NCBI RefSeq assembly: GCF_014203355.1
Contig: NZ_JACHIR010000001.1
Location: forward strand, 5,520,038-5,584,037
Reading direction: 5' to 3'
DNA length: 64,000 bases
Origin: Kutzneria kofuensis
Lineage (GTDB): Bacteria; Actinomycetota; Actinomycetes; Mycobacteriales; Pseudonocardiaceae
The notes beneath the pieces are model-generated. The model ran no database searches. It was not told the origin of the DNA and worked only from the letters and a program-made list of their open reading frames with translations. Numbering within the stretch: position 1 is the first letter of the stretch; every line of letters begins with the position of its first letter. The position numbers were made by a program, and so were the translations under genes. This document shows, piece by piece, positions 1-64,000 of the stretch.

Positions 1-1
1 C

Positions 2-3000
2 GTCCTGGTGGAGCAGGCGCCACACCGAACATCCCGGCGAACACCCGAGACGGGCCGACCGACCATGATCCCGGTGTCCGCCGCCTCCTTCGAGGTGCTC
101 GGCACCGCCGCCAGCCGCCTCGCGGAATGGTTGCGCGACAACGATGTCTCACTCACCGACGTCGCGCACACCCTCGCCGCCCGCCGCTCCCACAACCTCG
201 CCCGGCTCGCCGTGACGGCCCGGTCCGTCGACGAGCTGGCCGCCTGCCTGGAGGGCTTCGCCGACGGCGAGCCGCAGCCGCAGGTCACCTGCACCACCGC
301 CAAGACCGCCGCCGCCAAGGGCAGCGTCTGGGTGTTCTCCGGCCAGGGCTCGCAGTGGCACGGCATGGGCCGCCGGCTGCTGGCCGAGGAGCCCGAGTTC
401 GCCGCCGCTATCGCCGAGATCGAGCCGCTGGTCATGGCCGAGGCCGGCTTCTCGGTGACGGAGGTGATGTGCGCGCCGGAGATGTCCGCCGAGATCGACA
501 AGATCCAGCCGACGCTGTTCGCCATGCAGGTCGGGTTGGCCCGGCTCTGGCGGTCCGCGGGCGTGGAACCGGCGGCCGTGATCGGGCATTCGATGGGGGA
601 GACCGCCGCCGCGGTCGTGGCCGGCGGATTGTCGCTGGCCGACGGCGTGCTGGTGATCTGCCGCCGCTCCGCGCTGATGAAGCGGGCCTCCGGCCTGGGC
701 ACGATGGCTTCCGTCGATCTGCCGGCCGAGGAGTTGGACCTCAGCGGCACCACGGTCACCGTCGCCGTGCAGTCCTCGCCACGGTCCACGGTGGTCTCCG
801 GTGACACCGCCGACGTGGAGCGGCTGGTCGAGACGTGGCAGGAGCAGGGGCAGATGGCCCGGCTCGTCGCCGTGGACATCGCCGCCCACTCCACGCACAT
901 GGACCCGCTGCTGGACGAGATCGTCAGCGGGCTCGCCGGCCTGAAGCCGTTGCCCACCACCGTTCCCGTCTACTCGACGGTGCTGGAGGACGCCCGGCAG
1001 CCGTTCACCTTCGACGCCCGGTACTGGGCCGCGAACCTGCGTCAGCAGGTGCGCTTCGCCAACGCCGTGCAGGCCGCCGGCGAGGACGGCTACGGCGTGT
1101 TCATCGAGGTGTCGCCGCATCCCGTGACGACCTATCCGATGAGCGAGACGCTGCCGGAAGCCGTTGTGCTGCCGACCATGAAGCGCGACTGCGACCCGTC
1201 GGAGTTCTTCGGCATCCAGCTCGGCGCCCTGTACTGCGCCGGCACGCCGATCGACTGGTCCCGTGCGTACAGCCAGGGCCGGCTGGTGGACGTGCCGACG
1301 TTGACCTGGGACCGCAAGCGGCACTGGATCGACCTGCCGCTGCCGCACCCGGACCTGCAGGTGGCCGGTTCCTCCGACACCCATCCGCTGCTCGGTGTGC
1401 ACGTCAAGCTGCCGGAAGGCGACGGACGCCATGTGTGGCAGGCGGATCTGGGCACGGCGACGCTGCCGTGGCTGGCCGATCACCGCGTGGACGACGCGAT
1501 CGTGTTGCCGGGCGCGGGCTTCAGCGAGATGGTGCTGGCCGCCGGCTCCGAGTTCTTCGGCGTGTCGGCGGAACTCGTCGACGTGACGGACCTGCGGTTC
1601 GACCGGCTGCTGCCGCTGGGTGAGCACGTCGAAGTGTCCACCGTGCTCACGTCGTTGGCCCCGGACCGGGCGTCCGTGGCGGTGCTGACCAGCACCGAGG
1701 ACGGGCTGAACTGGGTCACGCACGCCACGGGTGAGGTGCGCCGGCTGGAGTCGCGGACGCCGATGGCCCCGGCGGTTCTCTCCGAACTTGTCGCGGCGCA
1801 CACGGTTGTCGAGGAGCTGCCGGAGTTCTACGCCGGACTGCGGGCCGACGGCTACTTCCACGGGCCCGCGTTCGCCGGCCTGACCGAGCTGCGTGTCGAG
1901 GACGTGGACGGCGGAACGGTGCTGGGCAAGGTGAAGGTGCCGGCCGCCGCCCGGGCCAGCGCCCGCGGCTTCCGGTTCCATCCGGTGCTTTTCGATACGT
2001 GTCTGCAGGCGCTCGGTGCCGCGCGGATCAAGGGCCGCCCGGCCGGCGCGCCACGGCTGCTGCCGGCCGGCGTCGCGACGCTGCGGGTGTTCGGCGACCC
2101 GGCTCGCGGCGTGTGGTGCGAGGGCCAGGCCGTGCTCGACGACAGCGACGGATCGTCGGCGCTGGGCTGGATTCGGCTGCTGGACGCCGACGGCGCGGTG
2201 TTGGTGGAGGCGCACGACATCAAGCTGGTGTCGCCGGAGCGTGAACTCGGGCCGCGCCGGCTGGACCCGTTGTTCCACGAGATCACCTGGCAGCCCGCTC
2301 CCTTGCCGGAGACATCCGTGACGGGCAGCTGGCGGATCATCGGCGACGGTCCGCTGGCCGCCGAACTGTCCACGCTGCTGCCCGCCGAGGGCGACGCCGT
2401 GACGGGAGTTGTTGTGCTGCCGTCGAATGCCGACGGCATGGAGCAGGTCGTCGACCTGATCGACGTGATCCGCGAGGCCGGCGAGGCGCGGCTGTGGATC
2501 GTCACCCAGGGCGGGCAGGCGGTCACCACCGACGAGGACATCAACCTCTCGCAGGCGGCCCTGCGCGGCATCGGCCGCGTCGCCGGCTACGAGCACGCCG
2601 AGCTGCGGCTCACGCTGGTCGACCTCGATCCGGCCGACGAGTCGCCGGCTCCGACCCTGGCGCGGGAACTCGTCGCCGACGCTTCGGAGGACGAGGTCGC
2701 CTGGCGCGGCGGGGAACGGCTCGTGGCTCGCCTGGTGAAGGCTCCGCTGCACGACGGCACCTGGCAGTTCCGGCCACGTCGAACCGTGCACTACGGACTC
2801 GACGGCTTCGCCCTGGACCTGGCTCGGCCCGGCAACCTCGACACCATGGGCCTCGTCGTGCGGCCGCGCAGGGAGCCGGCGGCCGGCGAGGTGGAGATCC
2901 AGGTGCAGGCCGGCGCGCTGAACTTCCGCGATGTGCTGCTGGCCATGGGCCTCTACCCGACCACCGACGGCTCGCAGCCGCCGCTCGGCGGCGACTGCGC

Positions 3001-4867
3001 CGGCGTCGTCAGCCGGGTCGGCCCGGGGGTCCGCCACCTGAAGCCCGGCGACCGCGTGTTCACGCTGGCCAACGGCTCGTTCGCGACCTTCGTGACGACC
3101 CCGGCCGACCTGGTGGCGGTGATCCCCGACGGCATGACCGCCGCCGAGGCCGCCGTCGTGCCGGCCGTGTACCTGACGGCCTGGTACGCGCTGGTGCACC
3201 TGGCGCGGCTGATGCCCGGCGAACGCGTGCTGATCCACTCCGCCACCGGCGGCCTCGGCCTGGCCGCGATCGCCATCGCCCGCAGCCGTGGCGCGGAGAT
3301 CCTGGCCACCGCCGGTAGCGAGGAGAAGCGGGCCTACCTGCGGGCACTCGGCATCGAGCACGTGATGGACTCGCGGTCGCTCGACTTCGTGCCGCAGACC
3401 ATGGCCGCCACCGACGGGCGCGGCGTCGACGTCGTGCTCAACTCCCTGGCCGGACCGGCGTTGCGGGCCGGGCTGGACGTGCTCTCGGTCGGCGGCCGGT
3501 TCATCGAGCTCGGCAAGCGGGACATCTACGCCGACACCAAGCTCGGCATGTCCCCGTTCAAGCGCAACATCACCGTCAGCAGCGTCGACCTGGACCTGGT
3601 GCTGCGCACCAAGCCCGACCTGGCCTGCACGCTGCTCGGCGAGGTGGCCGAGGAACTCGCCGCCGGCCGGCTGGACTCGTTGCCGCGCAAGGAGTTCCCG
3701 CTGGAGCAGGCCGCCGACGCGTTCCGGCTGATGGCCGCCGCCCGGCACATCGGCAAGCTCGTGCTCACCGTGCCGGAGACCGGCTCGACCGTCGCCGTCG
3801 TGCCCGAGGGCATCGTGCCGGTCGCCCATGCCGACGGCGCGTACGTGATCACCGGCGGCCTCGGCGGGCTCGGCCTGGAGATGGCGAAGTGGCTGGGCGG
3901 ACTGGGCGCCGGCCGGCTCGTGCTCAACGGTCGGTCGGCGCCTTCCGTGCACACCGAGGAGGTCATCGCCGGGCTGCGGGCCGGCGGCATCGAGGTCGAG
4001 GTCGTCTGCGGTGACGTCTCGGTCGGCGACACCGCCGCCCGGCTGGTCGAGGCCTGCGGTTCCTTTGCGCTGCGGGGCATCCTGCACGCCGCCGCCGTAC
4101 TCGACGACGGCATGGTCCTCAACCTCGACCGCTCCCGCGTGGAGAAGGTGTGGCGGCCCAAGGTCGACGGTGCCTGGCGGCTGCACGAGGCGTCCGAGGG
4201 GCACGATCTCGACTGGTTCGTGCTGTTCTCCTCGGCGGCGTCCATGTTCGGCAACCCCGGGCAGTCCAACTACGCCGCCGCCAACGCCTGGCTCGACGCC
4301 TTCGCCCAGTGGCGGCACCATCGTGGACTGCCCGCGCTGTCCGTGAACTGGGGCGCCTGGGGCGAGGCCGGCCGGGCGACCGGCTTCAAGGACCGTGGAT
4401 TCAGCACTTTGTCGACAAAGGACGGTATCGACGCCCTGACCACGCTGCTCGACCACGAACGCGTCCGCACCGGCGTCTTCGCGTTCGAGGCCGACAGCTG
4501 GTTCGCCCTGCTGCCGTCCGTGCTGGACTCCTCGTTCTTCGCCGCGATGCCCCGCTCCGCCCAGGGCGACGCCCCCGCCTCCGGCGGCAAGGTCCGGGCC
4601 GAGCTGGCCGAACTGCCGGCCGAGGACCGGCGCAAGGCCATGACCGTCTACCTGGCCGAGCAGATCCGAGTGATCCTCGGCCTCAGCTCCGCCAGCGTGG
4701 ACGCGGACGTGCCGTTGACCAACCTCGGCTTCGACTCCCTGACGGCGCTGCAGCTCCGCAACCAGCTCGAAGCCGACCTCGCCCTGAAGATCCCGGCAAC
4801 GGCGGTGTGGACCCACCCCACCCCGGCGGCACTAGGCGACCACCTCCTCGAGCAGCTGGCGCTGTAG
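2..4867 (+). CDS. Type I reducing polyketide synthase, 3' part (AT-DH-ER-KR-ACP), mycocerosic-acid-synthase type
   Basis: Partial at the window edge. The open frame starts with VLVEQAP, the usual end of a ketosynthase domain, so the KS lies just upstream. Counting from codon 8-10, the domains are AT (GQGSQW near residue 112, GHSMGE near 193, AAHS near 293), DH (His near 491), ER (about 930-1255, LNFRDVLLAMG then the nucleotide-binding GGLGLAAI), KR (TGGLGGLG near 1282) and ACP (GFDSL near 1577). The order KS-AT-DH-ER-KR-ACP and the AT wording match mycobacterial MAS/Pks2/Pks5-type iterative enzymes, which use methylmalonyl-CoA to make methyl-branched acyl chains. In the DH motif the Gly of HxxxGxxxxP is Asp. 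There is no thioesterase, so release needs a partner. A strong hairpin follows the stop. The fully reducing architecture is certain; methylmalonyl use is inference. Confidence 0.93.
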   Translation, partial: VLVEQAPHRTSRRTPETGRPTMIPVSAASFEVLGTAASRLAEWLRDNDVSLTDVAHTLAARRSHNLARLAVTARSVDELAACLEGFADGEPQPQVTCTTAKTAAAKGSVWVFSGQGSQWHGMGRRLLAEEPEFAAAIAEIEPLVMAEAGFSVTEVMCAPEMSAEIDKIQPTLFAMQVGLARLWRSAGVEPAAVIGHSMGETAAAVVAGGLSLADGVLVICRRSALMKRASGLGTMASVDLPAEELDLSGTTVTVAVQSSPRSTVVSGDTADVERLVETWQEQGQMARLVAVDIAAHSTHMDPLLDEIVSGLAGLKPLPTTVPVYSTVLEDARQPFTFDARYWAANLRQQVRFANAVQAAGEDGYGVFIEVSPHPVTTYPMSETLPEAVVLPTMKRDCDPSEFFGIQLGALYCAGTPIDWSRAYSQGRLVDVPTLTWDRKRHWIDLPLPHPDLQVAGSSDTHPLLGVHVKLPEGDGRHVWQADLGTATLPWLADHRVDDAIVLPGAGFSEMVLAAGSEFFGVSAELVDVTDLRFDRLLPLGEHVEVSTVLTSLAPDRASVAVLTSTEDGLNWVTHATGEVRRLESRTPMAPAVLSELVAAHTVVEELPEFYAGLRADGYFHGPAFAGLTELRVEDVDGGTVLGKVKVPAAARASARGFRFHPVLFDTCLQALGAARIKGRPAGAPRLLPAGVATLRVFGDPARGVWCEGQAVLDDSDGSSALGWIRLLDADGAVLVEAHDIKLVSPERELGPRRLDPLFHEITWQPAPLPETSVTGSWRIIGDGPLAAELSTLLPAEGDAVTGVVVLPSNADGMEQVVDLIDVIREAGEARLWIVTQGGQAVTTDEDINLSQAALRGIGRVAGYEHAELRLTLVDLDPADESPAPTLARELVADASEDEVAWRGGERLVARLVKAPLHDGTWQFRPRRTVHYGLDGFALDLARPGNLDTMGLVVRPRREPAAGEVEIQVQAGALNFRDVLLAMGLYPTTDGSQPPLGGDCAGVVSRVGPGVRHLKPGDRVFTLANGSFATFVTTPADLVAVIPDGMTAAEAAVVPAVYLTAWYALVHLARLMPGERVLIHSATGGLGLAAIAIARSRGAEILATAGSEEKRAYLRALGIEHVMDSRSLDFVPQTMAATDGRGVDVVLNSLAGPALRAGLDVLSVGGRFIELGKRDIYADTKLGMSPFKRNITVSSVDLDLVLRTKPDLACTLLGEVAEELAAGRLDSLPRKEFPLEQAADAFRLMAAARHIGKLVLTVPETGSTVAVVPEGIVPVAHADGAYVITGGLGGLGLEMAKWLGGLGAGRLVLNGRSAPSVHTEEVIAGLRAGGIEVEVVCGDVSVGDTAARLVEACGSFALRGILHAAAVLDDGMVLNLDRSRVEKVWRPKVDGAWRLHEASEGHDLDWFVLFSSAASMFGNPGQSNYAAANAWLDAFAQWRHHRGLPALSVNWGAWGEAGRATGFKDRGFSTLSTKDGIDALTTLLDHERVRTGVFAFEADSWFALLPSVLDSSFFAAMPRSAQGDAPASGGKVRAELAELPAEDRRKAMTVYLAEQIRVILGLSSASVDADVPLTNLGFDSLTALQLRNQLEADLALKIPATAVWTHPTPAALGDHLLEQLAL

Positions 4868-4874
4868 ACATTTG

Positions 4875-4917
4875 GAAAGGACCATTCCTCGCACCCAGTG
4901 CGAGGAATGGTCCTTTC
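4875..4917. terminator. Perfect 20-bp hairpin, bidirectional terminator
   Basis: The arm GAAAGGACCATTCCTCGCAC is followed by a 3-nt loop and its exact complement. It lies 7 bp after the PKS stop and 20 bp before the stop of the convergent reductase, so it can end both transcripts. It shares the CATTCC core with the hairpins at 15929 and 46695. Confidence 0.8.
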
Positions 4918-4937
4918 ACAACATCTGAGGTTGCGGG

Positions 4938-6053
4938 TCAGGCGGAGAGGGTGTACTGCTCGCTACCGAAGGTGCGCATGAGGTAGTCGCGGTCCACCGG
5001 TGGCGTGAAGTCGCCGGTCAGGCCCAGGCGGCGCAGGCCGAGGTCGTCGAAGCGCCGGCGGTACGACACGAACGGCAGGAACGTGCTCATCGTCTGGTAG
5101 ACCAGCGATTCCCACGGCGCCGGCTGCTGCGGGGCGCTCGGCACGAACCGCCACGTGATCGGCAGGATGTCCTCGAAGAGCTCCTCGAACACGTCCGCCA
5201 GCACGGCCATCCGCACGTCCCGGGGATGCACGATGTGGTACGTGTCCACTCGGGACGTCGGCGGCTGCGCGGCGACCTCGACCATCAGCCGGGCGGCCTC
5301 TTCGACCTGCAGCATGTTCACCAGCGCCTGCGGGTCGCCGGGCACCCGCACGACCAGCCGCTCCCGGCTCTCGCCGGTCATCGCCAGCGTGTTGACCAGC
5401 TTGCGGGTCAACTGCAGGCCCGTGAGCAGCGGATGCGTCGGCAGGTGCGGGTGCGGCCGCTGGTCGGTGACGAGCACCGACGGCCGGTGCACGACCGCGG
5501 GCCGCCCGGTGCGCGCCGACCACTCCCGCACGGCGACCTCGGCCAGGTACTTCGACTCCTCGTAGCGGGTGGTGAAGCCGTACGAGTCGTCCAGGTCCTG
5601 CTCGTAGATCCGGCCGACCGGCCGCCGGCCGGCCACGCCGATGGTGCTGACGTGGTGCAGCATCGGTTTGCGCGCGCCGGCGTCGGCCAGCTCGATGATC
5701 CGCCGCGTGCCGACCGTGTTGGTCAGGTGCAGCCGCTGCGGGTCGGAGTTGAGGTCGATGGACGCCGCGCAGTGCCAGATCTCGTCCAGCTCGTCGGCGA
5801 GGCTCTGGAAGCGCTGCTGGGTCAGGCCCAGCCGCGGCCGCTCCAGCTCGACCACCACGGTGCGCAGGCGGGCGGCGATCTCGGCGATCGCGTCGTCCGT
5901 CCGGCCGCTGGCGCGCAGGTAGCGCACGATCCGCTCGCGGGCCGGAATGCCGCCGGGACGACTCAGCAGGATCACCGAGTCGTGCCGTTCCGCGAGGATC
6001 TCCAGCAACCGGGTGCCCAGCAGCCCGGTCGCGCCGGTAATGGCGATCGGCAT
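4938..6053 (-). CDS. NAD(P)-dependent reductase of the male-sterility/thioester-reductase SDR type
   Basis: A 371-residue extended SDR. The Rossmann motif GATGLLG starts at residue 7. HHVST, near 133, precedes the catalytic pair Tyr164/Lys168 (YEESK). The sequence resembles the NAD_binding_4 domain that reduces acyl thioesters to aldehydes or alcohols. As a stand-alone protein it could act on the acyl product of the neighbouring PKS, which lacks a thioesterase; that link rests on position only. I chose ATG 6053 because AAGGAGCG lies 6 nt upstream; a longer frame starting at GTG 6074 would place this ribosome site inside the coding region. It is convergent with the PKS and shares its terminator. 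Confidence 0.75.
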   Translation of the reverse strand: MPIAITGATGLLGTRLLEILAERHDSVILLSRPGGIPARERIVRYLRASGRTDDAIAEIAARLRTVVVELERPRLGLTQQRFQSLADELDEIWHCAASIDLNSDPQRLHLTNTVGTRRIIELADAGARKPMLHHVSTIGVAGRRPVGRIYEQDLDDSYGFTTRYEESKYLAEVAVREWSARTGRPAVVHRPSVLVTDQRPHPHLPTHPLLTGLQLTRKLVNTLAMTGESRERLVVRVPGDPQALVNMLQVEEAARLMVEVAAQPPTSRVDTYHIVHPRDVRMAVLADVFEELFEDILPITWRFVPSAPQQPAPWESLVYQTMSTFLPFVSYRRRFDDLGLRRLGLTGDFTPPVDRDYLMRTFGSEQYTLSA

Positions 6054-6108
6054 GGTCGAGCGCTCCTTACTCACGAGGCCCCCTGTGCGGAATATAGGTC
6101 CGCTTGCC

Positions 6109-6125
6109 GATCACCACTCGTGATC
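6109..6125. promoter_or_regulatory. Candidate operator: 6-bp dyad GATCAC-N5-GTGATC
   Basis: A perfect inverted repeat 55 bp upstream of the reductase start. On the minus strand TATATT at 6096-6091 could be a -10, which would put the dyad over the -35 region, a typical repressor position. No TetR/MarR gene is adjacent. Sequence-only prediction. Confidence 0.3.
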
Positions 6126-6334
6126 TCGCTCGTATTGGTGAATCACCGCCGCTCAGCGGGCCCTTCCGGGTGTTCCGTGCCTACTGTGTTCGCAGGGCCC
6201 GGTGCTGATGCGTCATCCGGATACGGTCGGATCCGGCTGCACGGTTTCGTGTTCAACCAGCCGTGGACGGAATTCCCCGTGTGAATTCCATTCGCGTTCT
6301 CCTGGTTGGAGGAAAGCAGGAGAGGACGTCATTC

Positions 6335-6916
6335 ATGCTCAGGAAACTGCTGGTCGTCGTGCCGGCACTGGCAATGGTCGCGGTCACGATAGGGTCCGCG
6401 TCCGCGACGACCGCATCGAGGCCCGCCACGGTGCCACTGTCGGCCGACCGGGCCGCGTGCACCGCGGACATGCCCGAGGTCAAGGCGCTGTCGACGTCGA
6501 TGACCGACTTCGTCGCGGCGATCACCGCGACGCCGCCGGACCCGGCCAAGGTGCAGGGCATCATCGGCGACATGGTCAACGAGGTGGTCGCCCTGCAGAA
6601 GGCCGGCTGCCTGCCCCAGCTGCCCGGGACGCAGACGCGCGTGCAGGACCCGCAGCAGTGCCTGACGGCCGTCGTGAACGCCCTGGCCGCGCTGCTCAAC
6701 GTGCTCGCCGCCAACATCGCCGTGCCGCCCGACCCCACCGCCGTCACCGGCGCCATCACCAAGCTCGGCGCCGCGGTGACCGCGATCAACAACAACAACT
6801 GCCTGCCGATCAAGCTGCCCGTGCCGGGCGCGCCCGGTGGCCTGCCGGCCCCGCCCGGCGGCACCCCGGCTCCGCCCGGTGGCCTGCCGGCGCCGCCGAC
6901 CATCCCCGGCACCTGA
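6335..6916 (+). CDS. Secreted small protein with two Cys-bounded repeats and a Pro/Gly tail
   Basis: 193 residues starting at ATG 6335, with GGAGAGGA about 9 nt upstream. An N-terminal signal peptide (MLRKLLVVVPALAMVAV, cleavage near SASA) marks it as exported. The mature part is two similar units of about 60 residues. Each begins with a Cys, has a PPDPxxVxGxI block in the middle and ends in Cys-Leu-Pro, which suggests an internal duplication with one disulfide per unit. The C-terminus is a short PGG(L/T)PAPP repeat like a wall-spanning or flexible tail. Function unknown. It stands alone after a 280-bp gap. Confidence 0.75.
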   Translation: MLRKLLVVVPALAMVAVTIGSASATTASRPATVPLSADRAACTADMPEVKALSTSMTDFVAAITATPPDPAKVQGIIGDMVNEVVALQKAGCLPQLPGTQTRVQDPQQCLTAVVNALAALLNVLAANIAVPPDPTAVTGAITKLGAAVTAINNNNCLPIKLPVPGAPGGLPAPPGGTPAPPGGLPAPPTIPGT

Positions 6917-6969
6917 TCGAATCGCCGTTTCCGGGTCCGCCCAGCAGTGGGGCGGGCCCGGTTTCGTGT

Positions 6970-8103
6970 TCAGGACACGTCGAGGCGGGCGCGGATTCGT
7001 GCCACCCGGGGCCACCAGGGCGCGATTCGTTCCGCCTCGCCCAGCGTCAGCCGCGCCGTCGCGTTGTCGCCGGCGGCCATCTGCGCCCGGGCCAGCGTGG
7101 CCAGGTCGTCGGCCCGGCCCAGCGCGTCGTTGCCGAGCTCGATCGCCGTGTTGGCCAGGGCGATCGCCTTGGACACGTTGCCGCGCAACACTTCCACCAG
7201 CGCCTTGGCGCTGTTCAGCTTGTACGCCGGATAGGCCAGCTGCTCGGCGTCGGTGATCGCCCGCTCGGCCCAGCCCAGCCCCAGCTCCGGCTCCAGCTGG
7301 CCGGCCTCCACGGCGGCCGCGGCCAGGCCCGCCAGCCCGGCGGTGATCAGGGCGAAGTCCCGCTGCGGCAACCCCGGTTCGGCGAGCATGCCCAGCACCA
7401 GCTGCATCGCCTCGGCGTAGCGGCCGTGCGCCTCCAGCAAGACGACCCGCGCCATGGACAGCGACTGCCCCTCGGGCTGCAACTGCGCCAACGCATCGCA
7501 CGCCGCCTGCGCGGCCGGCAGGTCGCCGGCCTGCACCGCCTTCGTCACGGCCGCGACCAGCGGGGCGGCGTCGATCTCGGCCGCCTCCCGGGGCTCCAGC
7601 CGCAGGTAGTGCAGCAGCACCCAGCCGGTCGAGGTCGCGGCGGCGTCACGGCGCGGGAACAGCGCGAGGAGCACCGCCGCCGCGCAGCCGACGGCCGCGC
7701 CCAGCCAGAACGGCCCGGACTCGGTGACGACGAGCAGTGCGGTCATGGCCACACCCAAGATCGCCGACACCAGGTAGGTGCCCCAGACCCGGGGCCGCAC
7801 CGGCATCTTGCCCGGCCCGATGGTCACCGACAACATGATCGGCACGGCCCGTAGCGTGATCGTCCTGCCGGGTGTCGCCCAGTCGCGCAGCCGGGGCCCG
7901 AACCCGATCACAATGCGAGGCATCCTCGGACCGAGCGCCAGTCCGCCGGCGAGCACGCCCAGCTGCAGCACCGCCAGCCCGATCAGCGCCCCCGCGAGCA
8001 GGCCGGGCAGCGCCACCAGGGTCGCCGCCGGGGCGCGCTCCAGCGCGGCGACGACGATCACGGAGGCGACGGCCAACACCGTCCCAGGACGTACGCGGGG
8101 CAC
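6970..8103 (-). CDS. Membrane protein with a degenerate M50-like region and a TPR-like C-terminus
   Basis: 377 residues. The first half has at least four hydrophobic segments (about 8-60 and 105-150). Between them are IGFGPRL (near 66) and a downstream TLRAVP, resembling the segment after the HExxH helix in site-2 proteases (FSIGFGPRLW, RALPLGGYV). No HExxH is present, so any protease activity is unlikely. The second half, from about residue 175, is Ala-rich helical repeats of TPR type (for example NTAIELGNDALGRADDLATLARAQMA). A membrane-anchored scaffold is one reading. The family assignment is tentative; that the gene is real is clear from frame and composition. Confidence 0.7.
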   Translation of the reverse strand: MPRVRPGTVLAVASVIVVAALERAPAATLVALPGLLAGALIGLAVLQLGVLAGGLALGPRMPRIVIGFGPRLRDWATPGRTITLRAVPIMLSVTIGPGKMPVRPRVWGTYLVSAILGVAMTALLVVTESGPFWLGAAVGCAAAVLLALFPRRDAAATSTGWVLLHYLRLEPREAAEIDAAPLVAAVTKAVQAGDLPAAQAACDALAQLQPEGQSLSMARVVLLEAHGRYAEAMQLVLGMLAEPGLPQRDFALITAGLAGLAAAAVEAGQLEPELGLGWAERAITDAEQLAYPAYKLNSAKALVEVLRGNVSKAIALANTAIELGNDALGRADDLATLARAQMAAGDNATARLTLGEAERIAPWWPRVARIRARLDVS

Positions 8104-8164
8104 GAAACCTACAGACGCTACCCCGTGCCGCGTGGTTCCGGGCGAACGCGCCTAAGGTTCACGT

Positions 8165-8533
8165 ATGGCGGTGAAGCGACCCAACCCGGCGCTCTGGCTC
8201 TGGTACTCGTTCGGGGGGCGGTTGCCGCAGGACTACCGCGAATGGGTGCTCGGCGACGTGATCAGCAAGACCTGGCTGCTCCGGCACCTGCTGCGGACCT
8301 TCCTGCGGCTGCTGATCCCGCTGGCCATCCTGTTCATCGTGCTGTCCCAGTTCGGCGGGCCGCTCTACATCATCCTGATGGCGCTGGCCCTCGGCCTGAT
8401 CGTCGGCCTGTACTACTCGCTCAGCTACGCCTCCGAGGCCAACGACGCCAGGCTGCGCAAGTACGGCTACCCGCCCGCGTACGGCAGCACGATCAGGGAC
8501 AACCGGTTCTCCGAGGAAGACCGCCCGGAGTGA
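8165..8533 (+). CDS. Small membrane protein, DUF5313 type
   Basis: 122 residues. It starts with a PNPALWLWYSFGGRLP block typical of DUF5313 proteins of mycobacteria and relatives, then has two transmembrane segments (about 50-65 and 68-85) and a charged C-terminus (KYGYPPAYGSTIRDNRF). Function of the family is unknown to me. It is transcribed divergently from the M50-like membrane protein and converges tail to tail with the rhodanese gene with no gap. Confidence 0.8.
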   Translation: MAVKRPNPALWLWYSFGGRLPQDYREWVLGDVISKTWLLRHLLRTFLRLLIPLAILFIVLSQFGGPLYIILMALALGLIVGLYYSLSYASEANDARLRKYGYPPAYGSTIRDNRFSEEDRPE

Positions 8534-8926
8534 TCAGGGCACGGCCGGTCGCCCACCAGCCACCACCGGCAGGCCGGCCGCCACCCAACCCCGGAAGCCA
8601 CCCACCAGATCCGTCGCCGTCTTCAACCCCAGCCGGTGCAGGTCCCGCGCGGCCAGGCTGGAGGCGTACCCCTCGTTGCACAGCACGATGACCTTCGTGT
8701 CCCCGTCGAGCCCCGGCAACCGGTGATCACTGGCCGGGTCGAGCCGCCACTCCAGGTGGATCCGCTCCACCGGCACCGAGCCGGGGATCTCGCCCTCGGC
8801 CGCCCGGTTCGCGATCGGCCGGATGTCGACCAGCAGCGCGCCGTCCTCCTGCAGTCGCCGCGCCTCGGCCGGGCCGACCCGGTCCAACTCGGCGCGCGCC
8901 TGCTCGAGGTACTCGTCGACGGTCAC
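8534..8926 (-). CDS. Rhodanese-like sulfurtransferase
   Basis: 130 residues, one rhodanese domain. It has the DIRP motif (34-37) and the active-site loop beginning at Cys83 (LCNEGYASS), so the catalytic cysteine is present. GFRGW near the C-terminus is the usual rhodanese end. The GTG start overlaps the stop of the cysteine dioxygenase gene by 4 bp (GTGA), so the two are translationally coupled. Together they suggest cysteine-sulfur catabolism: the dioxygenase makes cysteine sulfinate and the rhodanese could handle sulfane sulfur. The exact donor and acceptor cannot be read from sequence. Confidence 0.85.
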   Translation of the reverse strand: MTVDEYLEQARAELDRVGPAEARRLQEDGALLVDIRPIANRAAEGEIPGSVPVERIHLEWRLDPASDHRLPGLDGDTKVIVLCNEGYASSLAARDLHRLGLKTATDLVGGFRGWVAAGLPVVAGGRPAVP

Positions 8927-9423
8927 TTCACGTCCTCCAGGCTGGCGTACTCGCGGGTCGGCAGCAGCGGCGGCGAGTAGGCGTGCACGCTCGCGGCCGG
9001 CGCCACTCCGAGGTTACGCACCTGGTGCGCCCGCCCGCCGCTGAAGCCGACGGCCTCGCCCAGCTGCCGCTTCATGGTGCGGATCGGGCCGCCGGGGTAG
9101 CGGTAGTCCTCGGTCAGCTGCCCCTTGAGTACCGTGAACGAGCCGGCCGCGCCGCCGTGGTCGTGCGGCTCGGTGCCCTGCCCCGGCAGCCACGACAACA
9201 GCCACACCTCGACACCGCCGGTCAGCGCCAGCCGCGCCCACCAGCGCTGCGGCTCCTCGAACCTGAGCACGTCCAGCAGCGGCGTGGTCAGCTCGGTGGT
9301 GATCGTGCTGGTCAGGTCGCGCAGCTGGGACGGAGTCCACAGCGGACGCTCCGGCAGGATCAGGTCGCGCAGCAGCGGCAGGTCGAGGGCGGGGTGGACG
9401 TCGAGGTCGATGGCGAGGGTCAC
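8923..9423 (-). CDS. Cysteine dioxygenase, type I
   Basis: 166-residue cupin. The iron ligands are visible as His87, His89 (HDHGG) and His133 (RAHQVRN), the pattern of bacterial cysteine dioxygenases that convert L-cysteine to cysteine sulfinate with O2. I chose GTG 9423 because AGGAG sits about 7 nt upstream; a frame extended to 9459 adds 12 residues that cover this site. First gene of a two-gene operon with the rhodanese. Related thiol dioxygenases (3-mercaptopropionate) cannot be excluded. Confidence 0.87.
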   Translation of the reverse strand: MTLAIDLDVHPALDLPLLRDLILPERPLWTPSQLRDLTSTITTELTTPLLDVLRFEEPQRWWARLALTGGVEVWLLSWLPGQGTEPHDHGGAAGSFTVLKGQLTEDYRYPGGPIRTMKRQLGEAVGFSGGRAHQVRNLGVAPAASVHAYSPPLLPTREYASLEDVK

Positions 9424-9683
9424 GGGGTGCTCCTGCGGGTCGCGGCACTGGGACGGCATGCGGGGACGCGACGGGCCGGCGGGCTCGCTACTCGAAGCAG
9501 GCGATCAGCGGCTGCGTCGCGTGCGGGTACACCCGCAGGAGGCGACGCGAACGAGGTCGACAACGAGGTCGCACCAGGTCGTTCTGGGCCGGATCATGTG
9601 TCGATGTTCGCATGGGTCGCACTGGCCTGGCGACCGCTTCCACCTGCTGAAATCATGTCGGTCACCGACGAATCCCCGCGCGT

Positions 9684-11309
9684 TCAGCCGCGGGTGTGCC
9701 AGCCGCGGTGGCGTTCGGCGAGCTTGCGCGCGTGGGCGGCGACGGTCTCGTCGCCGTAGTGCTCGGCGGTCACCAGCAGCACCTCGCACGTCCTCGGATG
9801 ATCCGATCGCCACACCAGGTTCAGGAACTCGATCGTCTGCGCGGTGTCGCCGTGCTCGGCGACGGCGTCCAGCATCCGCGCCACGCCGCCGCCGTCGAGC
9901 AGCCCCGACAGCTCGACCACGTGTGCGTCCGCGATGCGCACCGCCGGCACGTCGCCGCCGTCCAATGCCTTGTGCCGCAACAGCCACAGCAGCGCCGGGC
10001 CGTCGTGCGGACCGCCCAGCAGCAGCCGCACCGGTGGCACCGTGCGCTTCTCACCGAATACGTCACCGCATGCCCTGATCGCCACCATCACGTCGGCCGT
10101 CGGCCGATCCGGGGTCGCGATCCGGCTGATCAGCTCGCGGGCGTTGTGCCGGTCCGGCTGCTCCATGCTCCACTCGCGCACGTCGTCGGCCCACTCGTCG
10201 CCGGCCGCCGGAAGCGCGTCGATCAGCTCGTCCACCGTGGACCACAGGGCGTCCGGCAGCACCCGCACCAGAAGCCCGTTCTCCTCGGCCACGTCCACCA
10301 GGATCGGCACCCCGCACGCCGTCAGCCGGGCCTCGCTGCCCAGCGAGAACATCAGGCCGCAGTCCATCAGGAAGTCGATCACGTCGCTCGGCACCGGCAG
10401 CTCAAGCAGGTCCAGCGAGCGGCGCGCGACCGCCGCCTTCACCAGCTCGATGCTCAGCTGCACCAGGCTGCGTCCCGGCAGCTTCGGATGCGCCGCGAAC
10501 ACCTTGCGGATGAGGTTCACCGAGTGCTTCTCGACCTTGCGCCACGCCGCCACCTGCACCAGGCGGCCCTTGAAGCGCCGCACCGCGCCCGCCGCCAACG
10601 CCCAGGCCAGCACCCGTGGCAGCTCCGCCGGGTCGACGCCCAGGGGGATCGCGATCTCGTCCGGCAGCTGACCCCGGCCGACCAGCTCGATGCCGTCCTC
10701 GCCGCACGCCTGCCGCAACTGGGCGAACCACACGAACACCGGCGCCCGCTCCGCCGCGAACCACTGCTCACGCTCGTTCGGCAGCCGCAGCGGGCCCACC
10801 GTGCGCTGCTCGACGCCGTCCAGCGCCTTCTTCACCTCGTCCGCCGGCAGCGTGCGGACGCGGGACACCAGCTCCGCGAACGTCAGCTCCTCGCCGCCCC
10901 GCACGTGCTGGAACAACGCCTTCGCCCGCACGTCGTAGGACACACGGTGCTCCGCCGCCTCCCAGACCTCGCCGCAGCGGTCGCCCATGTCGTCCGGCAG
11001 GTCGCTGTCCGTGGACAACATGCCGTAGCGGGCCAGGAACTCCAGCAGCGGACGCAGCGTCAGGGCTCCGTTCGCGCACACCGTCTCCGGCAGGGCCAGC
11101 CGGTCCGGCAGGTACTCCAGCAGGAAGCGGTCGATGTCGCGGACCGTCCAGCGGAAGTAGCCGTCGTTCGGGCCGAGGCTGCTCCAGTCCAGGGCCATGA
11201 TGGCGTCCTGGACGTGCTCGACCGGCGTGTGCCGGTGCTCGGCCCACTCCAGGAACTGCGCGACCAGGTGGTCGCGGAGCTCGGGGTCGGTGCCCCACGG
11301 CTGCTGCAT
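9684..11309 (-). CDS. Conserved hypothetical protein of 541 residues
   Basis: I do not recognise a family. The protein is soluble, with no signal peptide or membrane segment. It is acidic and helical, with several Trp-rich helices (for example EWAEHRHTPVEHVQDAIMALDWSSLG near the start). The C-terminal part, from about residue 380, has Leu-rich repeats of helices (PVRLLLGGPHDGPALLWLLRHKAL, EHGDTAQTIEFLNLVW) reminiscent of armadillo/HEAT packing. Codon use is like its neighbours. It is transcribed alone, divergent from the sigma-factor gene 116 bp away. About 260 bp on its 3' side before the cysteine dioxygenase gene show no further gene. Confidence 0.75.
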   Translation of the reverse strand: MQQPWGTDPELRDHLVAQFLEWAEHRHTPVEHVQDAIMALDWSSLGPNDGYFRWTVRDIDRFLLEYLPDRLALPETVCANGALTLRPLLEFLARYGMLSTDSDLPDDMGDRCGEVWEAAEHRVSYDVRAKALFQHVRGGEELTFAELVSRVRTLPADEVKKALDGVEQRTVGPLRLPNEREQWFAAERAPVFVWFAQLRQACGEDGIELVGRGQLPDEIAIPLGVDPAELPRVLAWALAAGAVRRFKGRLVQVAAWRKVEKHSVNLIRKVFAAHPKLPGRSLVQLSIELVKAAVARRSLDLLELPVPSDVIDFLMDCGLMFSLGSEARLTACGVPILVDVAEENGLLVRVLPDALWSTVDELIDALPAAGDEWADDVREWSMEQPDRHNARELISRIATPDRPTADVMVAIRACGDVFGEKRTVPPVRLLLGGPHDGPALLWLLRHKALDGGDVPAVRIADAHVVELSGLLDGGGVARMLDAVAEHGDTAQTIEFLNLVWRSDHPRTCEVLLVTAEHYGDETVAAHARKLAERHRGWHTRG

Positions 11310-11425
11310 GGCGTCATCGTGTCAGAGGTCACCAATGGTGTGCGCCGCCTGTGCACGAACGGTCGCTCCCCGTGAAGAGTGGTTTTTCCCCGTCGGAGTT
11401 CACCGGGCCGGAACGATGAGTAGTC

Positions 11426-11953
11426 ATGAACCAACCGTCCGGGGTGCGGCCGGACCCGGGGCTCACCCTGCTCGACCTGTACGAACAGGCGCTGCCCCAG
11501 GTCTACGGCTACCTGCTGGCCCGGTGCGGGCAGCGGCCGGTGGCCGAGGACCTGACCACCGAGGTGTTCCTCGCGGCCATGGACTCCTGCCGGCGCGGCA
11601 ACGTCACCGAGGTCGGCACTAGTTGGCTGATCGGAGTCGCCCGGCACAAGCTCGTCGACCACTGGCGGCGGGTCGAACGCGAGCAGCGGGGGCTCCGGGT
11701 GCTCGGCGGGCTCGCCGCCGCGCCCGAGGACCCGTGGGATTCGCGGCTCGACGCCCTGTTCGCCCGAGAGGTGCTGGCCGAGCTTTCCGCCCAGCACCGG
11801 TCCGTGCTCACCCTGCGGTATCTCGACGGCCTCCCCGTGCCCGAGGTCGCCCGCTGCCTCGACCGGACCGTGCACGCCACCGAGGCGCTGCTCGTCCGGG
11901 CCCGGGGCGCTTTCCGTGCCCGCTACCAGCGCCGAGAGGAGGGCACCCGATGA
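11426..11953 (+). CDS. ECF-type RNA polymerase sigma factor
   Basis: 175 residues. Region 2 covers about 12-80 (LYEQALPQVYGYLLARCGQRPVAEDLTTEVFLAA), and the DHWRR segment near 76 is the -10 recognition helix. Region 4 covers about 115-165 (LSAQHRSVLTLRYLDGLPVPEVA, then an HTH helix). No zinc-finger anti-sigma gene follows. Instead the stop overlaps the start of a VOC-family gene by 4 bp (ATGA). This sigma-VOC arrangement occurs in actinobacteria, and the downstream protein may take a regulatory role through its N-terminal extension. Confidence 0.88.
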   Translation: MNQPSGVRPDPGLTLLDLYEQALPQVYGYLLARCGQRPVAEDLTTEVFLAAMDSCRRGNVTEVGTSWLIGVARHKLVDHWRRVEREQRGLRVLGGLAAAPEDPWDSRLDALFAREVLAELSAQHRSVLTLRYLDGLPVPEVARCLDRTVHATEALLVRARGAFRARYQRREEGTR

Positions 11954-12747
11954 CCGACCCGTTCGAGGACCTGCTCGAGCCCGTGGTGCCGGTCGACCCG
12001 GATCCGCGGTTCGCGGCGAGCCTTCGGGCCCTGCTCGAGGCTGCCCTTCTGTCAGGAGGAACCATGCCCGCCACCGCCGTTCAGGGCGATGTCGTCTACG
12101 CGTCCGTCTGGTCCCCCGACGCCACCCGCGCCGGCGCCTTCTACTCGTCCGTGCTCGGCTGGCGGATCTCCGCCGACGGGCGCTCCGTCGTGGGTCTGGG
12201 CCAGCACCTGGGCCTGTGGTCCGACCCGCGGCGCACCACCTTCCTCAGCCACGCCGTTTCCGACATGGACGCCGCCATCGCCCGGGTCCGGGCCGCCGGC
12301 GGTTCCGCCGAGCAAGCCGTGCAGGAGCCCTTCGGCCTCAGCGCCATGTGCGTCGACAACCAGGGCCTGCCCTTCGCCCTGCACCTCGGCAACCCTGTTC
12401 CCCGTGCGGAGTCGTCCGCCCAGGGCGAGATCGTGTACCTCACCATGTTCGTCCGCGACTCCGTCTCCGCCCGGGAGTTCTACGGCTCCGTCTTCGGCTG
12501 GACGTTCACGCCCGGCCGGGTCGACGACGGCTGGCAGGTCCAGGGTCCGCACCCCATGTTCGGCCTGCAGGGCGGCCACCCCGAAGCCGCTGTGTTGCCC
12601 ATGTACGCCGTCGACGACGTCCACGCCGCCGTCTCTCGCGTCCGCGCCGCCGGCGGCACCGCCACCGACCCCGTGCAGATGCCTTACGGCATCACCTCCG
12701 ACTGCGTCGACGACCAGGGCCTGCGCTTCTACCTGGGCCAGTTCTGA
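11950..12747 (+). CDS. Two-domain VOC (glyoxalase/bleomycin-resistance fold) protein coupled to the ECF sigma gene
   Basis: 265 residues. The first 35 (DPFEDLLEPVVPVDPDPRFAASLRALLEAAL) resemble the short N-terminal piece seen in proteins encoded next to actinobacterial sigma factors. Two VOC modules follow at about 45-150 and 158-265, each with the beta-alpha-beta pattern (WSPDATRAGAFYSSVLGW; VRDSVSAREFYGSVFGW). Many VOC pairs bind metal or hydrophobic ligands; the ligand here is unknown. Start ATG 11950 is set by the ATGA overlap; a longer frame to 11623 lies inside the sigma gene and is spurious. Confidence 0.85.
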   Translation: MTDPFEDLLEPVVPVDPDPRFAASLRALLEAALLSGGTMPATAVQGDVVYASVWSPDATRAGAFYSSVLGWRISADGRSVVGLGQHLGLWSDPRRTTFLSHAVSDMDAAIARVRAAGGSAEQAVQEPFGLSAMCVDNQGLPFALHLGNPVPRAESSAQGEIVYLTMFVRDSVSAREFYGSVFGWTFTPGRVDDGWQVQGPHPMFGLQGGHPEAAVLPMYAVDDVHAAVSRVRAAGGTATDPVQMPYGITSDCVDDQGLRFYLGQF

Positions 12748-12762
12748 CGCCCGCTCCCCGTG

Positions 12763-12906
12763 CACGTGAGTGGCTCACTTGCCCCCGAAGCCGCACCTGA
12801 GCCACTCACGTGACCCCGAGAAGCCACGTAAGCCACTCACGTGACCCCGAGAAGGCACGTGAGCCACTCACGTGCGCCCGAGAAGCGCAAGTAAGCCACT
12901 CACGTG
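12763..12906. repeat. Tandem 31-bp repeat array with AGCCACTCACGTG core
   Basis: Four direct copies of AGCCACTCACGTG end at 12812, 12843, 12874 and 12906, spaced 31-32 bp apart. The interval (CCCCGAGAAG plus variable bases) is also conserved. An inverted copy, CACGTGAGTGGCTCACTT, opens the array at 12763, so the whole can fold into alternative hairpins. It fills the gap between two convergent genes. The same element recurs at 50161. Spacers are repeated rather than unique, so this is not CRISPR. Confidence 0.85.
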
Positions 12907-12912
12907 CCCCGC

Positions 12913-15039
12913 CTACTTGCTGGTGCGGGGGACGCGGAGCAGGAGCGTGGTGCGGCCGGGAAGTTGGATCTTGGCGCCGGAGGCCAGCGGGGTTTGATCG
13001 ACGGGAGTGCCGTCGGGGGTGCCGCTGTCCAGCATGGGTTCGAAGACCGGGCCGAATTCGGCCGGGGGCAGGGTGAACTCGCACGGGTCGCCGCCGGCGT
13101 GCAGGACGATGAGCCAGGAATGGTCGGAGACGAGCTCGCCGGATTTGGTGCGGGACAGGCAGTTGGCGCCGTCGATCCAGACGCCGAGAGTCCGCCGGTC
13201 GTCGTCGAACCAGTCGGTCTCGGCCATTTCCGTGCCGTCGGGACGCAGCCACACCAGGTCGGGCTCGCCGCTGGGGGTGATGCGGCCGTCGAAGAACTGG
13301 GGCTGCCGAAGCGCGGGGGACACGGCGCGCAGACCGACGAGGCGTTGCACGAAGGCAAGGAGGTCCGACGCGGTGGAATCCAGGGACCAGTCCACCCAGG
13401 ACATTTCGTTGTCCTGGTTGTACGCGTTGTTGTTGCCGTCCTGGGTCCGCCACATCTCGTCGCCGGCGGTCATCATCGGCGTGCCCATGGACAGCAGCAG
13501 GGTGGAGATGAGGTTGCGGGCCTGGCGGGCCCGCAGGGCGAGGACGTCGGGCTCGGAGGTCTCCCCCTCGGCGCCGCAGTTCCACGACCGGTTGTCGTTG
13601 GTGCCGTCCCGGTTGTCCTCGCCGTTGGCCTCGTTGTGCTTGTCGTTGTACGACACCATGTCCCGCAGCGTGAAACCGTCGTGCGCGGTGATGAAGTTGA
13701 TCGACGCCCACGGCCGTCGGCCGTCGTCGGCATAGAGGTCGCTGGAACCGGTCAAGCGGTATGCCAGATCCCGCACGCCGACGGCCCCGCGCCAGAAGTC
13801 CCGGACGGTGTCGCGATAACGGCCGTTCCACTCGGCCCACTGCACACCGAAGGCGCCGACGCGATATCCGTCGCCGGTGGCGTCCCACGGCTCGGCGATG
13901 AGCTTGCAGCTGGCCAGCAACGGATCGCACGCGATGGCGGTCAGCAACGCCGCATTGGGGTCGAACGGCCCGGCGCCGGGACGGCCCAGAACGGACGCGA
14001 GGTCGAACCGGAAACCGTCGACACCCAACTCACCGGCCCAGTACCGCAGCGAATCGGTGACCAGTCGCACGACAGTCGGCGAACCGGCGTCCAGGGTGTT
14101 GCCGCAGCCGGTGATGTCCAGCCCACGGCCGCCGTCGCCGTGCGCGTAGTACGCGGGGGCGTCCAGCCCGCGGAAACACAGCGTCGGTCCCTCGAAACCG
14201 GACTCGCAGGTGTGGTTGAACACCACGTCGACGATGACCTCGATGCCGGCGGCGTGCAGGGACGCCACCATGGTCCGGAACTCCTCGACCTCACGACCGG
14301 GCTCGCTGGCATATCCGGCATAAGGGGCGAAGAATCCGAGCGGCGAGTACCCCCAGTAGTTGTGGCGACCGGCTGTCATCAGCGACGGCTCGTCCACAAA
14401 CGTGTGCACGGGCATCAGCTCGACGGCGGTCACGCCGAGCCGCACCAGGTGCTCCACCACGGCCGGGTGCGCCAGCCCCAGGTAGGTGCCGCGCAGGTGC
14501 TCGGGCACGTCCGGATGCCGCCGGGTGTAGCCGCGCACGTGCAGCTCGTAGAAGACGGACTCCTCGAACGGCACCTCGGGCTTCACGCCGGTCGCGGGCC
14601 CGCCCGGAGACGTCACGACGGACAGCGGCACGCTGCCCAGCGAATCCACCGTTGAGGCCGGCCCGGTCATGGCGTTGTCGACGTAGCCGAGCGCCGCCTC
14701 GAGACTGGTCAGTTCCCCAGTGATGCGTTTCGCGTACGGGTCGACGAGCAGCTTCGCCGGATTGTGGCGAAGACCACGTGTCGGGTCGTACGGGCCGTGC
14801 ACGCGGTAGCCGTACTGCTGCCCCGGCAGCACGCCGTGCACGACGCCGTGCCACACGCCGAAGGTTCGTTCCGTCAGCTCAACGCGCCTTTCCTGACCGT
14901 TGTCGAGTAAGCACACCTCCACGGCCTCGGCCGTCGAGGAGGCCACGGCGAAACGCACCCCGCCGCCCTCGGGGTGCGACCCGAGGGGGAAGGGGCGTCC
15001 GGCCAACATCATCGGGTCCGGCGCAGGGTTGGCAACCAC
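12913..15039 (-). CDS. glgX: Glycogen debranching enzyme GlgX (GH13)
   Basis: 708 residues, normal length for GlgX. An N-terminal CBM48-like domain (about 15-110) is followed by the GH13 barrel. Catalytic residues visible are the nucleophile Asp346 (DGFRFDLASVLG), acid/base Glu383 (IAEPWD) and Asp454 (TAHDG). GlgX hydrolyses alpha-1,6 branches of phosphorylase-trimmed glycogen. GTG 15039 has a GGGGAAG about 9 nt upstream and is a reasonable start; Met10 or Met11 are alternatives. It is divergent from the ABC ATPase gene 68 bp away. It is the first of several alpha-glucan genes in the window (GT4 at 21407, GH57 at 24019). Confidence 0.93.
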   Translation of the reverse strand: MVANPAPDPMMLAGRPFPLGSHPEGGGVRFAVASSTAEAVEVCLLDNGQERRVELTERTFGVWHGVVHGVLPGQQYGYRVHGPYDPTRGLRHNPAKLLVDPYAKRITGELTSLEAALGYVDNAMTGPASTVDSLGSVPLSVVTSPGGPATGVKPEVPFEESVFYELHVRGYTRRHPDVPEHLRGTYLGLAHPAVVEHLVRLGVTAVELMPVHTFVDEPSLMTAGRHNYWGYSPLGFFAPYAGYASEPGREVEEFRTMVASLHAAGIEVIVDVVFNHTCESGFEGPTLCFRGLDAPAYYAHGDGGRGLDITGCGNTLDAGSPTVVRLVTDSLRYWAGELGVDGFRFDLASVLGRPGAGPFDPNAALLTAIACDPLLASCKLIAEPWDATGDGYRVGAFGVQWAEWNGRYRDTVRDFWRGAVGVRDLAYRLTGSSDLYADDGRRPWASINFITAHDGFTLRDMVSYNDKHNEANGEDNRDGTNDNRSWNCGAEGETSEPDVLALRARQARNLISTLLLSMGTPMMTAGDEMWRTQDGNNNAYNQDNEMSWVDWSLDSTASDLLAFVQRLVGLRAVSPALRQPQFFDGRITPSGEPDLVWLRPDGTEMAETDWFDDDRRTLGVWIDGANCLSRTKSGELVSDHSWLIVLHAGGDPCEFTLPPAEFGPVFEPMLDSGTPDGTPVDQTPLASGAKIQLPGRTTLLLRVPRTSK

Positions 15040-15107
15040 GTCGCGATCTTCCCCGACCTGGTGCCCCGGTGCCAGGCCACGTCCGGCGGGTTGTGAACAA
15101 TGGGCTC

Positions 15108-15923
15108 GTGACCGAGCCGATCAGTGCGGATGTCGATCTCGTCGTGGCGATGGAGAAGGTCAGCGTGCGGCGCGGCAGGACCACCCTGGTGCGTGGCATC
15201 GACTGGCGTGTCGAGCTGGACGAGCGGTGGGTGGTGCTGGGCCCGAACGGGGCCGGCAAGACCACCCTGCTGCGGCTGGCCGGCGCCGAGATGCACCCGA
15301 CCACGGGGACGGTGCACGTGCTCGGCGAGAAGCTGGGCCGCACCGACGTGTTCGAGCTGCGTCCCCGCATCGGCGTCTGCTCGTCCGCGCTGGCCTCGCG
15401 GGTGCCGCCCGAGGAGAAGGTGCTGGACGTGGTCGTCAGCGCCGGCTACGGCGTCATCGGGCGCTGGCGTGAGCAGTACGACACCATGGACACCGGCCGC
15501 GCCGAGGAGCTGCTGGCCGCACTGGGCATCAAGCACCTGGCCGAGCGCATGTTCGGCACGCTGTCCGAGGGCGAGCGCAAGCGCACGCTGATCTCCCGGG
15601 CGCTGATGACCGACCCGGAGATGCTGCTGCTCGACGAGCCCGCCGCGGGCCTCGACCTGGGCGGCCGCGAGGACCTGGTGGCCCGGCTGTCGGAGTTCGC
15701 CTACGACCCGGACGCGCCGGCGATGGTGCTGGTCACCCACCACGTGGAGGAGATCCCGCCGGGCTTCACGCACGCGCTGCTGCTGCGCGAGGGCGGCGTC
15801 GTGGCGCAGGGCCTGATCGACGACGTGATCACCGCCGAGAACCTGTCGGCCACCTTCGGCCAGGATCTTGAGCTGGACAAGGCCGGCCACCGCTTCTTCG
15901 CCCGCCGCCGCACCGGCGCCTGA
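15108..15923 (+). CDS. Stand-alone ABC ATPase
   Basis: About 271 residues. Walker A GPNGAGKT is at 45-52, the signature LSEGERKR near 156, Walker B LLLDEP near 175 and the switch His in LVTHH near 210. No permease or binding protein is nearby, so it is an orphan ATPase, like its counterpart Rv3041c at the same place in M. tuberculosis (recalled gene order). Start uncertain: GTG 15108 or the in-frame GTG 15093; neither has a strong ribosome site. Substrate unknown. A 15-bp hairpin terminates the gene. Confidence 0.85.
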   Translation: MTEPISADVDLVVAMEKVSVRRGRTTLVRGIDWRVELDERWVVLGPNGAGKTTLLRLAGAEMHPTTGTVHVLGEKLGRTDVFELRPRIGVCSSALASRVPPEEKVLDVVVSAGYGVIGRWREQYDTMDTGRAEELLAALGIKHLAERMFGTLSEGERKRTLISRALMTDPEMLLLDEPAAGLDLGGREDLVARLSEFAYDPDAPAMVLVTHHVEEIPPGFTHALLLREGGVVAQGLIDDVITAENLSATFGQDLELDKAGHRFFARRRTGA

Positions 15924-15928
15924 CGGTG

Positions 15929-15973
15929 GGAACGGACCATTCCCAAACTCCGAGTTGAGGAATGGTCCGTTCC
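15929..15973. terminator. 15-bp stem hairpin with CATTCC core
   Basis: GGAACGGACCATTCC and its exact complement are separated by 15 nt. It begins 6 bp after the ABC ATPase stop and lies upstream of the crotonase gene. Same family as the hairpins at 4875 and 46695. Confidence 0.7.
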
Positions 15974-16035
15974 GAGCGAAACATCGGGTGGCTACTGGGC
16001 GGTAGCCTGCCGGTCAGGATGTCTGAGGAGGACAG

Positions 16036-16815
16036 ATGGCTGAGTTCGTCCGGCTAGAGGTGGACGGCGGGATCGGCACCATCCGCCTGGAGCGGCCGCC
16101 GATGAACGCGCTGAACATGCAGGTCCAGGAGGAGATCCGGGCCGCGGCGGCGGAGGCGTCCCGGCGCGACGACGTGCGTGCGGTGATCGTCTACGGCGGG
16201 CAGAAGGTGTTCGCGGCCGGCGCGGACATCAAGGAGATGGCCACGCTGTCCTACGCCGAGATGGCGGCCCGGGCCCAGCAGCTGTCCTCCGCGGTCGGCG
16301 CGGTGGCGGAGATCCCCAAGCCGACGGTGGCGGCGATCACCGGCTACGCCCTGGGCGGCGGCTTCGAGCTGGCGCTGTGCTGCGACCGCAGGATCGCCGG
16401 CGACAACGCCAAGGTCGGCCAGCCGGAGATCCTGCTCGGCATCATCCCGGGCATGGGCGGCACGCAGCGGCTGGCCCGGCTGATCGGCCCGAGCAAGGCC
16501 AAGGACCTGATCTACACCGGCCGGTTCGTGGCGGCCGACGAGGCGCTGGCCATCGGCATGGTGGACGAGGTCGTCGCCCCGGACGACGTGTACGAGGCGG
16601 CCAAGCGCTGGGCGTCCCAGTTCGCCGAGGGCCCGGCCCGCGCGCTGGCGGCGGCCAAGGCGGCCATCGACGGCGGCCTCGACGGGGACCTGGCCAGCGG
16701 CCTGAAGCTGGAGAGCCACCTGTTCGCGGCCCTGTTCGCCACCGACGACCAGGCCGCCGGCATGCAGTCGTTCATCGAGAACGGTCCGGGAAAGGCGAAG
16801 TTCAGTGGCAAGTGA
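16036..16815 (+). CDS. Enoyl-CoA hydratase/isomerase family protein (crotonase)
   Basis: 259 residues, standard crotonase length. The CoA/oxyanion motif is AAGADIKEM near 60-68, GYALGGGFELAL near 100-111 carries one catalytic-type Glu, and GQPEILLGIIPGMGGTQRL near 131-149 carries the second. Both glutamates are present, so hydratase activity is plausible. AGGAGGAC precedes ATG 16036. The stop overlaps the next gene by 11 bp. The gene corresponds to echA17 (Rv3039c) of M. tuberculosis by position; the substrate chain length is not readable. Confidence 0.9.
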   Translation: MAEFVRLEVDGGIGTIRLERPPMNALNMQVQEEIRAAAAEASRRDDVRAVIVYGGQKVFAAGADIKEMATLSYAEMAARAQQLSSAVGAVAEIPKPTVAAITGYALGGGFELALCCDRRIAGDNAKVGQPEILLGIIPGMGGTQRLARLIGPSKAKDLIYTGRFVAADEALAIGMVDEVVAPDDVYEAAKRWASQFAEGPARALAAAKAAIDGGLDGDLASGLKLESHLFAALFATDDQAAGMQSFIENGPGKAKFSGK

Positions 16816-17776
16816 CGTGCAGGACCCTGCCCCCAACCCGCACGCCACCGAGGAGCAGGTGCAGGCCGCCTGGGACGACCCCAAGCTGGCCAACGTGCTC
16901 TACCACGACTGGGAGGCGGGCACCTACGACGAGAAGTGGTCCATCTCCTACGACCAGCGCTGCATCGACTACGCCACCGACCGGTTCCGGATGGTGGCGG
17001 GCGACCGCGGCTGGCCCTACGGGCGGGCGTTGGAGCTGGGCAGCGGCACCGGGTTCTTCCTGCTGAACCTGATGCAGGGCGGGGTGGCGCAGAAGGGCTC
17101 GGTGACCGACCTGTCGCCGGGCATGGTGCAGGTGGCGCTGCGCAACGCCGAGAACCTGGGCCTGGACGTGGACGGCCGGGTCGCCGACGCCGAGCGCATC
17201 CCGTACGACGACAACACGTTCGACCTGGTCGTGGGGCACGCGGTGCTGCACCACATCCCGGACGTGCAGGCGGCGATGGCCGAGGTGCTGCGGGTGCTCA
17301 AGCCGGGTGGGCGGTTCGTGTTCGCCGGTGAGCCGACCAAGGTCGGCGACTTCTACGCTCGCAAGCTGGGCCAGGTCACCTGGTGGCTGACCACGAACGT
17401 GACCAAGTTCGGGCCGCTGAACTCGTGGCGGCGGCCGCAGGAGGAGCTGGACGAGTCCTCCCGCGCGGCGGCCCTGGAGGCCGTTGTCGACCTGCACACG
17501 TTCGATCCGGCCGAGCTGGAGCGGACGGCCCGCGCGGCGGGCGCGCGCAACGTCAAGGCGGTCACGGAGGAGCTGTCGGCGGCGCTGTTCGGCTGGCCGG
17601 TGCGCACCTTCGAGGCGGCGGTTCCGCGCGAGAAGCTGGGCTGGGGCTGGGCGATGTTCGCCTACAAGACCTGGCAGCGGCTGTCCTGGCTGGACGAGAA
17701 CCTGCTGGCCAAGGTGATGCCGCGGGAGCTGTTCTACAACGTGCTGGTGACCGGGACCAAGCCGGGTGGGGTATGA
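16805..17776 (+). CDS. Class I SAM-dependent methyltransferase
   Basis: 323 residues. The SAM site is ALELGSGTGFFLL near residues 76-88, followed by VTDLSPGMV, DAERIPYDDNTFDLV and VGHAVLHHI, the usual motif I to III series of Methyltransf_11 proteins. A long C-terminal half with Trp and Arg-rich helices probably shapes the acceptor site. The GTG start overlaps the crotonase stop by 11 bp and its own stop overlaps the next gene by 11 bp, so three genes form a tight operon. Acceptor unknown. Confidence 0.85.
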   Translation: MASDVQDPAPNPHATEEQVQAAWDDPKLANVLYHDWEAGTYDEKWSISYDQRCIDYATDRFRMVAGDRGWPYGRALELGSGTGFFLLNLMQGGVAQKGSVTDLSPGMVQVALRNAENLGLDVDGRVADAERIPYDDNTFDLVVGHAVLHHIPDVQAAMAEVLRVLKPGGRFVFAGEPTKVGDFYARKLGQVTWWLTTNVTKFGPLNSWRRPQEELDESSRAAALEAVVDLHTFDPAELERTARAAGARNVKAVTEELSAALFGWPVRTFEAAVPREKLGWGWAMFAYKTWQRLSWLDENLLAKVMPRELFYNVLVTGTKPGGV

Positions 17777-18938
17777 GTTCTCCGCCGCCGACGTCGACTT
17801 CCTGACGTCGGCGGCGGGCCGGTCCGCGCTGGCCGAGGTCGGCGCGCTGCCGCTGACCGCCGCCTCGCGGCTGGCCGACGTGGCCGCGGCCCGCAAGATC
17901 GTGCCCGACTTCGCCGCGGCCGTGCTGGAAACGGCTGTGCTGCGCCGAAAGGCCGTGGCGAAACTGTCCTCTTCGGACGACTGGCTGTTCACCGACGCCG
18001 CGTTGCAGCAGGCGACGCCGTCGCCCGTCGCGGAGCATCGGGCCCGGCGGCTGCGCGGTCGCGACGTGCATGACGTGACGTGTTCGATCGGCGCTGACCT
18101 GACCGTGGTGGCCCGTGTGGCCAGGCGCTGCATTGGGTCCGATGTGGACTCCGTGCGGCTGAGGATGGCGCGCCACAACGCATCTGCGGCCGGCGTCGAT
18201 CCGCTGCTCGTGCGGGCCGACGCACTGCGACCGTCCACTGGAGACACTGTGGTCGTCGCGGACCCGGCGCGGCGGGACACTGCGGGGCAGAGGAAGTGGC
18301 GCGCCGCCGATCTCGTGCCGCCGCTGGACGATCTCGTCGACGCCTACCGTGGCCGGGACCTGGCCGTGAAGTGTTCGCCGGGCATGGACTTCGACGCGGC
18401 GCCGTGGGCCGACGAGGTCGAACTCGTCTCGCTGGACGGCCAGGTTCGCGAGGCCTGCCTGTGGACGGGCTCGCTGGCCACGGTATCCAGAAGGGCAACG
18501 GTTCTGCGCACGAACGGTCCCGAGTGGACGATCACCTCCGACGAGCCCGACGACTGCCCGGTCACGCCCGTCGGCGCCTGGATCGTCGACCCGGACGGCG
18601 CCGTGGTGCGGGCCGGCCTGGTCCGGCACTACGCGGCCCGGCACGGGTTGTCCCAGCTCGACCCGCACATCGCCTACCTGACCGGGGACCGCCCGCCGCC
18701 CGGCATCCGGGCGTTCGAGGTGCTGGAACACGGCCACTACAGCGAGAAAGCCCTGCGTGCGGTGCTGCGACGCCACCGGATCGGGCGACTGGAGATCCTC
18801 GTCCGAGGCCTTGACGTTGATCCCAACACGCTGCGACCTCGGCTGAAGCTCGCCGGCGACGCCGAGGCGACCGTGGTGCTCACGAGGATCGGTCACACCC
18901 CGACCGCGGTGCTCTGCCGCGCGCACGCAACCACCTGA
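17766..18938 (+). CDS. THUMP-like, class I SAM methyltransferase-fold protein
   Basis: 390 residues. The middle part is a Rossmann methyltransferase (DVTCSIGADLTVVAR near 103, then DPARRD). The C-terminal 90 residues (RAFEVLEHGHYSEKALRAVLRRHRIGRLEILVRGLDVDP) match the THUMP_like domain of a conserved actinobacterial family (Rv3037c in M. tuberculosis). Such proteins are predicted RNA or polysaccharide methyltransferases; which one is not settled by sequence. It is the third gene of the operon, with an 11-bp overlap. Confidence 0.82.
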   Translation: MGYEFSAADVDFLTSAAGRSALAEVGALPLTAASRLADVAAARKIVPDFAAAVLETAVLRRKAVAKLSSSDDWLFTDAALQQATPSPVAEHRARRLRGRDVHDVTCSIGADLTVVARVARRCIGSDVDSVRLRMARHNASAAGVDPLLVRADALRPSTGDTVVVADPARRDTAGQRKWRAADLVPPLDDLVDAYRGRDLAVKCSPGMDFDAAPWADEVELVSLDGQVREACLWTGSLATVSRRATVLRTNGPEWTITSDEPDDCPVTPVGAWIVDPDGAVVRAGLVRHYAARHGLSQLDPHIAYLTGDRPPPGIRAFEVLEHGHYSEKALRAVLRRHRIGRLEILVRGLDVDPNTLRPRLKLAGDAEATVVLTRIGHTPTAVLCRAHATT

Positions 18939-18993
18939 GGTGTCGCACGTCCTCTCATCGGGTACTCGAAACGCTGAGTACAACTGGAGGCGA

Positions 18994-19665
18994 ATGTCCA
19001 TGACCAGGTCACTCGGTATCGCGGCGGTCGCTGGAGTCATGGCGGTGGGCCTGCTCACCGCGGCGTGCGGCAGCCCGAGAACGACCAACGCCTCGTCCGA
19101 CACCTCGACCACGTCCTCCTCGGCCACGGCGACCAGCACGACGGCCAGTTCGGCGGCGGACACCGGCGCCAACACGGCTTCCGGCGCCAAGGGCGACGGC
19201 TCCGGCGGCGCGAACGCGGCCAACGGCCAGTGCCTGACCGGAAACCTGAAGGTCACGGCGGGCGGCGGCGACGCGGGCGCGGGCCACTCGTTCATCCCGA
19301 TCGTGTTCACCAACACCGGCTCGGCGCCGTGCACCATCGCGGCCTACCCCGGCGTGTCCTTCGTGACCGGTGACGACGGGCGCCAGGTCGGCGACCCGGC
19401 CACTCGCGTGTCGGCGAGCGCTCCCACGGTGACGCTGCAGCCCGGCCAGGCCGCGTCGGCGGCGCTGAGCATCACCAACCCCGGCGTGTACGACCCGGCG
19501 CAGTGCAAGCCGGTCGCGGTGCGCGGCCTGCGGGTCTACCCGCCGAACAACACCGCGGCCGCCTTCGTGCCGCTGTCCGGTGACGTGCAGGGCTGCTCCG
19601 GGCACGTGCCGAACCAGGAACCGTTGAAGATCAAGCCGGTGGTGGCGGGCGCGAACGCGCAGTGA
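18994..19665 (+). CDS. DUF4232-type lipoprotein
   Basis: About 223 residues. A signal peptide ends in the lipobox LTAAC, so the mature protein is lipid-anchored outside the membrane. A Ser/Thr/Ala-rich linker (to about residue 80) leads to a beta-rich domain with four cysteines (CLTGNLKVTAGG, APCTIAAYPGV, CKPVAVRGL, CSG), the DUF4232 pattern common in actinobacterial envelope proteins of unknown role. ATG 18994 has CTGGAGG about 3-5 nt upstream; ATG 19000 is an alternative. Confidence 0.85.
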   Translation: MSMTRSLGIAAVAGVMAVGLLTAACGSPRTTNASSDTSTTSSSATATSTTASSAADTGANTASGAKGDGSGGANAANGQCLTGNLKVTAGGGDAGAGHSFIPIVFTNTGSAPCTIAAYPGVSFVTGDDGRQVGDPATRVSASAPTVTLQPGQAASAALSITNPGVYDPAQCKPVAVRGLRVYPPNNTAAAFVPLSGDVQGCSGHVPNQEPLKIKPVVAGANAQ

Positions 19666-19670
19666 GTGCT

Positions 19671-19696
19671 GGGCGGCCCCTGACCAGGGGCCGCCC
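19671..19696. terminator. GC-rich hairpin between convergent genes
   Basis: GGGCGGCCCCTG and its complement are separated by about 2-3 nt. It sits between the lipoprotein stop and the convergent nucleoside hydrolase stop. Confidence 0.7.
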
Positions 19697-19701
19697 CCAG
19701 C

Positions 19702-20637
19702 TCAGCCCAGGATGCGGCTGAGCACGAACTCGCCGAGTTCGGCGGTGTCGGCCTCGAAGGCCACGTCGATCAGCCGGCGCGGCGACTCGACGTAGCCGCG
19801 CTGGTCGATGATCGTCGCCCCACGGCCGGGGCCGTGCGAGCAGTCGACCTCGATCGGGCACGCCGTCGTGCGGAGAATGCCCGGTGAGATGGCCTCGGCC
19901 AGCGCGATGGCGTCGTGCAGCACCATGCCGTCGACGCCGAGCACCCGCCGGTAGGTCTCCCGGTACGACGGCGTCAGCGCGCTCAGGCCCTTGGCCACCG
20001 CGCCGCCGGCGGCCAGGCGGTCCAGCCAGGCCGCGTCCACCGCGCAGCGGTGCGTCAGGTCGAGCGGCACCAGCACGGTCGGCACGTCTTCCTCGGCGAG
20101 CACGCGATGTGCCGCCTCTGGATCGCTCCAGACGTTGAATTCGGCGGCCGCGGTGGTGTTTCCGCCCTTCGCGCCGCCGCCCATCGCCACAATGCGACCG
20201 ATCTTCGGCTTCAGCTCGGGGTGCACCGCCAACAGCAGCGCCACATTGGTCAGCGGGCCGATCGGCGCGATGGTCACGGGCTCGGTGGCCTGGCGCAGCA
20301 GATCCGCCATCAACTCGACGGCGTGCCGGCCGTCCACGTCGTGCGCGGCCGCCGGCAGCGTGTCGGCGGCGCCGGACAGGCCGTCGTTGCCGTGCACGGT
20401 GCTCGCGCGGTGGACGGTCGGATGCACCAGCGGGCGGTCCGCCCCGGCCGCCACCGGCACGTCCGGGCGGCCGCACAGCGCCAGCAGGCGCAGAGCGTTC
20501 GCGGTGGTGTGCGACAGCGCCACGTTGCCGAAGACGGTGGTCACCGCGAGCAGGTCAACCTCGGGGCTGGCGGCCGCCAGCGCGATGGCGAAGGCGTCGT
20601 CGATGCCTGGGTCGGTGTCGATGATCAGTGGCGTCAT
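19702..20637 (-). CDS. Inosine/uridine-preferring nucleoside hydrolase
   Basis: 311 residues. DTDPGIDDA at 7-15 gives the calcium-binding aspartates and the family signature, and HDAIAL near 245 carries the active-site His-Asp of the IUNH family. It cleaves ribonucleosides to base and ribose, mainly for salvage. No signal peptide, so cytoplasmic. Its ATG is 12 bp from that of the divergent acyltransferase, which leaves no room for a separate ribosome site on both sides; see that entry. Confidence 0.9.
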   Translation of the reverse strand: MTPLIIDTDPGIDDAFAIALAAASPEVDLLAVTTVFGNVALSHTTANALRLLALCGRPDVPVAAGADRPLVHPTVHRASTVHGNDGLSGAADTLPAAAHDVDGRHAVELMADLLRQATEPVTIAPIGPLTNVALLLAVHPELKPKIGRIVAMGGGAKGGNTTAAAEFNVWSDPEAAHRVLAEEDVPTVLVPLDLTHRCAVDAAWLDRLAAGGAVAKGLSALTPSYRETYRRVLGVDGMVLHDAIALAEAISPGILRTTACPIEVDCSHGPGRGATIIDQRGYVESPRRLIDVAFEADTAELGEFVLSRILG

Positions 20638-20649
20638 AAGGTGCAGCGT

Positions 20650-21399
20650 ATGACGAGCATGTGGGGCGCATCGCTGGCTTCACGGCGTCGCGCCCGCCGC
20701 CGCGACCCCGAGCAGGCGCGCTTCCTCACCATGGCGTCGCTGCGCTGGATGCTGCGCAACCGGGCGTACACGCCGTGGTACCTGGTGCGGTACTGGCGGC
20801 TGTTCAAGTTCCGGCTGGCCAATCCGCACGTGGTGCTGCGCGGCATGGTGTTCCTCGGGAGGAACGTGGAGCTCCACTGCCGTCCCGGCTACGGCCGGCT
20901 CGAGGTCGGGCGCTGGGTGCACATCGGCGACGGCAACTCCATCCGCTGCCACGAGGGCTCGCTGCGGATCGGCGACAAGGTCGTGTTCGGCAAGGACAAC
21001 ACCGTCAACTGCTACCTGGACGTGGAGATCGGCGCCGCGACGCTGGTCGCCGACTGGGTGTACGTGTGCGACTTCGACCACGTCGTCGCCGACATCACCA
21101 TGCCGATCAAGGACCAGGGCATCGTCAAGACGCCCGTGCGGATCGGGCCGGACTGCTGGCTCGGGGTGAAGACGACCGTGCTGCGCGGCACCCGCATCGG
21201 CCGGGGCTGCGTGCTCGGCGCGCATGCCGTCGCCCGTGGCGAGATCCCCGACTACTCCATCGCCGTCGGCACGCCGGCTCGGGTCGTTCGGGACCGCCGC
21301 GCCGACTACGAGGCGGATGCCGAGCGCCGCGCCGCCGTGGCGGACATGGCCCGCAAGGCCGACGAGGCGTTGAAGCAGGCGCTCAGCGACACCCCCTGA
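20650..21399 (+). CDS. Hexapeptide-repeat (left-handed beta-helix) acyltransferase
   Basis: 249 residues. An N-terminal basic segment is followed by hexapeptide coils (HIGDGNSIRC, IGDKVVFGK, IGPDCWLGVK, RIGRGCVLGA) and the typical exit GTPARVVRDR near 215. Fold and family are clear; the acceptor is probably a sugar hydroxyl. It sits next to the GT4-GH57-methyltransferase glucan block, as Rv3034c does in M. tuberculosis, and acylation of a methylated glucan is a reasonable guess. Start: ATG 20650 with AAGG 7 nt upstream. A longer frame to 19915 runs antisense through the hydrolase and is spurious. Confidence 0.82.
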   Translation: MTSMWGASLASRRRARRRDPEQARFLTMASLRWMLRNRAYTPWYLVRYWRLFKFRLANPHVVLRGMVFLGRNVELHCRPGYGRLEVGRWVHIGDGNSIRCHEGSLRIGDKVVFGKDNTVNCYLDVEIGAATLVADWVYVCDFDHVVADITMPIKDQGIVKTPVRIGPDCWLGVKTTVLRGTRIGRGCVLGAHAVARGEIPDYSIAVGTPARVVRDRRADYEADAERRAAVADMARKADEALKQALSDTP

Positions 21400-21406
21400 G
21401 CTGGCG

Positions 21407-22657
21407 TCAGTGGAAGGCGTTGCCGGTGGCGATCTTGGGGCGGCCCAGGATGCCGTGGTCGCGGATCTGAGCCGCCGAGTAGACGGCCACCGTGCCCTCG
21501 GCGATGCGGCCCCAGTCGAAGTCGGTGCCGAGGCGAGTCTTGGCGGCGCGAGCGCGGCGTTGGGCGGCCGCGGGGTCGTCCAGCACGCCCCGTACCGCCG
21601 CGGTCAGGCCGTCGACGTCGGCCGGCGCGAACGACGACCCCGTCCTGCCGTCGACCACAACCTCGCCGAGGCCGCCGGCCGTGGACGCCACCAGCGGCGT
21701 GCCGGCGGCAGCGGCCTCCAGGGCGACGATGCCGAACGGCTCGTAGCGGCTGGGCAGCACGACGGCGTCCGCTGCGGACAGCACGGCCGCCAGTTCACGG
21801 TCGGACAGGTGCCCGGCGAACTCCACCGCGCGCAGCACCCGGTGCTTGCGGGCCTGGTCGGCCAGCCACTGCGCATGGCTGCCCGTGCCGGCGACGACCA
21901 GCCGGGTGCCGGGGTGGCTGCGCCGAATCCGGGCCAGGCCGGCGATCAGGTCCTGCACGCCCTTCTCCCACTCCAGACGTCCGAAGAACAGCAGCAGCGG
22001 CGCGTCGGGAGCCCCGTGCCGCTCGCGCGCCGCCGCCACGTCCGCCGGCCGCACCCGCCACCGTCGCGGCTCGATTCCGTTGTGCAGCACCGTGATCGTG
22101 TCCGGGTCCACGTCGAACAGGTGCGTCACCTCGGCTCGCATCGCCGCCGAGCACGTGATCAGGCTGTCCGCCCGGTTGGCCAGCCACCACTCCACCGAGT
22201 GCACCTGCTGGTTCAGCGGCTGCGACAGCCAGCCGCTGTGCCGGCCCGCCTCCGTCGCGTGGATCGTGGCGACCAGCGGCACCTCCGCTGCCTCGCTCAG
22301 CGCCACCGCCGGGTGCGTCACCAGCCAGTCGTGGGCGTGCACCACGTCCGGCTGCCACGTGCGCAGCAGCCGCAGGCCCTCGCGGATCATCCCGTGGCCC
22401 ATCGCCAGCGTCCACGCCACCAGATCGCGCTCGAACACCAGGTGCGGCGGGTCCTCCGCGATCCTGATCACCCGCACCCCGCCCGACGCGAAGTCGGAGG
22501 TCGGGTTCGTCGCCGCGTCGCTGCCCGTCGGCTGCCGGCACAGCACCACCACCTCGTGGCCCTGCTCGCCGAGCTTGCGGGCCAGCGCGTGCACGTGCCG
22601 GCCCAGCCCGCCGACCACGACCGGCGGGTACTCCCAGGACAGCATGAGGATCCGCAT
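21407..22657 (-). CDS. GT4 glycosyltransferase, Rv3032/GlgA-like alpha-glucan synthase
   Basis: 416 residues. The N-terminus MRILMLSWEYPPVVVGGLGRHV is typical of GT4 glycogen-synthase-like enzymes. HAHDWL is near 109. The C-terminal Rossmann half has FGRLEWEKGVQDLI near 238 and the EX7E motif in SRYEPFGIVALEA near 320. Enzymes at this chromosomal place (Rv3032) elongate alpha-1,4-glucans for methylglucose lipopolysaccharide. The GH57 and methyltransferase genes of that set are nearby, but a peptidase gene has been inserted between them. Sugar donor inferred as ADP- or UDP-glucose. A terminator hairpin separates it from the upstream peptidase gene, so it needs its own promoter. Confidence 0.85.
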   Translation of the reverse strand: MRILMLSWEYPPVVVGGLGRHVHALARKLGEQGHEVVVLCRQPTGSDAATNPTSDFASGGVRVIRIAEDPPHLVFERDLVAWTLAMGHGMIREGLRLLRTWQPDVVHAHDWLVTHPAVALSEAAEVPLVATIHATEAGRHSGWLSQPLNQQVHSVEWWLANRADSLITCSAAMRAEVTHLFDVDPDTITVLHNGIEPRRWRVRPADVAAARERHGAPDAPLLLFFGRLEWEKGVQDLIAGLARIRRSHPGTRLVVAGTGSHAQWLADQARKHRVLRAVEFAGHLSDRELAAVLSAADAVVLPSRYEPFGIVALEAAAAGTPLVASTAGGLGEVVVDGRTGSSFAPADVDGLTAAVRGVLDDPAAAQRRARAAKTRLGTDFDWGRIAEGTVAVYSAAQIRDHGILGRPKIATGNAFH

Positions 22658-22683
22658 GACCAGGGGATCCTGCCATGTCCGGC

Positions 22684-22711
22684 ACCGGGGCTACTCATCG
22701 GTAGCCCCGGT
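22684..22711. terminator. 11-bp hairpin after the S53 peptidase gene
   Basis: ACCGGGGCTAC, a 6-nt loop and the exact complement. It lies between the S53 stop and the GT4 start, both on the minus strand. Confidence 0.65.
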
Positions 22712-22739
22712 TGCCCGAAACTCCCCGTGAGAACCGGTT

Positions 22740-23987
22740 CTAGCGCAGCTCGTCGACGAACTTCGCGACGTCGAGGGTGCCGACGCCGGTGGCGTGGTCG
22801 TAGCCGGGGACTGCCGGGTAGCCCTTCGACCCGGTCTGGCCGGTGGTCACGTCGACGATTCCCTTGGCGTGCCGGGCATTGAGCCGGTAGATGTCGTTGT
22901 CGATCTGGCCGACGCGGTGGCCGAGGGCCTGGTCGGCGAGGGCGACGACGCCGGCGAACAGGGGCGAGGACTGGCTGGTGCCGCCGCCGAGCCACCAGCC
23001 GGGCGCCGCCGGGTCGTAGCTGGAGTAGATCCACAGGCCGCCGTCGGGGTCGGCGTCCATGCTGATGTCGGGGGTGCCGCGCTTGGCGCCGACGACGGAC
23101 TTCACCGAGTTCTGGAACGAGGGACGGTCGAACACCTGCGACACGTAGCCGCCGCTGCCGGTCCAGGCGCTGTCGGCGGTCAGCCGCTTGCCGGAGTTGT
23201 CGAGGTCGAGGTGGGTGCCGCCGACGGCGGTGACGAGGGGATCGGAAGACGGCCAGAACCCGCCGCTGCCGGCCTGGGCGCCGCCACCGTCGCCGGAGCT
23301 GGCGGTGAGCGTGACGCCGTGCCGGGCGGCGTTCTGGAAGGCGTAACGGAGCGTGGTCAAGGACGTGTAGTCGCCGACCTCGTAGCCGGGGAAGTGCCGC
23401 TCGCCGGTACCCCAGCTCATCGACACGACGTCACCCTCGCCGACGTCGACGAGGTGGTTGATGGCGCTCATCATCTCGGGCACGCCGACGGGGCCGTCGG
23501 TCTCGGCGATGCCGGTCTCGACCAGCACGATCTTCGCGCCGGGGGCGATGGCGTGCGCGGACTCGACGTCGAGGGTGCTCTCGCCGGCCCAGCCGCTCTG
23601 GTCGTCGTCGGTCGGGTCGAACGGCGGCACCTCGCCCCACTTGAGCACCTCGACCTGGGTGTCGGGCAGCCCGAACTGCTTGTCGAACACCTCGAGGTCG
23701 TGCTGGACGGTGGGCGAGCCGAACGAGTCGACGATCACGATCGTGCGACCCTTGCCGGTGATTCCCTTGGCGTGCAAGGGGTTCACGTTGTAGGCGGCCT
23801 GGAGCTGGGCCGGCGAGTAGCAGTGCCGGGCCAGCTGGGCGAGGCACTGGTCGGTGGGCAGCGGCGCGGGCTGCACCGCGCTGTGCTGCAACGGGATCAT
23901 GGGCGTGGCGGCGGCGACCGCCCCGGTGGCGGGCAGTGTGGCCGCGATCAGGGCGGCGACCAGCGCGGTTCGTGTTGACTTGGACAC
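22740..23987 (-). CDS. Secreted S53 family (sedolisin-type) serine-carboxyl peptidase
   Basis: 415 residues. A signal peptide (about 1-26) and then a catalytic domain with Glu136 and Asp140 (GESTLDVE), oxyanion Asp near 233 (SSGDGG) and the nucleophile Ser338 (GGTSQSSP) give the complete sedolisin triad. The C-terminal YDHATGVGTLD is the expected calcium-site region. The usual propeptide of about 180 residues is nearly absent: only some 30 residues lie between signal peptide and YSPAQLQAAY. The gene breaks the GT4-GH57 neighbourhood and probably arrived separately. Confidence 0.88.
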   Translation of the reverse strand: MSKSTRTALVAALIAATLPATGAVAAATPMIPLQHSAVQPAPLPTDQCLAQLARHCYSPAQLQAAYNVNPLHAKGITGKGRTIVIVDSFGSPTVQHDLEVFDKQFGLPDTQVEVLKWGEVPPFDPTDDDQSGWAGESTLDVESAHAIAPGAKIVLVETGIAETDGPVGVPEMMSAINHLVDVGEGDVVSMSWGTGERHFPGYEVGDYTSLTTLRYAFQNAARHGVTLTASSGDGGGAQAGSGGFWPSSDPLVTAVGGTHLDLDNSGKRLTADSAWTGSGGYVSQVFDRPSFQNSVKSVVGAKRGTPDISMDADPDGGLWIYSSYDPAAPGWWLGGGTSQSSPLFAGVVALADQALGHRVGQIDNDIYRLNARHAKGIVDVTTGQTGSKGYPAVPGYDHATGVGTLDVAKFVDELR

Positions 23988-24018
23988 GGAGCGCCACCGT
24001 AGTGGCGGGGAAGGTGTG

Positions 24019-25497
24019 TCAACACCCTCTTGCGTCTAGAGTTCCGAACAAGCCGTCACGAACGCGCAGCTCGGCGGCGACATCGACCGCTTTTTCCCGG
24101 GCGCCAAGGCGAATCAGGTCCGCCAGGTGGGAAAACCCGTCGGCATGGGTTGACGCGCGGTGCCGGGCGTAGTCGGCCGCCGAGTCCTTGGTGACCATGA
24201 ACGCCCAGTCGCTGGACAGGGCCAGCAGCGCCTCCCGCAGCAGCTGATCGGCCACGGGATCGCGGACATCGCTGGGGCGCAACGTGTCCAGCAGCGTGCG
24301 CTGCAGCCGGGCGTTGGCGTCGACCATGTCCGCCACCTGCTCGCCGTCCCAGACCCGCCAGTCCTTGCCCGAACCCCAGGACGACGCCGGCAGCTCAACC
24401 GGCCCGCCCAGGTGGCCGGCCTCCAGTGCGCCACGCAGGGTGGTCACCCGCACCCCGGCCTCGGGTAACGCCGTCAGCACGGCGTCCAGCCAGGCCGGCC
24501 CCTCGTGCCACCAGTGCCCGAACAGCTCGGTGTCGTACGCGGCGACCACAAGTCCCGGTTTCGGCAACGAACGCAACCTTCGCACCACCGTGTCCACGAA
24601 GTCGGCGGCGTGCCGCTGGACGGCGAGAGCCGCCAGCTCCGGCTCGTACGGCCGCTTCTCCTCCGGTGGCACGTTCTTCCCGGTCACCCGCGACGGCTTC
24701 AACCCGGACGGGTGGTCGTACGTGTGGAAGTCGCGGTAGACGGGATCGCCGGGGTAGCCGGCCTTCGGCGACCACACCCGGTACGTGACCTCGAGGTCGC
24801 GGCCGAAGCAGACCACGTCGCTGTCGCCCACGGTGTGCGCGGCGGAGGTGTCGCCGTGCAGCGCCGGACCGTCCACAAGGAACCGTTGCACGCCGGCCGC
24901 GGCATAACCCTGTTCCATGCCAGGGGAATAGCCGCACTCCGGGGCCCAGATGCCGGCCGGCCGGGTGCCGATGCGGTGCTCGGTGTCGGCGAGGCCGGTG
25001 TTCAGCGCGAACCGCCGGATCCGTTCGTCCAGCAGCGGTTGGAACGGATGCGTCGCCGGGCCGCCGAGCAGTTCGATCACGCCGCTGTCCACCAGTCCAC
25101 GAAGGACCGTCGAAAACCCGTGCCGCCACTTGGTTTCGAAGTCCGTCAACGCCTTCGCCGACGCCCGATGCTCCGCCGCCGCGAGGTCCTTCAGCAGCGG
25201 ATCCGTCCACCGCGTCGCCGCGAAGTCCGCCCGCAGCTGCCAGTTGCCCAGCCAGTCGTGGAACGCCCGCAGGCAGTACGGGTCGTCCAGCTGCGCCGCG
25301 AGCACCGGCGTCACGCCGAGCGTCAGCACATCGCGCTTTCCCTGCGCCGCATAGCGTTCGAGCAGGTCGACCACCGGCAGGTAGGAGTGCGCCCAGGCCT
25401 GGTAGAGCCATTCCTCGCCGACCGGCCAAGAGCCGTGGTGCGCCAGCCAGGGCAGGTGGCTGTGCACCACCAGGCAGAAGGTCCCCTCCTCGGTCAC
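24019..25497 (-). CDS. GH57 alpha-glucan branching-type enzyme
   Basis: 492 residues. The GH57 start CLVVHSHLPWL lies at 8-18. The nucleophile Glu187 (GIWAPECGY) and acid/base Asp322 (AAYDTELFGHWW) are intact, followed by the DUF1957-type helical C-terminus. This group contains 1,4-alpha-glucan branching enzymes; the equivalent Rv3031 is tied to methylglucose lipopolysaccharide. The GTG start overlaps the upstream methyltransferase stop (GTGA), so the two are translated together. A longer frame to 25881 lies over the methyltransferase and is spurious. Confidence 0.88.
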   Translation of the reverse strand: MTEEGTFCLVVHSHLPWLAHHGSWPVGEEWLYQAWAHSYLPVVDLLERYAAQGKRDVLTLGVTPVLAAQLDDPYCLRAFHDWLGNWQLRADFAATRWTDPLLKDLAAAEHRASAKALTDFETKWRHGFSTVLRGLVDSGVIELLGGPATHPFQPLLDERIRRFALNTGLADTEHRIGTRPAGIWAPECGYSPGMEQGYAAAGVQRFLVDGPALHGDTSAAHTVGDSDVVCFGRDLEVTYRVWSPKAGYPGDPVYRDFHTYDHPSGLKPSRVTGKNVPPEEKRPYEPELAALAVQRHAADFVDTVVRRLRSLPKPGLVVAAYDTELFGHWWHEGPAWLDAVLTALPEAGVRVTTLRGALEAGHLGGPVELPASSWGSGKDWRVWDGEQVADMVDANARLQRTLLDTLRPSDVRDPVADQLLREALLALSSDWAFMVTKDSAADYARHRASTHADGFSHLADLIRLGAREKAVDVAAELRVRDGLFGTLDARGC

Positions 25498-26219
25498 GGC
25501 TTCACCGCCACCGCGACCAGGTCCAGGCTGCCGTCCACGTCGTCCTCCGTGATCACGAAGTCGTCCGCGTCGACCGCCTTGACCTCGGTCAGCAGGTCGT
25601 CCGGCCAGCCCTGATCGCCGAGCACCACCTCGACCTGGCGCTCGATGATCGTGTCGTCGATGCCCGGGCCGTGCCGCAGCCCCGCCAGCGTCTGCACCTC
25701 GAAGCCGGCCCCTCGAAGCAGGGAGTCCAGTTCGGACGGTGACAGTTCCCTGGTGTGGAACGGGTTCAACGGCGTGTCCCGTCCGGGAGAGAAGGTGATC
25801 CGGTTGGGCGTGGTCAGCAGCAACCGACCGCCCGGCCGCAGCACCCGCCGGCACTCGACCAGAAACCCGTGCTGGTCCCACAGGTGCTCGATCACCTGAA
25901 GGTTCGCCACCACGTCCACCGACGCGTCGGCCAGCGGCAGCGCCGCCAGGTTGCCGCGGACCGCGCCCACACGCGGGTAGGCACGGCGGACGTGCTCCGC
26001 CGTCAACCGGTCGTAGTCCAGCGCCACGACCTGGCGAGCAACCCCCGCCAGCAGGTCCGCGCCGTAGCCCTCGCCGCAGCCCGCCTCCAGCACCGTCGCG
26101 CCCGCGCAGTGCGGCGCCAGCGCCAGGTACGCCGCCTCGTGCCGGCGGAACCAGTAGTTCTCCTCCGGGATGCCCGGGACGGTTCGTTCCCCGGTCAGGG
26201 GCAGCGGCTCGGCTGTCAC
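25494..26219 (-). CDS. SAM-dependent methyltransferase, Rv3030-like
   Basis: 241 residues. Motif I is VLEAGCGEGYGADLL near 43-57, followed by VVALDYD, ANLQVIEHLWDQHGFL and RVLRPGGRLLLTTPN, a complete class I SAM fold. First gene of the pair with GH57 (4-bp overlap). The position matches Rv3030, proposed as a sugar O-methyltransferase for 6-O-methylglucose lipopolysaccharide, and the same role is the best guess here. Confidence 0.85.
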   Translation of the reverse strand: MTAEPLPLTGERTVPGIPEENYWFRRHEAAYLALAPHCAGATVLEAGCGEGYGADLLAGVARQVVALDYDRLTAEHVRRAYPRVGAVRGNLAALPLADASVDVVANLQVIEHLWDQHGFLVECRRVLRPGGRLLLTTPNRITFSPGRDTPLNPFHTRELSPSELDSLLRGAGFEVQTLAGLRHGPGIDDTIIERQVEVVLGDQGWPDDLLTEVKAVDADDFVITEDDVDGSLDLVAVAVKP

Positions 26220-26229
26220 GCCGCGAACC

Positions 26230-26658
26230 CTACCTGCCGGTAGCCGGGGCGCTGACCCGGAGCACGTTGCCGTCCGGGTCGTGCAGGCGCATCTCGTACA
26301 TGCCCCACGGCCGCACCACCGGCGGCTCCGCCACCCGCGCGCCCCGATCCGCCCACTCCTGGAACAGGCCGTCCACCTGCTCGGCCGTGTGCACGTCCAG
26401 GTGCAGCCGGGTCGTGTGCTCGCCGGGGTTCTGGGTCAGCAGGATCTGGACCCCGTCCCGGCCGACCAACGCCGTTCCGGGCTGGTCCGGCTCGTCGTCG
26501 TCGAGAAACCGCGCCTCGGGGTCCGACCACCGCCAGCCGATCCGGAACCCCAGCACCTCGGCGTAGAAGCGCAGGCTGACGGCCACGCTGTCGACCAGCA
26601 GGTTCGGCCGGCAGGCGAAGATCACCTCGTCGGAATTCGGATGCATGGCGGCAAGCAT
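26230..26658 (-). CDS. VOC family protein (glyoxalase/bleomycin-resistance fold)
   Basis: About 142 residues, one VOC module (LLVDSVAVSLRFYAEVLGFRIGW, then HLDVHTAEQVDGLFQEW and DPDGNVLRVS at the end). Metal-type residues His and Glu appear at expected strands; the ligand is unknown. Start is ATG 26658 or ATG 26646 (MHPNSDEV); neither has a clear ribosome site. The divergent GNAT gene starts 18-30 bp away, so a leaderless start is likely. A frame extension far upstream to 28254 overlaps other genes and is not real. Confidence 0.78.
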   Translation of the reverse strand: MLAAMHPNSDEVIFACRPNLLVDSVAVSLRFYAEVLGFRIGWRWSDPEARFLDDDEPDQPGTALVGRDGVQILLTQNPGEHTTRLHLDVHTAEQVDGLFQEWADRGARVAEPPVVRPWGMYEMRLHDPDGNVLRVSAPATGR

Positions 26659-26676
26659 GCTGCTGCACTGGGGCGC

Positions 26677-27201
26677 ATGCCAGGTCTGACGCTGCCGGGA
26701 GTGGAGATGCGGACCTCGTTCGTCGAGGCGATGCGGGAGTTCCAGGCCGAGGGGCGCGGGCAGGAACATGACCGGTCGACCGTCGGCGACGAGATCAGGG
26801 ACAACCGCTGGGCTACCCCGGAGGGGTTCTCGGAGTTCGTGGCGGACCTGCGGGCCAAGGCCGTCGTGGAGCCCCCGCCGGGGCGAGTGCGCGGGACGAC
26901 CTGGTGGTGGTGCGAGGGCACGACCTACCTGGGGCGGATCGCGCTCCGGCACGAGCTGACGGAGTCGCTGCGCAAGAAGGGCGGCCACGTCGGCTACGAC
27001 GTCCGGCCGACGGCCCGCCGGCAGGGGCACGCCACCGCGATGCTGGCGGCGGTGCTGCCGAAGGCCCGGGAACTGGGCATCGACCGGGCCCTGATCACGT
27101 GCGACGAGGACAACATCGGCTCGCGGCGGGTGATCGAGGCCAACGGCGGCGTGCTGGAGTTCGCCGGCGACGGCATCCGCCGCTACTGGCTCGCCACCTG
27201 A
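26677..27201 (+). CDS. GNAT family N-acetyltransferase
   Basis: 174 residues. The acetyl-CoA loop is VRPTARRQGHATAML near 108-122, preceded by the GHVGYDV strand and followed by ITCDEDNIGSRRVIEANGG, the standard GNAT C-terminal block. The substrate is not predictable. ATG 26677 is chosen by fold and by its position right after the divergent VOC start. A long nested palindrome lies immediately 3'. Confidence 0.85.
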   Translation: MPGLTLPGVEMRTSFVEAMREFQAEGRGQEHDRSTVGDEIRDNRWATPEGFSEFVADLRAKAVVEPPPGRVRGTTWWWCEGTTYLGRIALRHELTESLRKKGGHVGYDVRPTARRQGHATAMLAAVLPKARELGIDRALITCDEDNIGSRRVIEANGGVLEFAGDGIRRYWLAT

Positions 27202-27202
27202 A

Positions 27203-27319
27203 CCCCGGCGAGTCCCGCTTACCGTCACACCGAATGCAAGGTTCGAGCAGAAGTGAGCCTCGAGTCTCGCTTCTGCCGGAAACCTGCATTCGGTGTGTCT
27301 GAGAGCGGGACTCGCGGGG
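27203..27319. repeat. Nested imperfect palindrome of about 117 bp
   Basis: Three concentric arm pairs: an outer pair around CGAGTCCCGCT (27209-27219) and AGCGGGACTCG (27304-27314), a middle pair CACACCGAATGCA/AACCTGCATTCGGTGTG with one bulged base, and an inner pair GCAGAAG/CTTCTGC. It lies between convergent genes, so it is at least a bidirectional terminator. Its size is closer to a small mobile or REP-like palindromic element. Confidence 0.75.
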
Positions 27320-27332
27320 GTCGACCCCGGGG

Positions 27333-28175
27333 CTAGACCGGGGACACGGTTACGCCGAGAGCGCCGGGGCCGAGGTGCGCGAACACCGCGGAACTCGCCT
27401 GGGTGAGCACGAAGTTGCGGGCGCGCGGGATCCGGGCCTTGAGCGTGTCCAGCAGCGTCACCGCCCGCTCGTCCGGGCCGTAGTGCTGCACGGCCACGTC
27501 CACCTGGTCGTTGCCGGCCCGCTTGACGGCGGCGTCCACCAGCTTCTTGATCGCACGGTCGGTGCCCAGCGCGCGGCCGGACGGCGCGACCTGGCCGTTC
27601 TTTATGGTCAGCAGCGGTTTCATCGACAGCGCGGTGCCCAGCAGCGCCTGCGCGGCCCCGATCCGCCCACCCTTGCGCAGGTACTCCAGCGTGTCCACGT
27701 AGATCAGCTCGGTGCCGGTGGAGTATCTCCGCTGGGCGGCGGCGATCACCTGCCGCACGTCCCAACCGGCGCCGGCGGCCTGGGCGGCGGCCAGCGCCGC
27801 GTACCCGAGGCTCATGCTGATCGCCGAGGTGTCCACGACGTGCACGGGCACGCTGGCCTGTGCCGCCGCCTGTCTGGCCACCTCGCACGTCTGCGACATC
27901 TTCTCCGAGATGTGCAGCGACACCACGGCATCCACGCCCTGCGCGGCGGCGTCCTGGTAGGTCCAGAAGAACGCGCCGGGATCCGGTGGCGAGGTGGACA
28001 CCGCCCTCCCGGCCTGCATGGCCTTGATCAAGTCCTCTGGCGCGACCCACGCCTCCTCGTCGAACCGATCTCCCACCTGGAGCTGTAACTGAACAACGGC
28101 CACTCCCGATGTAGCAGCCAGTTGCGGCGGAAGACAGGCGCTGGAGTCGGTCACGACGGCTACACGACGCCTCAT
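27333..28175 (-). CDS. DegV family fatty-acid-binding protein
   Basis: 280 residues. VAVVTDSSACLPP at the start, VSTSPPDPGAFF near 59-70, SLHISEKMSQTCEVA near 86-100 and the GGRIGAAQ loop near 170 are family signatures. DegV/FakB proteins bind a fatty acid and present it to a kinase (FakA) for phosphorylation. No FakA is visible in the window, so the function as FakB is inference from the family. Confidence 0.88.
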   Translation of the reverse strand: MRRRVAVVTDSSACLPPQLAATSGVAVVQLQLQVGDRFDEEAWVAPEDLIKAMQAGRAVSTSPPDPGAFFWTYQDAAAQGVDAVVSLHISEKMSQTCEVARQAAAQASVPVHVVDTSAISMSLGYAALAAAQAAGAGWDVRQVIAAAQRRYSTGTELIYVDTLEYLRKGGRIGAAQALLGTALSMKPLLTIKNGQVAPSGRALGTDRAIKKLVDAAVKRAGNDQVDVAVQHYGPDERAVTLLDTLKARIPRARNFVLTQASSAVFAHLGPGALGVTVSPV

Positions 28176-28314
28176 GGGCTAGCAGGCTATCCGGGCTCAC
28201 GCATGCCTGCATATGGGTGACGTCCGTTCGGACGTGTCGCCGTTCCCCGCGCACGCCCGTGTAGTGCGAGGATGCGCGTGAGAACTCTCACGCCACCGGA
28301 GTGCTTGCCCGCGT

Positions 28315-28342
28315 TTGCACCTGTGCTACCCGTCGGTAACAT
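28315..28342 (+). promoter_or_regulatory. Candidate etfB promoter with an internal TACC-N4-GGTA dyad
   Basis: TTGCAC (28315-28320) and TAACAT (28337-28342) are 16 nt apart, a good sigma-70-type pair, 46 bp upstream of the etfB ATG. Between them the inverted repeat TACC-CGTC-GGTA (28327-28338) overlaps the -10. TetR-type regulators of acyl-CoA metabolism often use TACC/GGTA half sites, which would fit control of electron transfer flavoprotein. Prediction only. Confidence 0.45.
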
Positions 28343-28387
28343 TCTGGGGGTTGAACAGCCCAGCGCTCAGGAGGTCGAAGGAGACCG

Positions 28388-29170
28388 ATGAACATCGTCG
28401 TCCTGGTCAAGCAGGTGCCCGACACCTACTCCGAGCGCAAGCTCGCCGACTCCGACCACACCCTGGACCGCGAGTCGGCCGACGCGGTGCTCGACGAGAT
28501 CAACGAGCGCGCCGTCGAAGAGGCGCTGCAGCTCCAGTCCGCGCACGGCGGCGAGGTCACCGTCGTCAGCGTCGGCCCGGACCGCGCCACCGACGCCATC
28601 CGCAAGGCGCTGTCCATGGGCGCCGACAAGGCCGTCCACGTCAGCGACGAGGCGCTGCACGGCACCGACGCGATCGGCACCGCCAAGGTGCTGGCCAAGG
28701 CCGTCGGCACGATCGAGGGCGTCGACCTGGTGCTGGCCGGCAACGAGGCGACCGACGGCCGCGTCGGCGCGGTGCCGGCGATGGTCGCCGAGCTGCTCGG
28801 CCTGCCCGCGCTCACCCACGCCCGCAAGGTCGAGGTGGACGGCGCAGTCGTCAAGGTCGAGCGCGAGACCGACGAGGGCGTGCTGCACCTGCAGGCCTCC
28901 CTGCCCGCGGTGATCAGCGTCAACGAGAAGATCAACGAGCCGCGCTACCCGTCCTTCAAGGGCATCATGGCCGCCAAGAAGAAGCCGGTCAGCACGCTGA
29001 CCGTCGCCGACCTCGGGGTGGACACCGCCGACCTGGGCATCGACGGCGCCTGGACCAAGGTGCTGGAGTCCGCGCCGAAGCCGCCGCGCTCGGCCGGCCA
29101 GCGCGTCGAGGACGAGGGCGACGGCGGCACGAAGGTCGCCGAGTACCTCGTCGGCCAGAAGCTGATCTGA
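28388..29170 (+). CDS. etfB: Electron transfer flavoprotein, beta subunit
   Basis: 260 residues, typical length. VLVKQVPDTY at the start, the AMP-binding region VVSVGPDRATDAIRKALSMGADKAVHV near 58-84 and VLAGNEATDGRVGAVPAMVAELLGLP near 117-142 are EtfB signatures. With EtfA it carries electrons from acyl-CoA dehydrogenases to the respiratory chain. AGGAGG lies about 10 nt before ATG. etfA follows after 25 bp, so the pair is co-transcribed. Equivalent to Rv3029c (fixA). Confidence 0.96.
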   Translation: MNIVVLVKQVPDTYSERKLADSDHTLDRESADAVLDEINERAVEEALQLQSAHGGEVTVVSVGPDRATDAIRKALSMGADKAVHVSDEALHGTDAIGTAKVLAKAVGTIEGVDLVLAGNEATDGRVGAVPAMVAELLGLPALTHARKVEVDGAVVKVERETDEGVLHLQASLPAVISVNEKINEPRYPSFKGIMAAKKKPVSTLTVADLGVDTADLGIDGAWTKVLESAPKPPRSAGQRVEDEGDGGTKVAEYLVGQKLI

Positions 29171-29195
29171 CGAGACTGACGAGGAGGAAACAGAC

Positions 29196-30158
29196 ATGGC
29201 AGAGGTCCTGGTCCTCGTCGACCACGTCGACGGCGAGGTCAAGAAGGTCACCAACGAGCTGCTCACCGCCGCCCGCCGCATCGGCGAGGCCAGCGCGGTC
29301 GTCGTCGGCGCCCCCGGCACCGCGGCGAAGCTGAAGGACGCCCTGGCCGCGCACGGCGCCGCCAAGGTGTACGTCGCCGAGTCCGAGGACGCGGCCAACC
29401 AGCTCGTCACCCCCGAGGTGGACGTGCTCGCCGCGCTGGTGGCGCAGGCGTCGCCGGCGGCCGTGCTGGTCGCCGCGTCGGCCACCGGCAAGGAGATCGC
29501 CGGCCGGCTGGCCATCCGCGTCGGCTCCGGCGTGCTCGTGGACGCCACCGAGGTCAACGCCGACGGCACCGTCGGCCAGTCCATCTTCGGCGGCGCGTAC
29601 AACGTCAAGGCGCAGGCCAGCAAGGGCGTGCCGGTGATCTCGGTGCGGCCGGGCGCGATCGAGGCGGAGAACGTCGAGGGCGCGGCGGCCGAGGAGGCCG
29701 TGGCGGTGCCGGCGGCGGCCAACGCGGCCGCGGTCGTCACGATCACCAGCCGCGAGCCGCTGGCCGCGGGCGACCGCCCCGAGCTGACCGAGGCCTCGGT
29801 GGTCGTCTCCGGCGGCCGCGGCGTGGCCAGCGCGGAGAACTTCGCTGTGGTGGAGAAGCTGGCCGACGCCCTGGGCGGCGCGGTCGGCGCGTCCCGCGCG
29901 GCCGTCGACTCCGGCTACTACCCGCACCAGTTCCAGGTCGGCCAGACCGGCAAGACGGTGTCCCCGCAGCTGTACATCGCGCTGGGCATCTCCGGCGCCA
30001 TCCAGCACCGGGCCGGCATGCAGACGTCCAAGACGATCGTCGCGGTGAACAAGGACCCGGAGGCGCCGATCTTCGAGATCGCCGACTTCGGCGTGGTCGG
30101 CGACCTGTTCAAGGTCGCCCCGCAGCTCACCGAGGAAGTCGCCAAGCGTAAGGGCTGA
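29196..30158 (+). CDS. etfA: Electron transfer flavoprotein, alpha subunit
   Basis: 320 residues. The N-terminal domain covers 1-190. The FAD domain has [14 protein letters not shown] near 207 and the signature [49 protein letters not shown] from about 252, including the QHRAG FAD loop. Forms the ETF dimer with EtfB. AGGAGG lies 8 nt upstream. Two hairpins follow the gene. Confidence 0.96.
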
Positions 30159-30211
30159 GATGTTTTCCGAGTCGGGGGCGGTTCCCATTAACACGGGAAT
30201 TGCCGGGCTCT

Positions 30212-30279
30212 GGGCGACGTGTGTCCGCGGAACACGCGGACCACGTCGCCCGTTCACTCAACTGGGGGACGACCCCCAG
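30212..30279 (+). terminator. Double hairpin terminator after etfBA
   Basis: A 17-18-bp imperfect stem (30212-30229 with 30235-30251, one bulged base) is followed by a perfect 7-bp stem CTGGGGG-ACGA-CCCCCAG (30262-30279). Confidence 0.7.
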
Positions 30280-30402
30280 ACCCCCGAGATTCATATCTGC
30301 TTCACGCTGAATTCACGTCGACCGGCAATTAGCGCAACCGTCATTTTCGTGTAAACGGACATACCCTTCGGAGTAGGGGGCGCCCCGGGTACACCAGAAC
30401 CC

Positions 30403-31167
30403 ATGACGCGGTCGCAACTGCTGGTCAGCAGCCCGGAAACGGCTCCGGGCACGCCTCGTTACTCCCTTCTCGTGGCACGCGACAACGAGGAGGTGCGCGC
30501 CGCACAACGGCTGCGGCACCTGGTTTTCGCCGAGGAAATGGGCGCCACGCTGCATTCCATCGCCGACGGAGTGGACGCCGACGAGTTCGACGAGCGCTGC
30601 GACCACCTGGTCGTCCGCGAGGACGAGACCGGCGAGATCGTCGGCACCTACCGGATGCTGCCGCCGGAGTACGCCGACGGCGGCCTGTACTCCGAGACCG
30701 AGTTCGACCTGCGCAACCTGGCCGCGCTGCGGCCGGCTCTGGTCGAGACCGGTCGCTCCTGCGTGCACCCGGACCACCGCAACGGCTCGGTGGTCGGCCT
30801 GGTCTGGGCCGGCATCGCCCGCTACATGCTGCTCTCCGGCCACAAGTGGCTCGCCGGCTGCGCCTCGGTGCCGCTGGCCGACGGCGGCTCGTACGCCGCG
30901 GGCGTCTGGACCGCGGTCTCCGCGAAGTACATCTCGCCGGAGGAGTACCGCGTCAGGCCGCTCAACCCGTGGGACCCGGAGTCGGTCGAGGCCCCGCAGC
31001 GCACGGTGATTCCGCCGCTGCTGAAGGGCTACCTGCGGCTGGGCGCCTGGATCTGCGGCCGCCCCGCCCACGACCCGGACTTCGGCGTCGCCGACCTGTT
31101 CGTGCTGCTCTCCATGGAGCGCGTCGACCAGCGGTACCTCAAGTTCTTCCTGGGCCAGACGGCATGA
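30403..31167 (+). CDS. OlsB-like GNAT acyltransferase (ornithine N-acyltransferase family)
   Basis: 254 residues. The protein has the hemolysin/OlsB-type GNAT layout: AAQRLRHLVFAEEMGA near 34, YRMLPPE near 84, EFDLRNL near 101 and ETGRSCVHPDHRNGSVVGLVWAGIARYM near 119. OlsB proteins transfer a 3-hydroxyacyl chain from ACP to the amino group of ornithine. The next gene, overlapping by 4 bp, is a PlsC-type acyltransferase, the partner expected for OlsA. The equivalent pair in M. tuberculosis is Rv3027c-Rv3026c. Ornithine-lipid synthesis is likely but not proven; another amino acid or amine could be the acceptor. Confidence 0.78.
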   Translation: MTRSQLLVSSPETAPGTPRYSLLVARDNEEVRAAQRLRHLVFAEEMGATLHSIADGVDADEFDERCDHLVVREDETGEIVGTYRMLPPEYADGGLYSETEFDLRNLAALRPALVETGRSCVHPDHRNGSVVGLVWAGIARYMLLSGHKWLAGCASVPLADGGSYAAGVWTAVSAKYISPEEYRVRPLNPWDPESVEAPQRTVIPPLLKGYLRLGAWICGRPAHDPDFGVADLFVLLSMERVDQRYLKFFLGQTA

Positions 31168-32033
31168 GCGCGCACCCCTGGATGCCGCAGTCGCCGTGCG
31201 GCCCGAGCTGTGTCACCGGCGGGCAGTTCCGCCGGGTGTCGATCGTGCGCGTGGCGCTGCGCGTGCTGTCGGCATTGGCGGTGCTGTTGTCCGGGCTGCT
31301 GGTCGTCGCGGCGAAGCCGGTGCTGCGGGCCAACACCCGGCTCGTCGTGCGCCGCTGGTTCGCCTCGCTGGTGCGGGCCTTCGGCGTCCGCATCGAGGTG
31401 CACGGCGAGCCGAAGTTCCAGGCCACGCCCGGCCGTGGCGTGCTGGTGGTCAGCAACCACGTGTCCTGGCTGGACTCGCTGGTGCTCAACGCCGTGCAGC
31501 CGATGGCGATGGTGGCCAAGCTGGACATCAAGGGCTGGCCGCTGCTCGGCGGCCTGATCTCCGCCGCCGGTTCGGTGTTCATCGACCGGGAACGGCTGTC
31601 CCGGCTGCCGCGCACGGTGTCGGAGCTGAGCGAGGCGCTGCGGGCCGGCCTGGCCATCGGCGCCAACCCCGAGGGCACCACCTGGTGCGGCATCTCGTCG
31701 GGACGGTTCCGTCCGGCGCTGCTGCAGTCCGCCTTGGACGCCGGCGTTCCCGTGCGCCCGGTGGCGATCCGCTACCGCGTCGTCGACGGCACGACCGCCC
31801 GTCCCGCGGCTTTTGTCGGAACCGAGGACCTCGTGACCGCCATGCGACGGGCGCTCAGGCTCCGTGGGCTGGTCGTCGAGGTGCACGTGCTGCCGGAGAT
31901 CGCCCCCGGCCGCGCGGACAATCGGCGTGACCTGGCCGGACTGGCCGAGGCCGAGGTGGCGGGGGCGCTCGGCACCACAGTTGCCTCGCACACCGTGCCT
32001 GTTGGAAATGGACTGGACTTTCAGCGTGCTTGA
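31164..32033 (+). CDS. PlsC/OlsA-like 1-acyl-glycerophosphate-type acyltransferase
   Basis: 289 residues. One N-terminal membrane segment (about 28-50), then the acyltransferase motifs NHVSWLD (HX4D, near 98), FIDRER near 140, NPEGTTW near 174 and VPVRPVAIRY near 202. ATGA overlap with the OlsB-like gene shows coupling. In that context it may O-acylate lyso-ornithine lipid; otherwise it makes phosphatidic acid. Inner membrane, cytoplasmic face. Confidence 0.82.
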   Translation: MSAHPWMPQSPCGPSCVTGGQFRRVSIVRVALRVLSALAVLLSGLLVVAAKPVLRANTRLVVRRWFASLVRAFGVRIEVHGEPKFQATPGRGVLVVSNHVSWLDSLVLNAVQPMAMVAKLDIKGWPLLGGLISAAGSVFIDRERLSRLPRTVSELSEALRAGLAIGANPEGTTWCGISSGRFRPALLQSALDAGVPVRPVAIRYRVVDGTTARPAAFVGTEDLVTAMRRALRLRGLVVEVHVLPEIAPGRADNRRDLAGLAEAEVAGALGTTVASHTVPVGNGLDFQRA

Positions 32034-32050
32034 GGTTGCACAGTAGACGG

Positions 32051-33412
32051 GTGACCGTTGTAGGGGAGACGACGAAGAAGCCGAGCGTGCTGTGGGCGCC
32101 GGACCGTCGAGCAGCCACCACCGGCCTGCTGTTGCTGGTGACGCTGGCCGCATTCGAGCAGATGGGCGTGAGCACGGCTCTGCCGACGCTGGTGCACGAC
32201 CTGCACGGCGAGTCGCTGTACTCGTGGCCGTTCACCATGTTCCTGGCGACCGAGGTGGTCGGGAACGTGCTGGGCGGCCGCTTGTGCGACCGCCGTGGGC
32301 CGGCGCTGGTGCTGATGACCGGGCCGCTGTTGTTCGCGCTGGGACTGGTGGTGGCCGGCAGCGCGCAGGAGATGACGCAGCTGCTGATCGGCCGTGCGTT
32401 GCAGGGCGTGGGCGGCGGGGCGCAGGTCGTCGCGCTGTACGTGATGATCGCGATGGTGTTCCCGGAGCGCGACCGGCCGGTCGCCTTCGGCGCGCTGTCC
32501 GCGGCCTGGGTGGTGCCGTCGCTGGTGGGGCCGACCATCGCCGGCCTGATCACCCAGTACCTGAACTGGCGGTGGATCTTCCTCGGCCTGGCGCCGCTGG
32601 TGCTGATCGGCTGGGGACTGGTGGTGCTCGTGCTGCGCCGGCTGCCGGCGTTCGAACCGGCGGAATCGGGGCGGCGCCGCCGCGGGCTGACCCTCGCCGC
32701 CGTGGCCGCCGCGATCGGACTGGCCGTGCTGAGCTGGGCCGGCGACCACCCGAACGCCGTCGGCATCGTGGTTGTCGTGCTGGGGCTGGCCCTGCTCGTG
32801 CCGGCGCTGCTGGTGCTGCTGCCGAAGGGGACGCTGGTCGTCCGCGCCGGCCTGCCCAGCGTGGTGCTGGCCCGGAGCCTGCTGTCCGGCGCGTTCTTCG
32901 GCAGCCAGATCTTCCTGCCGCTGGTGTTGCAGCAGGTGCACGGCTTCACGCCGGCACTGGCCGGCGTGCCGCTGACGGTCTCGGCACTGGGCTGGTCGGC
33001 GGCATCGTGGTGGCAGGCCCGGCACCCGGACCTGTTCCGGCCGCTGCTGATGCGACGCGGGTTCCTGCTCATCACTCTGGGGCTGGTGCTGGTGACGTTC
33101 GTCGCACCCGTTTGGGGGCCGCCGTGGCTGGCCGCGCCGGCCTGGGTGTTCGCCGGCATGGGCATGGGGCTGGCCGTGTCCAGCGCGTCCGTGCTGGTGC
33201 TGGGTCTGTCAGCGGAGGCCGACCGCGGCTTCAACTCGGCGGCGCTGCAGCTGTCCGACCTGTTCGGGCAGTCCGTGTTCGTCGGGCTCGGCGGCGTGCT
33301 GGTGGCGCTGCTGGGACCGACCCTGGGCTGGTCGCCGCTGAACGCCGTGCTGGCCGCGTGCACTCTGTTCGGGGCGCTGGTGGTGAGCCGTCGGGCCGCA
33401 AGCCATTCGTGA
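32051..33412 (+). CDS. MFS transporter
   Basis: About 453 residues with 12 or more hydrophobic helices. [12 protein letters not shown] near 80 is the loop 2-3 motif, and [34 protein letters not shown] near 115-148 resembles the DHA2 drug-efflux group. The predicted role is proton-driven export; the substrate is unknown. Start uncertain: GTG 32051, or TTG 32030 overlapping the acyltransferase stop. Same strand as and close behind the acyltransferases, so possibly the same operon. Confidence 0.8.
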
Positions 33413-33446
33413 ACAGTCACGCGGACGGGCTACCCTGGTGACCGCG

Positions 33447-34607
33447 ATGGCTTATCTCGACCATGCCGCCACCACTCCCATGCTTCCGCAGGCAGTGGCG
33501 GCGATGACCGAGGCGTTGTCCACCCTGGGCAACGCCTCGTCGCTGCACACCTCCGGCCGCCGCGCCCGGCGCGCCGTCGAGGAGGCCCGGGAGGACATCG
33601 CCGACGCGCTGGGCGCCCGGCCGTCCGAGGTGATCTTCACCGCCGGCGGCACCGAGAGCGACAACCTGGCTGTCAAGGGCATCTACTGGGCCCGGGAGAA
33701 GCCCCGTGTGCTGGCCTCGACCGTGGAGCACCACGCGGTGCTGGACGCCGTGCAGTGGCTCGGCGAGGACGCAGTCGGGTGGCTCGAGGTCGACTCGGTC
33801 GGCCGGGTGCAGCCCTCGGTTCTGGAGGCGGCGCTGGACGACGGCGTGGGTCTCGTGACGGTGATGTGGGCCAACAACGAGGTCGGCACCGTCAACCCGA
33901 TCCCCGAGCTGGCCGAGATCGCCGCCGGCCGTGGCGTGCCGCTGCACACCGACGCCGTGCAGGCGGTCGGGTCGGTGCCGGTGAACTTCGCCGAGTCGGG
34001 GGCGTCCGCGCTGACGCTGACCGGGCACAAGCTGGGCGGCCCGTACGGGGTCGGCGCGCTGCTGCTGAAGCGGGACGTCAAGTGCACGCCGCTGCTGCAC
34101 GGCGGCGGGCAGGAGCGGGACGTGCACTCCGGGACGTTGAACGTGCCGGCGATCGTCGGTTTCGCCGCCGCGGTGCGGGCGTCGGTCGAGGACGACTCGG
34201 CTCGGGTTCGGGCGTTGCGGGACGAGCTGATCGCGGCCGTGCGGCAGGTCGTGCCCGACGCCGTGCTGAACGGCGACCCGGTGAACCGGCTGCCCGGCAA
34301 CGCGCACTTCACGTTCCCCGGCTGCGAGGGCGACAGTCTGCTGATGTTGTTGGACGCCAAGGGAATCGAGTGTTCCACTGGTTCGGCGTGCACGGCCGGT
34401 GTCGCGCAGCCCAGCCACGTGCTGCTGGCGATGGGCGTGGACCCCGCGGCCGCCCGTGGCTCCTTGCGGTTCTCCCTCGGGCACACCTCGACCGCCGCCG
34501 ATGTCGCCGCTCTGGCGGAGGCGATCGGACCGGCGGTGGAGCGGGCCCGGAACGCGGGGATCGCCGGCATGCGGCGGCGTGCCACGGCTTCCAGGGTGAG
34601 GATGTGA
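33447..34607 (+). CDS. Cysteine desulfurase (IscS/NifS family)
   Basis: 386 residues. YLDHAATTP opens the protein. The PLP lysine is Lys195 (LTGHKLGGP), and the persulfide-forming Cys315 lies in STGSACTAG. It supplies sulfur, here most directly to the tRNA thiolase mnmA that follows after 2 bp; Fe-S assembly is another use. ATG 33447 is chosen; GTG 33438 is possible. Equivalent to Rv3025c. Confidence 0.92.
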
Positions 34608-34609
34608 CG

Positions 34610-35680
34610 ATGCGGGTACTTGCGGCGATGAGCGGCGGCGTGGATTCCGCCGTGGCCGCGGCGCGGGCCGTGGCCGCCGGGCACGAGGTCGTCGGCGTGC
34701 ACCTGGCGCTGTCGGCCAAGCCGGGGACGCTGCGCACCGGCGCTCGGGGCTGCTGCACCGTCGAGGACGCCCACGACGCTCGGCGGGCCGCCGACGTGCT
34801 CGGGATTCCGTTCTACGTCTGGGACTTCGCCGAGCGGTTCACCGAGGACGTGATCGAGGACTTCGTCGCCGAGTACGCCGCCGGGCGGACGCCCAACCCG
34901 TGCCTGCGCTGCAACGAGAAGATCAAGTTCGAGGCGCTGCTGGACAAGGCCATCGCCCTGGGCTTCGACGCCGTCTGCACCGGCCACTACGCCCAGCTGT
35001 CCACTGTGGATGGCCGACCGGAGCTGCGTCGGGCCGTCGACGCCGGCAAGGACCAGTCGTACGTGCTGGCGTCCCTGACCGAGGACCAGTTGGCGCACGC
35101 CATGTTCCCGCTCGGCGACACCGTCAAGGAACAGGTCCGGGAAGAGGCCGCCGCTCGCGGGCTGGCCGTCGCCGCCAAGCCCGACAGCCACGACATCTGC
35201 TTCATTCCCGACGGCGACACCCGGTCGTTCCTGACCAAGCGCCTAGGTGAGCAGGCCGGCGAGCTCGTCGACGCCGAGACCGGCGCCGTGCTCGGTCGGC
35301 ACACCGGCGTGCACGGTTTCACCGTCGGACAGCGGCACGGTCTCGGCATCGACGCCCCCGCCCCCGACGGCCGGCCCCGCTATGTGCTGTCCCTGGAGCC
35401 CGTCAGCGGCACCGTCCGTGTCGGCTCCTCCGACAAGCTCGCCGTGACGGGGATCGACGCCTCCCGCCCGGTCGTTCACGCCCCTTGGTCCGGCCTCGTC
35501 GAGTGCACCGCCCAGGTCCGCGCCCATGGCGGCGTCGCCCCCGCTGTCGCCGAGTTCGTCGACGGTTCCGTGCAGGTCACCCTCCGGGAGCCCCTCCGCG
35601 GCGTCGCCCCCGGCCAGGCCGTCGTGCTCTACCGCGACGATGTCGTTCTCGCCAGCGCCACCATCACCAGGACCCACTGA
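34610..35680 (+). CDS. mnmA: tRNA 2-thiouridylase MnmA
   Basis: 356 residues. The PP-loop is [11 protein letters not shown] at 7-17. The catalytic pair is Cys98 (NPCLRCN) and Cys197 ([10 protein letters not shown]). GHYAQL near 125 and VGQRHGLGI near 243 are further family marks. It makes s2U34 in tRNAs for Lys, Glu and Gln using sulfur from the cysteine desulfurase. GAGG lies 8 nt upstream of ATG. The stop overlaps the next start by one base (TGATG). Confidence 0.95.
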
Positions 35681-36000
35681 TGCGCCGCATCTGCTTCCTC
35701 CTCCGCGTCCGCCCCGACCGGCTGGCGGAGTACCGCGAACGCCACGCCAACGTCTGGCCCGAGATGCGCCAGGCCCTTCGCGAGACCGGGTGGGGCAACT
35801 ACACCCTGTTCCTCGCCGAGGACGGCCTCCTCGTCGGCTACCTCGAGACCGACGACTTCGACGCCGCCCGCGCCGGCATGGAAGCCCGCGAGGTCAACGC
35901 CCGCTGGCAAGCCGAAATGGCCGAGTTCTTCGTGGCGCTGGACGGCTCCCGCCCCGACGAGGCCATGAAGCCGCTGGACGAGGTCTTCCACCTCGACTGA
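35680..36000 (+). CDS. L-rhamnose mutarotase (RhaM/RhaU) family protein
   Basis: 106 residues, the family length. RRICFLLRVRPDRLAEYRERHANVWPEM has the Tyr/His pair of RhaM, and the end carries the expected LDEVFHLD. The enzyme interconverts rhamnose anomers. It overlaps the mnmA stop by 1 bp, yet no other rhamnose gene is visible, so a housekeeping or different sugar role is possible. Confidence 0.85.
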   Translation: MRRICFLLRVRPDRLAEYRERHANVWPEMRQALRETGWGNYTLFLAEDGLLVGYLETDDFDAARAGMEAREVNARWQAEMAEFFVALDGSRPDEAMKPLDEVFHLD

Positions 36001-36007
36001 GTTTTCG

Positions 36008-36024
36008 GCGCGCGTTCCGCGCGC
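36008..36024. terminator. 7-bp GC hairpin between convergent genes
   Basis: GCGCGCG-TTC-CGCGCGC between the RhaM-like gene and the convergent gene at 36067. Confidence 0.5.
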
Positions 36025-36066
36025 GGCTCGGCCTCGCGACTCCGACTCACCGGGCATCTCCTCGGC

Positions 36067-37074
36067 TCAGCCAGTAGCCCACTTCTCCCAGGTCTCCAGC
36101 CACACCTTGGTGTCCTCGGCCCGGCCGTCCAGGGTCACCCGTTCCCACGCCAGCTGGGCGTCCCGGCTGGACACCGGCTGGTTGAGCACCGAATACCGGA
36201 TGGTCTCGTCGACGGCGAGGTCGGCCAGCCGCTTGTCGGCGAACCACTCCGCCCGGTCGGCGAGCCGGGTCAGCTGGTTGACCATGGAGGTCACGGTCCG
36301 GTTGGCGGCCTCCCGGCTGAGCCGGCCGGTCCGCTCCAGCTCCCGCACGGCCCGCTGCCACATCGGCCCGTACAGCCGGCCGTCGCCGACGCGGCGGCGG
36401 GGCAGCCGGCCCTCGCGGGCGGCCTCCCGGTGCCGGGACTGGAAGCCGAGAAGCTCTCCGATCAGCGACCGGTACACGTCGAGGCCGGTGGCGGCCGGCA
36501 GCTCGGGCACGGGGCGGCGGCGGTGCGCCTCGATCAGCCGGGCGATCCACTCGCTACGCCGTTCGAGGTACGGCCGAAGGTCACCGACGGTGGCCAGGCG
36601 CAGGGAGGTGGGCTCCACGCCGCGGGCGACGACGGTGACGACGACGTCGGAGACGGTGAACCGGGCGGTCCACAGCGGACCCTCCCGGTAGATGGGGCCG
36701 GTGAGCTCGACGCCGTCGACGGTGGTGATGGTGTCCGACAGCTCGGCGGGCACGTCGTCGGGGTCCTCGACGCCGGCGTGGTCGACGATCCGGTTGTGCT
36801 CGTCGTCGAGCATCCGGCGCAGCGCCCCGGCGGCCTCCTCGTCGACCGGCAGCGCGGTGTTGATCGACAGGTGCGGCCCGCCCTGGGCCAGCGGGTCGCC
36901 GTAGGCGAGGGTGATCTCCTCGGCGGACGAGTCGCTCAGCGAGGTCAGCACGCCGAGGCCGAGCTCCGGCTCGGCCAGGCCGAACACGGGGAAGGACGGT
37001 CTCGGCGCGATCTCCTCGGCATCTCGCAGTGCCGTGCGCCGCAGCCGTGCGATCCACTCCTCGTCCGACTCCAT
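36067..37074 (-). CDS. Conserved hypothetical protein of 335 residues
   Basis: No family recognised. Soluble, acidic N-terminal half with beta strands (GPIYREGPLWTARFTVSDVVVTVVARG near 150), then a basic helical C-terminal half (LRPYLERRSEWIARLIEAHRRRPVPELP; WQRAVRELERTGRLSREAANRTVTSMVNQL). Start ATG 37074 (MESDEEWIARLRR) looks best; a frame to 37137 adds 21 residues without support. Divergent from the ngc operon. Confidence 0.7.
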   Translation of the reverse strand: MESDEEWIARLRRTALRDAEEIAPRPSFPVFGLAEPELGLGVLTSLSDSSAEEITLAYGDPLAQGGPHLSINTALPVDEEAAGALRRMLDDEHNRIVDHAGVEDPDDVPAELSDTITTVDGVELTGPIYREGPLWTARFTVSDVVVTVVARGVEPTSLRLATVGDLRPYLERRSEWIARLIEAHRRRPVPELPAATGLDVYRSLIGELLGFQSRHREAAREGRLPRRRVGDGRLYGPMWQRAVRELERTGRLSREAANRTVTSMVNQLTRLADRAEWFADKRLADLAVDETIRYSVLNQPVSSRDAQLAWERVTLDGRAEDTKVWLETWEKWATG

Positions 37075-37240
37075 GCGTCCATCCAACACGCAGGACCGGC
37101 CATCTCGCGACGAAAAAGTGGCAATCGTTCGCTTCATCCGCCGAACGGACGCCGGATCGGACCGTCGGACACGAGAGCGTCACGATGTGTAAGTCACTCG
37201 AGCAAGGTGCTCCCGCCGGACTGTGAGGGGCGTTACGGTC

Positions 37241-37256
37241 ACTGGTCTGGACCGGG
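37241..37256. promoter_or_regulatory. DasR-type operator (dre) upstream of ngcE
   Basis: ACTGGTCTGGACCGGG matches the known dre consensus ACTGGTCTAGACCACT at 12 of 16 positions, including the whole ACTGGTCT left half and GACC. It lies 57 bp before the ngcE ATG. DasR is the GntR-family GlcNAc regulator that represses chitin and GlcNAc genes in actinomycetes and is released by GlcN-6-P. Confidence 0.75.
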
Positions 37257-37312
37257 TCGGGGCCGGTTCAACCAGGACCAACCGTCCACCTGACCAGCAG
37301 GGGGAAGATCCA

Positions 37313-38740
37313 ATGCCTAACCCATCGGGTTCCGAAATCTCCCGTCGACAGCTGCTTCAGCGTGCCGCCGCGCTCGCGGTGCTGGCCGGCCCCGCGGCCG
37401 GTGTGCTCAGTGCCTGCGCGGGCGGCGGAGGCGGCGCCACCGGCCCGACCGGAACCAAGAGCGCGACCAACCCGTTCGGCGTCGCCGAGGACGCCCCGCT
37501 GGACGTGGTGATCTTCGACGGCGGCTTCGGCCAGGACTACGCCAAGTACGACATCAACCTGTACAAGAAGGCGTTCCCCAAGGCCAACGCGGCCTTCAAG
37601 GCCACCCAGAAGATCTCGGACACGCTGCAGCCCCGGTTCGCCAACGGCACGCCGCCGGACGTGATCGACGACTCCGGCGACAACCAGATCAAGCCGGGCA
37701 CGCTGGTCAACAGCAGCGCCCTGACCGACCTGCAGCCGCTGCTGGACGCCCCCAGCTACGACGACCCGAACGTCAAGGTCAAGGACACGCTGCTGCCGGG
37801 CGTGCTGGACGTCGGCACCTACGACGGCAAGGTGTACCTGCTCAACTACGGCTACACCGTGTACGGCCTCTGGTACAACGCCAAGGTCTTCCGGGAGAAG
37901 AACTGGACCCCGCCGAAGACCTGGAACGACTTCAAGACGCTGGCCCCGCAGATCAAGGCCGCCGGCATCGCGCCGTGGGTGCACGCCGGCAAGTACCCGT
38001 ACTACATGGGTGTGCCGATCATGGACTGGGTCGGCAAGCTCGGCGGTGACCAGGTCCTGATCGACATCGACAACCTGAAGCCGAACGCCTGGCGCGTGGA
38101 CGCGGTGAAGGCCTCGCTCAACGCTGTGCTGGAGATGGTGCACAACGGCTGGGTCCTGCCGGGCGCCGAGGGCATGACGCACATCGAGTCGCAGCAGGCG
38201 TTCCTGGACGGCAAGGCCGCCTTCCTGCCGTGCGGCAGCTGGCTCGAGAACGAGATGCGCAAGACCACCCCGGCCGGCACCGAGCTGACGCTGCTGCCGA
38301 TGCCGGACCTGACCGACAAGGACGCGAAGCCCTACGGGACGCTGCGGGCCGAGGCGGGCGAGCCGTTCATCGTGCCGGCCAAGGCCAAGAACCAGGCCGG
38401 TGGCCTGGAGTTCCTGCGCATCATGCTGAGCAAGGACGCGGCCAAGAACTTCGCGCAGGCCACCAGCTCGCTGTCCATCGTCAAGGGCTCGGCCGACAGC
38501 GTGACCAACTCGACCGCGCTGACCTCGGTGAACAAGGCGGCCGCGGCGGCGGGCGACAACCTGCTGCACTACCGCTCGGTCACCGACTGGTACCCGACCA
38601 TGATCAACGAGTGGGAGGCCGCCACCGGTGAGCTGATGGCCGGCCGCTTCACCGCCGACCAGTGGATCGACAAGGTGCAGGCCGCCGCCGACAAGGTCGC
38701 CGCCGACAGCTCGATCCAGAAGTACCACCGGGACAAGTAA
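37313..38740 (+). CDS. ngcE: Sugar ABC transporter substrate-binding lipoprotein, NgcE-like (GlcNAc/chitobiose)
   Basis: 475 residues. SRRQLLQRAA gives a twin-arginine-like signal, and the lipobox LSAC near residue 36 makes it a lipoprotein. The rest is a family 1 sugar-binding fold (DVVIFDGGFGQDY; GLWYNAKVFREKNWTPPKTWNDFKTL; DGKAAFLPCGSWLENEM). Overall pattern fits NgcE, which binds GlcNAc and chitobiose in streptomycetes. ATG 37313 has GGGGAAG about 6 nt upstream. Two permease genes follow, and a DasR-type site precedes the operon, which supports the chitin-sugar assignment. A related oligosaccharide remains possible. Confidence 0.82.
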   Translation: MPNPSGSEISRRQLLQRAAALAVLAGPAAGVLSACAGGGGGATGPTGTKSATNPFGVAEDAPLDVVIFDGGFGQDYAKYDINLYKKAFPKANAAFKATQKISDTLQPRFANGTPPDVIDDSGDNQIKPGTLVNSSALTDLQPLLDAPSYDDPNVKVKDTLLPGVLDVGTYDGKVYLLNYGYTVYGLWYNAKVFREKNWTPPKTWNDFKTLAPQIKAAGIAPWVHAGKYPYYMGVPIMDWVGKLGGDQVLIDIDNLKPNAWRVDAVKASLNAVLEMVHNGWVLPGAEGMTHIESQQAFLDGKAAFLPCGSWLENEMRKTTPAGTELTLLPMPDLTDKDAKPYGTLRAEAGEPFIVPAKAKNQAGGLEFLRIMLSKDAAKNFAQATSSLSIVKGSADSVTNSTALTSVNKAAAAAGDNLLHYRSVTDWYPTMINEWEAATGELMAGRFTADQWIDKVQAAADKVAADSSIQKYHRDK

Positions 38741-38743
38741 CCG

Positions 38744-39673
38744 ATGAAATCTCGCCAGTTGCCCTTCATCGCGGGCTTTTTGGTCGTGCCGCTGGTCCTG
38801 TACGTGATCTACGTCGTCTCGCCGTTCGTGCAGACGCTGTTCTACTCGTTCACGGACTGGGGCGGGCTGACCAACACCCAAAACTTCATCGGCGTCGGCA
38901 ACTACGTGCGGCTGTTCCAGGACGACATCTTCCTGTCGGCCGTGCTGCACAACGCGTTCCTGCTGGTGTTGATGCCCGTGGTGACGATCCTGCTCGCGCT
39001 GTTCCTCGCGTTCATGCTCAACGTCGGTGGACGTGGGGACAGCGCGGGCATCCGGGGCGTGCGGGGTTCCAGCGTGTACAAGGTCGTGCTGTTCTTCCCG
39101 CAGGTGCTCTCGGTGGCCATCATCGTGGTGCTGTTCCAGTCGGTGTTCCGCACCGACGGGCGCGGGCTGCTCAACGCCGTGCTGATCGCGGTCGGCCTGG
39201 TCGACCCGAACAGGCCGGTGCAGTGGTTCAACTCCCCCGACCTGGTGCTGTGGTGCCTGCTCGCGGTGATGGTGTGGAGCGGGGTCGGCTTCTACATGGT
39301 GCTGTTCTCGGCGGCCATGCAGTCGATCCCGAAGGAGATCTACGAGGCGGCGCTGCTGGACGGCGCCACCCGCGGGCCGACGTTCTTCCGCATCACGCTG
39401 CCGCTGCTGTGGGAGAACATCTCGGTGGCCTGGGTGTACCTGGGCTTCATCGCGCTGGACGGCTTCGCCCTGGTCACCGGCCTGACCCCGGACTCGGGCG
39501 GCGGCGGTCCCGACCACGCCAGCGAGCTGATCTCCAACGTGCTGTACCGGACCGCGTTCACGCAGGGCAAGTTCGGCCTCGCCTGCGCGATGGGTGTGGC
39601 CCTGACGGTGTTCTCGCTGCTGCTGGCGATCGTGCAGTTGCGGATCACCCGGCGCGACCGCATCGAGTTCTGA
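38744..39673 (+). CDS. ngcF: Sugar ABC transporter permease, NgcF-like
   Basis: 309 residues, six predicted membrane helices. The EAA loop is EAALLDGATRGPTFFRITLPLL near 204-225, the contact site for the ATPase. Starts 3 bp after ngcE and forms one operon with it. It pairs with the next permease. The operon contains no ATPase gene, so a shared ATPase such as MsiK is expected elsewhere. Confidence 0.85.
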   Translation: MKSRQLPFIAGFLVVPLVLYVIYVVSPFVQTLFYSFTDWGGLTNTQNFIGVGNYVRLFQDDIFLSAVLHNAFLLVLMPVVTILLALFLAFMLNVGGRGDSAGIRGVRGSSVYKVVLFFPQVLSVAIIVVLFQSVFRTDGRGLLNAVLIAVGLVDPNRPVQWFNSPDLVLWCLLAVMVWSGVGFYMVLFSAAMQSIPKEIYEAALLDGATRGPTFFRITLPLLWENISVAWVYLGFIALDGFALVTGLTPDSGGGGPDHASELISNVLYRTAFTQGKFGLACAMGVALTVFSLLLAIVQLRITRRDRIEF

Positions 39674-39687
39674 GGGAGGCTGTCGAA

Positions 39688-40626
39688 ATGACCCAGCTCG
39701 TCACGGCCGCGCCGACGGCCCCGGAGGAGCAGCCCGAGCAGGCGAAGCCGCCGCGCGGCCAGTTCGGCGTGGTGAACTTCTTCTCGCAGGGCTTCCTGCT
39801 GCTGTGGGCGGCGATGGTGGTGCTGCCGCTGCTGTGGGCGGTGATGTCGTCGTTCAAGACCGACAGCGAGATCCTGTCCAGCCCGTGGTCGCTGCCGGCG
39901 ACCCCGCGGTTCGACAACTTCGCCCGGGCCTGGAGCACCGGCCACATCGGCACGTTCTTCCTGAACACGGTGATCGTGTTGGCCGGCGGCGTCACGATCA
40001 CCATGGTGGTCGGGTCGATGGCGGCCTACGTGCTGGCCCGGTACTCGTTCCCGGGCAACCGGATCATCTACTACGCGTTCGTCGCCGGGCTGACGCTGCC
40101 GATCTTCCTGGCCCTGGTGCCGCTGTTCAAGATCGTCGGCAATCTCGGCAACATCCCGGTGATCGGCCCGTACCTCGGGCTGAACTCCTACGCCGGGCTG
40201 ATCCTGGTGTACGTGGCGTTCTCGCTGCCGTTCACCGTGTTCTTCCTGCACTCGTTCTTCCGCACGCTCCCGACGGAGATCGCGGAGGCCGGGCTGCTGG
40301 ACGGCGCCTCGCACACGACGCTGTTCGCCAAGGTGATGCTGCCGATGGCCCGGCCGGGCCTGATCAGCATCGGCATCTTCAACGTGATCGGCCAGTGGAA
40401 CCAGTACCTGCTGCCGTTGGTGCTGCTCCAGCCGCAGTCCAGCTTCGACACCGACCACTCGGTGCTCGCGGAGGGCCTGCTCAACCTGGCCGTCGCGCAG
40501 GGCTACAAGTCGGACTGGTCGGGCCTGTTCGCCGGCATGACCATCGCCATGCTGCCGATGCTGGTGGTGTACGTGATCTTCCAGCGGCAGGTGCAGGCCG
40601 GTCTCACGGCTGGAACGCTCAAGTAG
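39688..40626 (+). CDS. ngcG: Sugar ABC transporter permease, NgcG-like
   Basis: 312 residues, six predicted helices after a cytoplasmic N-tail rich in Pro and Glu. EAA loop EAGLLDGASHTTLFAKVMLPMARPGL near 203-228. GAGGGAGG lies about 8 nt before ATG 39688. Third gene of the ngc operon; a hairpin at 40657 follows. Confidence 0.85.
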   Translation: MTQLVTAAPTAPEEQPEQAKPPRGQFGVVNFFSQGFLLLWAAMVVLPLLWAVMSSFKTDSEILSSPWSLPATPRFDNFARAWSTGHIGTFFLNTVIVLAGGVTITMVVGSMAAYVLARYSFPGNRIIYYAFVAGLTLPIFLALVPLFKIVGNLGNIPVIGPYLGLNSYAGLILVYVAFSLPFTVFFLHSFFRTLPTEIAEAGLLDGASHTTLFAKVMLPMARPGLISIGIFNVIGQWNQYLLPLVLLQPQSSFDTDHSVLAEGLLNLAVAQGYKSDWSGLFAGMTIAMLPMLVVYVIFQRQVQAGLTAGTLK

Positions 40627-40656
40627 CTGCAACCACTGTCTGATGCAACCACAGGG

Positions 40657-40690
40657 GCTGCCCGCACCGTCCTGGGGACATGCGGGCAGC
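40657..40690 (+). terminator. Hairpin after ngcEFG that holds the next start codon
   Basis: GCTGCCCGCA pairs with TGCGGGCAGC over a 14-nt loop, followed by CTTTGTGG. The ATG of the lipoprotein gene (40680) is at the base of the 3' arm, and GGGG is in the loop. It can work as operon terminator and also mask the next start codon. Confidence 0.55.
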
Positions 40691-41108
40691 CTTTGTGGTT
40701 CTAGCGATGTCAGCGATCCTCGTCGCCGGCTGTGGCTCGCGTGTGCAGCCGTCCGCGCCGCCGGCGGCGACGACAACCTCCCCGGCGCGGCCGTGTCCGT
40801 CGCCGCACCAGCTCACCATGGCGGACAACGGCCAGACCGTGTGCGTCGCCGTCGGTGACAAGTTCACCGTGAAGCTGCTGGACGACGGCAAGGGGCACTG
40901 GAGCGCCGTCACCAGCGACTCGGACGCGGTGGACGTGCTGCTGCTCACCGGCTCGCCGCCGATCAGCGGCACCCAGGCGGACTTCGTGGCCCGGCACAAG
41001 GGAACCGCGAAGCTCACCTCGACCCGGCCGGTGTGCCCGTCCGCGTCGCCGGGCGGCGTGACCTGTCAGGCCATGCAGGCCTTCACAGTGACGGTCACCG
41101 TGCCGTAG
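40680..41108 (+). CDS. Small secreted lipoprotein
   Basis: 142 residues. Short signal peptide with lipobox LVAGC (Cys18), a Pro/Thr linker, then a small beta-rich domain with cysteines at VCVAVGDKF, RPVCPS and VTCQAM. The C-terminal domain resembles protease-inhibitor-like or DUF-type folds, but I cannot name it. No other in-frame start would leave a usable signal sequence, so ATG 40680 inside the hairpin is kept. Ends overlap the convergent dehydratase by 14 bp. Confidence 0.65.
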   Translation: MRAAFVVLAMSAILVAGCGSRVQPSAPPAATTTSPARPCPSPHQLTMADNGQTVCVAVGDKFTVKLLDDGKGHWSAVTSDSDAVDVLLLTGSPPISGTQADFVARHKGTAKLTSTRPVCPSASPGGVTCQAMQAFTVTVTVP

Positions 41109-42012
41109 CCCAGGCGCTGTTGGCGCCGCAGAGCACGATGCACGGCAGCTCGGCCGGCACCCGGTCGGCGAGCCAGGCGGCGAGCGGTGCCGCGGCGGCG
41201 GGCTCGACCGCGAGCCGGAACTCCTCCCACAGAAGTTCTTGTGCGGCAAGGATCTCGGCGTCGGACACCAGCACCGACCGGGTTCGCGGCGAGTTGAGGA
41301 CGGCGAACGGCAGGTCACCGACCCGGGTCGCGCCGAGGGCCGACGCGGCGACGGAGTCCAGCACCTCCGTGTCGACGGGGCGGCCGGCCTTGAGCGCCGC
41401 GTGCAGGGCGTCGCAGCCCTCGGGTTCCACCGCCACGGTCGTCCGGTCGCCGATCGCCAGCGCGGTGCCGGCGGCCAGCCCGCCACCGCCGACGGCGACC
41501 AGCACGGCGTCCACCTCGGGCGCATCGGCGACGATCTCGGCGCCCATCGTGCCCTGGCCGGCGATGACGTCCGGGTGGTCGTACGCCGGCAGGTAGCGGT
41601 CCTGTGCCGTCACCGCAGCCAAGGCCGCCTTCGCGGCCTCCGCGTAGGTGCCGCCGTGTCGGACCAGCGTCGCCCCGATCGCCTCGATCCGCCGGGTCTT
41701 CGACTCTGGGGCGGACTCCGGCACGTACACGGTCGCGGGGAGGCCGAGCAGCGTGGCAGCGGTGGCCACGGCGAGCCCGTGGTTGCCGCCGGAGGCCGTC
41801 ACGACCCGAACCGGCCGGTCGCCCCGGGACAGGGCGTTCACCGCGCCGCGCAGCTTGAACGAGCCGGCGAGCTGCAGATGTTCGAGCTTGAACACGACTT
41901 CCCGGCCGCCGACCGACGTGCGCATGACGGGCGTGCGCCGGGCGTAGGGGCGGATCGTCTCGGCCGCGGCGGCCACGTCGGCGGCGGTCGGCAGGCCCAC
42001 GAACGTTGTCAT
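41095..42012 (-). CDS. PLP-dependent threonine/serine dehydratase-like protein
   Basis: 305 residues. The PLP lysine is Lys53 (AGSFKLRGA), TASGGNHGLAVA near 77 binds the substrate carboxyl, and GGGGLAAG near 170 binds the PLP phosphate. This is the fold-type II catabolic dehydratase or racemase group without an ACT domain. Substrate likely L-threonine or L-serine, or an analogue. Divergent from a LysR regulator with a LysR-type box between, so it is the probable target. Start ATG 42012 or 42024; no ribosome site for either. Confidence 0.82.
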   Translation of the reverse strand: MTTFVGLPTAADVAAAAETIRPYARRTPVMRTSVGGREVVFKLEHLQLAGSFKLRGAVNALSRGDRPVRVVTASGGNHGLAVATAATLLGLPATVYVPESAPESKTRRIEAIGATLVRHGGTYAEAAKAALAAVTAQDRYLPAYDHPDVIAGQGTMGAEIVADAPEVDAVLVAVGGGGLAAGTALAIGDRTTVAVEPEGCDALHAALKAGRPVDTEVLDSVAASALGATRVGDLPFAVLNSPRTRSVLVSDAEILAAQELLWEEFRLAVEPAAAAPLAAWLADRVPAELPCIVLCGANSAWATAR

Positions 42013-42040
42013 GCGGCCAACCATCGCCCCGCCGGGCCAT

Positions 42041-42057
42041 AATCGCCAGCGAGGATT
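42041..42057. promoter_or_regulatory. LysR-type box AAT-N11-ATT
   Basis: AATCGCCAGCGAGGATT fits the T-N11-A rule exactly, with 3-bp symmetric ends. It lies between the divergent dehydratase and LysR genes, 28-29 bp from the dehydratase start and 25 bp from the regulator start. Confidence 0.6.
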
Positions 42058-42082
42058 CGAGAGCCGACTTTAGGAGCGCTTA

Positions 42083-42976
42083 ATGCTCGACCCGGCCCGG
42101 CTACGCGTGCTGGTGGAGATCGGGCACGCCGGCTCGATCACCGCCGCGGCCGCCCGGCTGGCCTTCACGCCGTCGGCGCTGTCGCAGCAACTGGCCAAGC
42201 TGGAACGGGAACTGGGCTGCCGGCTGGTCGAACGCGGACCGACCGGCGTCACCCTCACGCGGCAGGGCGAAGTCCTGTTGCGACACGGCGAACGCGTGCT
42301 CGGCGAGCTGCGTGACGCCGAACGTGCCGTCAAGGCGTCGATCGAGGCCGAACCGGAGTCGCTGGCCATCGGCACGTTCTCCTCCGCCGGCAAGGTCCTC
42401 GTGCCGGAAGCCCTTGCCGCGTTGCGGGAACGGCATCCGCGCGCCCGGCTGTCCCTGGTGGACATCGAGCCGCCCGGCGGCTACGGCCTGGTCACCGCCC
42501 GCGACCTGGACGTGCTGATCACGCACCGCTATCCGGGCGGAACCCTGCCGTCCGACAACGGATTGCACCGCCGGCGGCTGCTCGCCGACCCGCTCCGGCT
42601 GGTGCTGCCGGCCGATCATCCCAAGGCCGACGGCAAGATCAGCCTGCGGGAGCTCAAGGACGAGGACTGGATCTCCGGCGCGCACGGCGTGCCGAACCGG
42701 ATCTGCCTGGAACACCTGTTCGCGCAGGCCGACATCCGCCCGCACGTGGCCTACGAGACGCGGGACTACGAGGTGACGCTGGCGCTGGTGGGGGCCGGCC
42801 TGGGCATCTCGCTGGTGCCGATGACCCTGCTCGGCGACGTGGACTGCGACCGGCTGGCGGTGCGGGTGCTGCCGGGCGTCCGGCCGGCCCGGGAGATCTT
42901 CGTCGTGCACCGCAAGCGCCCGCCGCGGCTGGTGGCGGAGCTGGTCGGGCTCCTCACGCCGGGTCGAGCAGGCTGA
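42083..42976 (+). CDS. LysR family transcriptional regulator
   Basis: 297 residues. Winged HTH at 1-65 (LVEIGHAGSITAAAARLAFTPSALSQQLAKLERELG), then a periplasmic-binding-like effector domain from about 90. TAGGAGCG precedes ATG 42083. Probably controls the divergent dehydratase and itself through the AAT-N11-ATT box; the effector is then likely an amino acid. Its last 23 bp overlap the convergent GGDEF gene. Confidence 0.9.
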   Translation: MLDPARLRVLVEIGHAGSITAAAARLAFTPSALSQQLAKLERELGCRLVERGPTGVTLTRQGEVLLRHGERVLGELRDAERAVKASIEAEPESLAIGTFSSAGKVLVPEALAALRERHPRARLSLVDIEPPGGYGLVTARDLDVLITHRYPGGTLPSDNGLHRRRLLADPLRLVLPADHPKADGKISLRELKDEDWISGAHGVPNRICLEHLFAQADIRPHVAYETRDYEVTLALVGAGLGISLVPMTLLGDVDCDRLAVRVLPGVRPAREIFVVHRKRPPRLVAELVGLLTPGRAG

Positions 42977-44183
42977 CCACCCGGTTGCGGCCGCCGCGTT
43001 TCGCCTCGTACAGGGCGGAATCCGCGGCCAGCAGCACCTGCTCCAGCACCGCGCCGGCCATCGGGTGCACCGACACGCCGATGGACGCCGACAGCGCGGA
43101 GACGGCCGCGCCGCCCTCGGTCACGGTCAGATCCTCGATGGCGGTCCGGATCCGCTCCGCGACGCGGATGGCGTCGGGCAGCCCGGCCCCCGGTAACAGC
43201 ACCACGAACTCCTCGCCGCCGAACCGGCCGACCGCGTCCACCTCCCGGACCTGGTCGCACACGGTGTCCGCGACCTCCCGCAGCACCGCGTCGCCGACCA
43301 GGTGCCCGTGCGTGTCGTTGACCCGCTTGAAGTGGTCGAGGTCGATCATCAGCACGCCGAACTCGGCGCCCCGGTCCAGCTCGCGGGCGGCGGCGTCGTG
43401 CCAGGCCACCGAGTTGAGCACGCCGGTCTTGTGGTCGGTGGTGGCCGCCTCCTGGAACTGTCGCATCAGGACGCCGCGGTGCAGCACCACGATCGGCACC
43501 ACCACCAGCGGCACCAGGTAGACGTGTGCCATCAGCACGACCGCGGTCAGCGCGCCCAGGCACAGCGTGGCCAGCTCCAGCGCGTTGACGTCCCAGCCGC
43601 CGAACAGCTCCCGGACCGTCAGGTCCGGATAGCGCAGCTTCAGCGCGATCGTCACGAGCGCACTGTTCGTGACGAAAAACGCGGCCATGGCCGCCGCGAT
43701 GGCGACCAGGCCGCGCAGGTCATGGTCGAGGAAGGGAAGGGCCCCGCCGACCGCCGCCAGCACGGGCCGCACCGGCAGCACGGACAGGACGGCCGTGGTG
43801 GCGGTGTAGATCACCCGGTGCGCCGGTCGGCTGGCCAGCTGCCGCCAGATCCGTTCCCACAGATGGCCGAACAGCAGCACGGTCAGCGCGACGGCCAACC
43901 CCGGCGTCAGGTCCACGGCGCCGGCGAAGATCCACACCGACGTCATGTTCACGTGCACGGTGCTGGCCAGGAACCGGCGCATCCGCTCGGTCCGCCGGGA
44001 CAGCTCGGCCTGCGCGACCCCGACCACCAGCAGCACCCCGAAGCGCAGCCAGTCGCCGCCGGTCGCGGGCCGCCCGGGTAAGAGGAACGGCAGGGTCACC
44101 GCCACCAGCTCCACCAGCACGGTGAAGGCGATGAGCGCGGGCGACAGCCGCCGGATGGCCCACTCCGCCGGCCGCACCAGCAA
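42954..44183 (-). CDS. Membrane-anchored GGDEF diguanylate cyclase
   Basis: 409 residues. About six to eight N-terminal hydrophobic helices (15-235), then a GGDEF domain with DLDHFKRVNDTHGHLVGD near 274 and the active motif GGEEF near 320, so c-di-GMP synthesis is expected. An allosteric I-site RxxD five residues before is not evident. TTG 44183 opens the frame; GTG two codons later is possible. No EAL partner nearby. Confidence 0.88.
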   Translation of the reverse strand: MLVRPAEWAIRRLSPALIAFTVLVELVAVTLPFLLPGRPATGGDWLRFGVLLVVGVAQAELSRRTERMRRFLASTVHVNMTSVWIFAGAVDLTPGLAVALTVLLFGHLWERIWRQLASRPAHRVIYTATTAVLSVLPVRPVLAAVGGALPFLDHDLRGLVAIAAAMAAFFVTNSALVTIALKLRYPDLTVRELFGGWDVNALELATLCLGALTAVVLMAHVYLVPLVVVPIVVLHRGVLMRQFQEAATTDHKTGVLNSVAWHDAAARELDRGAEFGVLMIDLDHFKRVNDTHGHLVGDAVLREVADTVCDQVREVDAVGRFGGEEFVVLLPGAGLPDAIRVAERIRTAIEDLTVTEGGAAVSALSASIGVSVHPMAGAVLEQVLLAADSALYEAKRGGRNRVVSLLDPA

Positions 44184-44255
44184 CGCCCGCCACCCCCTCG
44201 CCGTGTCCCGGCAGTATCGACCGGGAGCGGCCGGGTCTGCCAGCGCCGAACGTGC

Positions 44256-44606
44256 TCAACCGGCCAGGAGAACGAACAGCAGCGCCAGCGCACCGGGCAC
44301 CACCTGCACGAACAGGATGCGCTTGGTGGCGGTCAGCGCGCCGTAGATACCGGCGATGATCACGCAGATCAGGAAGAAGATCTCGGCCGGCCGGCTGCCG
44401 ATCAGGCCCCAGATCAGCCCGGCGGCCAGGAAGCCGTTGTAGAGGCCCTGGTTGGCGGCGAGCGCCTTGGTCTGCTCGGCGAACTCGGCGGACAGGCCGA
44501 AGGCGGCCCTGGTGCGTGGCGCCGTCCACAGGAACATCTCCAGCACGAGGATGTAGGCGTGGATCAGGGCAACCAGGGCGACCAGGACATCGGCGACGAT
44601 CAGCAT
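44256..44606 (-). CDS. DUF1304 family membrane protein
   Basis: 116 residues, four hydrophobic helices (4-24, 55-70, 75-92, 98-114) with EMFLW near 22 and the QGLYNGFLAAGL segment typical of DUF1304. Function unknown. Start ATG 44606; upstream frame to 44834 is antisense to the next gene and rejected. Confidence 0.82.
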   Translation of the reverse strand: MLIVADVLVALVALIHAYILVLEMFLWTAPRTRAAFGLSAEFAEQTKALAANQGLYNGFLAAGLIWGLIGSRPAEIFFLICVIIAGIYGALTATKRILFVQVVPGALALLFVLLAG

Positions 44607-44679
44607 CGGGTCAGTCTGCTGGATCACGTTGCCCGAACGCGCGGCAGTGACACGATGGTGGGTGGACGAGAGGACTTCC

Positions 44680-45486
44680 ATGCACGAGCTGCCCCCGGCC
44701 GCGGTCGAGCGACTGAACAGGGCCAAGCGCTCCGGCGTGCGGACCTCGCTGCTGTCCGCCCCGTCCGCCGCCGGCATCGAGGCCGTCGGGCTGGAGCCGG
44801 TCGGCGAGGTGATGGGCTGCGTCGTGCAGAGCATGGTCTCCCGCTACCAGACGTACGCGCCGGTCTACAGCTACAACGTCAGCGGCGTCGCGATGCCGTA
44901 CCTCGAGGCGCTGCAGAGCGGCTACTCCACCGCCCTGGCGCGGCTGCGCGAGGAGGCCACCACGCTCGGCGCGGACGGCGTCGTCGACATCCGGCTGAGC
45001 ACGAACTCGCTGGGCGGCGGCGAGGAGTTCCTGGCCATGGGCACCGCCGTCCGCGCCCGGTCCACGACCCGGCCGACGTCGCTGTTCACCACCGAGCTGT
45101 CCGGCAGCGACGTGGCCAAGCTGATGCTGGCCGGCTGGGTGCCCGTGCAGGTCGAGTGGGCCGGCGCCGCCAACGCCGTGTTCACGGGCTACGCCACGCA
45201 GGCGCAGACCTCGTTCTACGCCGGCAACACCGAGGTCGACTCGTACACCGCCTTGATCAACCGGGTGCGGGCCGACGCCCGTCGCCGGTTCCACGACATG
45301 GTGCGGTCCGTCGGCGCCGACGGCGGCATCGTGTCCCGGATGGCACTGTCCACCTGGGAGCCCGGCGAGCAGGTCGTGGCCGCGCTCGCGTCCGTGTACG
45401 GCACCGCCGTCGCCAAGTTCCACCGGGGCGGACCCGCCCCGGCCCGCACGCTGACCGTCATGCCGCTGCGCCGGCAGGGGGAGTGA
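44680..45486 (+). CDS. YbjQ/UPF0145-like (heavy-metal-binding domain) protein, two domains
   Basis: 268 residues. Two related units, 20-125 and 135-265. Each contains an ARLREEATTLGADGVVDIRL-type helix-strand (first near 85, second VRADARRRFHDMVRSVGADGGIV near 195), the conserved core of YbjQ domains. YbjQ forms ring pentamers of unknown role. GAGAGG precedes ATG 44680. Next gene starts after 1 bp and encodes a paralogue, so the pair arose by duplication. Confidence 0.75.
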   Translation: MHELPPAAVERLNRAKRSGVRTSLLSAPSAAGIEAVGLEPVGEVMGCVVQSMVSRYQTYAPVYSYNVSGVAMPYLEALQSGYSTALARLREEATTLGADGVVDIRLSTNSLGGGEEFLAMGTAVRARSTTRPTSLFTTELSGSDVAKLMLAGWVPVQVEWAGAANAVFTGYATQAQTSFYAGNTEVDSYTALINRVRADARRRFHDMVRSVGADGGIVSRMALSTWEPGEQVVAALASVYGTAVAKFHRGGPAPARTLTVMPLRRQGE

Positions 45487-45487
45487 G

Positions 45488-46294
45488 ATGACCACCGTCG
45501 ACGGGATCCCCGAGGACGCGATGCGTCGACTGGCCGAGATGAAACCCGGCCAGAAGACCACGCTGTTCACCTCGGACCTGAGCGTCAACGAGTTCCTGCT
45601 GGTGCGGGAGGCCGGGTTCCGGCCACTGGGCATGGTGCTCGGCTCCAGCATCTACCACGTCGGCTTCCAGTTCGGCCGGTGGAGCAAGAACCAGGAGCTG
45701 GAGGTCCTGTCCAACGCGATGTACCACGCCCGCGAGCTGGCCATGACCCGGATGGAGGCCGAGGCGGACGTGCTCGGCGCGGACGGGATCGTCGGCGTGC
45801 GGCTGGACATCGAGTTCAAGGAGTTCGGCAGCGACCTGGCCGAGTTCATCGCCGTCGGCACCGCGGTCAAGGCCGACGAGCCGGGGCAGTGGCGCAACAA
45901 CACCGGCAAGCCGTTCACGTCCGATCTGTCCGGACAGGACTTCTGGACGCTGGTGCAGGCCGGCTACGCGCCGCTGGGCATGGTGATGGGCTCGTGCGTC
46001 TACCACGTCGCCCACCAGCGATTCTGGCAGGCGCTGGGCAATGTCGGGCAGAACGTGGAGATCCCGCAGTTCACCGAGGCGTTGTACGACGCGCGCGAGC
46101 TGGCGATGAGCCGGATGCAGGCGGAGGCGGAGTCGTTGCAGGCCGAGGGCATCGTCGGCGTGCAGCTGCTGTCGCTGCCGCACCGGTGGGGCGGGCACAC
46201 CACCGAGTTCTTCGCCATCGGCACCGCGGTCAAGCCGCTGCGCGCCGACCACAGCATCGCCAAGCCGCAGCTCGTGCTGCCGTTGGTGGACTGA
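45488..46294 (+). CDS. YbjQ/UPF0145-like protein, second paralogue
   Basis: 268 residues, again two units, each with a GMVxGSxxYHV strand (near 49 and 165) and ARELAMTRMEAEADVLGADGIVGV (near 81) or ARELAMSRMQAEAESLQAEGIVGV (near 204). The unit-to-unit similarity is higher than in the first paralogue. Operon with the genes on both sides (1-bp gaps). Confidence 0.78.
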   Translation: MTTVDGIPEDAMRRLAEMKPGQKTTLFTSDLSVNEFLLVREAGFRPLGMVLGSSIYHVGFQFGRWSKNQELEVLSNAMYHARELAMTRMEAEADVLGADGIVGVRLDIEFKEFGSDLAEFIAVGTAVKADEPGQWRNNTGKPFTSDLSGQDFWTLVQAGYAPLGMVMGSCVYHVAHQRFWQALGNVGQNVEIPQFTEALYDARELAMSRMQAEAESLQAEGIVGVQLLSLPHRWGGHTTEFFAIGTAVKPLRADHSIAKPQLVLPLVD

Positions 46295-46295
46295 C

Positions 46296-46688
46296 ATGGC
46301 CGACAACATGTGGGACACGCACCTGGTCGTCGCCGCGTTGAAGGCCGACCGGGCGGATGTCGAGTCGTACACCCGGGTGCTGACCGAGACGCTGGGCGAC
46401 GCGCTGCCCGAGGGCATGGTCGAGGTGGAGCGCAAGCGCGGCCTGTTCGGCCGCGGCGGGCAGGTGACGTCGGTGGTGGTTCGTGCCCCCGACAAGCACC
46501 TGGAACTGCGTGCCGGCAAGCACGGCGGCGTGGAGGCGGAGATCCGGCAGGTGGTGCGGGGCGTGGTGATCAGCCGCAAGCAGGTCGGGGTGGACGAGTG
46601 GCTGGCGGTGTTCGCCGAGGTGCTGGGCGGCGTCGCCGCCCAGGACGCCGCCGCCCGCGAGGCGCTGACCAGACTGTTCGGGACGTGA
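46296..46688 (+). CDS. Small hypothetical protein downstream of the YbjQ pair
   Basis: 130 residues, soluble. RKRGLFGRGGQVTSVVVRAPDKHLELRAGKHGGVEAEIRQVVRGVVISRK forms a beta-rich middle, and the C-terminus is one helix. Starts 1 bp after the YbjQ paralogue, so it belongs to the same operon and may be a partner. A perfect hairpin follows. Confidence 0.7.
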   Translation: MADNMWDTHLVVAALKADRADVESYTRVLTETLGDALPEGMVEVERKRGLFGRGGQVTSVVVRAPDKHLELRAGKHGGVEAEIRQVVRGVVISRKQVGVDEWLAVFAEVLGGVAAQDAAAREALTRLFGT

Positions 46689-46694
46689 CCTTTG

Positions 46695-46737
46695 GAAGGG
46701 GGCATTCCTGGCGTTCAACGCCAGGAATGCCCCCTTC
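46695..46737. terminator. Perfect 21-bp hairpin with CATTCC core
   Basis: Arms 46695-46715 and 46717-46737 are exact complements around a single base. It terminates the YbjQ operon and the convergent chitinase gene. Preceded by TTTGGAA, as at 4871. Confidence 0.8.
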
Positions 46738-46743
46738 ACCGCA

Positions 46744-48066
46744 TCAGCCGTTGAATCCCTTGTAGAGGTTGGTGAAGTCGTACAGGCCCTGGGCGATGCC
46801 GCTGCACGTCGGCGAGACGCCGCCGCTCGCGCAGTTGCCGTTGTCCCGGCCGACCGACCAGAACGCCAGCCGTCCGATGTGGTTGGACTGGGCGAAGCTC
46901 AGCACCGCCTGCGCCGCCGCCTTGGTCGTCACCATGCCGCTGTCGTTGACGCCGATCATCGGCGTCAGGCCGAGCATCGCCTTGATCTGCGCGTCCGACT
47001 TCGACGGCCAGATGGTCTTCATCTGGCCCAGGGTGGCGTTGGCCGCCGACACCATGGCCTGACCCCAGTCGCCGGTGTAGCCGAAGTCCATGACCATGGG
47101 GTTGACCAGCACGTTGAGCCCGCGTGCCGCGGCGTCCTGGAGGATGGACACGGAGAACGGGTCGACGCCGTAGTCCTGGCCCTGCACCCGCAGCGTGTAG
47201 CTGACGGTGGTGCCGCGGGCCTGCTGCACGGCCAGCAGCGCCTGGTTGACCGTGGCTGTCGGGATGGACGCCTCGATGTCCACGTCCAGGCTGTTGCTGC
47301 CGACGGCGTCCAGGGCCTTCTCGTACGCGGCGGTGAGCGCCTGCACCGAGCCGCAGGTGTTCTCCAGGTACGGCCCGGCCGCGCCGCCGGTGGACACCGT
47401 CACCGAGCCGCCAAGGGCCTTCAGGTCGTTGACCTCGCCGATGACCCGGGGGTCGTTGAGCGGGATCGTGCCGCCCCAGGACACGTTGCAGCCCGTGGAG
47501 TCGGCCAGCGCGAAGGCGAGGTTGAAACTCTTCTGACCGGTCGCCCGGGCCACGTCCGCCAGCGTGGGCGTTGCCGCCGTGATGTCGATGTACGGCGAGA
47601 ACTTCGCGCCTACGCCGGTCGGCGGCGTCGTGGTTGTCGTCGTTGTCGTGGTGGTTGTGGTGGTGCTGGTCGGCGGGGTGGTCCCGCCGCCGCACGGCTG
47701 GCCGTTCAGCTTGCAGTTGGTCGGCATGCCGTTGCCGCTGACCAGGAAGCCGAAGCTGGTGCTCGCGCCGGCGGCCAGCGACCCGTTGTACTCACGGTTG
47801 GTGAACACCTGGTGCTGCGCGCTGGGCGTGTCCACGGCGTCCCAGTAGGAGCCCATGGTGGAGCCGGCCGGCAGGTCGAACTCGACCTTCCAACTCGTGA
47901 TCGGCGAGCTGCCGGCGGTGATCGTCACCTTCTCCTGGTAGCCGCCGGACCACGAGGAGTCGGTGGAGATCACCGCGCTGGGCGCGGTGGCCGCCTCCGT
48001 CAGGCCGGCGGCCACGAGCAGGCCGACGACCGGCAGGGCGGCCGCCAGGGCGATTGCGGCTTTCAT
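46744..48066 (-). CDS. Secreted GH18 chitinase with an N-terminal carbohydrate-binding domain
   Basis: 440 residues. Signal peptide 1-25. A CBM2-like domain at about 28-125 has surface Trp and a terminal disulfide (CKLNGQPC). A poly-Thr linker follows near 133-148, then the GH18 barrel with the catalytic SLDVDIE, the acid being Glu265. Hydrolyses chitin with substrate-assisted catalysis. Start ATG 48066 overlaps the stop of the 3D-domain gene by one base (TGATG), so both come from one message under the DasR-type sites at 48978-49014. The long frame to 48960 is not real upstream of 48066. Confidence 0.9.
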   Translation of the reverse strand: MKAAIALAAALPVVGLLVAAGLTEAATAPSAVISTDSSWSGGYQEKVTITAGSSPITSWKVEFDLPAGSTMGSYWDAVDTPSAQHQVFTNREYNGSLAAGASTSFGFLVSGNGMPTNCKLNGQPCGGGTTPPTSTTTTTTTTTTTTTPPTGVGAKFSPYIDITAATPTLADVARATGQKSFNLAFALADSTGCNVSWGGTIPLNDPRVIGEVNDLKALGGSVTVSTGGAAGPYLENTCGSVQALTAAYEKALDAVGSNSLDVDIEASIPTATVNQALLAVQQARGTTVSYTLRVQGQDYGVDPFSVSILQDAAARGLNVLVNPMVMDFGYTGDWGQAMVSAANATLGQMKTIWPSKSDAQIKAMLGLTPMIGVNDSGMVTTKAAAQAVLSFAQSNHIGRLAFWSVGRDNGNCASGGVSPTCSGIAQGLYDFTNLYKGFNG

Positions 48067-48809
48067 CAGCTCACCACCAGGTTCAGTCGTTGGATGCCCC
48101 AGTCGTTGGCCTGGTTGCCGGGCAGCCACACGTCGACGATGTCGTCCTTGATCCAGCTGCCGATGTCGGCGGCGTAGCAGCTGCCGTAGCCGGGCACGGT
48201 GAACCTGGTGCCCCACGGGATGTTGCGGGCGTCGACCGCGCAGAAGCCGGAGCCGGCGTTGTAGCCCAGCGCGGTCTGGCCGGTGTCGTTGTACGAGGTG
48301 ACGCGGTAGTTGAGGACCGTGCCCTTGGGCAGCGACCACGGCGCCAGCTTGCCGTCGGAGCCGACGCGGTAGGCGGTGGAGATCTGGCCGATGGACGGCT
48401 CCGAGCCGGACGGGTCGCTCATCGCGTAGAGCTGGTAGTTCGCGTTCTGGCAGGGGTTGTTGTCGGTGACGGTCAGCGTCGGCTGGCCCCAGTCGCTGAT
48501 CCACTGCAGCGCCTGGCCGTTGCGGAAGGCCCGGTAGGCGACCGCGCCGGCCACCCGCTTGAACGTGAAGGTGACGGTGCTGCCGGAGATGCCGCCGCTG
48601 ACGCCGCCCGGGGCGGAGAGTCTGCCGCTGACGTCGACCGGCGGGACGAGGGTTCCCGGACCGTGTCCGCCGGTCACCGGTCGGTCCGGGATCGGTCCGG
48701 TGTAGAAGTGCTGACAGGCTGGAAAGGACGGGGCCGCCTGGGCGGGCACGGCGACCACCGTGCCGGAGATGATCATCAGGGCGGCGGCGAGCAGGACGGA
48801 GGAGCGCAT
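48066..48809 (-). CDS. Secreted protein with an Fn3-like region and a C-terminal 3D domain
   Basis: 247 residues. Signal peptide about 1-27. A beta-rich part near 55-130 (GSTVTFTFKRVAGAVAYRAFRNGQ) looks Fn3-like. The C-terminal 60 residues (AVDARNIPWGTRFTVPGYGSCYAADIGSWIKDDIVDVWLP) have the 3D (Asp-Asp-Asp) double-psi barrel pattern seen in Rpf- and MltA-type wall enzymes. First gene of the chitinase operon. It may bind or loosen glycan, helping chitin or fungal wall attack; that is inference. ATG 48809 is preceded by GGAG-poor sequence, so translation initiation strength is unclear. Confidence 0.78.
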   Translation of the reverse strand: MRSSVLLAAALMIISGTVVAVPAQAAPSFPACQHFYTGPIPDRPVTGGHGPGTLVPPVDVSGRLSAPGGVSGGISGSTVTFTFKRVAGAVAYRAFRNGQALQWISDWGQPTLTVTDNNPCQNANYQLYAMSDPSGSEPSIGQISTAYRVGSDGKLAPWSLPKGTVLNYRVTSYNDTGQTALGYNAGSGFCAVDARNIPWGTRFTVPGYGSCYAADIGSWIKDDIVDVWLPGNQANDWGIQRLNLVVS

Positions 48810-48861
48810 GGCTGTGGCCTCTCTGCGGCAGGGGAGCGGAGAGTGGTGCACGCGCAACGGG

Positions 48862-48900
48862 GTGGTGTGGGGGCGAGGGCGCGTCACGCCCCCACACCAC
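48862..48900 (-). promoter_or_regulatory. 14-bp hairpin in the chitinase-operon leader
   Basis: GTGGTGTGGGGGCG pairs exactly with its complement across an 11-nt loop, 53 bp upstream of the first start. If the promoter lies at the DasR-type sites, this is in the 5' leader. It could stabilise the message or act as attenuator. Confidence 0.5.
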
Positions 48901-48977
48901 GGCTGTCGCCCACTGGGGGTGACCCTCCGCACTACGCGGCGGGTGGCCCGGTGGGTTCACGTCGCCCCTCGACCGTA

Positions 48978-48993
48978 AGTGGCCTAGACCACA
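48978..48993. promoter_or_regulatory. DasR-type operator 1 of the chitinase operon
   Basis: AGTGGCCTAGACCACA against the dre consensus A(C/G)TGGTCTAGACCA(C/G)T: 14 of 16 positions. It lies 169 bp from the ATG of the 3D-domain gene and 59 bp from the divergent MetE-like start. Confidence 0.8.
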
Positions 48994-48998
48994 ACGTC

Positions 48999-49014
48999 AA
49001 TGGGTCTAGACCTT
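48999..49014. promoter_or_regulatory. DasR-type operator 2 of the chitinase operon
   Basis: AATGGGTCTAGACCTT. Its GGTCTAGACC centre is perfect. Centre-to-centre distance to operator 1 is 21 bp, two helix turns. Streptomyces chitinase promoters carry the same kind of paired repeat (TGGTCTAGACCT). Confidence 0.8.
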
Positions 49015-49051
49015 TTTCGAGCAGTTCACCAAATGACGAGAGAGTGGTGTT

Positions 49052-50083
49052 GTGGAGAACTCACCCTGGGCAACCGCCGTCGCGACCGGCATCGGGTCGC
49101 TGCCCGGAACCGATCCCGGCGAGGCCAACCGGGTGGTCGTCGGCGAGCTGCCCGACCTGCCGCACCTGGCCGAGCTGCCGGCGCGGGGCGTCGGCGCCGA
49201 CATGATCGGCCGCACCGCCGGGCTGCTCGTCGACCTCGCCGTCGAGGTCGTGCCCTCCGGCTACCGTGTGGCTCCCCGGCCCGGCCGCGACCACCGCCGG
49301 GCCGTCGACCTCATGCGCTTCGACCTCGACGCCTTCCAGGACGCCGTCGAGTCGACCAAGCCGTCCGTGGTGAAGGTGCAGCTCACCGGCCCGTGGACCC
49401 TCACGTCTCTGGTCGAGCTCCCTCGCGGGCACCGGGTCCTGACCGACCCCGGCGCACTTCGCGAGTTCGCCGCTTCCCTGTCCGAGGGGCTCGCCGCACA
49501 TGTCGCCGAGGTGTCCAAGCGAACGGGCGCAAACGTTGTCGTGCAGTTGGACGAGCCGATGCTGCCGTCGGTCCTTCGGGGCCTGCTGCCCACCCCGTCC
49601 AAGCTCGGCTTCGTCGCTCCCGTCCCCGAACCCGAGGTCCGCGAGCTCCTCTCCGGCGTCATCGAGTCGGCCCGCCGGGCCACCGGCCAGCCCGTCATCG
49701 TCCACTGCTGCGCCGACCGGCCGCCGCTGTCCCTGCTCCGTTCCGCCGGCGCCGACGCCCTCGCCTTCGACCTGACGTTGCTCCGCAACGCCCCCGCCCA
49801 GGTCCTCGACCAGATCGGCGAAACCTGGGACGACGGCGCCGTCCTCTTCCTCGGCCTGGTTCCCACCGTCGACCCCGGCAAGCCCGTGCCGCTGAAGTCC
49901 CTCGCCCAGCCCGCCTTGGACCTCGTCGACAAGCTCGGCTTCGCCCGGTCGTTGTTGACGGAACGCGCGGTGCCGACGCCGACCTGCGGCCTGGCCGGCG
50001 CCGACCATGCCTGGGCCCGCAAGGCCATGTCGCTGGCCCGGGACCTGGGCAAGGCCTTCGCCGAGCCACCCGAGAACTGGTGA
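49052..50083 (+). CDS. MetE-like (cobalamin-independent methionine synthase C-terminal fold) protein
   Basis: 343 residues, about half of MetE. GIGSLPGTDP at 13-22, VKVQLTGPWTL near 107, QLDEPML near 167 and the zinc-type VHCCAD near 213 and PTCGLAG near 310 match the barrel of MetE. The N-terminal folate domain is absent, so classical methionine synthase activity is doubtful. It may use a different methyl donor. GTG 49052 start. Same place as Rv3015c before ligA in M. tuberculosis, although here other genes lie between. Confidence 0.85.
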   Translation: MENSPWATAVATGIGSLPGTDPGEANRVVVGELPDLPHLAELPARGVGADMIGRTAGLLVDLAVEVVPSGYRVAPRPGRDHRRAVDLMRFDLDAFQDAVESTKPSVVKVQLTGPWTLTSLVELPRGHRVLTDPGALREFAASLSEGLAAHVAEVSKRTGANVVVQLDEPMLPSVLRGLLPTPSKLGFVAPVPEPEVRELLSGVIESARRATGQPVIVHCCADRPPLSLLRSAGADALAFDLTLLRNAPAQVLDQIGETWDDGAVLFLGLVPTVDPGKPVPLKSLAQPALDLVDKLGFARSLLTERAVPTPTCGLAGADHAWARKAMSLARDLGKAFAEPPENW

Positions 50084-50160
50084 GCTGTTCCCACCGCCGC
50101 CACTGCCGCCAGCACCCGCCCCGCCCCCGCCCCAGCCCCCGCCTCCCCCCACCTTCGATG

Positions 50161-50209
50161 CACGTGAGTGGCTCACTTGACTCAAGGGGGCAAGCGAGCC
50201 ACTCATGTG
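50161..50209. repeat. Single inverted-repeat copy of the CACGTGAGTGGCTC element
   Basis: CACGTGAGTGGCTC (50161-50174) and GAGCCACTCATGTG (50196-50209) pair with one mismatch over a 21-nt centre. Same core as the array at 12763, so this is a dispersed family. Confidence 0.75.
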
Positions 50210-50364
50210 GTGGCGGGTGGCGGGTGGCGGGTGTGCGGATGCGGGGAGCGGGCGTGGGCGCGGGGCGCGTGCTGTCGAACGGTCTCGATTCAGGTGGCAT
50301 TCGTCCGGAAGATCCCCTTGACCACGGGCACGGCTGTGACGTAGCTTTCATTTCAACAAATTAG

Positions 50365-50373
50365 GAAACTTTC
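50365..50373. promoter_or_regulatory. GAAACTTTC palindrome upstream of the GH9 gene
   Basis: Resembles the CGAAACTTTCG repeats described upstream of Streptomyces xylanase genes. Located 50 bp before the cellulase start within an AT-rich promoter region. Regulator unknown. Confidence 0.4.
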
Positions 50374-50422
50374 TTTACCGTTTGGGCTCCCGCCGCCGCC
50401 GGCCCCTGCACCGGAGGACCCC

Positions 50423-52282
50423 ATGCGAGTTGGAACAGTGGCGATCGCGTCCCTGGCCGCGATCGCCTCGGTGAGCTTCGCCGTGCCCGCGGCGGCCGCC
50501 ACCACCGCCCAGATCAGGGTCGACCAGGTCGGATACGCGACCGGGGAGACCAAGGCCGCCTACCTGATGGGCACGACGTCGAACGCGGGAGCATCGTTCT
50601 CCGTGGTCGACTCGGCCGGGAAGTCGGTGCTGAGCGGCAAGGTGGGCGCCAGCACGGGCAAGTGGAGCACGGCCTACACAGCCGTCTACCCGATCGACAT
50701 CTCGGCCCTGAAGACGGCCGGCACCTACCAGATCAAGGTCGGCAGCACGGTGTCACCGTCGTTCAAGGTGGACAGCGCCAACGCGCTGTTCTCGCCGATC
50801 GCCGACGACGTGGTGAAGTTCTTCCAGGCCCAGCGGGACGGCGCGGACGTCATCTCGGGCGTGCTCAACCGCAAGCCGAGCCACCTCACGGACAAGTCGG
50901 CGTCGGTCTACAACGTGCCGACCTTCACCGGCGACGACACGATCAGCAGCAAGATGTCCAAGACGGGCGCCACGATCGACGCCTCGGGCGGCTGGTTCGA
51001 CGCGGGCGACTTCCTCAAGTTCACGGTGACGACCTCGTACGCGGTGACCAACCTGCTGCTGTCGGAGCGGTCCCGGCCGAGCACCTCGCTGACCGCGGAG
51101 GCGCAGTACGGCCTGGACTTCCTGAGCAAGATGTGGGACGCCAAGAACGGGGTGCTGTACGCGCAGGTCGGCGTCGGCGGCGGTAGCAGCAAGGAGAACT
51201 TCGTCGGCGACCACGACGTGTGGCGGCTGCCGGAGGCCGACGACAAACTGAACGTCAAGGCCGGCGACGAGAACTACTACATCAAGTACCGCCCGGTCTT
51301 CGCGGCCAACAAGGCGGGCCAGAAGATCAGTCCGAACCTGGCCGGCCGTGTCGCGGCGGCGTTCGCCGTGGCGGCGCAGAACCTGGCGGCCACCGACAGG
51401 ACGAAGGCCACGCAGTACCTGTCCACCGCGGCAGCGATCTACGGTCTGGCCAACACTGCGGGCGGCAGCATCGTCTCCGCCTACCCGCACGGCTACTACC
51501 CCGAGTCGTCCTATCTGGACGACCTGGAGCTGGGCGCCGCGGAGCTGGCGCTGGCCGCGAACGCGCTGGGCGACAACCGCGCCGGCACCTGGACGACCGA
51601 CGCCGGCAAGTGGGCCAAGGCGTACCTGGCCAGTAGTGACCAGGGCACGCTCAACGTCTACGACACCAGCGCGCTCGGCCACGCCGACCTGGTCAAGCTG
51701 CTGCGCCTGAAGAACTCCCCGAAGGTTGACGTCACCGAGGCGCAGCTCACCGGCGACCTGGCCCGCCAGCTGTCCGACGGTGTCGCCGAGGCGGCCAAGA
51801 GCCCGTTCCGCACCGGCGCCTCCGTCACCGACTTCGACGTGGCCAGCCACAGCTTCGGCTTCGTGGCCACGGCCCTGCTCTACGGCCAGCTGACCGGCAA
51901 GCACGACTACGACGCGTTCGCCACCCAGCAGCGCGACTTCGCGCTCGGCTCCAACGCCTGGGGCACCTCCCTCGTGGTCGGTGTGGGCAGCACCTTCCCA
52001 CACTGCATGCAGCACCAGGTGGCCAACCTGGCCGGCAGCCTCACCGGCGGCGCCAAGGTGGCGGTCGGCGCGGTGGTGAACGGCCCGAACAAGGCCAGCC
52101 TGTTCAAGGAGATCGACAGCCTGCCGGACGGCGGCAAGTCCTGCGGCGTCTCCTCGTTCAAGACCTACGACTCCACCGCGTCGCGCTACATGGATGACGT
52201 GCGGACGTGGCAGAGCTCGGAGCCGGCGATCGACTTCACCTCGACCGCCGCGCTCGCGTTCAGCCTGACTGCGGCAGGCTGA
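50423..52282 (+). CDS. Secreted GH9 endoglucanase (cellulase)
   Basis: 619 residues. Signal peptide about 1-26 (cleavage at AAAATT). An Ig-like CelD_N domain at about 28-115 (IRVDQVGYATGETKAAYLM). The GH9 alpha-barrel carries the base Asp residues near 193 and 196 (GGWFDAGDFLKF) and the acid Glu near 600 (WQSSEPAIDFT). No cellulose-binding module is seen. GGAGG lies 6 nt before ATG 50423. Monocistronic, with a 14-bp hairpin terminator. Confidence 0.92.
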   Translation: MRVGTVAIASLAAIASVSFAVPAAAATTAQIRVDQVGYATGETKAAYLMGTTSNAGASFSVVDSAGKSVLSGKVGASTGKWSTAYTAVYPIDISALKTAGTYQIKVGSTVSPSFKVDSANALFSPIADDVVKFFQAQRDGADVISGVLNRKPSHLTDKSASVYNVPTFTGDDTISSKMSKTGATIDASGGWFDAGDFLKFTVTTSYAVTNLLLSERSRPSTSLTAEAQYGLDFLSKMWDAKNGVLYAQVGVGGGSSKENFVGDHDVWRLPEADDKLNVKAGDENYYIKYRPVFAANKAGQKISPNLAGRVAAAFAVAAQNLAATDRTKATQYLSTAAAIYGLANTAGGSIVSAYPHGYYPESSYLDDLELGAAELALAANALGDNRAGTWTTDAGKWAKAYLASSDQGTLNVYDTSALGHADLVKLLRLKNSPKVDVTEAQLTGDLARQLSDGVAEAAKSPFRTGASVTDFDVASHSFGFVATALLYGQLTGKHDYDAFATQQRDFALGSNAWGTSLVVGVGSTFPHCMQHQVANLAGSLTGGAKVAVGAVVNGPNKASLFKEIDSLPDGGKSCGVSSFKTYDSTASRYMDDVRTWQSSEPAIDFTSTAALAFSLTAAG

Positions 52283-52292
52283 GGCAGGGAGA

Positions 52293-52327
52293 GAAGGGCC
52301 GCCCGAACCCCCATCGGGCGGCCCTTC
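52293..52327. terminator. 14-bp hairpin between convergent genes
   Basis: GAAGGGCCGCCCGA, 7-nt loop, exact complement. It ends the GH9 gene and, on the other strand, the S33-type hydrolase gene. Confidence 0.8.
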
Positions 52328-52333
52328 GCCCGG

Positions 52334-53665
52334 TCAGCACACGGCCGTGGGCGGCTTCGCCGTCAGGAAGTACTGGTCCACCAACGGGATCACGCAGGTG
52401 TTGCCGATGGCGTAGAGCTCGTGGCCCCCGCCGTCGTGGTAGACCGAGCCGCTGCCCGGCACCTGGGACACGACCCGGTTGGTCGCCGGGAAGTCGGTCC
52501 AGCTGCCGACGCCCAGCAGCGGCGGCAGGTCATGCGGCAACGGCCGCGGCGGATCGTTGACGGTGCCCGGCCAGTCGACGCACATCAGCGTGAACGGCAC
52601 CACCGTGCCGGCCGCGCCCAGCGCCGGGTCGATCCGGGCCAGCCGGTCGATGCTGGCGTGCAGCTCGGCGAAGCTGTGCGGCGCCGGCCACTCGTGGCAC
52701 TCGGACACCGGATAACCCACGCTGGGGTTGGGAAACGCCGACCTGTCACCCTGTTCGGCCTTGGCCAGGTCGGCCGCCAGCTGGGCGAAGTCCTTGCGGT
52801 CGCCGCGGACCAGCCGGCCGGCCATGGCCAGCTTGGCCGGCCAGTCCAGCGCCGCGGCGACGACCGCCGGCACGTCCCGGCCGTGCAGCGCGCAGTCGGC
52901 TTCGGCCGCGCACCACGCGGAGAACCGCTGTAGGCGAACCACGTTGTCCCGGGCGATGGCGTCCTGGGTCCGGTCGAAGTCACGGCTGTGGTCGCCGCCG
53001 CCGTCGATCACCATGGTCCGGACCCGGTCCGGGTACAGGTCGGCGTAGGTCTGGCCGTACACGCTGCCGTAGGAACCCATGTAGAGGTTCAGCCGGGCCA
53101 CGCCGAGCGCCCGACGGATGGCTTCCATGTCGCGGGCGTTGGTCAGCGTGTCCATGTGGTCGAACAGCGCGGGATCCTGTTGTCGACACACGTTCGCGGC
53201 GGTGCGGCTGTCGGCCGCGAGCCGGGTGAACTCCGCCGGCGAGGTCGGCAGCGGCGGCATTCCGTGCCATGGCACCGACTTCAGGCACGACCAGTCCATG
53301 ACCGGCGTGGACCTGCTGTTCATCAGGCCATAGCCGCGCGGATCCCACGTGACGATGTCCATGTGTTGCCGCAGCTGGTCGAACGGCTGCTTGCCCGGCG
53401 ACAGCATGCCGCTGCCCATGACCGTGATCCCGGCGGCGCCGGGGCCGCCGTAGTTCACCAGGACCGTGCCCTGCGACGGGCCGGTCGCCTTCAGCCGGCC
53501 CAGCGCGAGCGTGACCTTGCGGCCGTCGGGATGCTGCCAGTCCAACGGGACCGTGAGCGTGGTGCATTCCATGCCACCGTCGCACGGCCCCCAGGCCAGC
53601 GCGGCCGGCGCCGCCGGTGTCAGCGGCACTGCGGCCACAGTGAGTGCGAGGATCAGCGATTTCAT
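52334..53665 (-). CDS. Secreted alpha/beta hydrolase, tripeptidyl-aminopeptidase (S33) type
   Basis: 443 residues. Signal peptide about 1-24. NYGGPGAAG near 71 is the oxyanion loop, and the nucleophile is in GSYGS near 198 (family GxSxG variant with Tyr after Ser). The C-terminal cap contains GSWTDFPATNR near 387 for the acid Asp and HDGGGHELY near 413 for the His. Family members remove N-terminal tripeptides outside the cell. Eight cysteines suggest disulfides. Divergent from the two-component operon. Confidence 0.85.
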   Translation of the reverse strand: MKSLILALTVAAVPLTPAAPAALAWGPCDGGMECTTLTVPLDWQHPDGRKVTLALGRLKATGPSQGTVLVNYGGPGAAGITVMGSGMLSPGKQPFDQLRQHMDIVTWDPRGYGLMNSRSTPVMDWSCLKSVPWHGMPPLPTSPAEFTRLAADSRTAANVCRQQDPALFDHMDTLTNARDMEAIRRALGVARLNLYMGSYGSVYGQTYADLYPDRVRTMVIDGGGDHSRDFDRTQDAIARDNVVRLQRFSAWCAAEADCALHGRDVPAVVAAALDWPAKLAMAGRLVRGDRKDFAQLAADLAKAEQGDRSAFPNPSVGYPVSECHEWPAPHSFAELHASIDRLARIDPALGAAGTVVPFTLMCVDWPGTVNDPPRPLPHDLPPLLGVGSWTDFPATNRVVSQVPGSGSVYHDGGGHELYAIGNTCVIPLVDQYFLTAKPPTAVC

Positions 53666-53718
53666 ACCGCGACGATGCCGGGGCCGGCCCGGGTCCCGCG
53701 TCTGCCTGGCGACCCGTT

Positions 53719-53746
53719 CGCATCTCTGTCCCGAGACAGATGTGCG
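53719..53746. promoter_or_regulatory. 28-bp dyad upstream of the histidine kinase gene
   Basis: The core is TCTGTC-CCGA-GACAGA, and the outer CGCA/TGCG ends also pair, giving 11 of 14 complementary positions. A TAGCGT -10 lies at 53763-53768, so the dyad covers the expected -35 zone. It is a candidate binding site for the cognate response regulator, and could also serve the divergent hydrolase gene. Confidence 0.5.
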
Positions 53747-53775
53747 GCCCCCACGCGTCCACTAGCGTTGCGCCG

Positions 53776-54819
53776 ATGGGCTCACGACGGAGGCTCGTGC
53801 TGGGGGACTGCGGGATCGCGGTCGCCTACGTCGCGCTGCTGCTGTCGGCCACCGGTGTGCACGCGGCCGCTCCGGCGTGGTTGCGGGTGCTGATGCTGCT
53901 CGGAACCGTGCTGCCGGCCGGATCGCGTCGGCTGTGGCCGCTGCCGGTGTTCGCGTTCGTGCTGACGATGACGTGGCTGTCGGTACTGCTCGGCGCCATG
54001 GTGGATCCTTTTCTGGCGGCCGGGTTCTGCCTGTACCCGGTCGCGGTGGGCGAGATCGGCCCACGCCGGATCCCGGTGCTGGCCATGGTCCTGCTCGGAG
54101 CGGTCGGCGTGCTGGTCGGACGGGGCGTGGCTGGTCCGTTCTGGGCGTTCTCCGGAGTCGGCACTGTCCTGTTCGGCGCGCTGGTGCTCGGCGGGGCGTG
54201 GGCGATCGGCCGGGCCGTGCGCCGAAGTCGTTGCTACGCCGAGAGACTGGCCGAGCAGGCGGTGATGGCGGAGCGGCTGCGCATCGCCCGCGAGCTGCAC
54301 GACGTGGTGGCGCACAGCCTCGGCGTCATCGCGGTGAAGGCCGGGGTGGCCAACCACCTGCCGGAGTCCGCGCCGGATGCGTTGCGAGTCATCGAATCCA
54401 CCAGCCGGGAAGCGTTGGCGGAGATGCGTCGCATGCTGGGCGTGCTCCGGGCCGAGGAGCCGCTGAGCCCGGCGCCGGGCCTGACGCAGCTGCCGCAACT
54501 TGCCGCCGTGGCCCGGGAAATGGGGGTGGAGACGAATGTGGACGTGCGCGGTGGGCCGCTGCCGGAAGGGGTCGACCTCGCGGTGTACCGGATCGTGCAG
54601 GAGGCCCTCACCAACGTGGTCAAGCACGCCGCCCCGACGAGTTGCCGGGTGCTGGTGGACGTGACCGACACCGAGGTGCGGGTGGACGTCACCAACCAGG
54701 GCCGGCACAGCGGGCTGCGCGGCATGCGGGAACGGGTCGCGATGTTCGACGGCGCTCTCACCGCCGGCCCGCGCCCCGGCGGCGGGTTTGCCGTCTCCGC
54801 AAGGCTTCCGTATGACTAG
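53776..54819 (+). CDS. Sensor histidine kinase, NarL-type (HisKA_3) family
   Basis: 347 residues. Four or five N-terminal helices (about 10-140), the dimerisation/phosphoacceptor segment [15 protein letters not shown] with His175, and an HATPase region ([15 protein letters not shown] near 272; GLRGMRERV near 314). TAGCGT 8 nt upstream of the ATG and the lack of a ribosome site suggest a leaderless transcript. Overlaps the response regulator by 8 bp. Signal unknown. Confidence 0.88.
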
Positions 54820-55465
54820 CGTGCTCATCGCCGACGACCAGGCGTTGCTGCGCGGCACGTTCCGGCTGCTGATCGACAGCGACCCGGAGCTGGAGACGGT
54901 CGGCGAGGCGGGCAACGGCGCCGAGGCGGTCGAACTGGCCCGGGAGCACAGGCCCGACGTGGTGCTGATGGACATCCGGATGCCGGTACTGGACGGTGTC
55001 GAGGCGACCCGCCGGATTTGCGCCGAGCTGGCCACCAAGGTGCTCGTGCTGACCATGTTCGACCTGGACCGGTACGTGTTCGCCGCGCTGCGGGCCGGGG
55101 CGAGCGGCTTCCTGCTCAAGGACACGCCGCCGGCCGAGCTGCTGTCCGCGATCCGCATCGTCGCCGCGGGCGACGCGCTGCTGTCGCCGTCGGTCACCCG
55201 GCGGCTGATCGCCGAGTTCGGCCGGACGCCCGCGTTGGCGCGCCCGACGCTGGCCGGCGTCACCCAGCGGGAGCAGGACGTGCTGCGGCTGGTCGGGCGC
55301 GGGCTGTCCAACGCGGAGATCGCCGGCCGGCTGCACCTGGGCGTCGGGACCGTGAAGACGCACGTGAGCCACCTGCTCGCCAAGTTCGCCGTGCGGGACC
55401 GCGCACAACTGGTCGTCATCGCCTACGAATCCGGCCTGATCACCCCGAATTCCGGTTCACTATGA
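54812..55465 (+). CDS. Response regulator, NarL/FixJ (LuxR-HTH) family
   Basis: 217 residues. Receiver domain 1-120 with phosphoacceptor Asp54 (VVLMDIRMP), Thr near 83 and Lys near 105 (LLKDTPP). LuxR-type HTH near 150-210 ([39 protein letters not shown]). Start ATG 54812 within the kinase end. The dyad at 53719 is a likely autoregulatory site. Confidence 0.92.
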
Positions 55466-55666
55466 TCATGCCGATCACCCTTCAGGGCGATTCATCCCGA
55501 TTCACCATTGGCCGTGAAGGGCGTGAAAACCGCCGCCGAGCTGCATGGATGTGATTTGGTTCACGGGTGGCCCGGAACCGACCCTGGCAATCCGGACAGG
55601 CAACTCTTAAGGTCTTCACGGTTTCCTCTTCAGCTTCTCCGCAGGTCGATACCCGAGGCTTGTCGC

Positions 55667-56626
55667 ATGGGTCGAAATTCCCGGCCGGCGTGGACGCGCC
55701 ACCGAGTGCTGGTGATGCTCGCGGCCGTTGTCGCCGGCGCCGGGCTGGCTGCCGTCGTGGTCGGCGTGGACGGCAGCGTCGCCGCGTCCCCGGTGGCGGG
55801 CACGCCCCAGCCCAAGGCCCGGTCCGCGGCCGCCACCGGCACGCTGACCAAGACCGCCGCCCCGACGGCGTCCGTCGACGCCACCTCCGTCCCCGTGACG
55901 GATCCGACCGCGGCGCTCGCCGCCGCCATGGCCCCGCTGAACGCGGACAAGAGCGGCGACTTCTCGGTGGCCGTGCTCAACCAGGACACCGGCGTCACCG
56001 CCAGCTACAACGCCGACGAGAAGTACCCGACCGCCAGCATCGTCAAGGCCGACATCCTCGCCGTGCTGCTGTACCAGTCGCAGCAGCAGGGCACGCCGCT
56101 CACCGACGACGAGGACCAGGCCGCCACCAAGATGATCGAGGCCAGCGACAACGACTCCGCCACGACGCTGTGGGACGACGTGGGCAGCGCCGCCGGCATG
56201 GCGACGGCCAACGCCGCCTTCGGCCTGCGCAACACGGTGCCCGGCGCGGACGACTACTGGGGCCTGACCACCACGACCGTCGCCGACCAGCTCACCGTGA
56301 TGAACGTGCTCACGTCGGGCAAGTCGCCGCTGGACGAGGCCTCCCGCAAGTACGCCGCCGACCTCATGCACGAGGTCGAGCCCGACCAGGTGTGGGGCGT
56401 GTCGGCCGCCGCGGACCCCGGCACCACGCCGGCGTTGAAGAACGGCTGGCTGCCCATCGACTCCGACGACGACCTGTGGGCGATCAACAGCATCGGCCAG
56501 GTCAGCCACGGCGGCCACAGCTACCTGGTGGCGTTCCTGTCCAGTTCACAGCCCGACGAGCAGACCGGCATCGACCAGGCGTCGGCCGTCTGCAAGGCCG
56601 CCGTCGCGGCGGTGGCCGGCCGCTGA
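55667..56626 (+). CDS. Exported class A beta-lactamase-like serine hydrolase
   Basis: 319 residues. One N-terminal membrane/signal segment (12-35), an Ala/Thr/Pro linker to about 80, then the penicillin-recognising fold: SxxK at Ser124-Ile-Val-Lys127, SDN at 160-162, and a KNG at the place of KTG near 265. The catalytic serine and lysine are present. No omega-loop ExxxN typical of true class A enzymes is obvious, so a peptidoglycan or other hydrolase role is equally possible. ATG 55667. Confidence 0.8.
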   Translation: MGRNSRPAWTRHRVLVMLAAVVAGAGLAAVVVGVDGSVAASPVAGTPQPKARSAAATGTLTKTAAPTASVDATSVPVTDPTAALAAAMAPLNADKSGDFSVAVLNQDTGVTASYNADEKYPTASIVKADILAVLLYQSQQQGTPLTDDEDQAATKMIEASDNDSATTLWDDVGSAAGMATANAAFGLRNTVPGADDYWGLTTTTVADQLTVMNVLTSGKSPLDEASRKYAADLMHEVEPDQVWGVSAAADPGTTPALKNGWLPIDSDDDLWAINSIGQVSHGGHSYLVAFLSSSQPDEQTGIDQASAVCKAAVAAVAGR

Positions 56627-56740
56627 CGAACGCGAATGTGGTTCAGATATCGGCCGGAACCGGTCGCGAATGGCCGCAATCACTGCGCCGAACGGCCCCA
56701 ACAGGGCAGACAAACCCGCGCCGAGGCGGACAATGGCGGG

Positions 56741-57487
56741 ATGAAGTGGTTCCCGTGGCGGCGCCGTCACGCCGAGCACGACACGCCCGTCGTCGAGCCC
56801 GACTCCGACCAGGTGGCGGAGTGGCTGGAACCTGCAACGGAGAACCCGCGGGCCCGGGCCGAGCGGTTCTGGGCGCGCTGGTACGAGCTGTTGCCGCAGA
56901 TCAACTCCGCCCTCGGCGACAGCGAGCCGAAGCGGATCGAGCACCTGCTGTGCGAGGAGGTCGCGGCGATCCACCCGGAGCTGCACTTCTCGGTGGAACG
57001 CGGCCAGCGCGCCGTCTACGCCCTCGTCGTCACCGGGCAGGAGCGCCCCGACCTGCGTCCGTTCACCGACGCGTGGCAGGCGGCCGCGCCGCCGGAGGAC
57101 ATGATCTGGGAGTACCACGACTCGGTGCCGCCCGTGCCGGACCCGACCGAGGTCACCGTCAACATCGGCGACCACCGGCTGCGCCTGGCCGACGTGCGCG
57201 TCGTGGCACAGGTGGACCGGGACGCCGGCGTCGTCGACGTCGCCGTGCACCATCCGGAACTGGGGTCGCTGACCGACGAGGCCCGCACCGCGATGACCTT
57301 CCTGCCGCTCGACGCCACCCTCGGCGAGCGCCTCGCGGCCGAGCGGCTGCGGCGCGTGGAGACGGCGGAGTCCGCCCCGGATCACGGCATCACGCTGCTG
57401 GAGCTGCGGACGATCGTGCGCGGGCTGGCGGGCCAGGACGCCGACGGCAATCCGATCGAGCACACCACCCCCAGCGGTGACGCCTGA
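56741..57487 (+). CDS. Conserved hypothetical protein upstream of ligA
   Basis: 248 residues, soluble, acidic. It has a basic start (MKWFPWRRRH), a helix-rich N-half (ARAERFWARWYELLPQINSALGD) and a mixed beta region (HPELHFSVERGQRAVYALVVTG, RLADVRVVAQVDRDAGVVDVAVHHPELG). Not recognised. 39 bp upstream of ligA on the same strand. Confidence 0.72.
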   Translation: MKWFPWRRRHAEHDTPVVEPDSDQVAEWLEPATENPRARAERFWARWYELLPQINSALGDSEPKRIEHLLCEEVAAIHPELHFSVERGQRAVYALVVTGQERPDLRPFTDAWQAAAPPEDMIWEYHDSVPPVPDPTEVTVNIGDHRLRLADVRVVAQVDRDAGVVDVAVHHPELGSLTDEARTAMTFLPLDATLGERLAAERLRRVETAESAPDHGITLLELRTIVRGLAGQDADGNPIEHTTPSGDA

Positions 57488-57514
57488 CGGCCGGAAACTG
57501 TCGGGGGTCACCGC

Positions 57515-60067
<2,553 letters not shown>

Positions 60068-60230
60068 CACTTCTCCTCGCTTCGTGCCGAGCCCACGCCC
60101 TGGCCGAACCGGAACGTACTGGAGGAGTCGCGGACAGTCCAAGCCGTTGTCGGCCAACCATGACAGTCTTAGCTCGATCGAATGAATCGGCCCCATTGCC
60201 GTTGCGGCTGCGTCAGGGCACGGTCGAAGC

Positions 60231-60938
60231 ATGCTGCAAGCCTGTCTGAACGGGAGTCGGGCGCGGGACGAGCATCCCGCGCTGCCGGTCACGCCCCAGG
60301 AGTTGGCCGCCGACGCGGCGGCCGTCGCCGAACTCGGAGTGACCGCGCTGCACGTGCATCCGCGTGATACCGCGGGTGAAGAGGTGCTCGCCGGGCCGGA
60401 GGTGGCCACCGCCGTCTCGGTGGTGCGGGCCGCGGTGCCGGGGCTGGAGATCAGCGTGACCACCGGGGCGTGGATCCAGCCGGATCCGGTGCGGCGCGCG
60501 GAACTTGTCGCCGGCTGGGCCGTGCTGGCCGCCGGCCGTCCCGACACCGCTTCCGTGAACGTGCACGAGGACGGCTGGCAGCAGGTCTGCGCCGCGTTGC
60601 ACTCCGCCGGGGTCGGCATCGAACTCGGCGTGTTCCACGTGCAAGCCGCACAGACGTTGCGCGCCAACGGGTTCCCGCCCGGCTCCGTCCGAGTCTTGGC
60701 CGAAGTCCAGCCGGGGGACGCGCCGGAGCCGTTGCTGGACGCCCTTTCCTGGTCGAACCTGCCGATTCTGTTGCACGGTCAGGACGACGACGCGTGGTCG
60801 GTGTTCGGCGAGGCCGTGCGGCTCGGGCTGTCCACCAGGATGGGACTGGAGGACGCCTTGTGCCGCCCCGACGGCACGCCGGCCCTCGGCAACGCCGACC
60901 TGATCGCGGCGGCGCGAGGGATGCTCAGGACCATGTGA
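60231..60938 (+). CDS. BKACE (DUF849, 3-keto-5-aminohexanoate cleavage enzyme) family protein
   Basis: 235 residues, shorter than the usual 270-310. LHVHPRD near 43-49 gives the zinc-type histidines, TTGAWIQPDP near 75 the substrate loop, and SVNVHEDGW near 108 the next beta-strand. RMGLEDAL near 206 is the conserved C-terminal mark. Family members cleave beta-keto acids with acetyl-CoA. The short length and the absence of other lysine-fermentation genes make the substrate uncertain. Confidence 0.8.
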   Translation: MLQACLNGSRARDEHPALPVTPQELAADAAAVAELGVTALHVHPRDTAGEEVLAGPEVATAVSVVRAAVPGLEISVTTGAWIQPDPVRRAELVAGWAVLAAGRPDTASVNVHEDGWQQVCAALHSAGVGIELGVFHVQAAQTLRANGFPPGSVRVLAEVQPGDAPEPLLDALSWSNLPILLHGQDDDAWSVFGEAVRLGLSTRMGLEDALCRPDGTPALGNADLIAAARGMLRTM

Positions 60939-61007
60939 CGATTCGTGCTGACTGGCGTGGGTCAATTGCCGTGCATGGCAATGGAAATTGGGGCCGGCGT
61001 CGGCTGC

Positions 61008-61661
61008 TCAGTCCGGCAGCACGACCGCGACGATCCCGGCCAGGTGCGCCAGCCTCGCCAACTCCGCCGCCCGGAACATCGGCCCGCCCGGCCTCCCGAC
61101 CAGCAGCACCCGCTCCGGCTTGCCCAGCGGCGTGGCGGCGAGCTCCGTGCCCAGCTCCTGCCAGGTCTCCGGCACCCAGTCCTCTTCGCCGTCCAGAATC
61201 GTCGCCCGCGGCAGCGGCATCCACGGCACGGCGACCATCCGCGTCTCCGGCGCCGCGGTGCTCGCGGCCAGCCGGCGCACGCCGTCGCCGTCGTGCGTGA
61301 TGACCAGCGCCCAGCCGGCGCGCACGATGCGCGGCACGCCCTCGGCGAAGATGGCCAGCCCCTGGTCGGGCTGCGCGGCGATCTCCTCGACCAGTTCGAG
61401 CTCGCGGTGCGTGTTCAGCACGCCCGCGTACGGGCGGACGGCGTCCACCTCGACGCCCTCGACCGACTCGGCGGCGGTGATCAGCGCGTCCGGCAGCCGG
61501 CCGGACGGCAGCTCCACCACCAGGTCGTCGATCGCCAGGCCCGGCGCGCGCTCCACCACGTCCACGCTGAGGATGTCAGCCCCGATCTCGCCGAGCGCGG
61601 TCGCCACCGCGCCCAGGGTGCCGGGTCGGTCCGGGAGCTGCACCCGGATCAGGAAGGACAC
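61008..61661 (-). CDS. ACT domain-containing protein (Rv3013-like)
   Basis: 217 residues. ACT fold at 1-75 (FLIRVQLPDRPGTLGAVATALGEIGADILSVDVVERAPG). A second part at 85-217 ends in ERVLLVGRPGGPMFRAAELARLAHLAGIVAVV and resembles a small GNAT-like or sensor domain. Probably a ligand-responsive regulator of unknown target. GTG start with GGAGGCG 9 nt upstream. Divergent from gatC across 235 bp. Confidence 0.85.
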   Translation of the reverse strand: MSFLIRVQLPDRPGTLGAVATALGEIGADILSVDVVERAPGLAIDDLVVELPSGRLPDALITAAESVEGVEVDAVRPYAGVLNTHRELELVEEIAAQPDQGLAIFAEGVPRIVRAGWALVITHDGDGVRRLAASTAAPETRMVAVPWMPLPRATILDGEEDWVPETWQELGTELAATPLGKPERVLLVGRPGGPMFRAAELARLAHLAGIVAVVLPD

Positions 61662-61896
61662 CGCGGAACGCCTCCATGCCTAACTCGTGCGCGGGACCTC
61701 GTCGCCCGCACTCGGCCGCCGATTGTCGCAGACCGGCGACCGTGATGAGGATCGTCGTCCGCTCCGACGAGACGCGGGCCATCCGCTTCGCGGGATCGTG
61801 CGGCCCCGATACCCGCTCGGAGCTGCGCGGTCGCGCGTCCTAGACTCGATCGGTCATGCACGTTAGCCCCGCTCACGCTTGGAGGAGCACCTCCGC

Positions 61897-62196
61897 ATGC
61901 CCAGCATCTCCCGAGACGAGGTCGCGCACCTCGCCCGGCTGGCCAGGTTGGCCGTGACAGACGACGAGCTGGACCTGTTCGCCGGCCAGTTGGACGCCAT
62001 CCTGAACGCGGTGGCCCAGGTCAGCGAGGTTTCCCAGCAGGACGTGCCGCCGACCTCGCACGCCGTGCCGCTGACCAACGTGTTCCGCGAGGACGTCGTC
62101 CGCCCGAGCCTGACCCAGCAGCAGGCGCTGTCCGGCGCGCCGGCCGCCGAGGAGGGCCGCTTCCGCGTGCCCCGCATCCTGGGGGAGGAGCAGTGA
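61897..62196 (+). CDS. gatC: Asp/Glu-tRNA amidotransferase subunit C
   Basis: 99 residues, standard. [15 protein letters not shown] at the start, [20 protein letters not shown] near 53-72 and FRVPRIL at the end are GatC signatures. It stabilises GatA in the GatCAB complex that makes Gln-tRNA and Asn-tRNA. GGAGGAG lies 9 nt upstream of ATG. TAGACT at 61841 may be the -10. Its stop overlaps a 27-codon ORF. Confidence 0.96.
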
Positions 62197-62276
62197 ACGA
62201 GCTTGCCGAGTTCACCATTCAGCGCAGCGAGCTTCTGCTCGCGACTCCGACGAGCTCTGCGAGGAGGATGTCGTGA
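62193..62276 (+). CDS. 27-codon ORF bridging gatC and gatA
   Basis: GTG 62193 overlaps the gatC stop (GTGA) and has GGAGGAG 5 nt upstream. The TGA at 62274-62276 overlaps the gatA GTG (GTGA). The peptide ([20 protein letters not shown]...) resembles nothing known to me. Most likely it keeps ribosomes moving from gatC to gatA, a translational-coupling device. It could also be a remnant of sequence duplication. Confidence 0.45.
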
Positions 62277-63790
62277 GCGAGCTCATCAGGCTGTCGGCTG
62301 CCGACCTGGCCGACAAGATCCACAAGCGTGAGGTCTCCGCGGTCGAGGTGACGCAGGCCCACCTGGACCGGATCGCCGAGGTCGACGGGGCCGTGCACGC
62401 CTTCCTGCACGTCAACACCGAAGGCGCGCTGGCCGCCGCGGCCAAGGTCGACGAGCGGATCGCCGTCGGCGAGGTCGCGTCCCCGCTGGCCGGCGTGCCG
62501 CTGGCGCTCAAGGACGTGCTGACCACGGTCGACGAGCCCACCACCGTCGGCTCCAAGATCCTCGAGAACTGGCTGCCGCCGTACGACGCCACCGTCACCG
62601 AGCGGCTGCGGGCCGCCGGCGTCGTCATCCTCGGCAAGACCAACATGGACGAGTTCGCGATGGGCTCCTCCACCGAGAACTCCGCGTACGGGCCGACCCG
62701 CAACCCGTGGGACCTGGAGCGCATCCCCGGCGGCTCCGGCGGCGGCTCGTCCGCGTCGCTGGCCGCCTTCGAGGCGCCACTGGCCATCGGCACCGACACC
62801 GGCGGCTCGATCCGCCAGCCCGGCGCGGTCACCGGCACCGTCGGCGTGAAGCCGACCTACGGCACCGTGTCCCGCTACGGCCTGGTGGCCTTCTCCTCGT
62901 CGCTGGACCAGGCCGGGCCGTGCGCGCGCACCGTGCTCGACGCCGCCCTGCTGCACGAGGTGATCGCCGGCTACGACCCGATGGACTCCACCTCCATCAA
63001 CGAGCCGGTGCGCCCCGTCGTCGAGGCCGCCCGCCAGGGCGCGACCGGCGACCTCAAGGGCGTCAGGGTCGGAGTGGTGCGGGAGTTCCGCGGCGAGGGC
63101 TACCAGCAGGGCGTCATCGACTGCTTCGACGCCGCCGTGCAGCAGCTGCGCGACCTCGGAGCCGAGGTCGTCGAGGTCTCCTGCCCGCACTTCGAGTACG
63201 CGCTCGGCGCGTACTACCTGATCGCGCCGAGCGAGGCCTCGTCCAACCTGGCCCGCTTCGACGCCATGCGCTACGGCCTGCGGGTCAGCGGCGAGGGCGA
63301 GCTGTCCGCCGAGCAGGTCATGTCGCTGACCCGGGAGGCCGGTTTCGGGCCCGAGGTGAAGCGGCGCATCATCCTCGGCACGTACGCGCTGTCCGCCGGC
63401 TACTACGACGCCTACTACGGCTCGGCGCAGAAGGTCCGCACGCTCATCTCGCGCGACTTCTCCTCGGCGTTCGAGCAGGTGGACGTGCTGGTCGCGCCGA
63501 CGACGCCGACCACGGCGTTCAAGATCGGCGAGCGGATCGACGACCCGCTCGCGATGTACCTCAACGACCTGTGCACCATCCCGTCCAACCTGGCCGGCAA
63601 CGCCGCGCTGAGCGTGCCGTCCGGGCTGGCCGCCGAGGACGGCCTGCCGACCGGCCTCCAGGTGATGGCGCCCGCGCTGGCCGACGAGCGGATGTACCGC
63701 GTCGCCGCCGCGTACGAGGTCGCCCGCGACGCCGCGCAGGGCGGTCCGCTGATCAACCGCGTGCCCGAACTGGAGGCGATCTCGCGATGA
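62273..63790 (+). CDS. gatA: Asp/Glu-tRNA amidotransferase subunit A
   Basis: 505 residues. Amidase signature with the triad Lys80 (ALKDV), cis-Ser155 (GGSGGGSS) and nucleophile Ser179 (DTGGSIRQP). Hydrolyses glutamine and passes ammonia to GatB. GTG start with GAGGAGG upstream. The next gene overlaps by 4 bp (ATGA). Confidence 0.97.
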
Positions 63791-63984
63791 ACGTCAACAA
63801 GATCCGCCTGGTCATCACCGTCGTCGGCTCGGCCGTCGGCGTGGTCGCGGCCGGCGCGCAGGTGCGCAAGGCCGTGCAGAAGGGCGACAAGCTGTCCCTG
63901 GTGAACGCGCTCGCCAGCGTGCTGGTGGCCGTCACCGGTGGGGCGCTCGCGATCCGTGGGGCACGAAAGGACGAGGAAGCGTGA
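63787..63984 (+). CDS. Small membrane protein between gatA and gatB
   Basis: 65 residues. Two hydrophobic segments (about 5-23 and 38-57) separated by a charged loop ([13 protein letters not shown]). ATGA overlap with gatA and GTGA overlap with the next start put it inside the gat operon. Function unknown. Confidence 0.75.
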
Positions 63985-64000
63985 CCGCCGTGGCCGAGGT
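63981..64000 (+). CDS. gatB: Probable gatB, first bases only
   Basis: GTGACCGCCGTGGCCGAGGT reads MTAVAEV, the usual opening of actinobacterial GatB. It overlaps the small membrane-protein stop by 4 bp and is cut by the window end. Assignment rests on operon position and seven residues. Confidence 0.5.

Follow-up and report, generated by a model that had tools for sequence, protein, structure and literature searches.

An NgcEFG-type transporter operon and a 3D-GH18 operon as probable members of a DasR regulon in Kutzneria

Introduction

In a 64-kb stretch of DNA from Kutzneria, a soil actinomycete (the window, by which we mean the whole stretch analysed), dre-like sites lie before an ngcEFG-type transporter operon and, about 11.7 kb away, before genes for a secreted 3D-domain protein and a GH18 chitinase. 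Are the two operons governed by the same repressor, and what would a 3D-domain protein be doing under such control? A sequence-only reading had described a chitin uptake-and-hydrolysis module joined by three DasR-type operators. Both operons do carry dre sites, but "module" is too strong a term: very probably they are two members of a large, genome-wide DasR regulon, controlled as set out in the Discussion. The arrangement is largely textbook DasR chitin control, the exception being a secreted 3D protein that appears to share it.

Results

Operators in the window and the ngcEFG-type operon

Searching the window for the pattern TGGTCTAGACCA with up to 2 mismatches gave 5 matches, compared with a mean of 1.0 in shuffled sequences (0 of 100 shuffles reached 5). 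The search confirmed all three dre-like operators at the positions first reported; the two further matches (23513 and 30740) fall within predicted genes. A matrix was built from 25 other dre sites of this genome, picked by hand. Under it the two best scores in the window, 21.2 and 18.4 bits, belong to the pair before the 3D-GH18 operon, and not one of 149,850 background positions scores as high. The ngc site comes fifth with 11.6 bits, a score that 4 of the background positions also reach, so that its sequence taken by itself does not exceed what chance would give in 64 kb.

The operator of ngcE, TGGTCTGGACCG (37243..37254, plus strand; 16-mer 37241-37256), follows a -10-like hexamer, TACGGT (37234-37239), and is intergenic, 70 bases ahead of the ngcE ATG. 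It is identical in 6 Kutzneria genomes and has one further mismatch in a seventh. Across these 7 genomes, conservation in the non-coding DNA upstream peaks at this 12-base site, with 10 of 12 columns invariant; upstream 12-base windows average 2.9 invariant columns, and 10 is reached by three windows only, all overlapping the site. When the most distant genome (G003) is omitted, stretches further upstream match it in conservation. Its intergenic placement and its conservation support the site despite the weak score. In G022, G039 and G049, whose NgcE homologues are more distant, no dre with 2 or fewer mismatches was seen close to the start of the gene.

Downstream, all on the plus strand, are genes for NgcE, a GlcNAc/diacetylchitobiose-binding lipoprotein (37313..38740; TIGR03851, 605.6 bits against a cut-off of 399.65), an NgcF-type ABC permease (38744..39673; BPD_transp_1) and an NgcG-type ABC permease (39688..40626), the last having weak sugar-permease family matches, all below cut-offs, and an uncertain start codon. 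The reported absence of an ATPase gene from this operon holds, and implies that one is shared; the stand-alone msiK that might have supplied it was not found in the genome, and two MalK/MsiK-type ATPases, encoded at C1:3104 kb and C1:3752 kb, are located inside other ABC operons, as judged by ORF order.

A double dre in the 3D-GH18 promoter

On the minus strand, the upstream dre of the 3D-GH18 promoter, AGGTCTAGACCC (49002..49013), adjoins a -35 hexamer, TTGACG (48995..49000), and the second dre, TGGTCTAGGCCA (48980..48991), lies within the 17-base spacer separating this from the -10 hexamer, TACGGT (48972..48977). The promoter is kept in other genera, and the same block stands ahead of Amycolatopsis 3D genes in a different setting. 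More generally, TTGAC starts 5–16 bases before dre in 9 of 30 gene-oriented cases and in 0 of 100 control orientations, the control sites being mostly coding; only 3 of these 9 promoters have TANNNT at a spacing of 16–18. The chitinase gene (46744..48066, minus strand) encodes a secreted CBM2-GH18 enzyme of the Pyrococcus furiosus ChiA type (2dsk, E 5.7e-47), in which the catalytic DxDxE motif, LDVDIEA, aligns to LDFDIEA of 2dsk.

The secreted FN3-3D protein

What is new in the system is a family of secreted FN3-3D proteins that share the YuiC fold. Its representative here (48066..48809, minus strand; PF06725) has a 3D domain scoring 31.1 bits against a cut-off of 23.8, and all 24 aligned members match 3D. 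Aspartates D193, D215 and D226, which correspond to the three aspartates of YuiC, are invariant in 24 of 24, and comparison of an AlphaFold2 model with known folds returned the barrel of the lytic transglycosylase YuiC; the protein is thus predicted to be lytic-transglycosylase-like. A dre is present at 18 of 24 FN3-3D loci, 12 of which have no chitinase directly downstream.

The protein may cut chitin by transglycosylation. The full form of this idea is tentative and rather unlikely: a secreted chitin lytic transglycosylase that yields 1,6-anhydro-ended oligosaccharides without water and that, in Kutzneria, Amycolatopsis and relatives, falls within the DasR regulon. A serious competitor, to which we give somewhat less than an even chance, makes the 3D protein either an enzyme of peptidoglycan turnover that plays no part in chitin use or a loosenin-like protein that does not cut. 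YuiC and MltA are peptidoglycan enzymes according to PMC4499186, and an SLT_3 lysozyme-like gene has a dre too, as seen in 5 of 5 close orthologues from Kutzneria. Loosenin-like proteins, whose double-psi barrel is related to that of MltA, are described in parts of PMC9888185 as affecting chitin networks without cutting; the sequence match of the Kutzneria protein, in contrast, is to the 3D family. Expansins are absent among the best 50 matches of the fold comparison, which says nothing either way on kinship.

DasR and the genome-wide dre set

A DasR homologue, on whose existence the proposal of one repressor depended, is encoded beside dasABC, with two dre-like sites between. It matches S. 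coelicolor DasR (9i0v/4zs8) with 327 bits (E 6e-97), and the DNA-binding stretch SRTTVRQAL is identical in the two proteins. Also present is a second GntR protein (C1:878 kb), NagR-like and encoded beside a PTS EIIC gene, which could bind some of the sites. That it, and not DasR, is their regulator seems improbable: its own gene is preceded by a 1-mismatch dre and the protein matches the structures of YvoA (E 8e-41) and DasR (E 1.5e-36), but it is 39% identical to the DasR orthologue and reads SRLTVRAAV in the DNA-binding stretch, and all 13 genomes that have the MetE-side pair discussed below contain a DasR match of at least 85% identity.

The suggested whole-genome scan for dre, with a look-up of dasR and nagB, returned the DasR orthologue, a set of intergenic dre sites and a 2-mismatch dre 37 bases upstream of nagB. 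Raw genome-wide counts did not separate dre from a reversed control pattern, either for the 12-mer with at most 1 mismatch (44 versus 53 places) or for the 16-mer (24 versus 29), and placement was used as the test instead. Strictly intergenic places make up 24 of the 44 dre matches and 2 of the 50 control places examined, out of 53 (Fisher p 2e-8), with no excess near predicted 5′ ends (7/44 versus 11/50). Thirty proteins at or near near-perfect dre sites, chosen by hand, were scanned for families; they include 9 GH18 proteins, one just below cut-off, as well as GH19, LPMO10, a CBM5 protein, GH3, and ptsI-, PTS EIIC-, nagA- and glmS-type proteins. A search for a CebR-like box gave 1 match against 0.71 expected, which is not above chance.

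The MetE-like gene and conservation of the locus

The dre pair also lies close to a divergent MetE-like gene (49052..50083, plus strand; PF01717), found at 30 loci, 13 of which carry the pair. That the pair serves this gene, with the chitinase a bystander, is very unlikely: the MetE-like start is only 39 bases away, and G027 and G032 retain the pair at MetE with no 3D or GH18 gene found next to it, but the -35 and -10 elements point away from the MetE-like gene, the same promoter block precedes Amycolatopsis 3D genes outside the present setting, and the 17 MetE loci without the pair have no GH18 gene within about 1.5 kb. GH18 genes occur near 10 of the 13 loci with the pair (more DNA being covered for some of the 13) and near 0 of the 17 without; counted within the MetE loci alone, the figures are 7/13 and 0/17. 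Promoter direction and the association with GH18 favour the 3D-GH18 operon as the target of the pair. The linkage of about 11.7 kb recurs in the genus and was observed only there: ngcE and MetE matches lie 6.9–15.8 kb apart in the 7 Kutzneria genomes searched and 2.5 Mb apart in G022.

Discussion

The idea that one repressor oversees both secreted hydrolysis and import is supported by the DasR orthologue, the genome-wide dre set, the conserved chitinase-side promoter and a precedent in S. coelicolor, where a dre before ngcE is bound by DasR and released by GlcNAc-6P (part of PMC6167110). Sites, promoter geometry, conservation and gene identities were, like the orthologue and the wider dre set, established directly, and they are consistent with the following scheme, in which binding and repression by DasR, its ligands, the sugars transported and the part played by the 3D protein are putative. 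When chitin is absent, DasR would occupy the dre pair, one dimer beside the -35 and another between -35 and -10, and so keep RNA polymerase from using the 3D-GH18 promoter. It would also occupy the weaker dre ahead of ngcE. When chitin is present, GlcNAc-6P or GlcN-6P would loosen DasR, so that the CBM2-GH18 chitinase and the FN3-3D protein are secreted and NgcEFG is made. The transporter would then import GlcNAc or chitobiose, powered by an ATPase encoded elsewhere. The sign of such control varies with the species: PMC6167110 describes DasR as required for full chitinase expression in S. coelicolor and as a repressor of chitinases in Saccharopolyspora erythraea, and PMC6097792 reports little change in chitinase transcripts upon dasR deletion in S. 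coelicolor.

The repressor type and the operator are those of the S. coelicolor DasR regulon as described in parts of PMC4398421, PMC6097792 and PMC6167110, and the sets of genes controlled overlap (ngcE, dasA, chitinases, nag genes, pts, glmS). Here, in contrast, the host belongs to another family, the Pseudonocardiaceae, ngcEFG and the GH18 operon are neighbours, and dre also precedes FN3-3D and SLT_3 protein genes. Targeted literature searches, which covered sources in part, yielded no recognised link of the 3D domain to chitin or DasR; the term "3D domain" is absent from the main texts of PMC4398421 and PMC12370203, as is "transglycosylase" from that of PMC4398421. Compared with the YuiC/Sps and MltA 3D-domain lytic transglycosylases (PMC4499186, in part), the Kutzneria protein, whose activity is predicted, has FN3 in front, is secreted by an actinomycete and has a dre upstream. 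Its regulation hints at a function for an uncharacterised secreted family. Should chitin be its substrate, the protein would be an enzyme that cuts the polymer without hydrolysis and releases a new class of product, and lytic cutting would be a third route of chitin breakage beside hydrolysis and oxidative LPMO cleavage.

Direct repeats in Streptomyces chitinase promoters were reportedly described by Delic (1992) and by Ni and Westpheling (1997). DasR binds at chitinase promoters of this kind (PMC6097792, in part), which resemble the pair in having repeated operator copies within a promoter. With the present results the known DasR control of chitin genes, operator and promoter geometry included, reaches Kutzneria and its relatives, and the double operator gains a clean phylogenetic footprint.

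Predicted DasR operators in the window and in the genome

Searching the whole window for the 12-mer DasR operator (dre) with at most 2 mismatches confirmed the three dre-like sites of the sequence-only reading: one before ngcE (the ngc site, 37243–37254, forward strand) and two before the 3D–GH18 operon (the pair, 48980–48991 and 49002–49013, reverse strand), whose starts are 22 bases apart. Two further matches both lie at coding positions. A matrix built from 25 hand-picked other sites of the same genome, for which 50 control loci supplied the background, rates the pair as strong and the ngc site as weak. This weakness is not disqualifying, because the known S. coelicolor ngcE dre has only 12 of 16 consensus bases and is still bound by DasR (PMC6167110). 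The ngc site comes after a TACGGT hexamer. Of its 12 columns, 10 do not vary among 7 Kutzneria genomes; the average for upstream non-coding 12-base windows in the same genomes is 2.9, and when G003 is omitted other upstream stretches match it in conservation. In G022, G039 and G049, whose NgcE homologues are more distant, the DNA just ahead of the gene showed no site with 2 or fewer mismatches.

The proposal that a single repressor, DasR, acts on these genes is supported by the host Kutzneria genome (G000, 10.4 Mb; the window is 5520038–5584037 of its contig 1), where both dasR and nagB are present and dre sites occur genome-wide. The dasR orthologue, at 3663 kb of contig 1 (C1), adjoins dasABC, with two dre-like sites (1 and 2 mismatches) between them; nagB scores 238.7 bits (cut-off 236.9), and a site with 2 mismatches lies 37 bases ahead of it. 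DasR matches of at least 70% identity were found in 32 of 36 family genomes searched, its own included, and were absent from G008, G009, G010 and G033. The genome has 44 places that match with 0 or 1 mismatch: 24 strictly intergenic, 7 no more than 200 bases from a predicted 5′ end and 13 coding, compared with 2, 11 and 37 for 50 of the 53 matches of the reversed pattern.

Thirty proteins at or near places with at most 1 mismatch were scanned, chosen by hand and mostly leaving out genes with the site inside the coding part; they include nine GH18 proteins (one under cut-off), GH19, LPMO10, CBM5, GH3, GH92, GH12, SLT_3 and two GDSL proteins. Others are glmS-, ptsI-, PTS EIIC- and nagA-type proteins, a SIS protein, GAPDH and acetyl-CoA synthetase; the remainder are a lactonase, a TetR, a LacI-type protein and two without families. 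Off-theme proteins may reflect chance or unknown targets. Intergenic dre sites before the acetyl-CoA synthetase gene (L021:3002) and near the GAPDH gene (L005:1501) hint that the regulon may connect with central metabolism. A second NagR/DasR-like GntR gene (L006:1501–3012; G000 C1:877.8–879.3 kb) has a 1-mismatch dre upstream and a PTS EIIC gene after it. A perfect dre lies 118 bases ahead of the gene for the secreted, lysozyme-like SLT_3 protein (L001:1501–2119; G000 C1:548687–549302), and 5/5 close Kutzneria orthologues retain it with 0 or 1 mismatch; among 15 loci retrieved from further afield, a single one carries a 2-mismatch site.

The two operons and their linkage

The first operon (37313–40626) comprises ngcE and two permease genes. 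It lacks an ATPase, as had been read, and the suggestion of a shared one stands with a qualification: the two genes matching the OB_MalK profile (55% mutual identity; every further match to the query gene at most 45% over its best stretch) each close another operon containing a binding protein and permeases, judged from ORF order and appearance. One of them may serve both NgcEFG and DasABC. In the second operon (48809–46744, reverse strand), the genes for a secreted FN3–3D-domain protein (3D protein) and a CBM2–GH18 chitinase overlap by 1 base. Unrelated genes do separate the operons: a small protein without family, a PLP enzyme, a LysR regulator, a GGDEF protein, a DUF1304 protein and YbjQ-type genes. 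A row of three small proteins, two of them YbjQ-type, occupies 44256–46688, and the first overlaps the DUF1304 ORF on the opposite strand. Beyond the divergent MetE-like gene (49052–50083) lies a secreted GH9 enzyme with a CelD_N domain (50423–52282); searches turned up neither a dre-like site (up to 2 mismatches) nor a CebR-like one ahead of it.

That the operons form a module holds only in part. The ngcE and MetE matches lie 6.9–15.8 kb from each other in 7 Kutzneria genomes (neither 3D gene nor pair shown in G003), but in G022 they are 2.5 Mb apart, and in G007, G013, G016 and G023 the chitinase retains the pair while binding-protein matches are only distant (at most 33% identity where listed). 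What the window shows is therefore a regulon at a single location rather than a module inherited as a unit.

Association of dre with the 3D gene

This chitin regulon is of an already known kind; the part worth following is the dre-bearing FN3–3D family. Close relatives of the 3D protein occupy 24 loci in the named genome collection, which are related and not independent trials, and 18 have a dre (at most 2 mismatches) within 330 bases upstream, against 74 of 8,695 random 330-base windows of the same loci. The 18 comprise 4/4 Kutzneria, 12/12 Amycolatopsis, Streptantibioticus and one metagenome bin; by the same search none was found in Fodinicola, four Kribbella or Streptomyces sp. SID13031. 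GH18 directly follows in 7/24 loci. Of the 17 loci without a directly following GH18 (L212 has a broken 3D copy; L207 and L210 show only ~1.2 and ~0.5 kb past the gene), 12 have a dre, so the operator tracks the 3D gene itself. The genes on either side are not the same in Kutzneria as in Amycolatopsis.

The MetE-like gene is present in 58/60 genomes, and 13 of 30 such loci fetched have the pair. GH18 was nearby in 10/13 with the pair versus 0/17 without, extra DNA having been inspected for some of the 13; on the MetE loci alone, an equal comparison, the figures are 7/13 and 0/17. In G006 (Kutzneria sp. CA-103260), where the pair is present and no GH18 was found nearby, the 3D gene stands alone. 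G027 (L213) and G032 (L214) keep the pair on the MetE side, but neither a chitinase nor a 3D gene turned up next to it, so that it looks like a relic.

The promoter holding the pair

In the chitinase direction the 3D–GH18 promoter reads AGGTCTAGACCC-A-TTGACG-TTG-TGGTCTAGGCCA-CT-TACGGT. TTGAC starts 5–16 bases ahead of dre in 9 of 30 gene-oriented cases in G000, to which some pairs contribute both members, and in none of the 100 control orientations, most of which are in coding DNA; TANNNT follows at 16–18 spacing in 3 of the 9. The promoter block was found in 26 different loci (one of 27 rows being a duplicate), chosen for TTGAC after a dre-like half, with misses uncounted. A dre-TTGAC-dre promoter-like block at L029:3008–3041 is not followed by any convincing gene in its own orientation. 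Of the 26 loci, 20 have another dre of this kind within the spacer, shifted by 1 base in 2 of them, and the remaining loci have a degenerate one.
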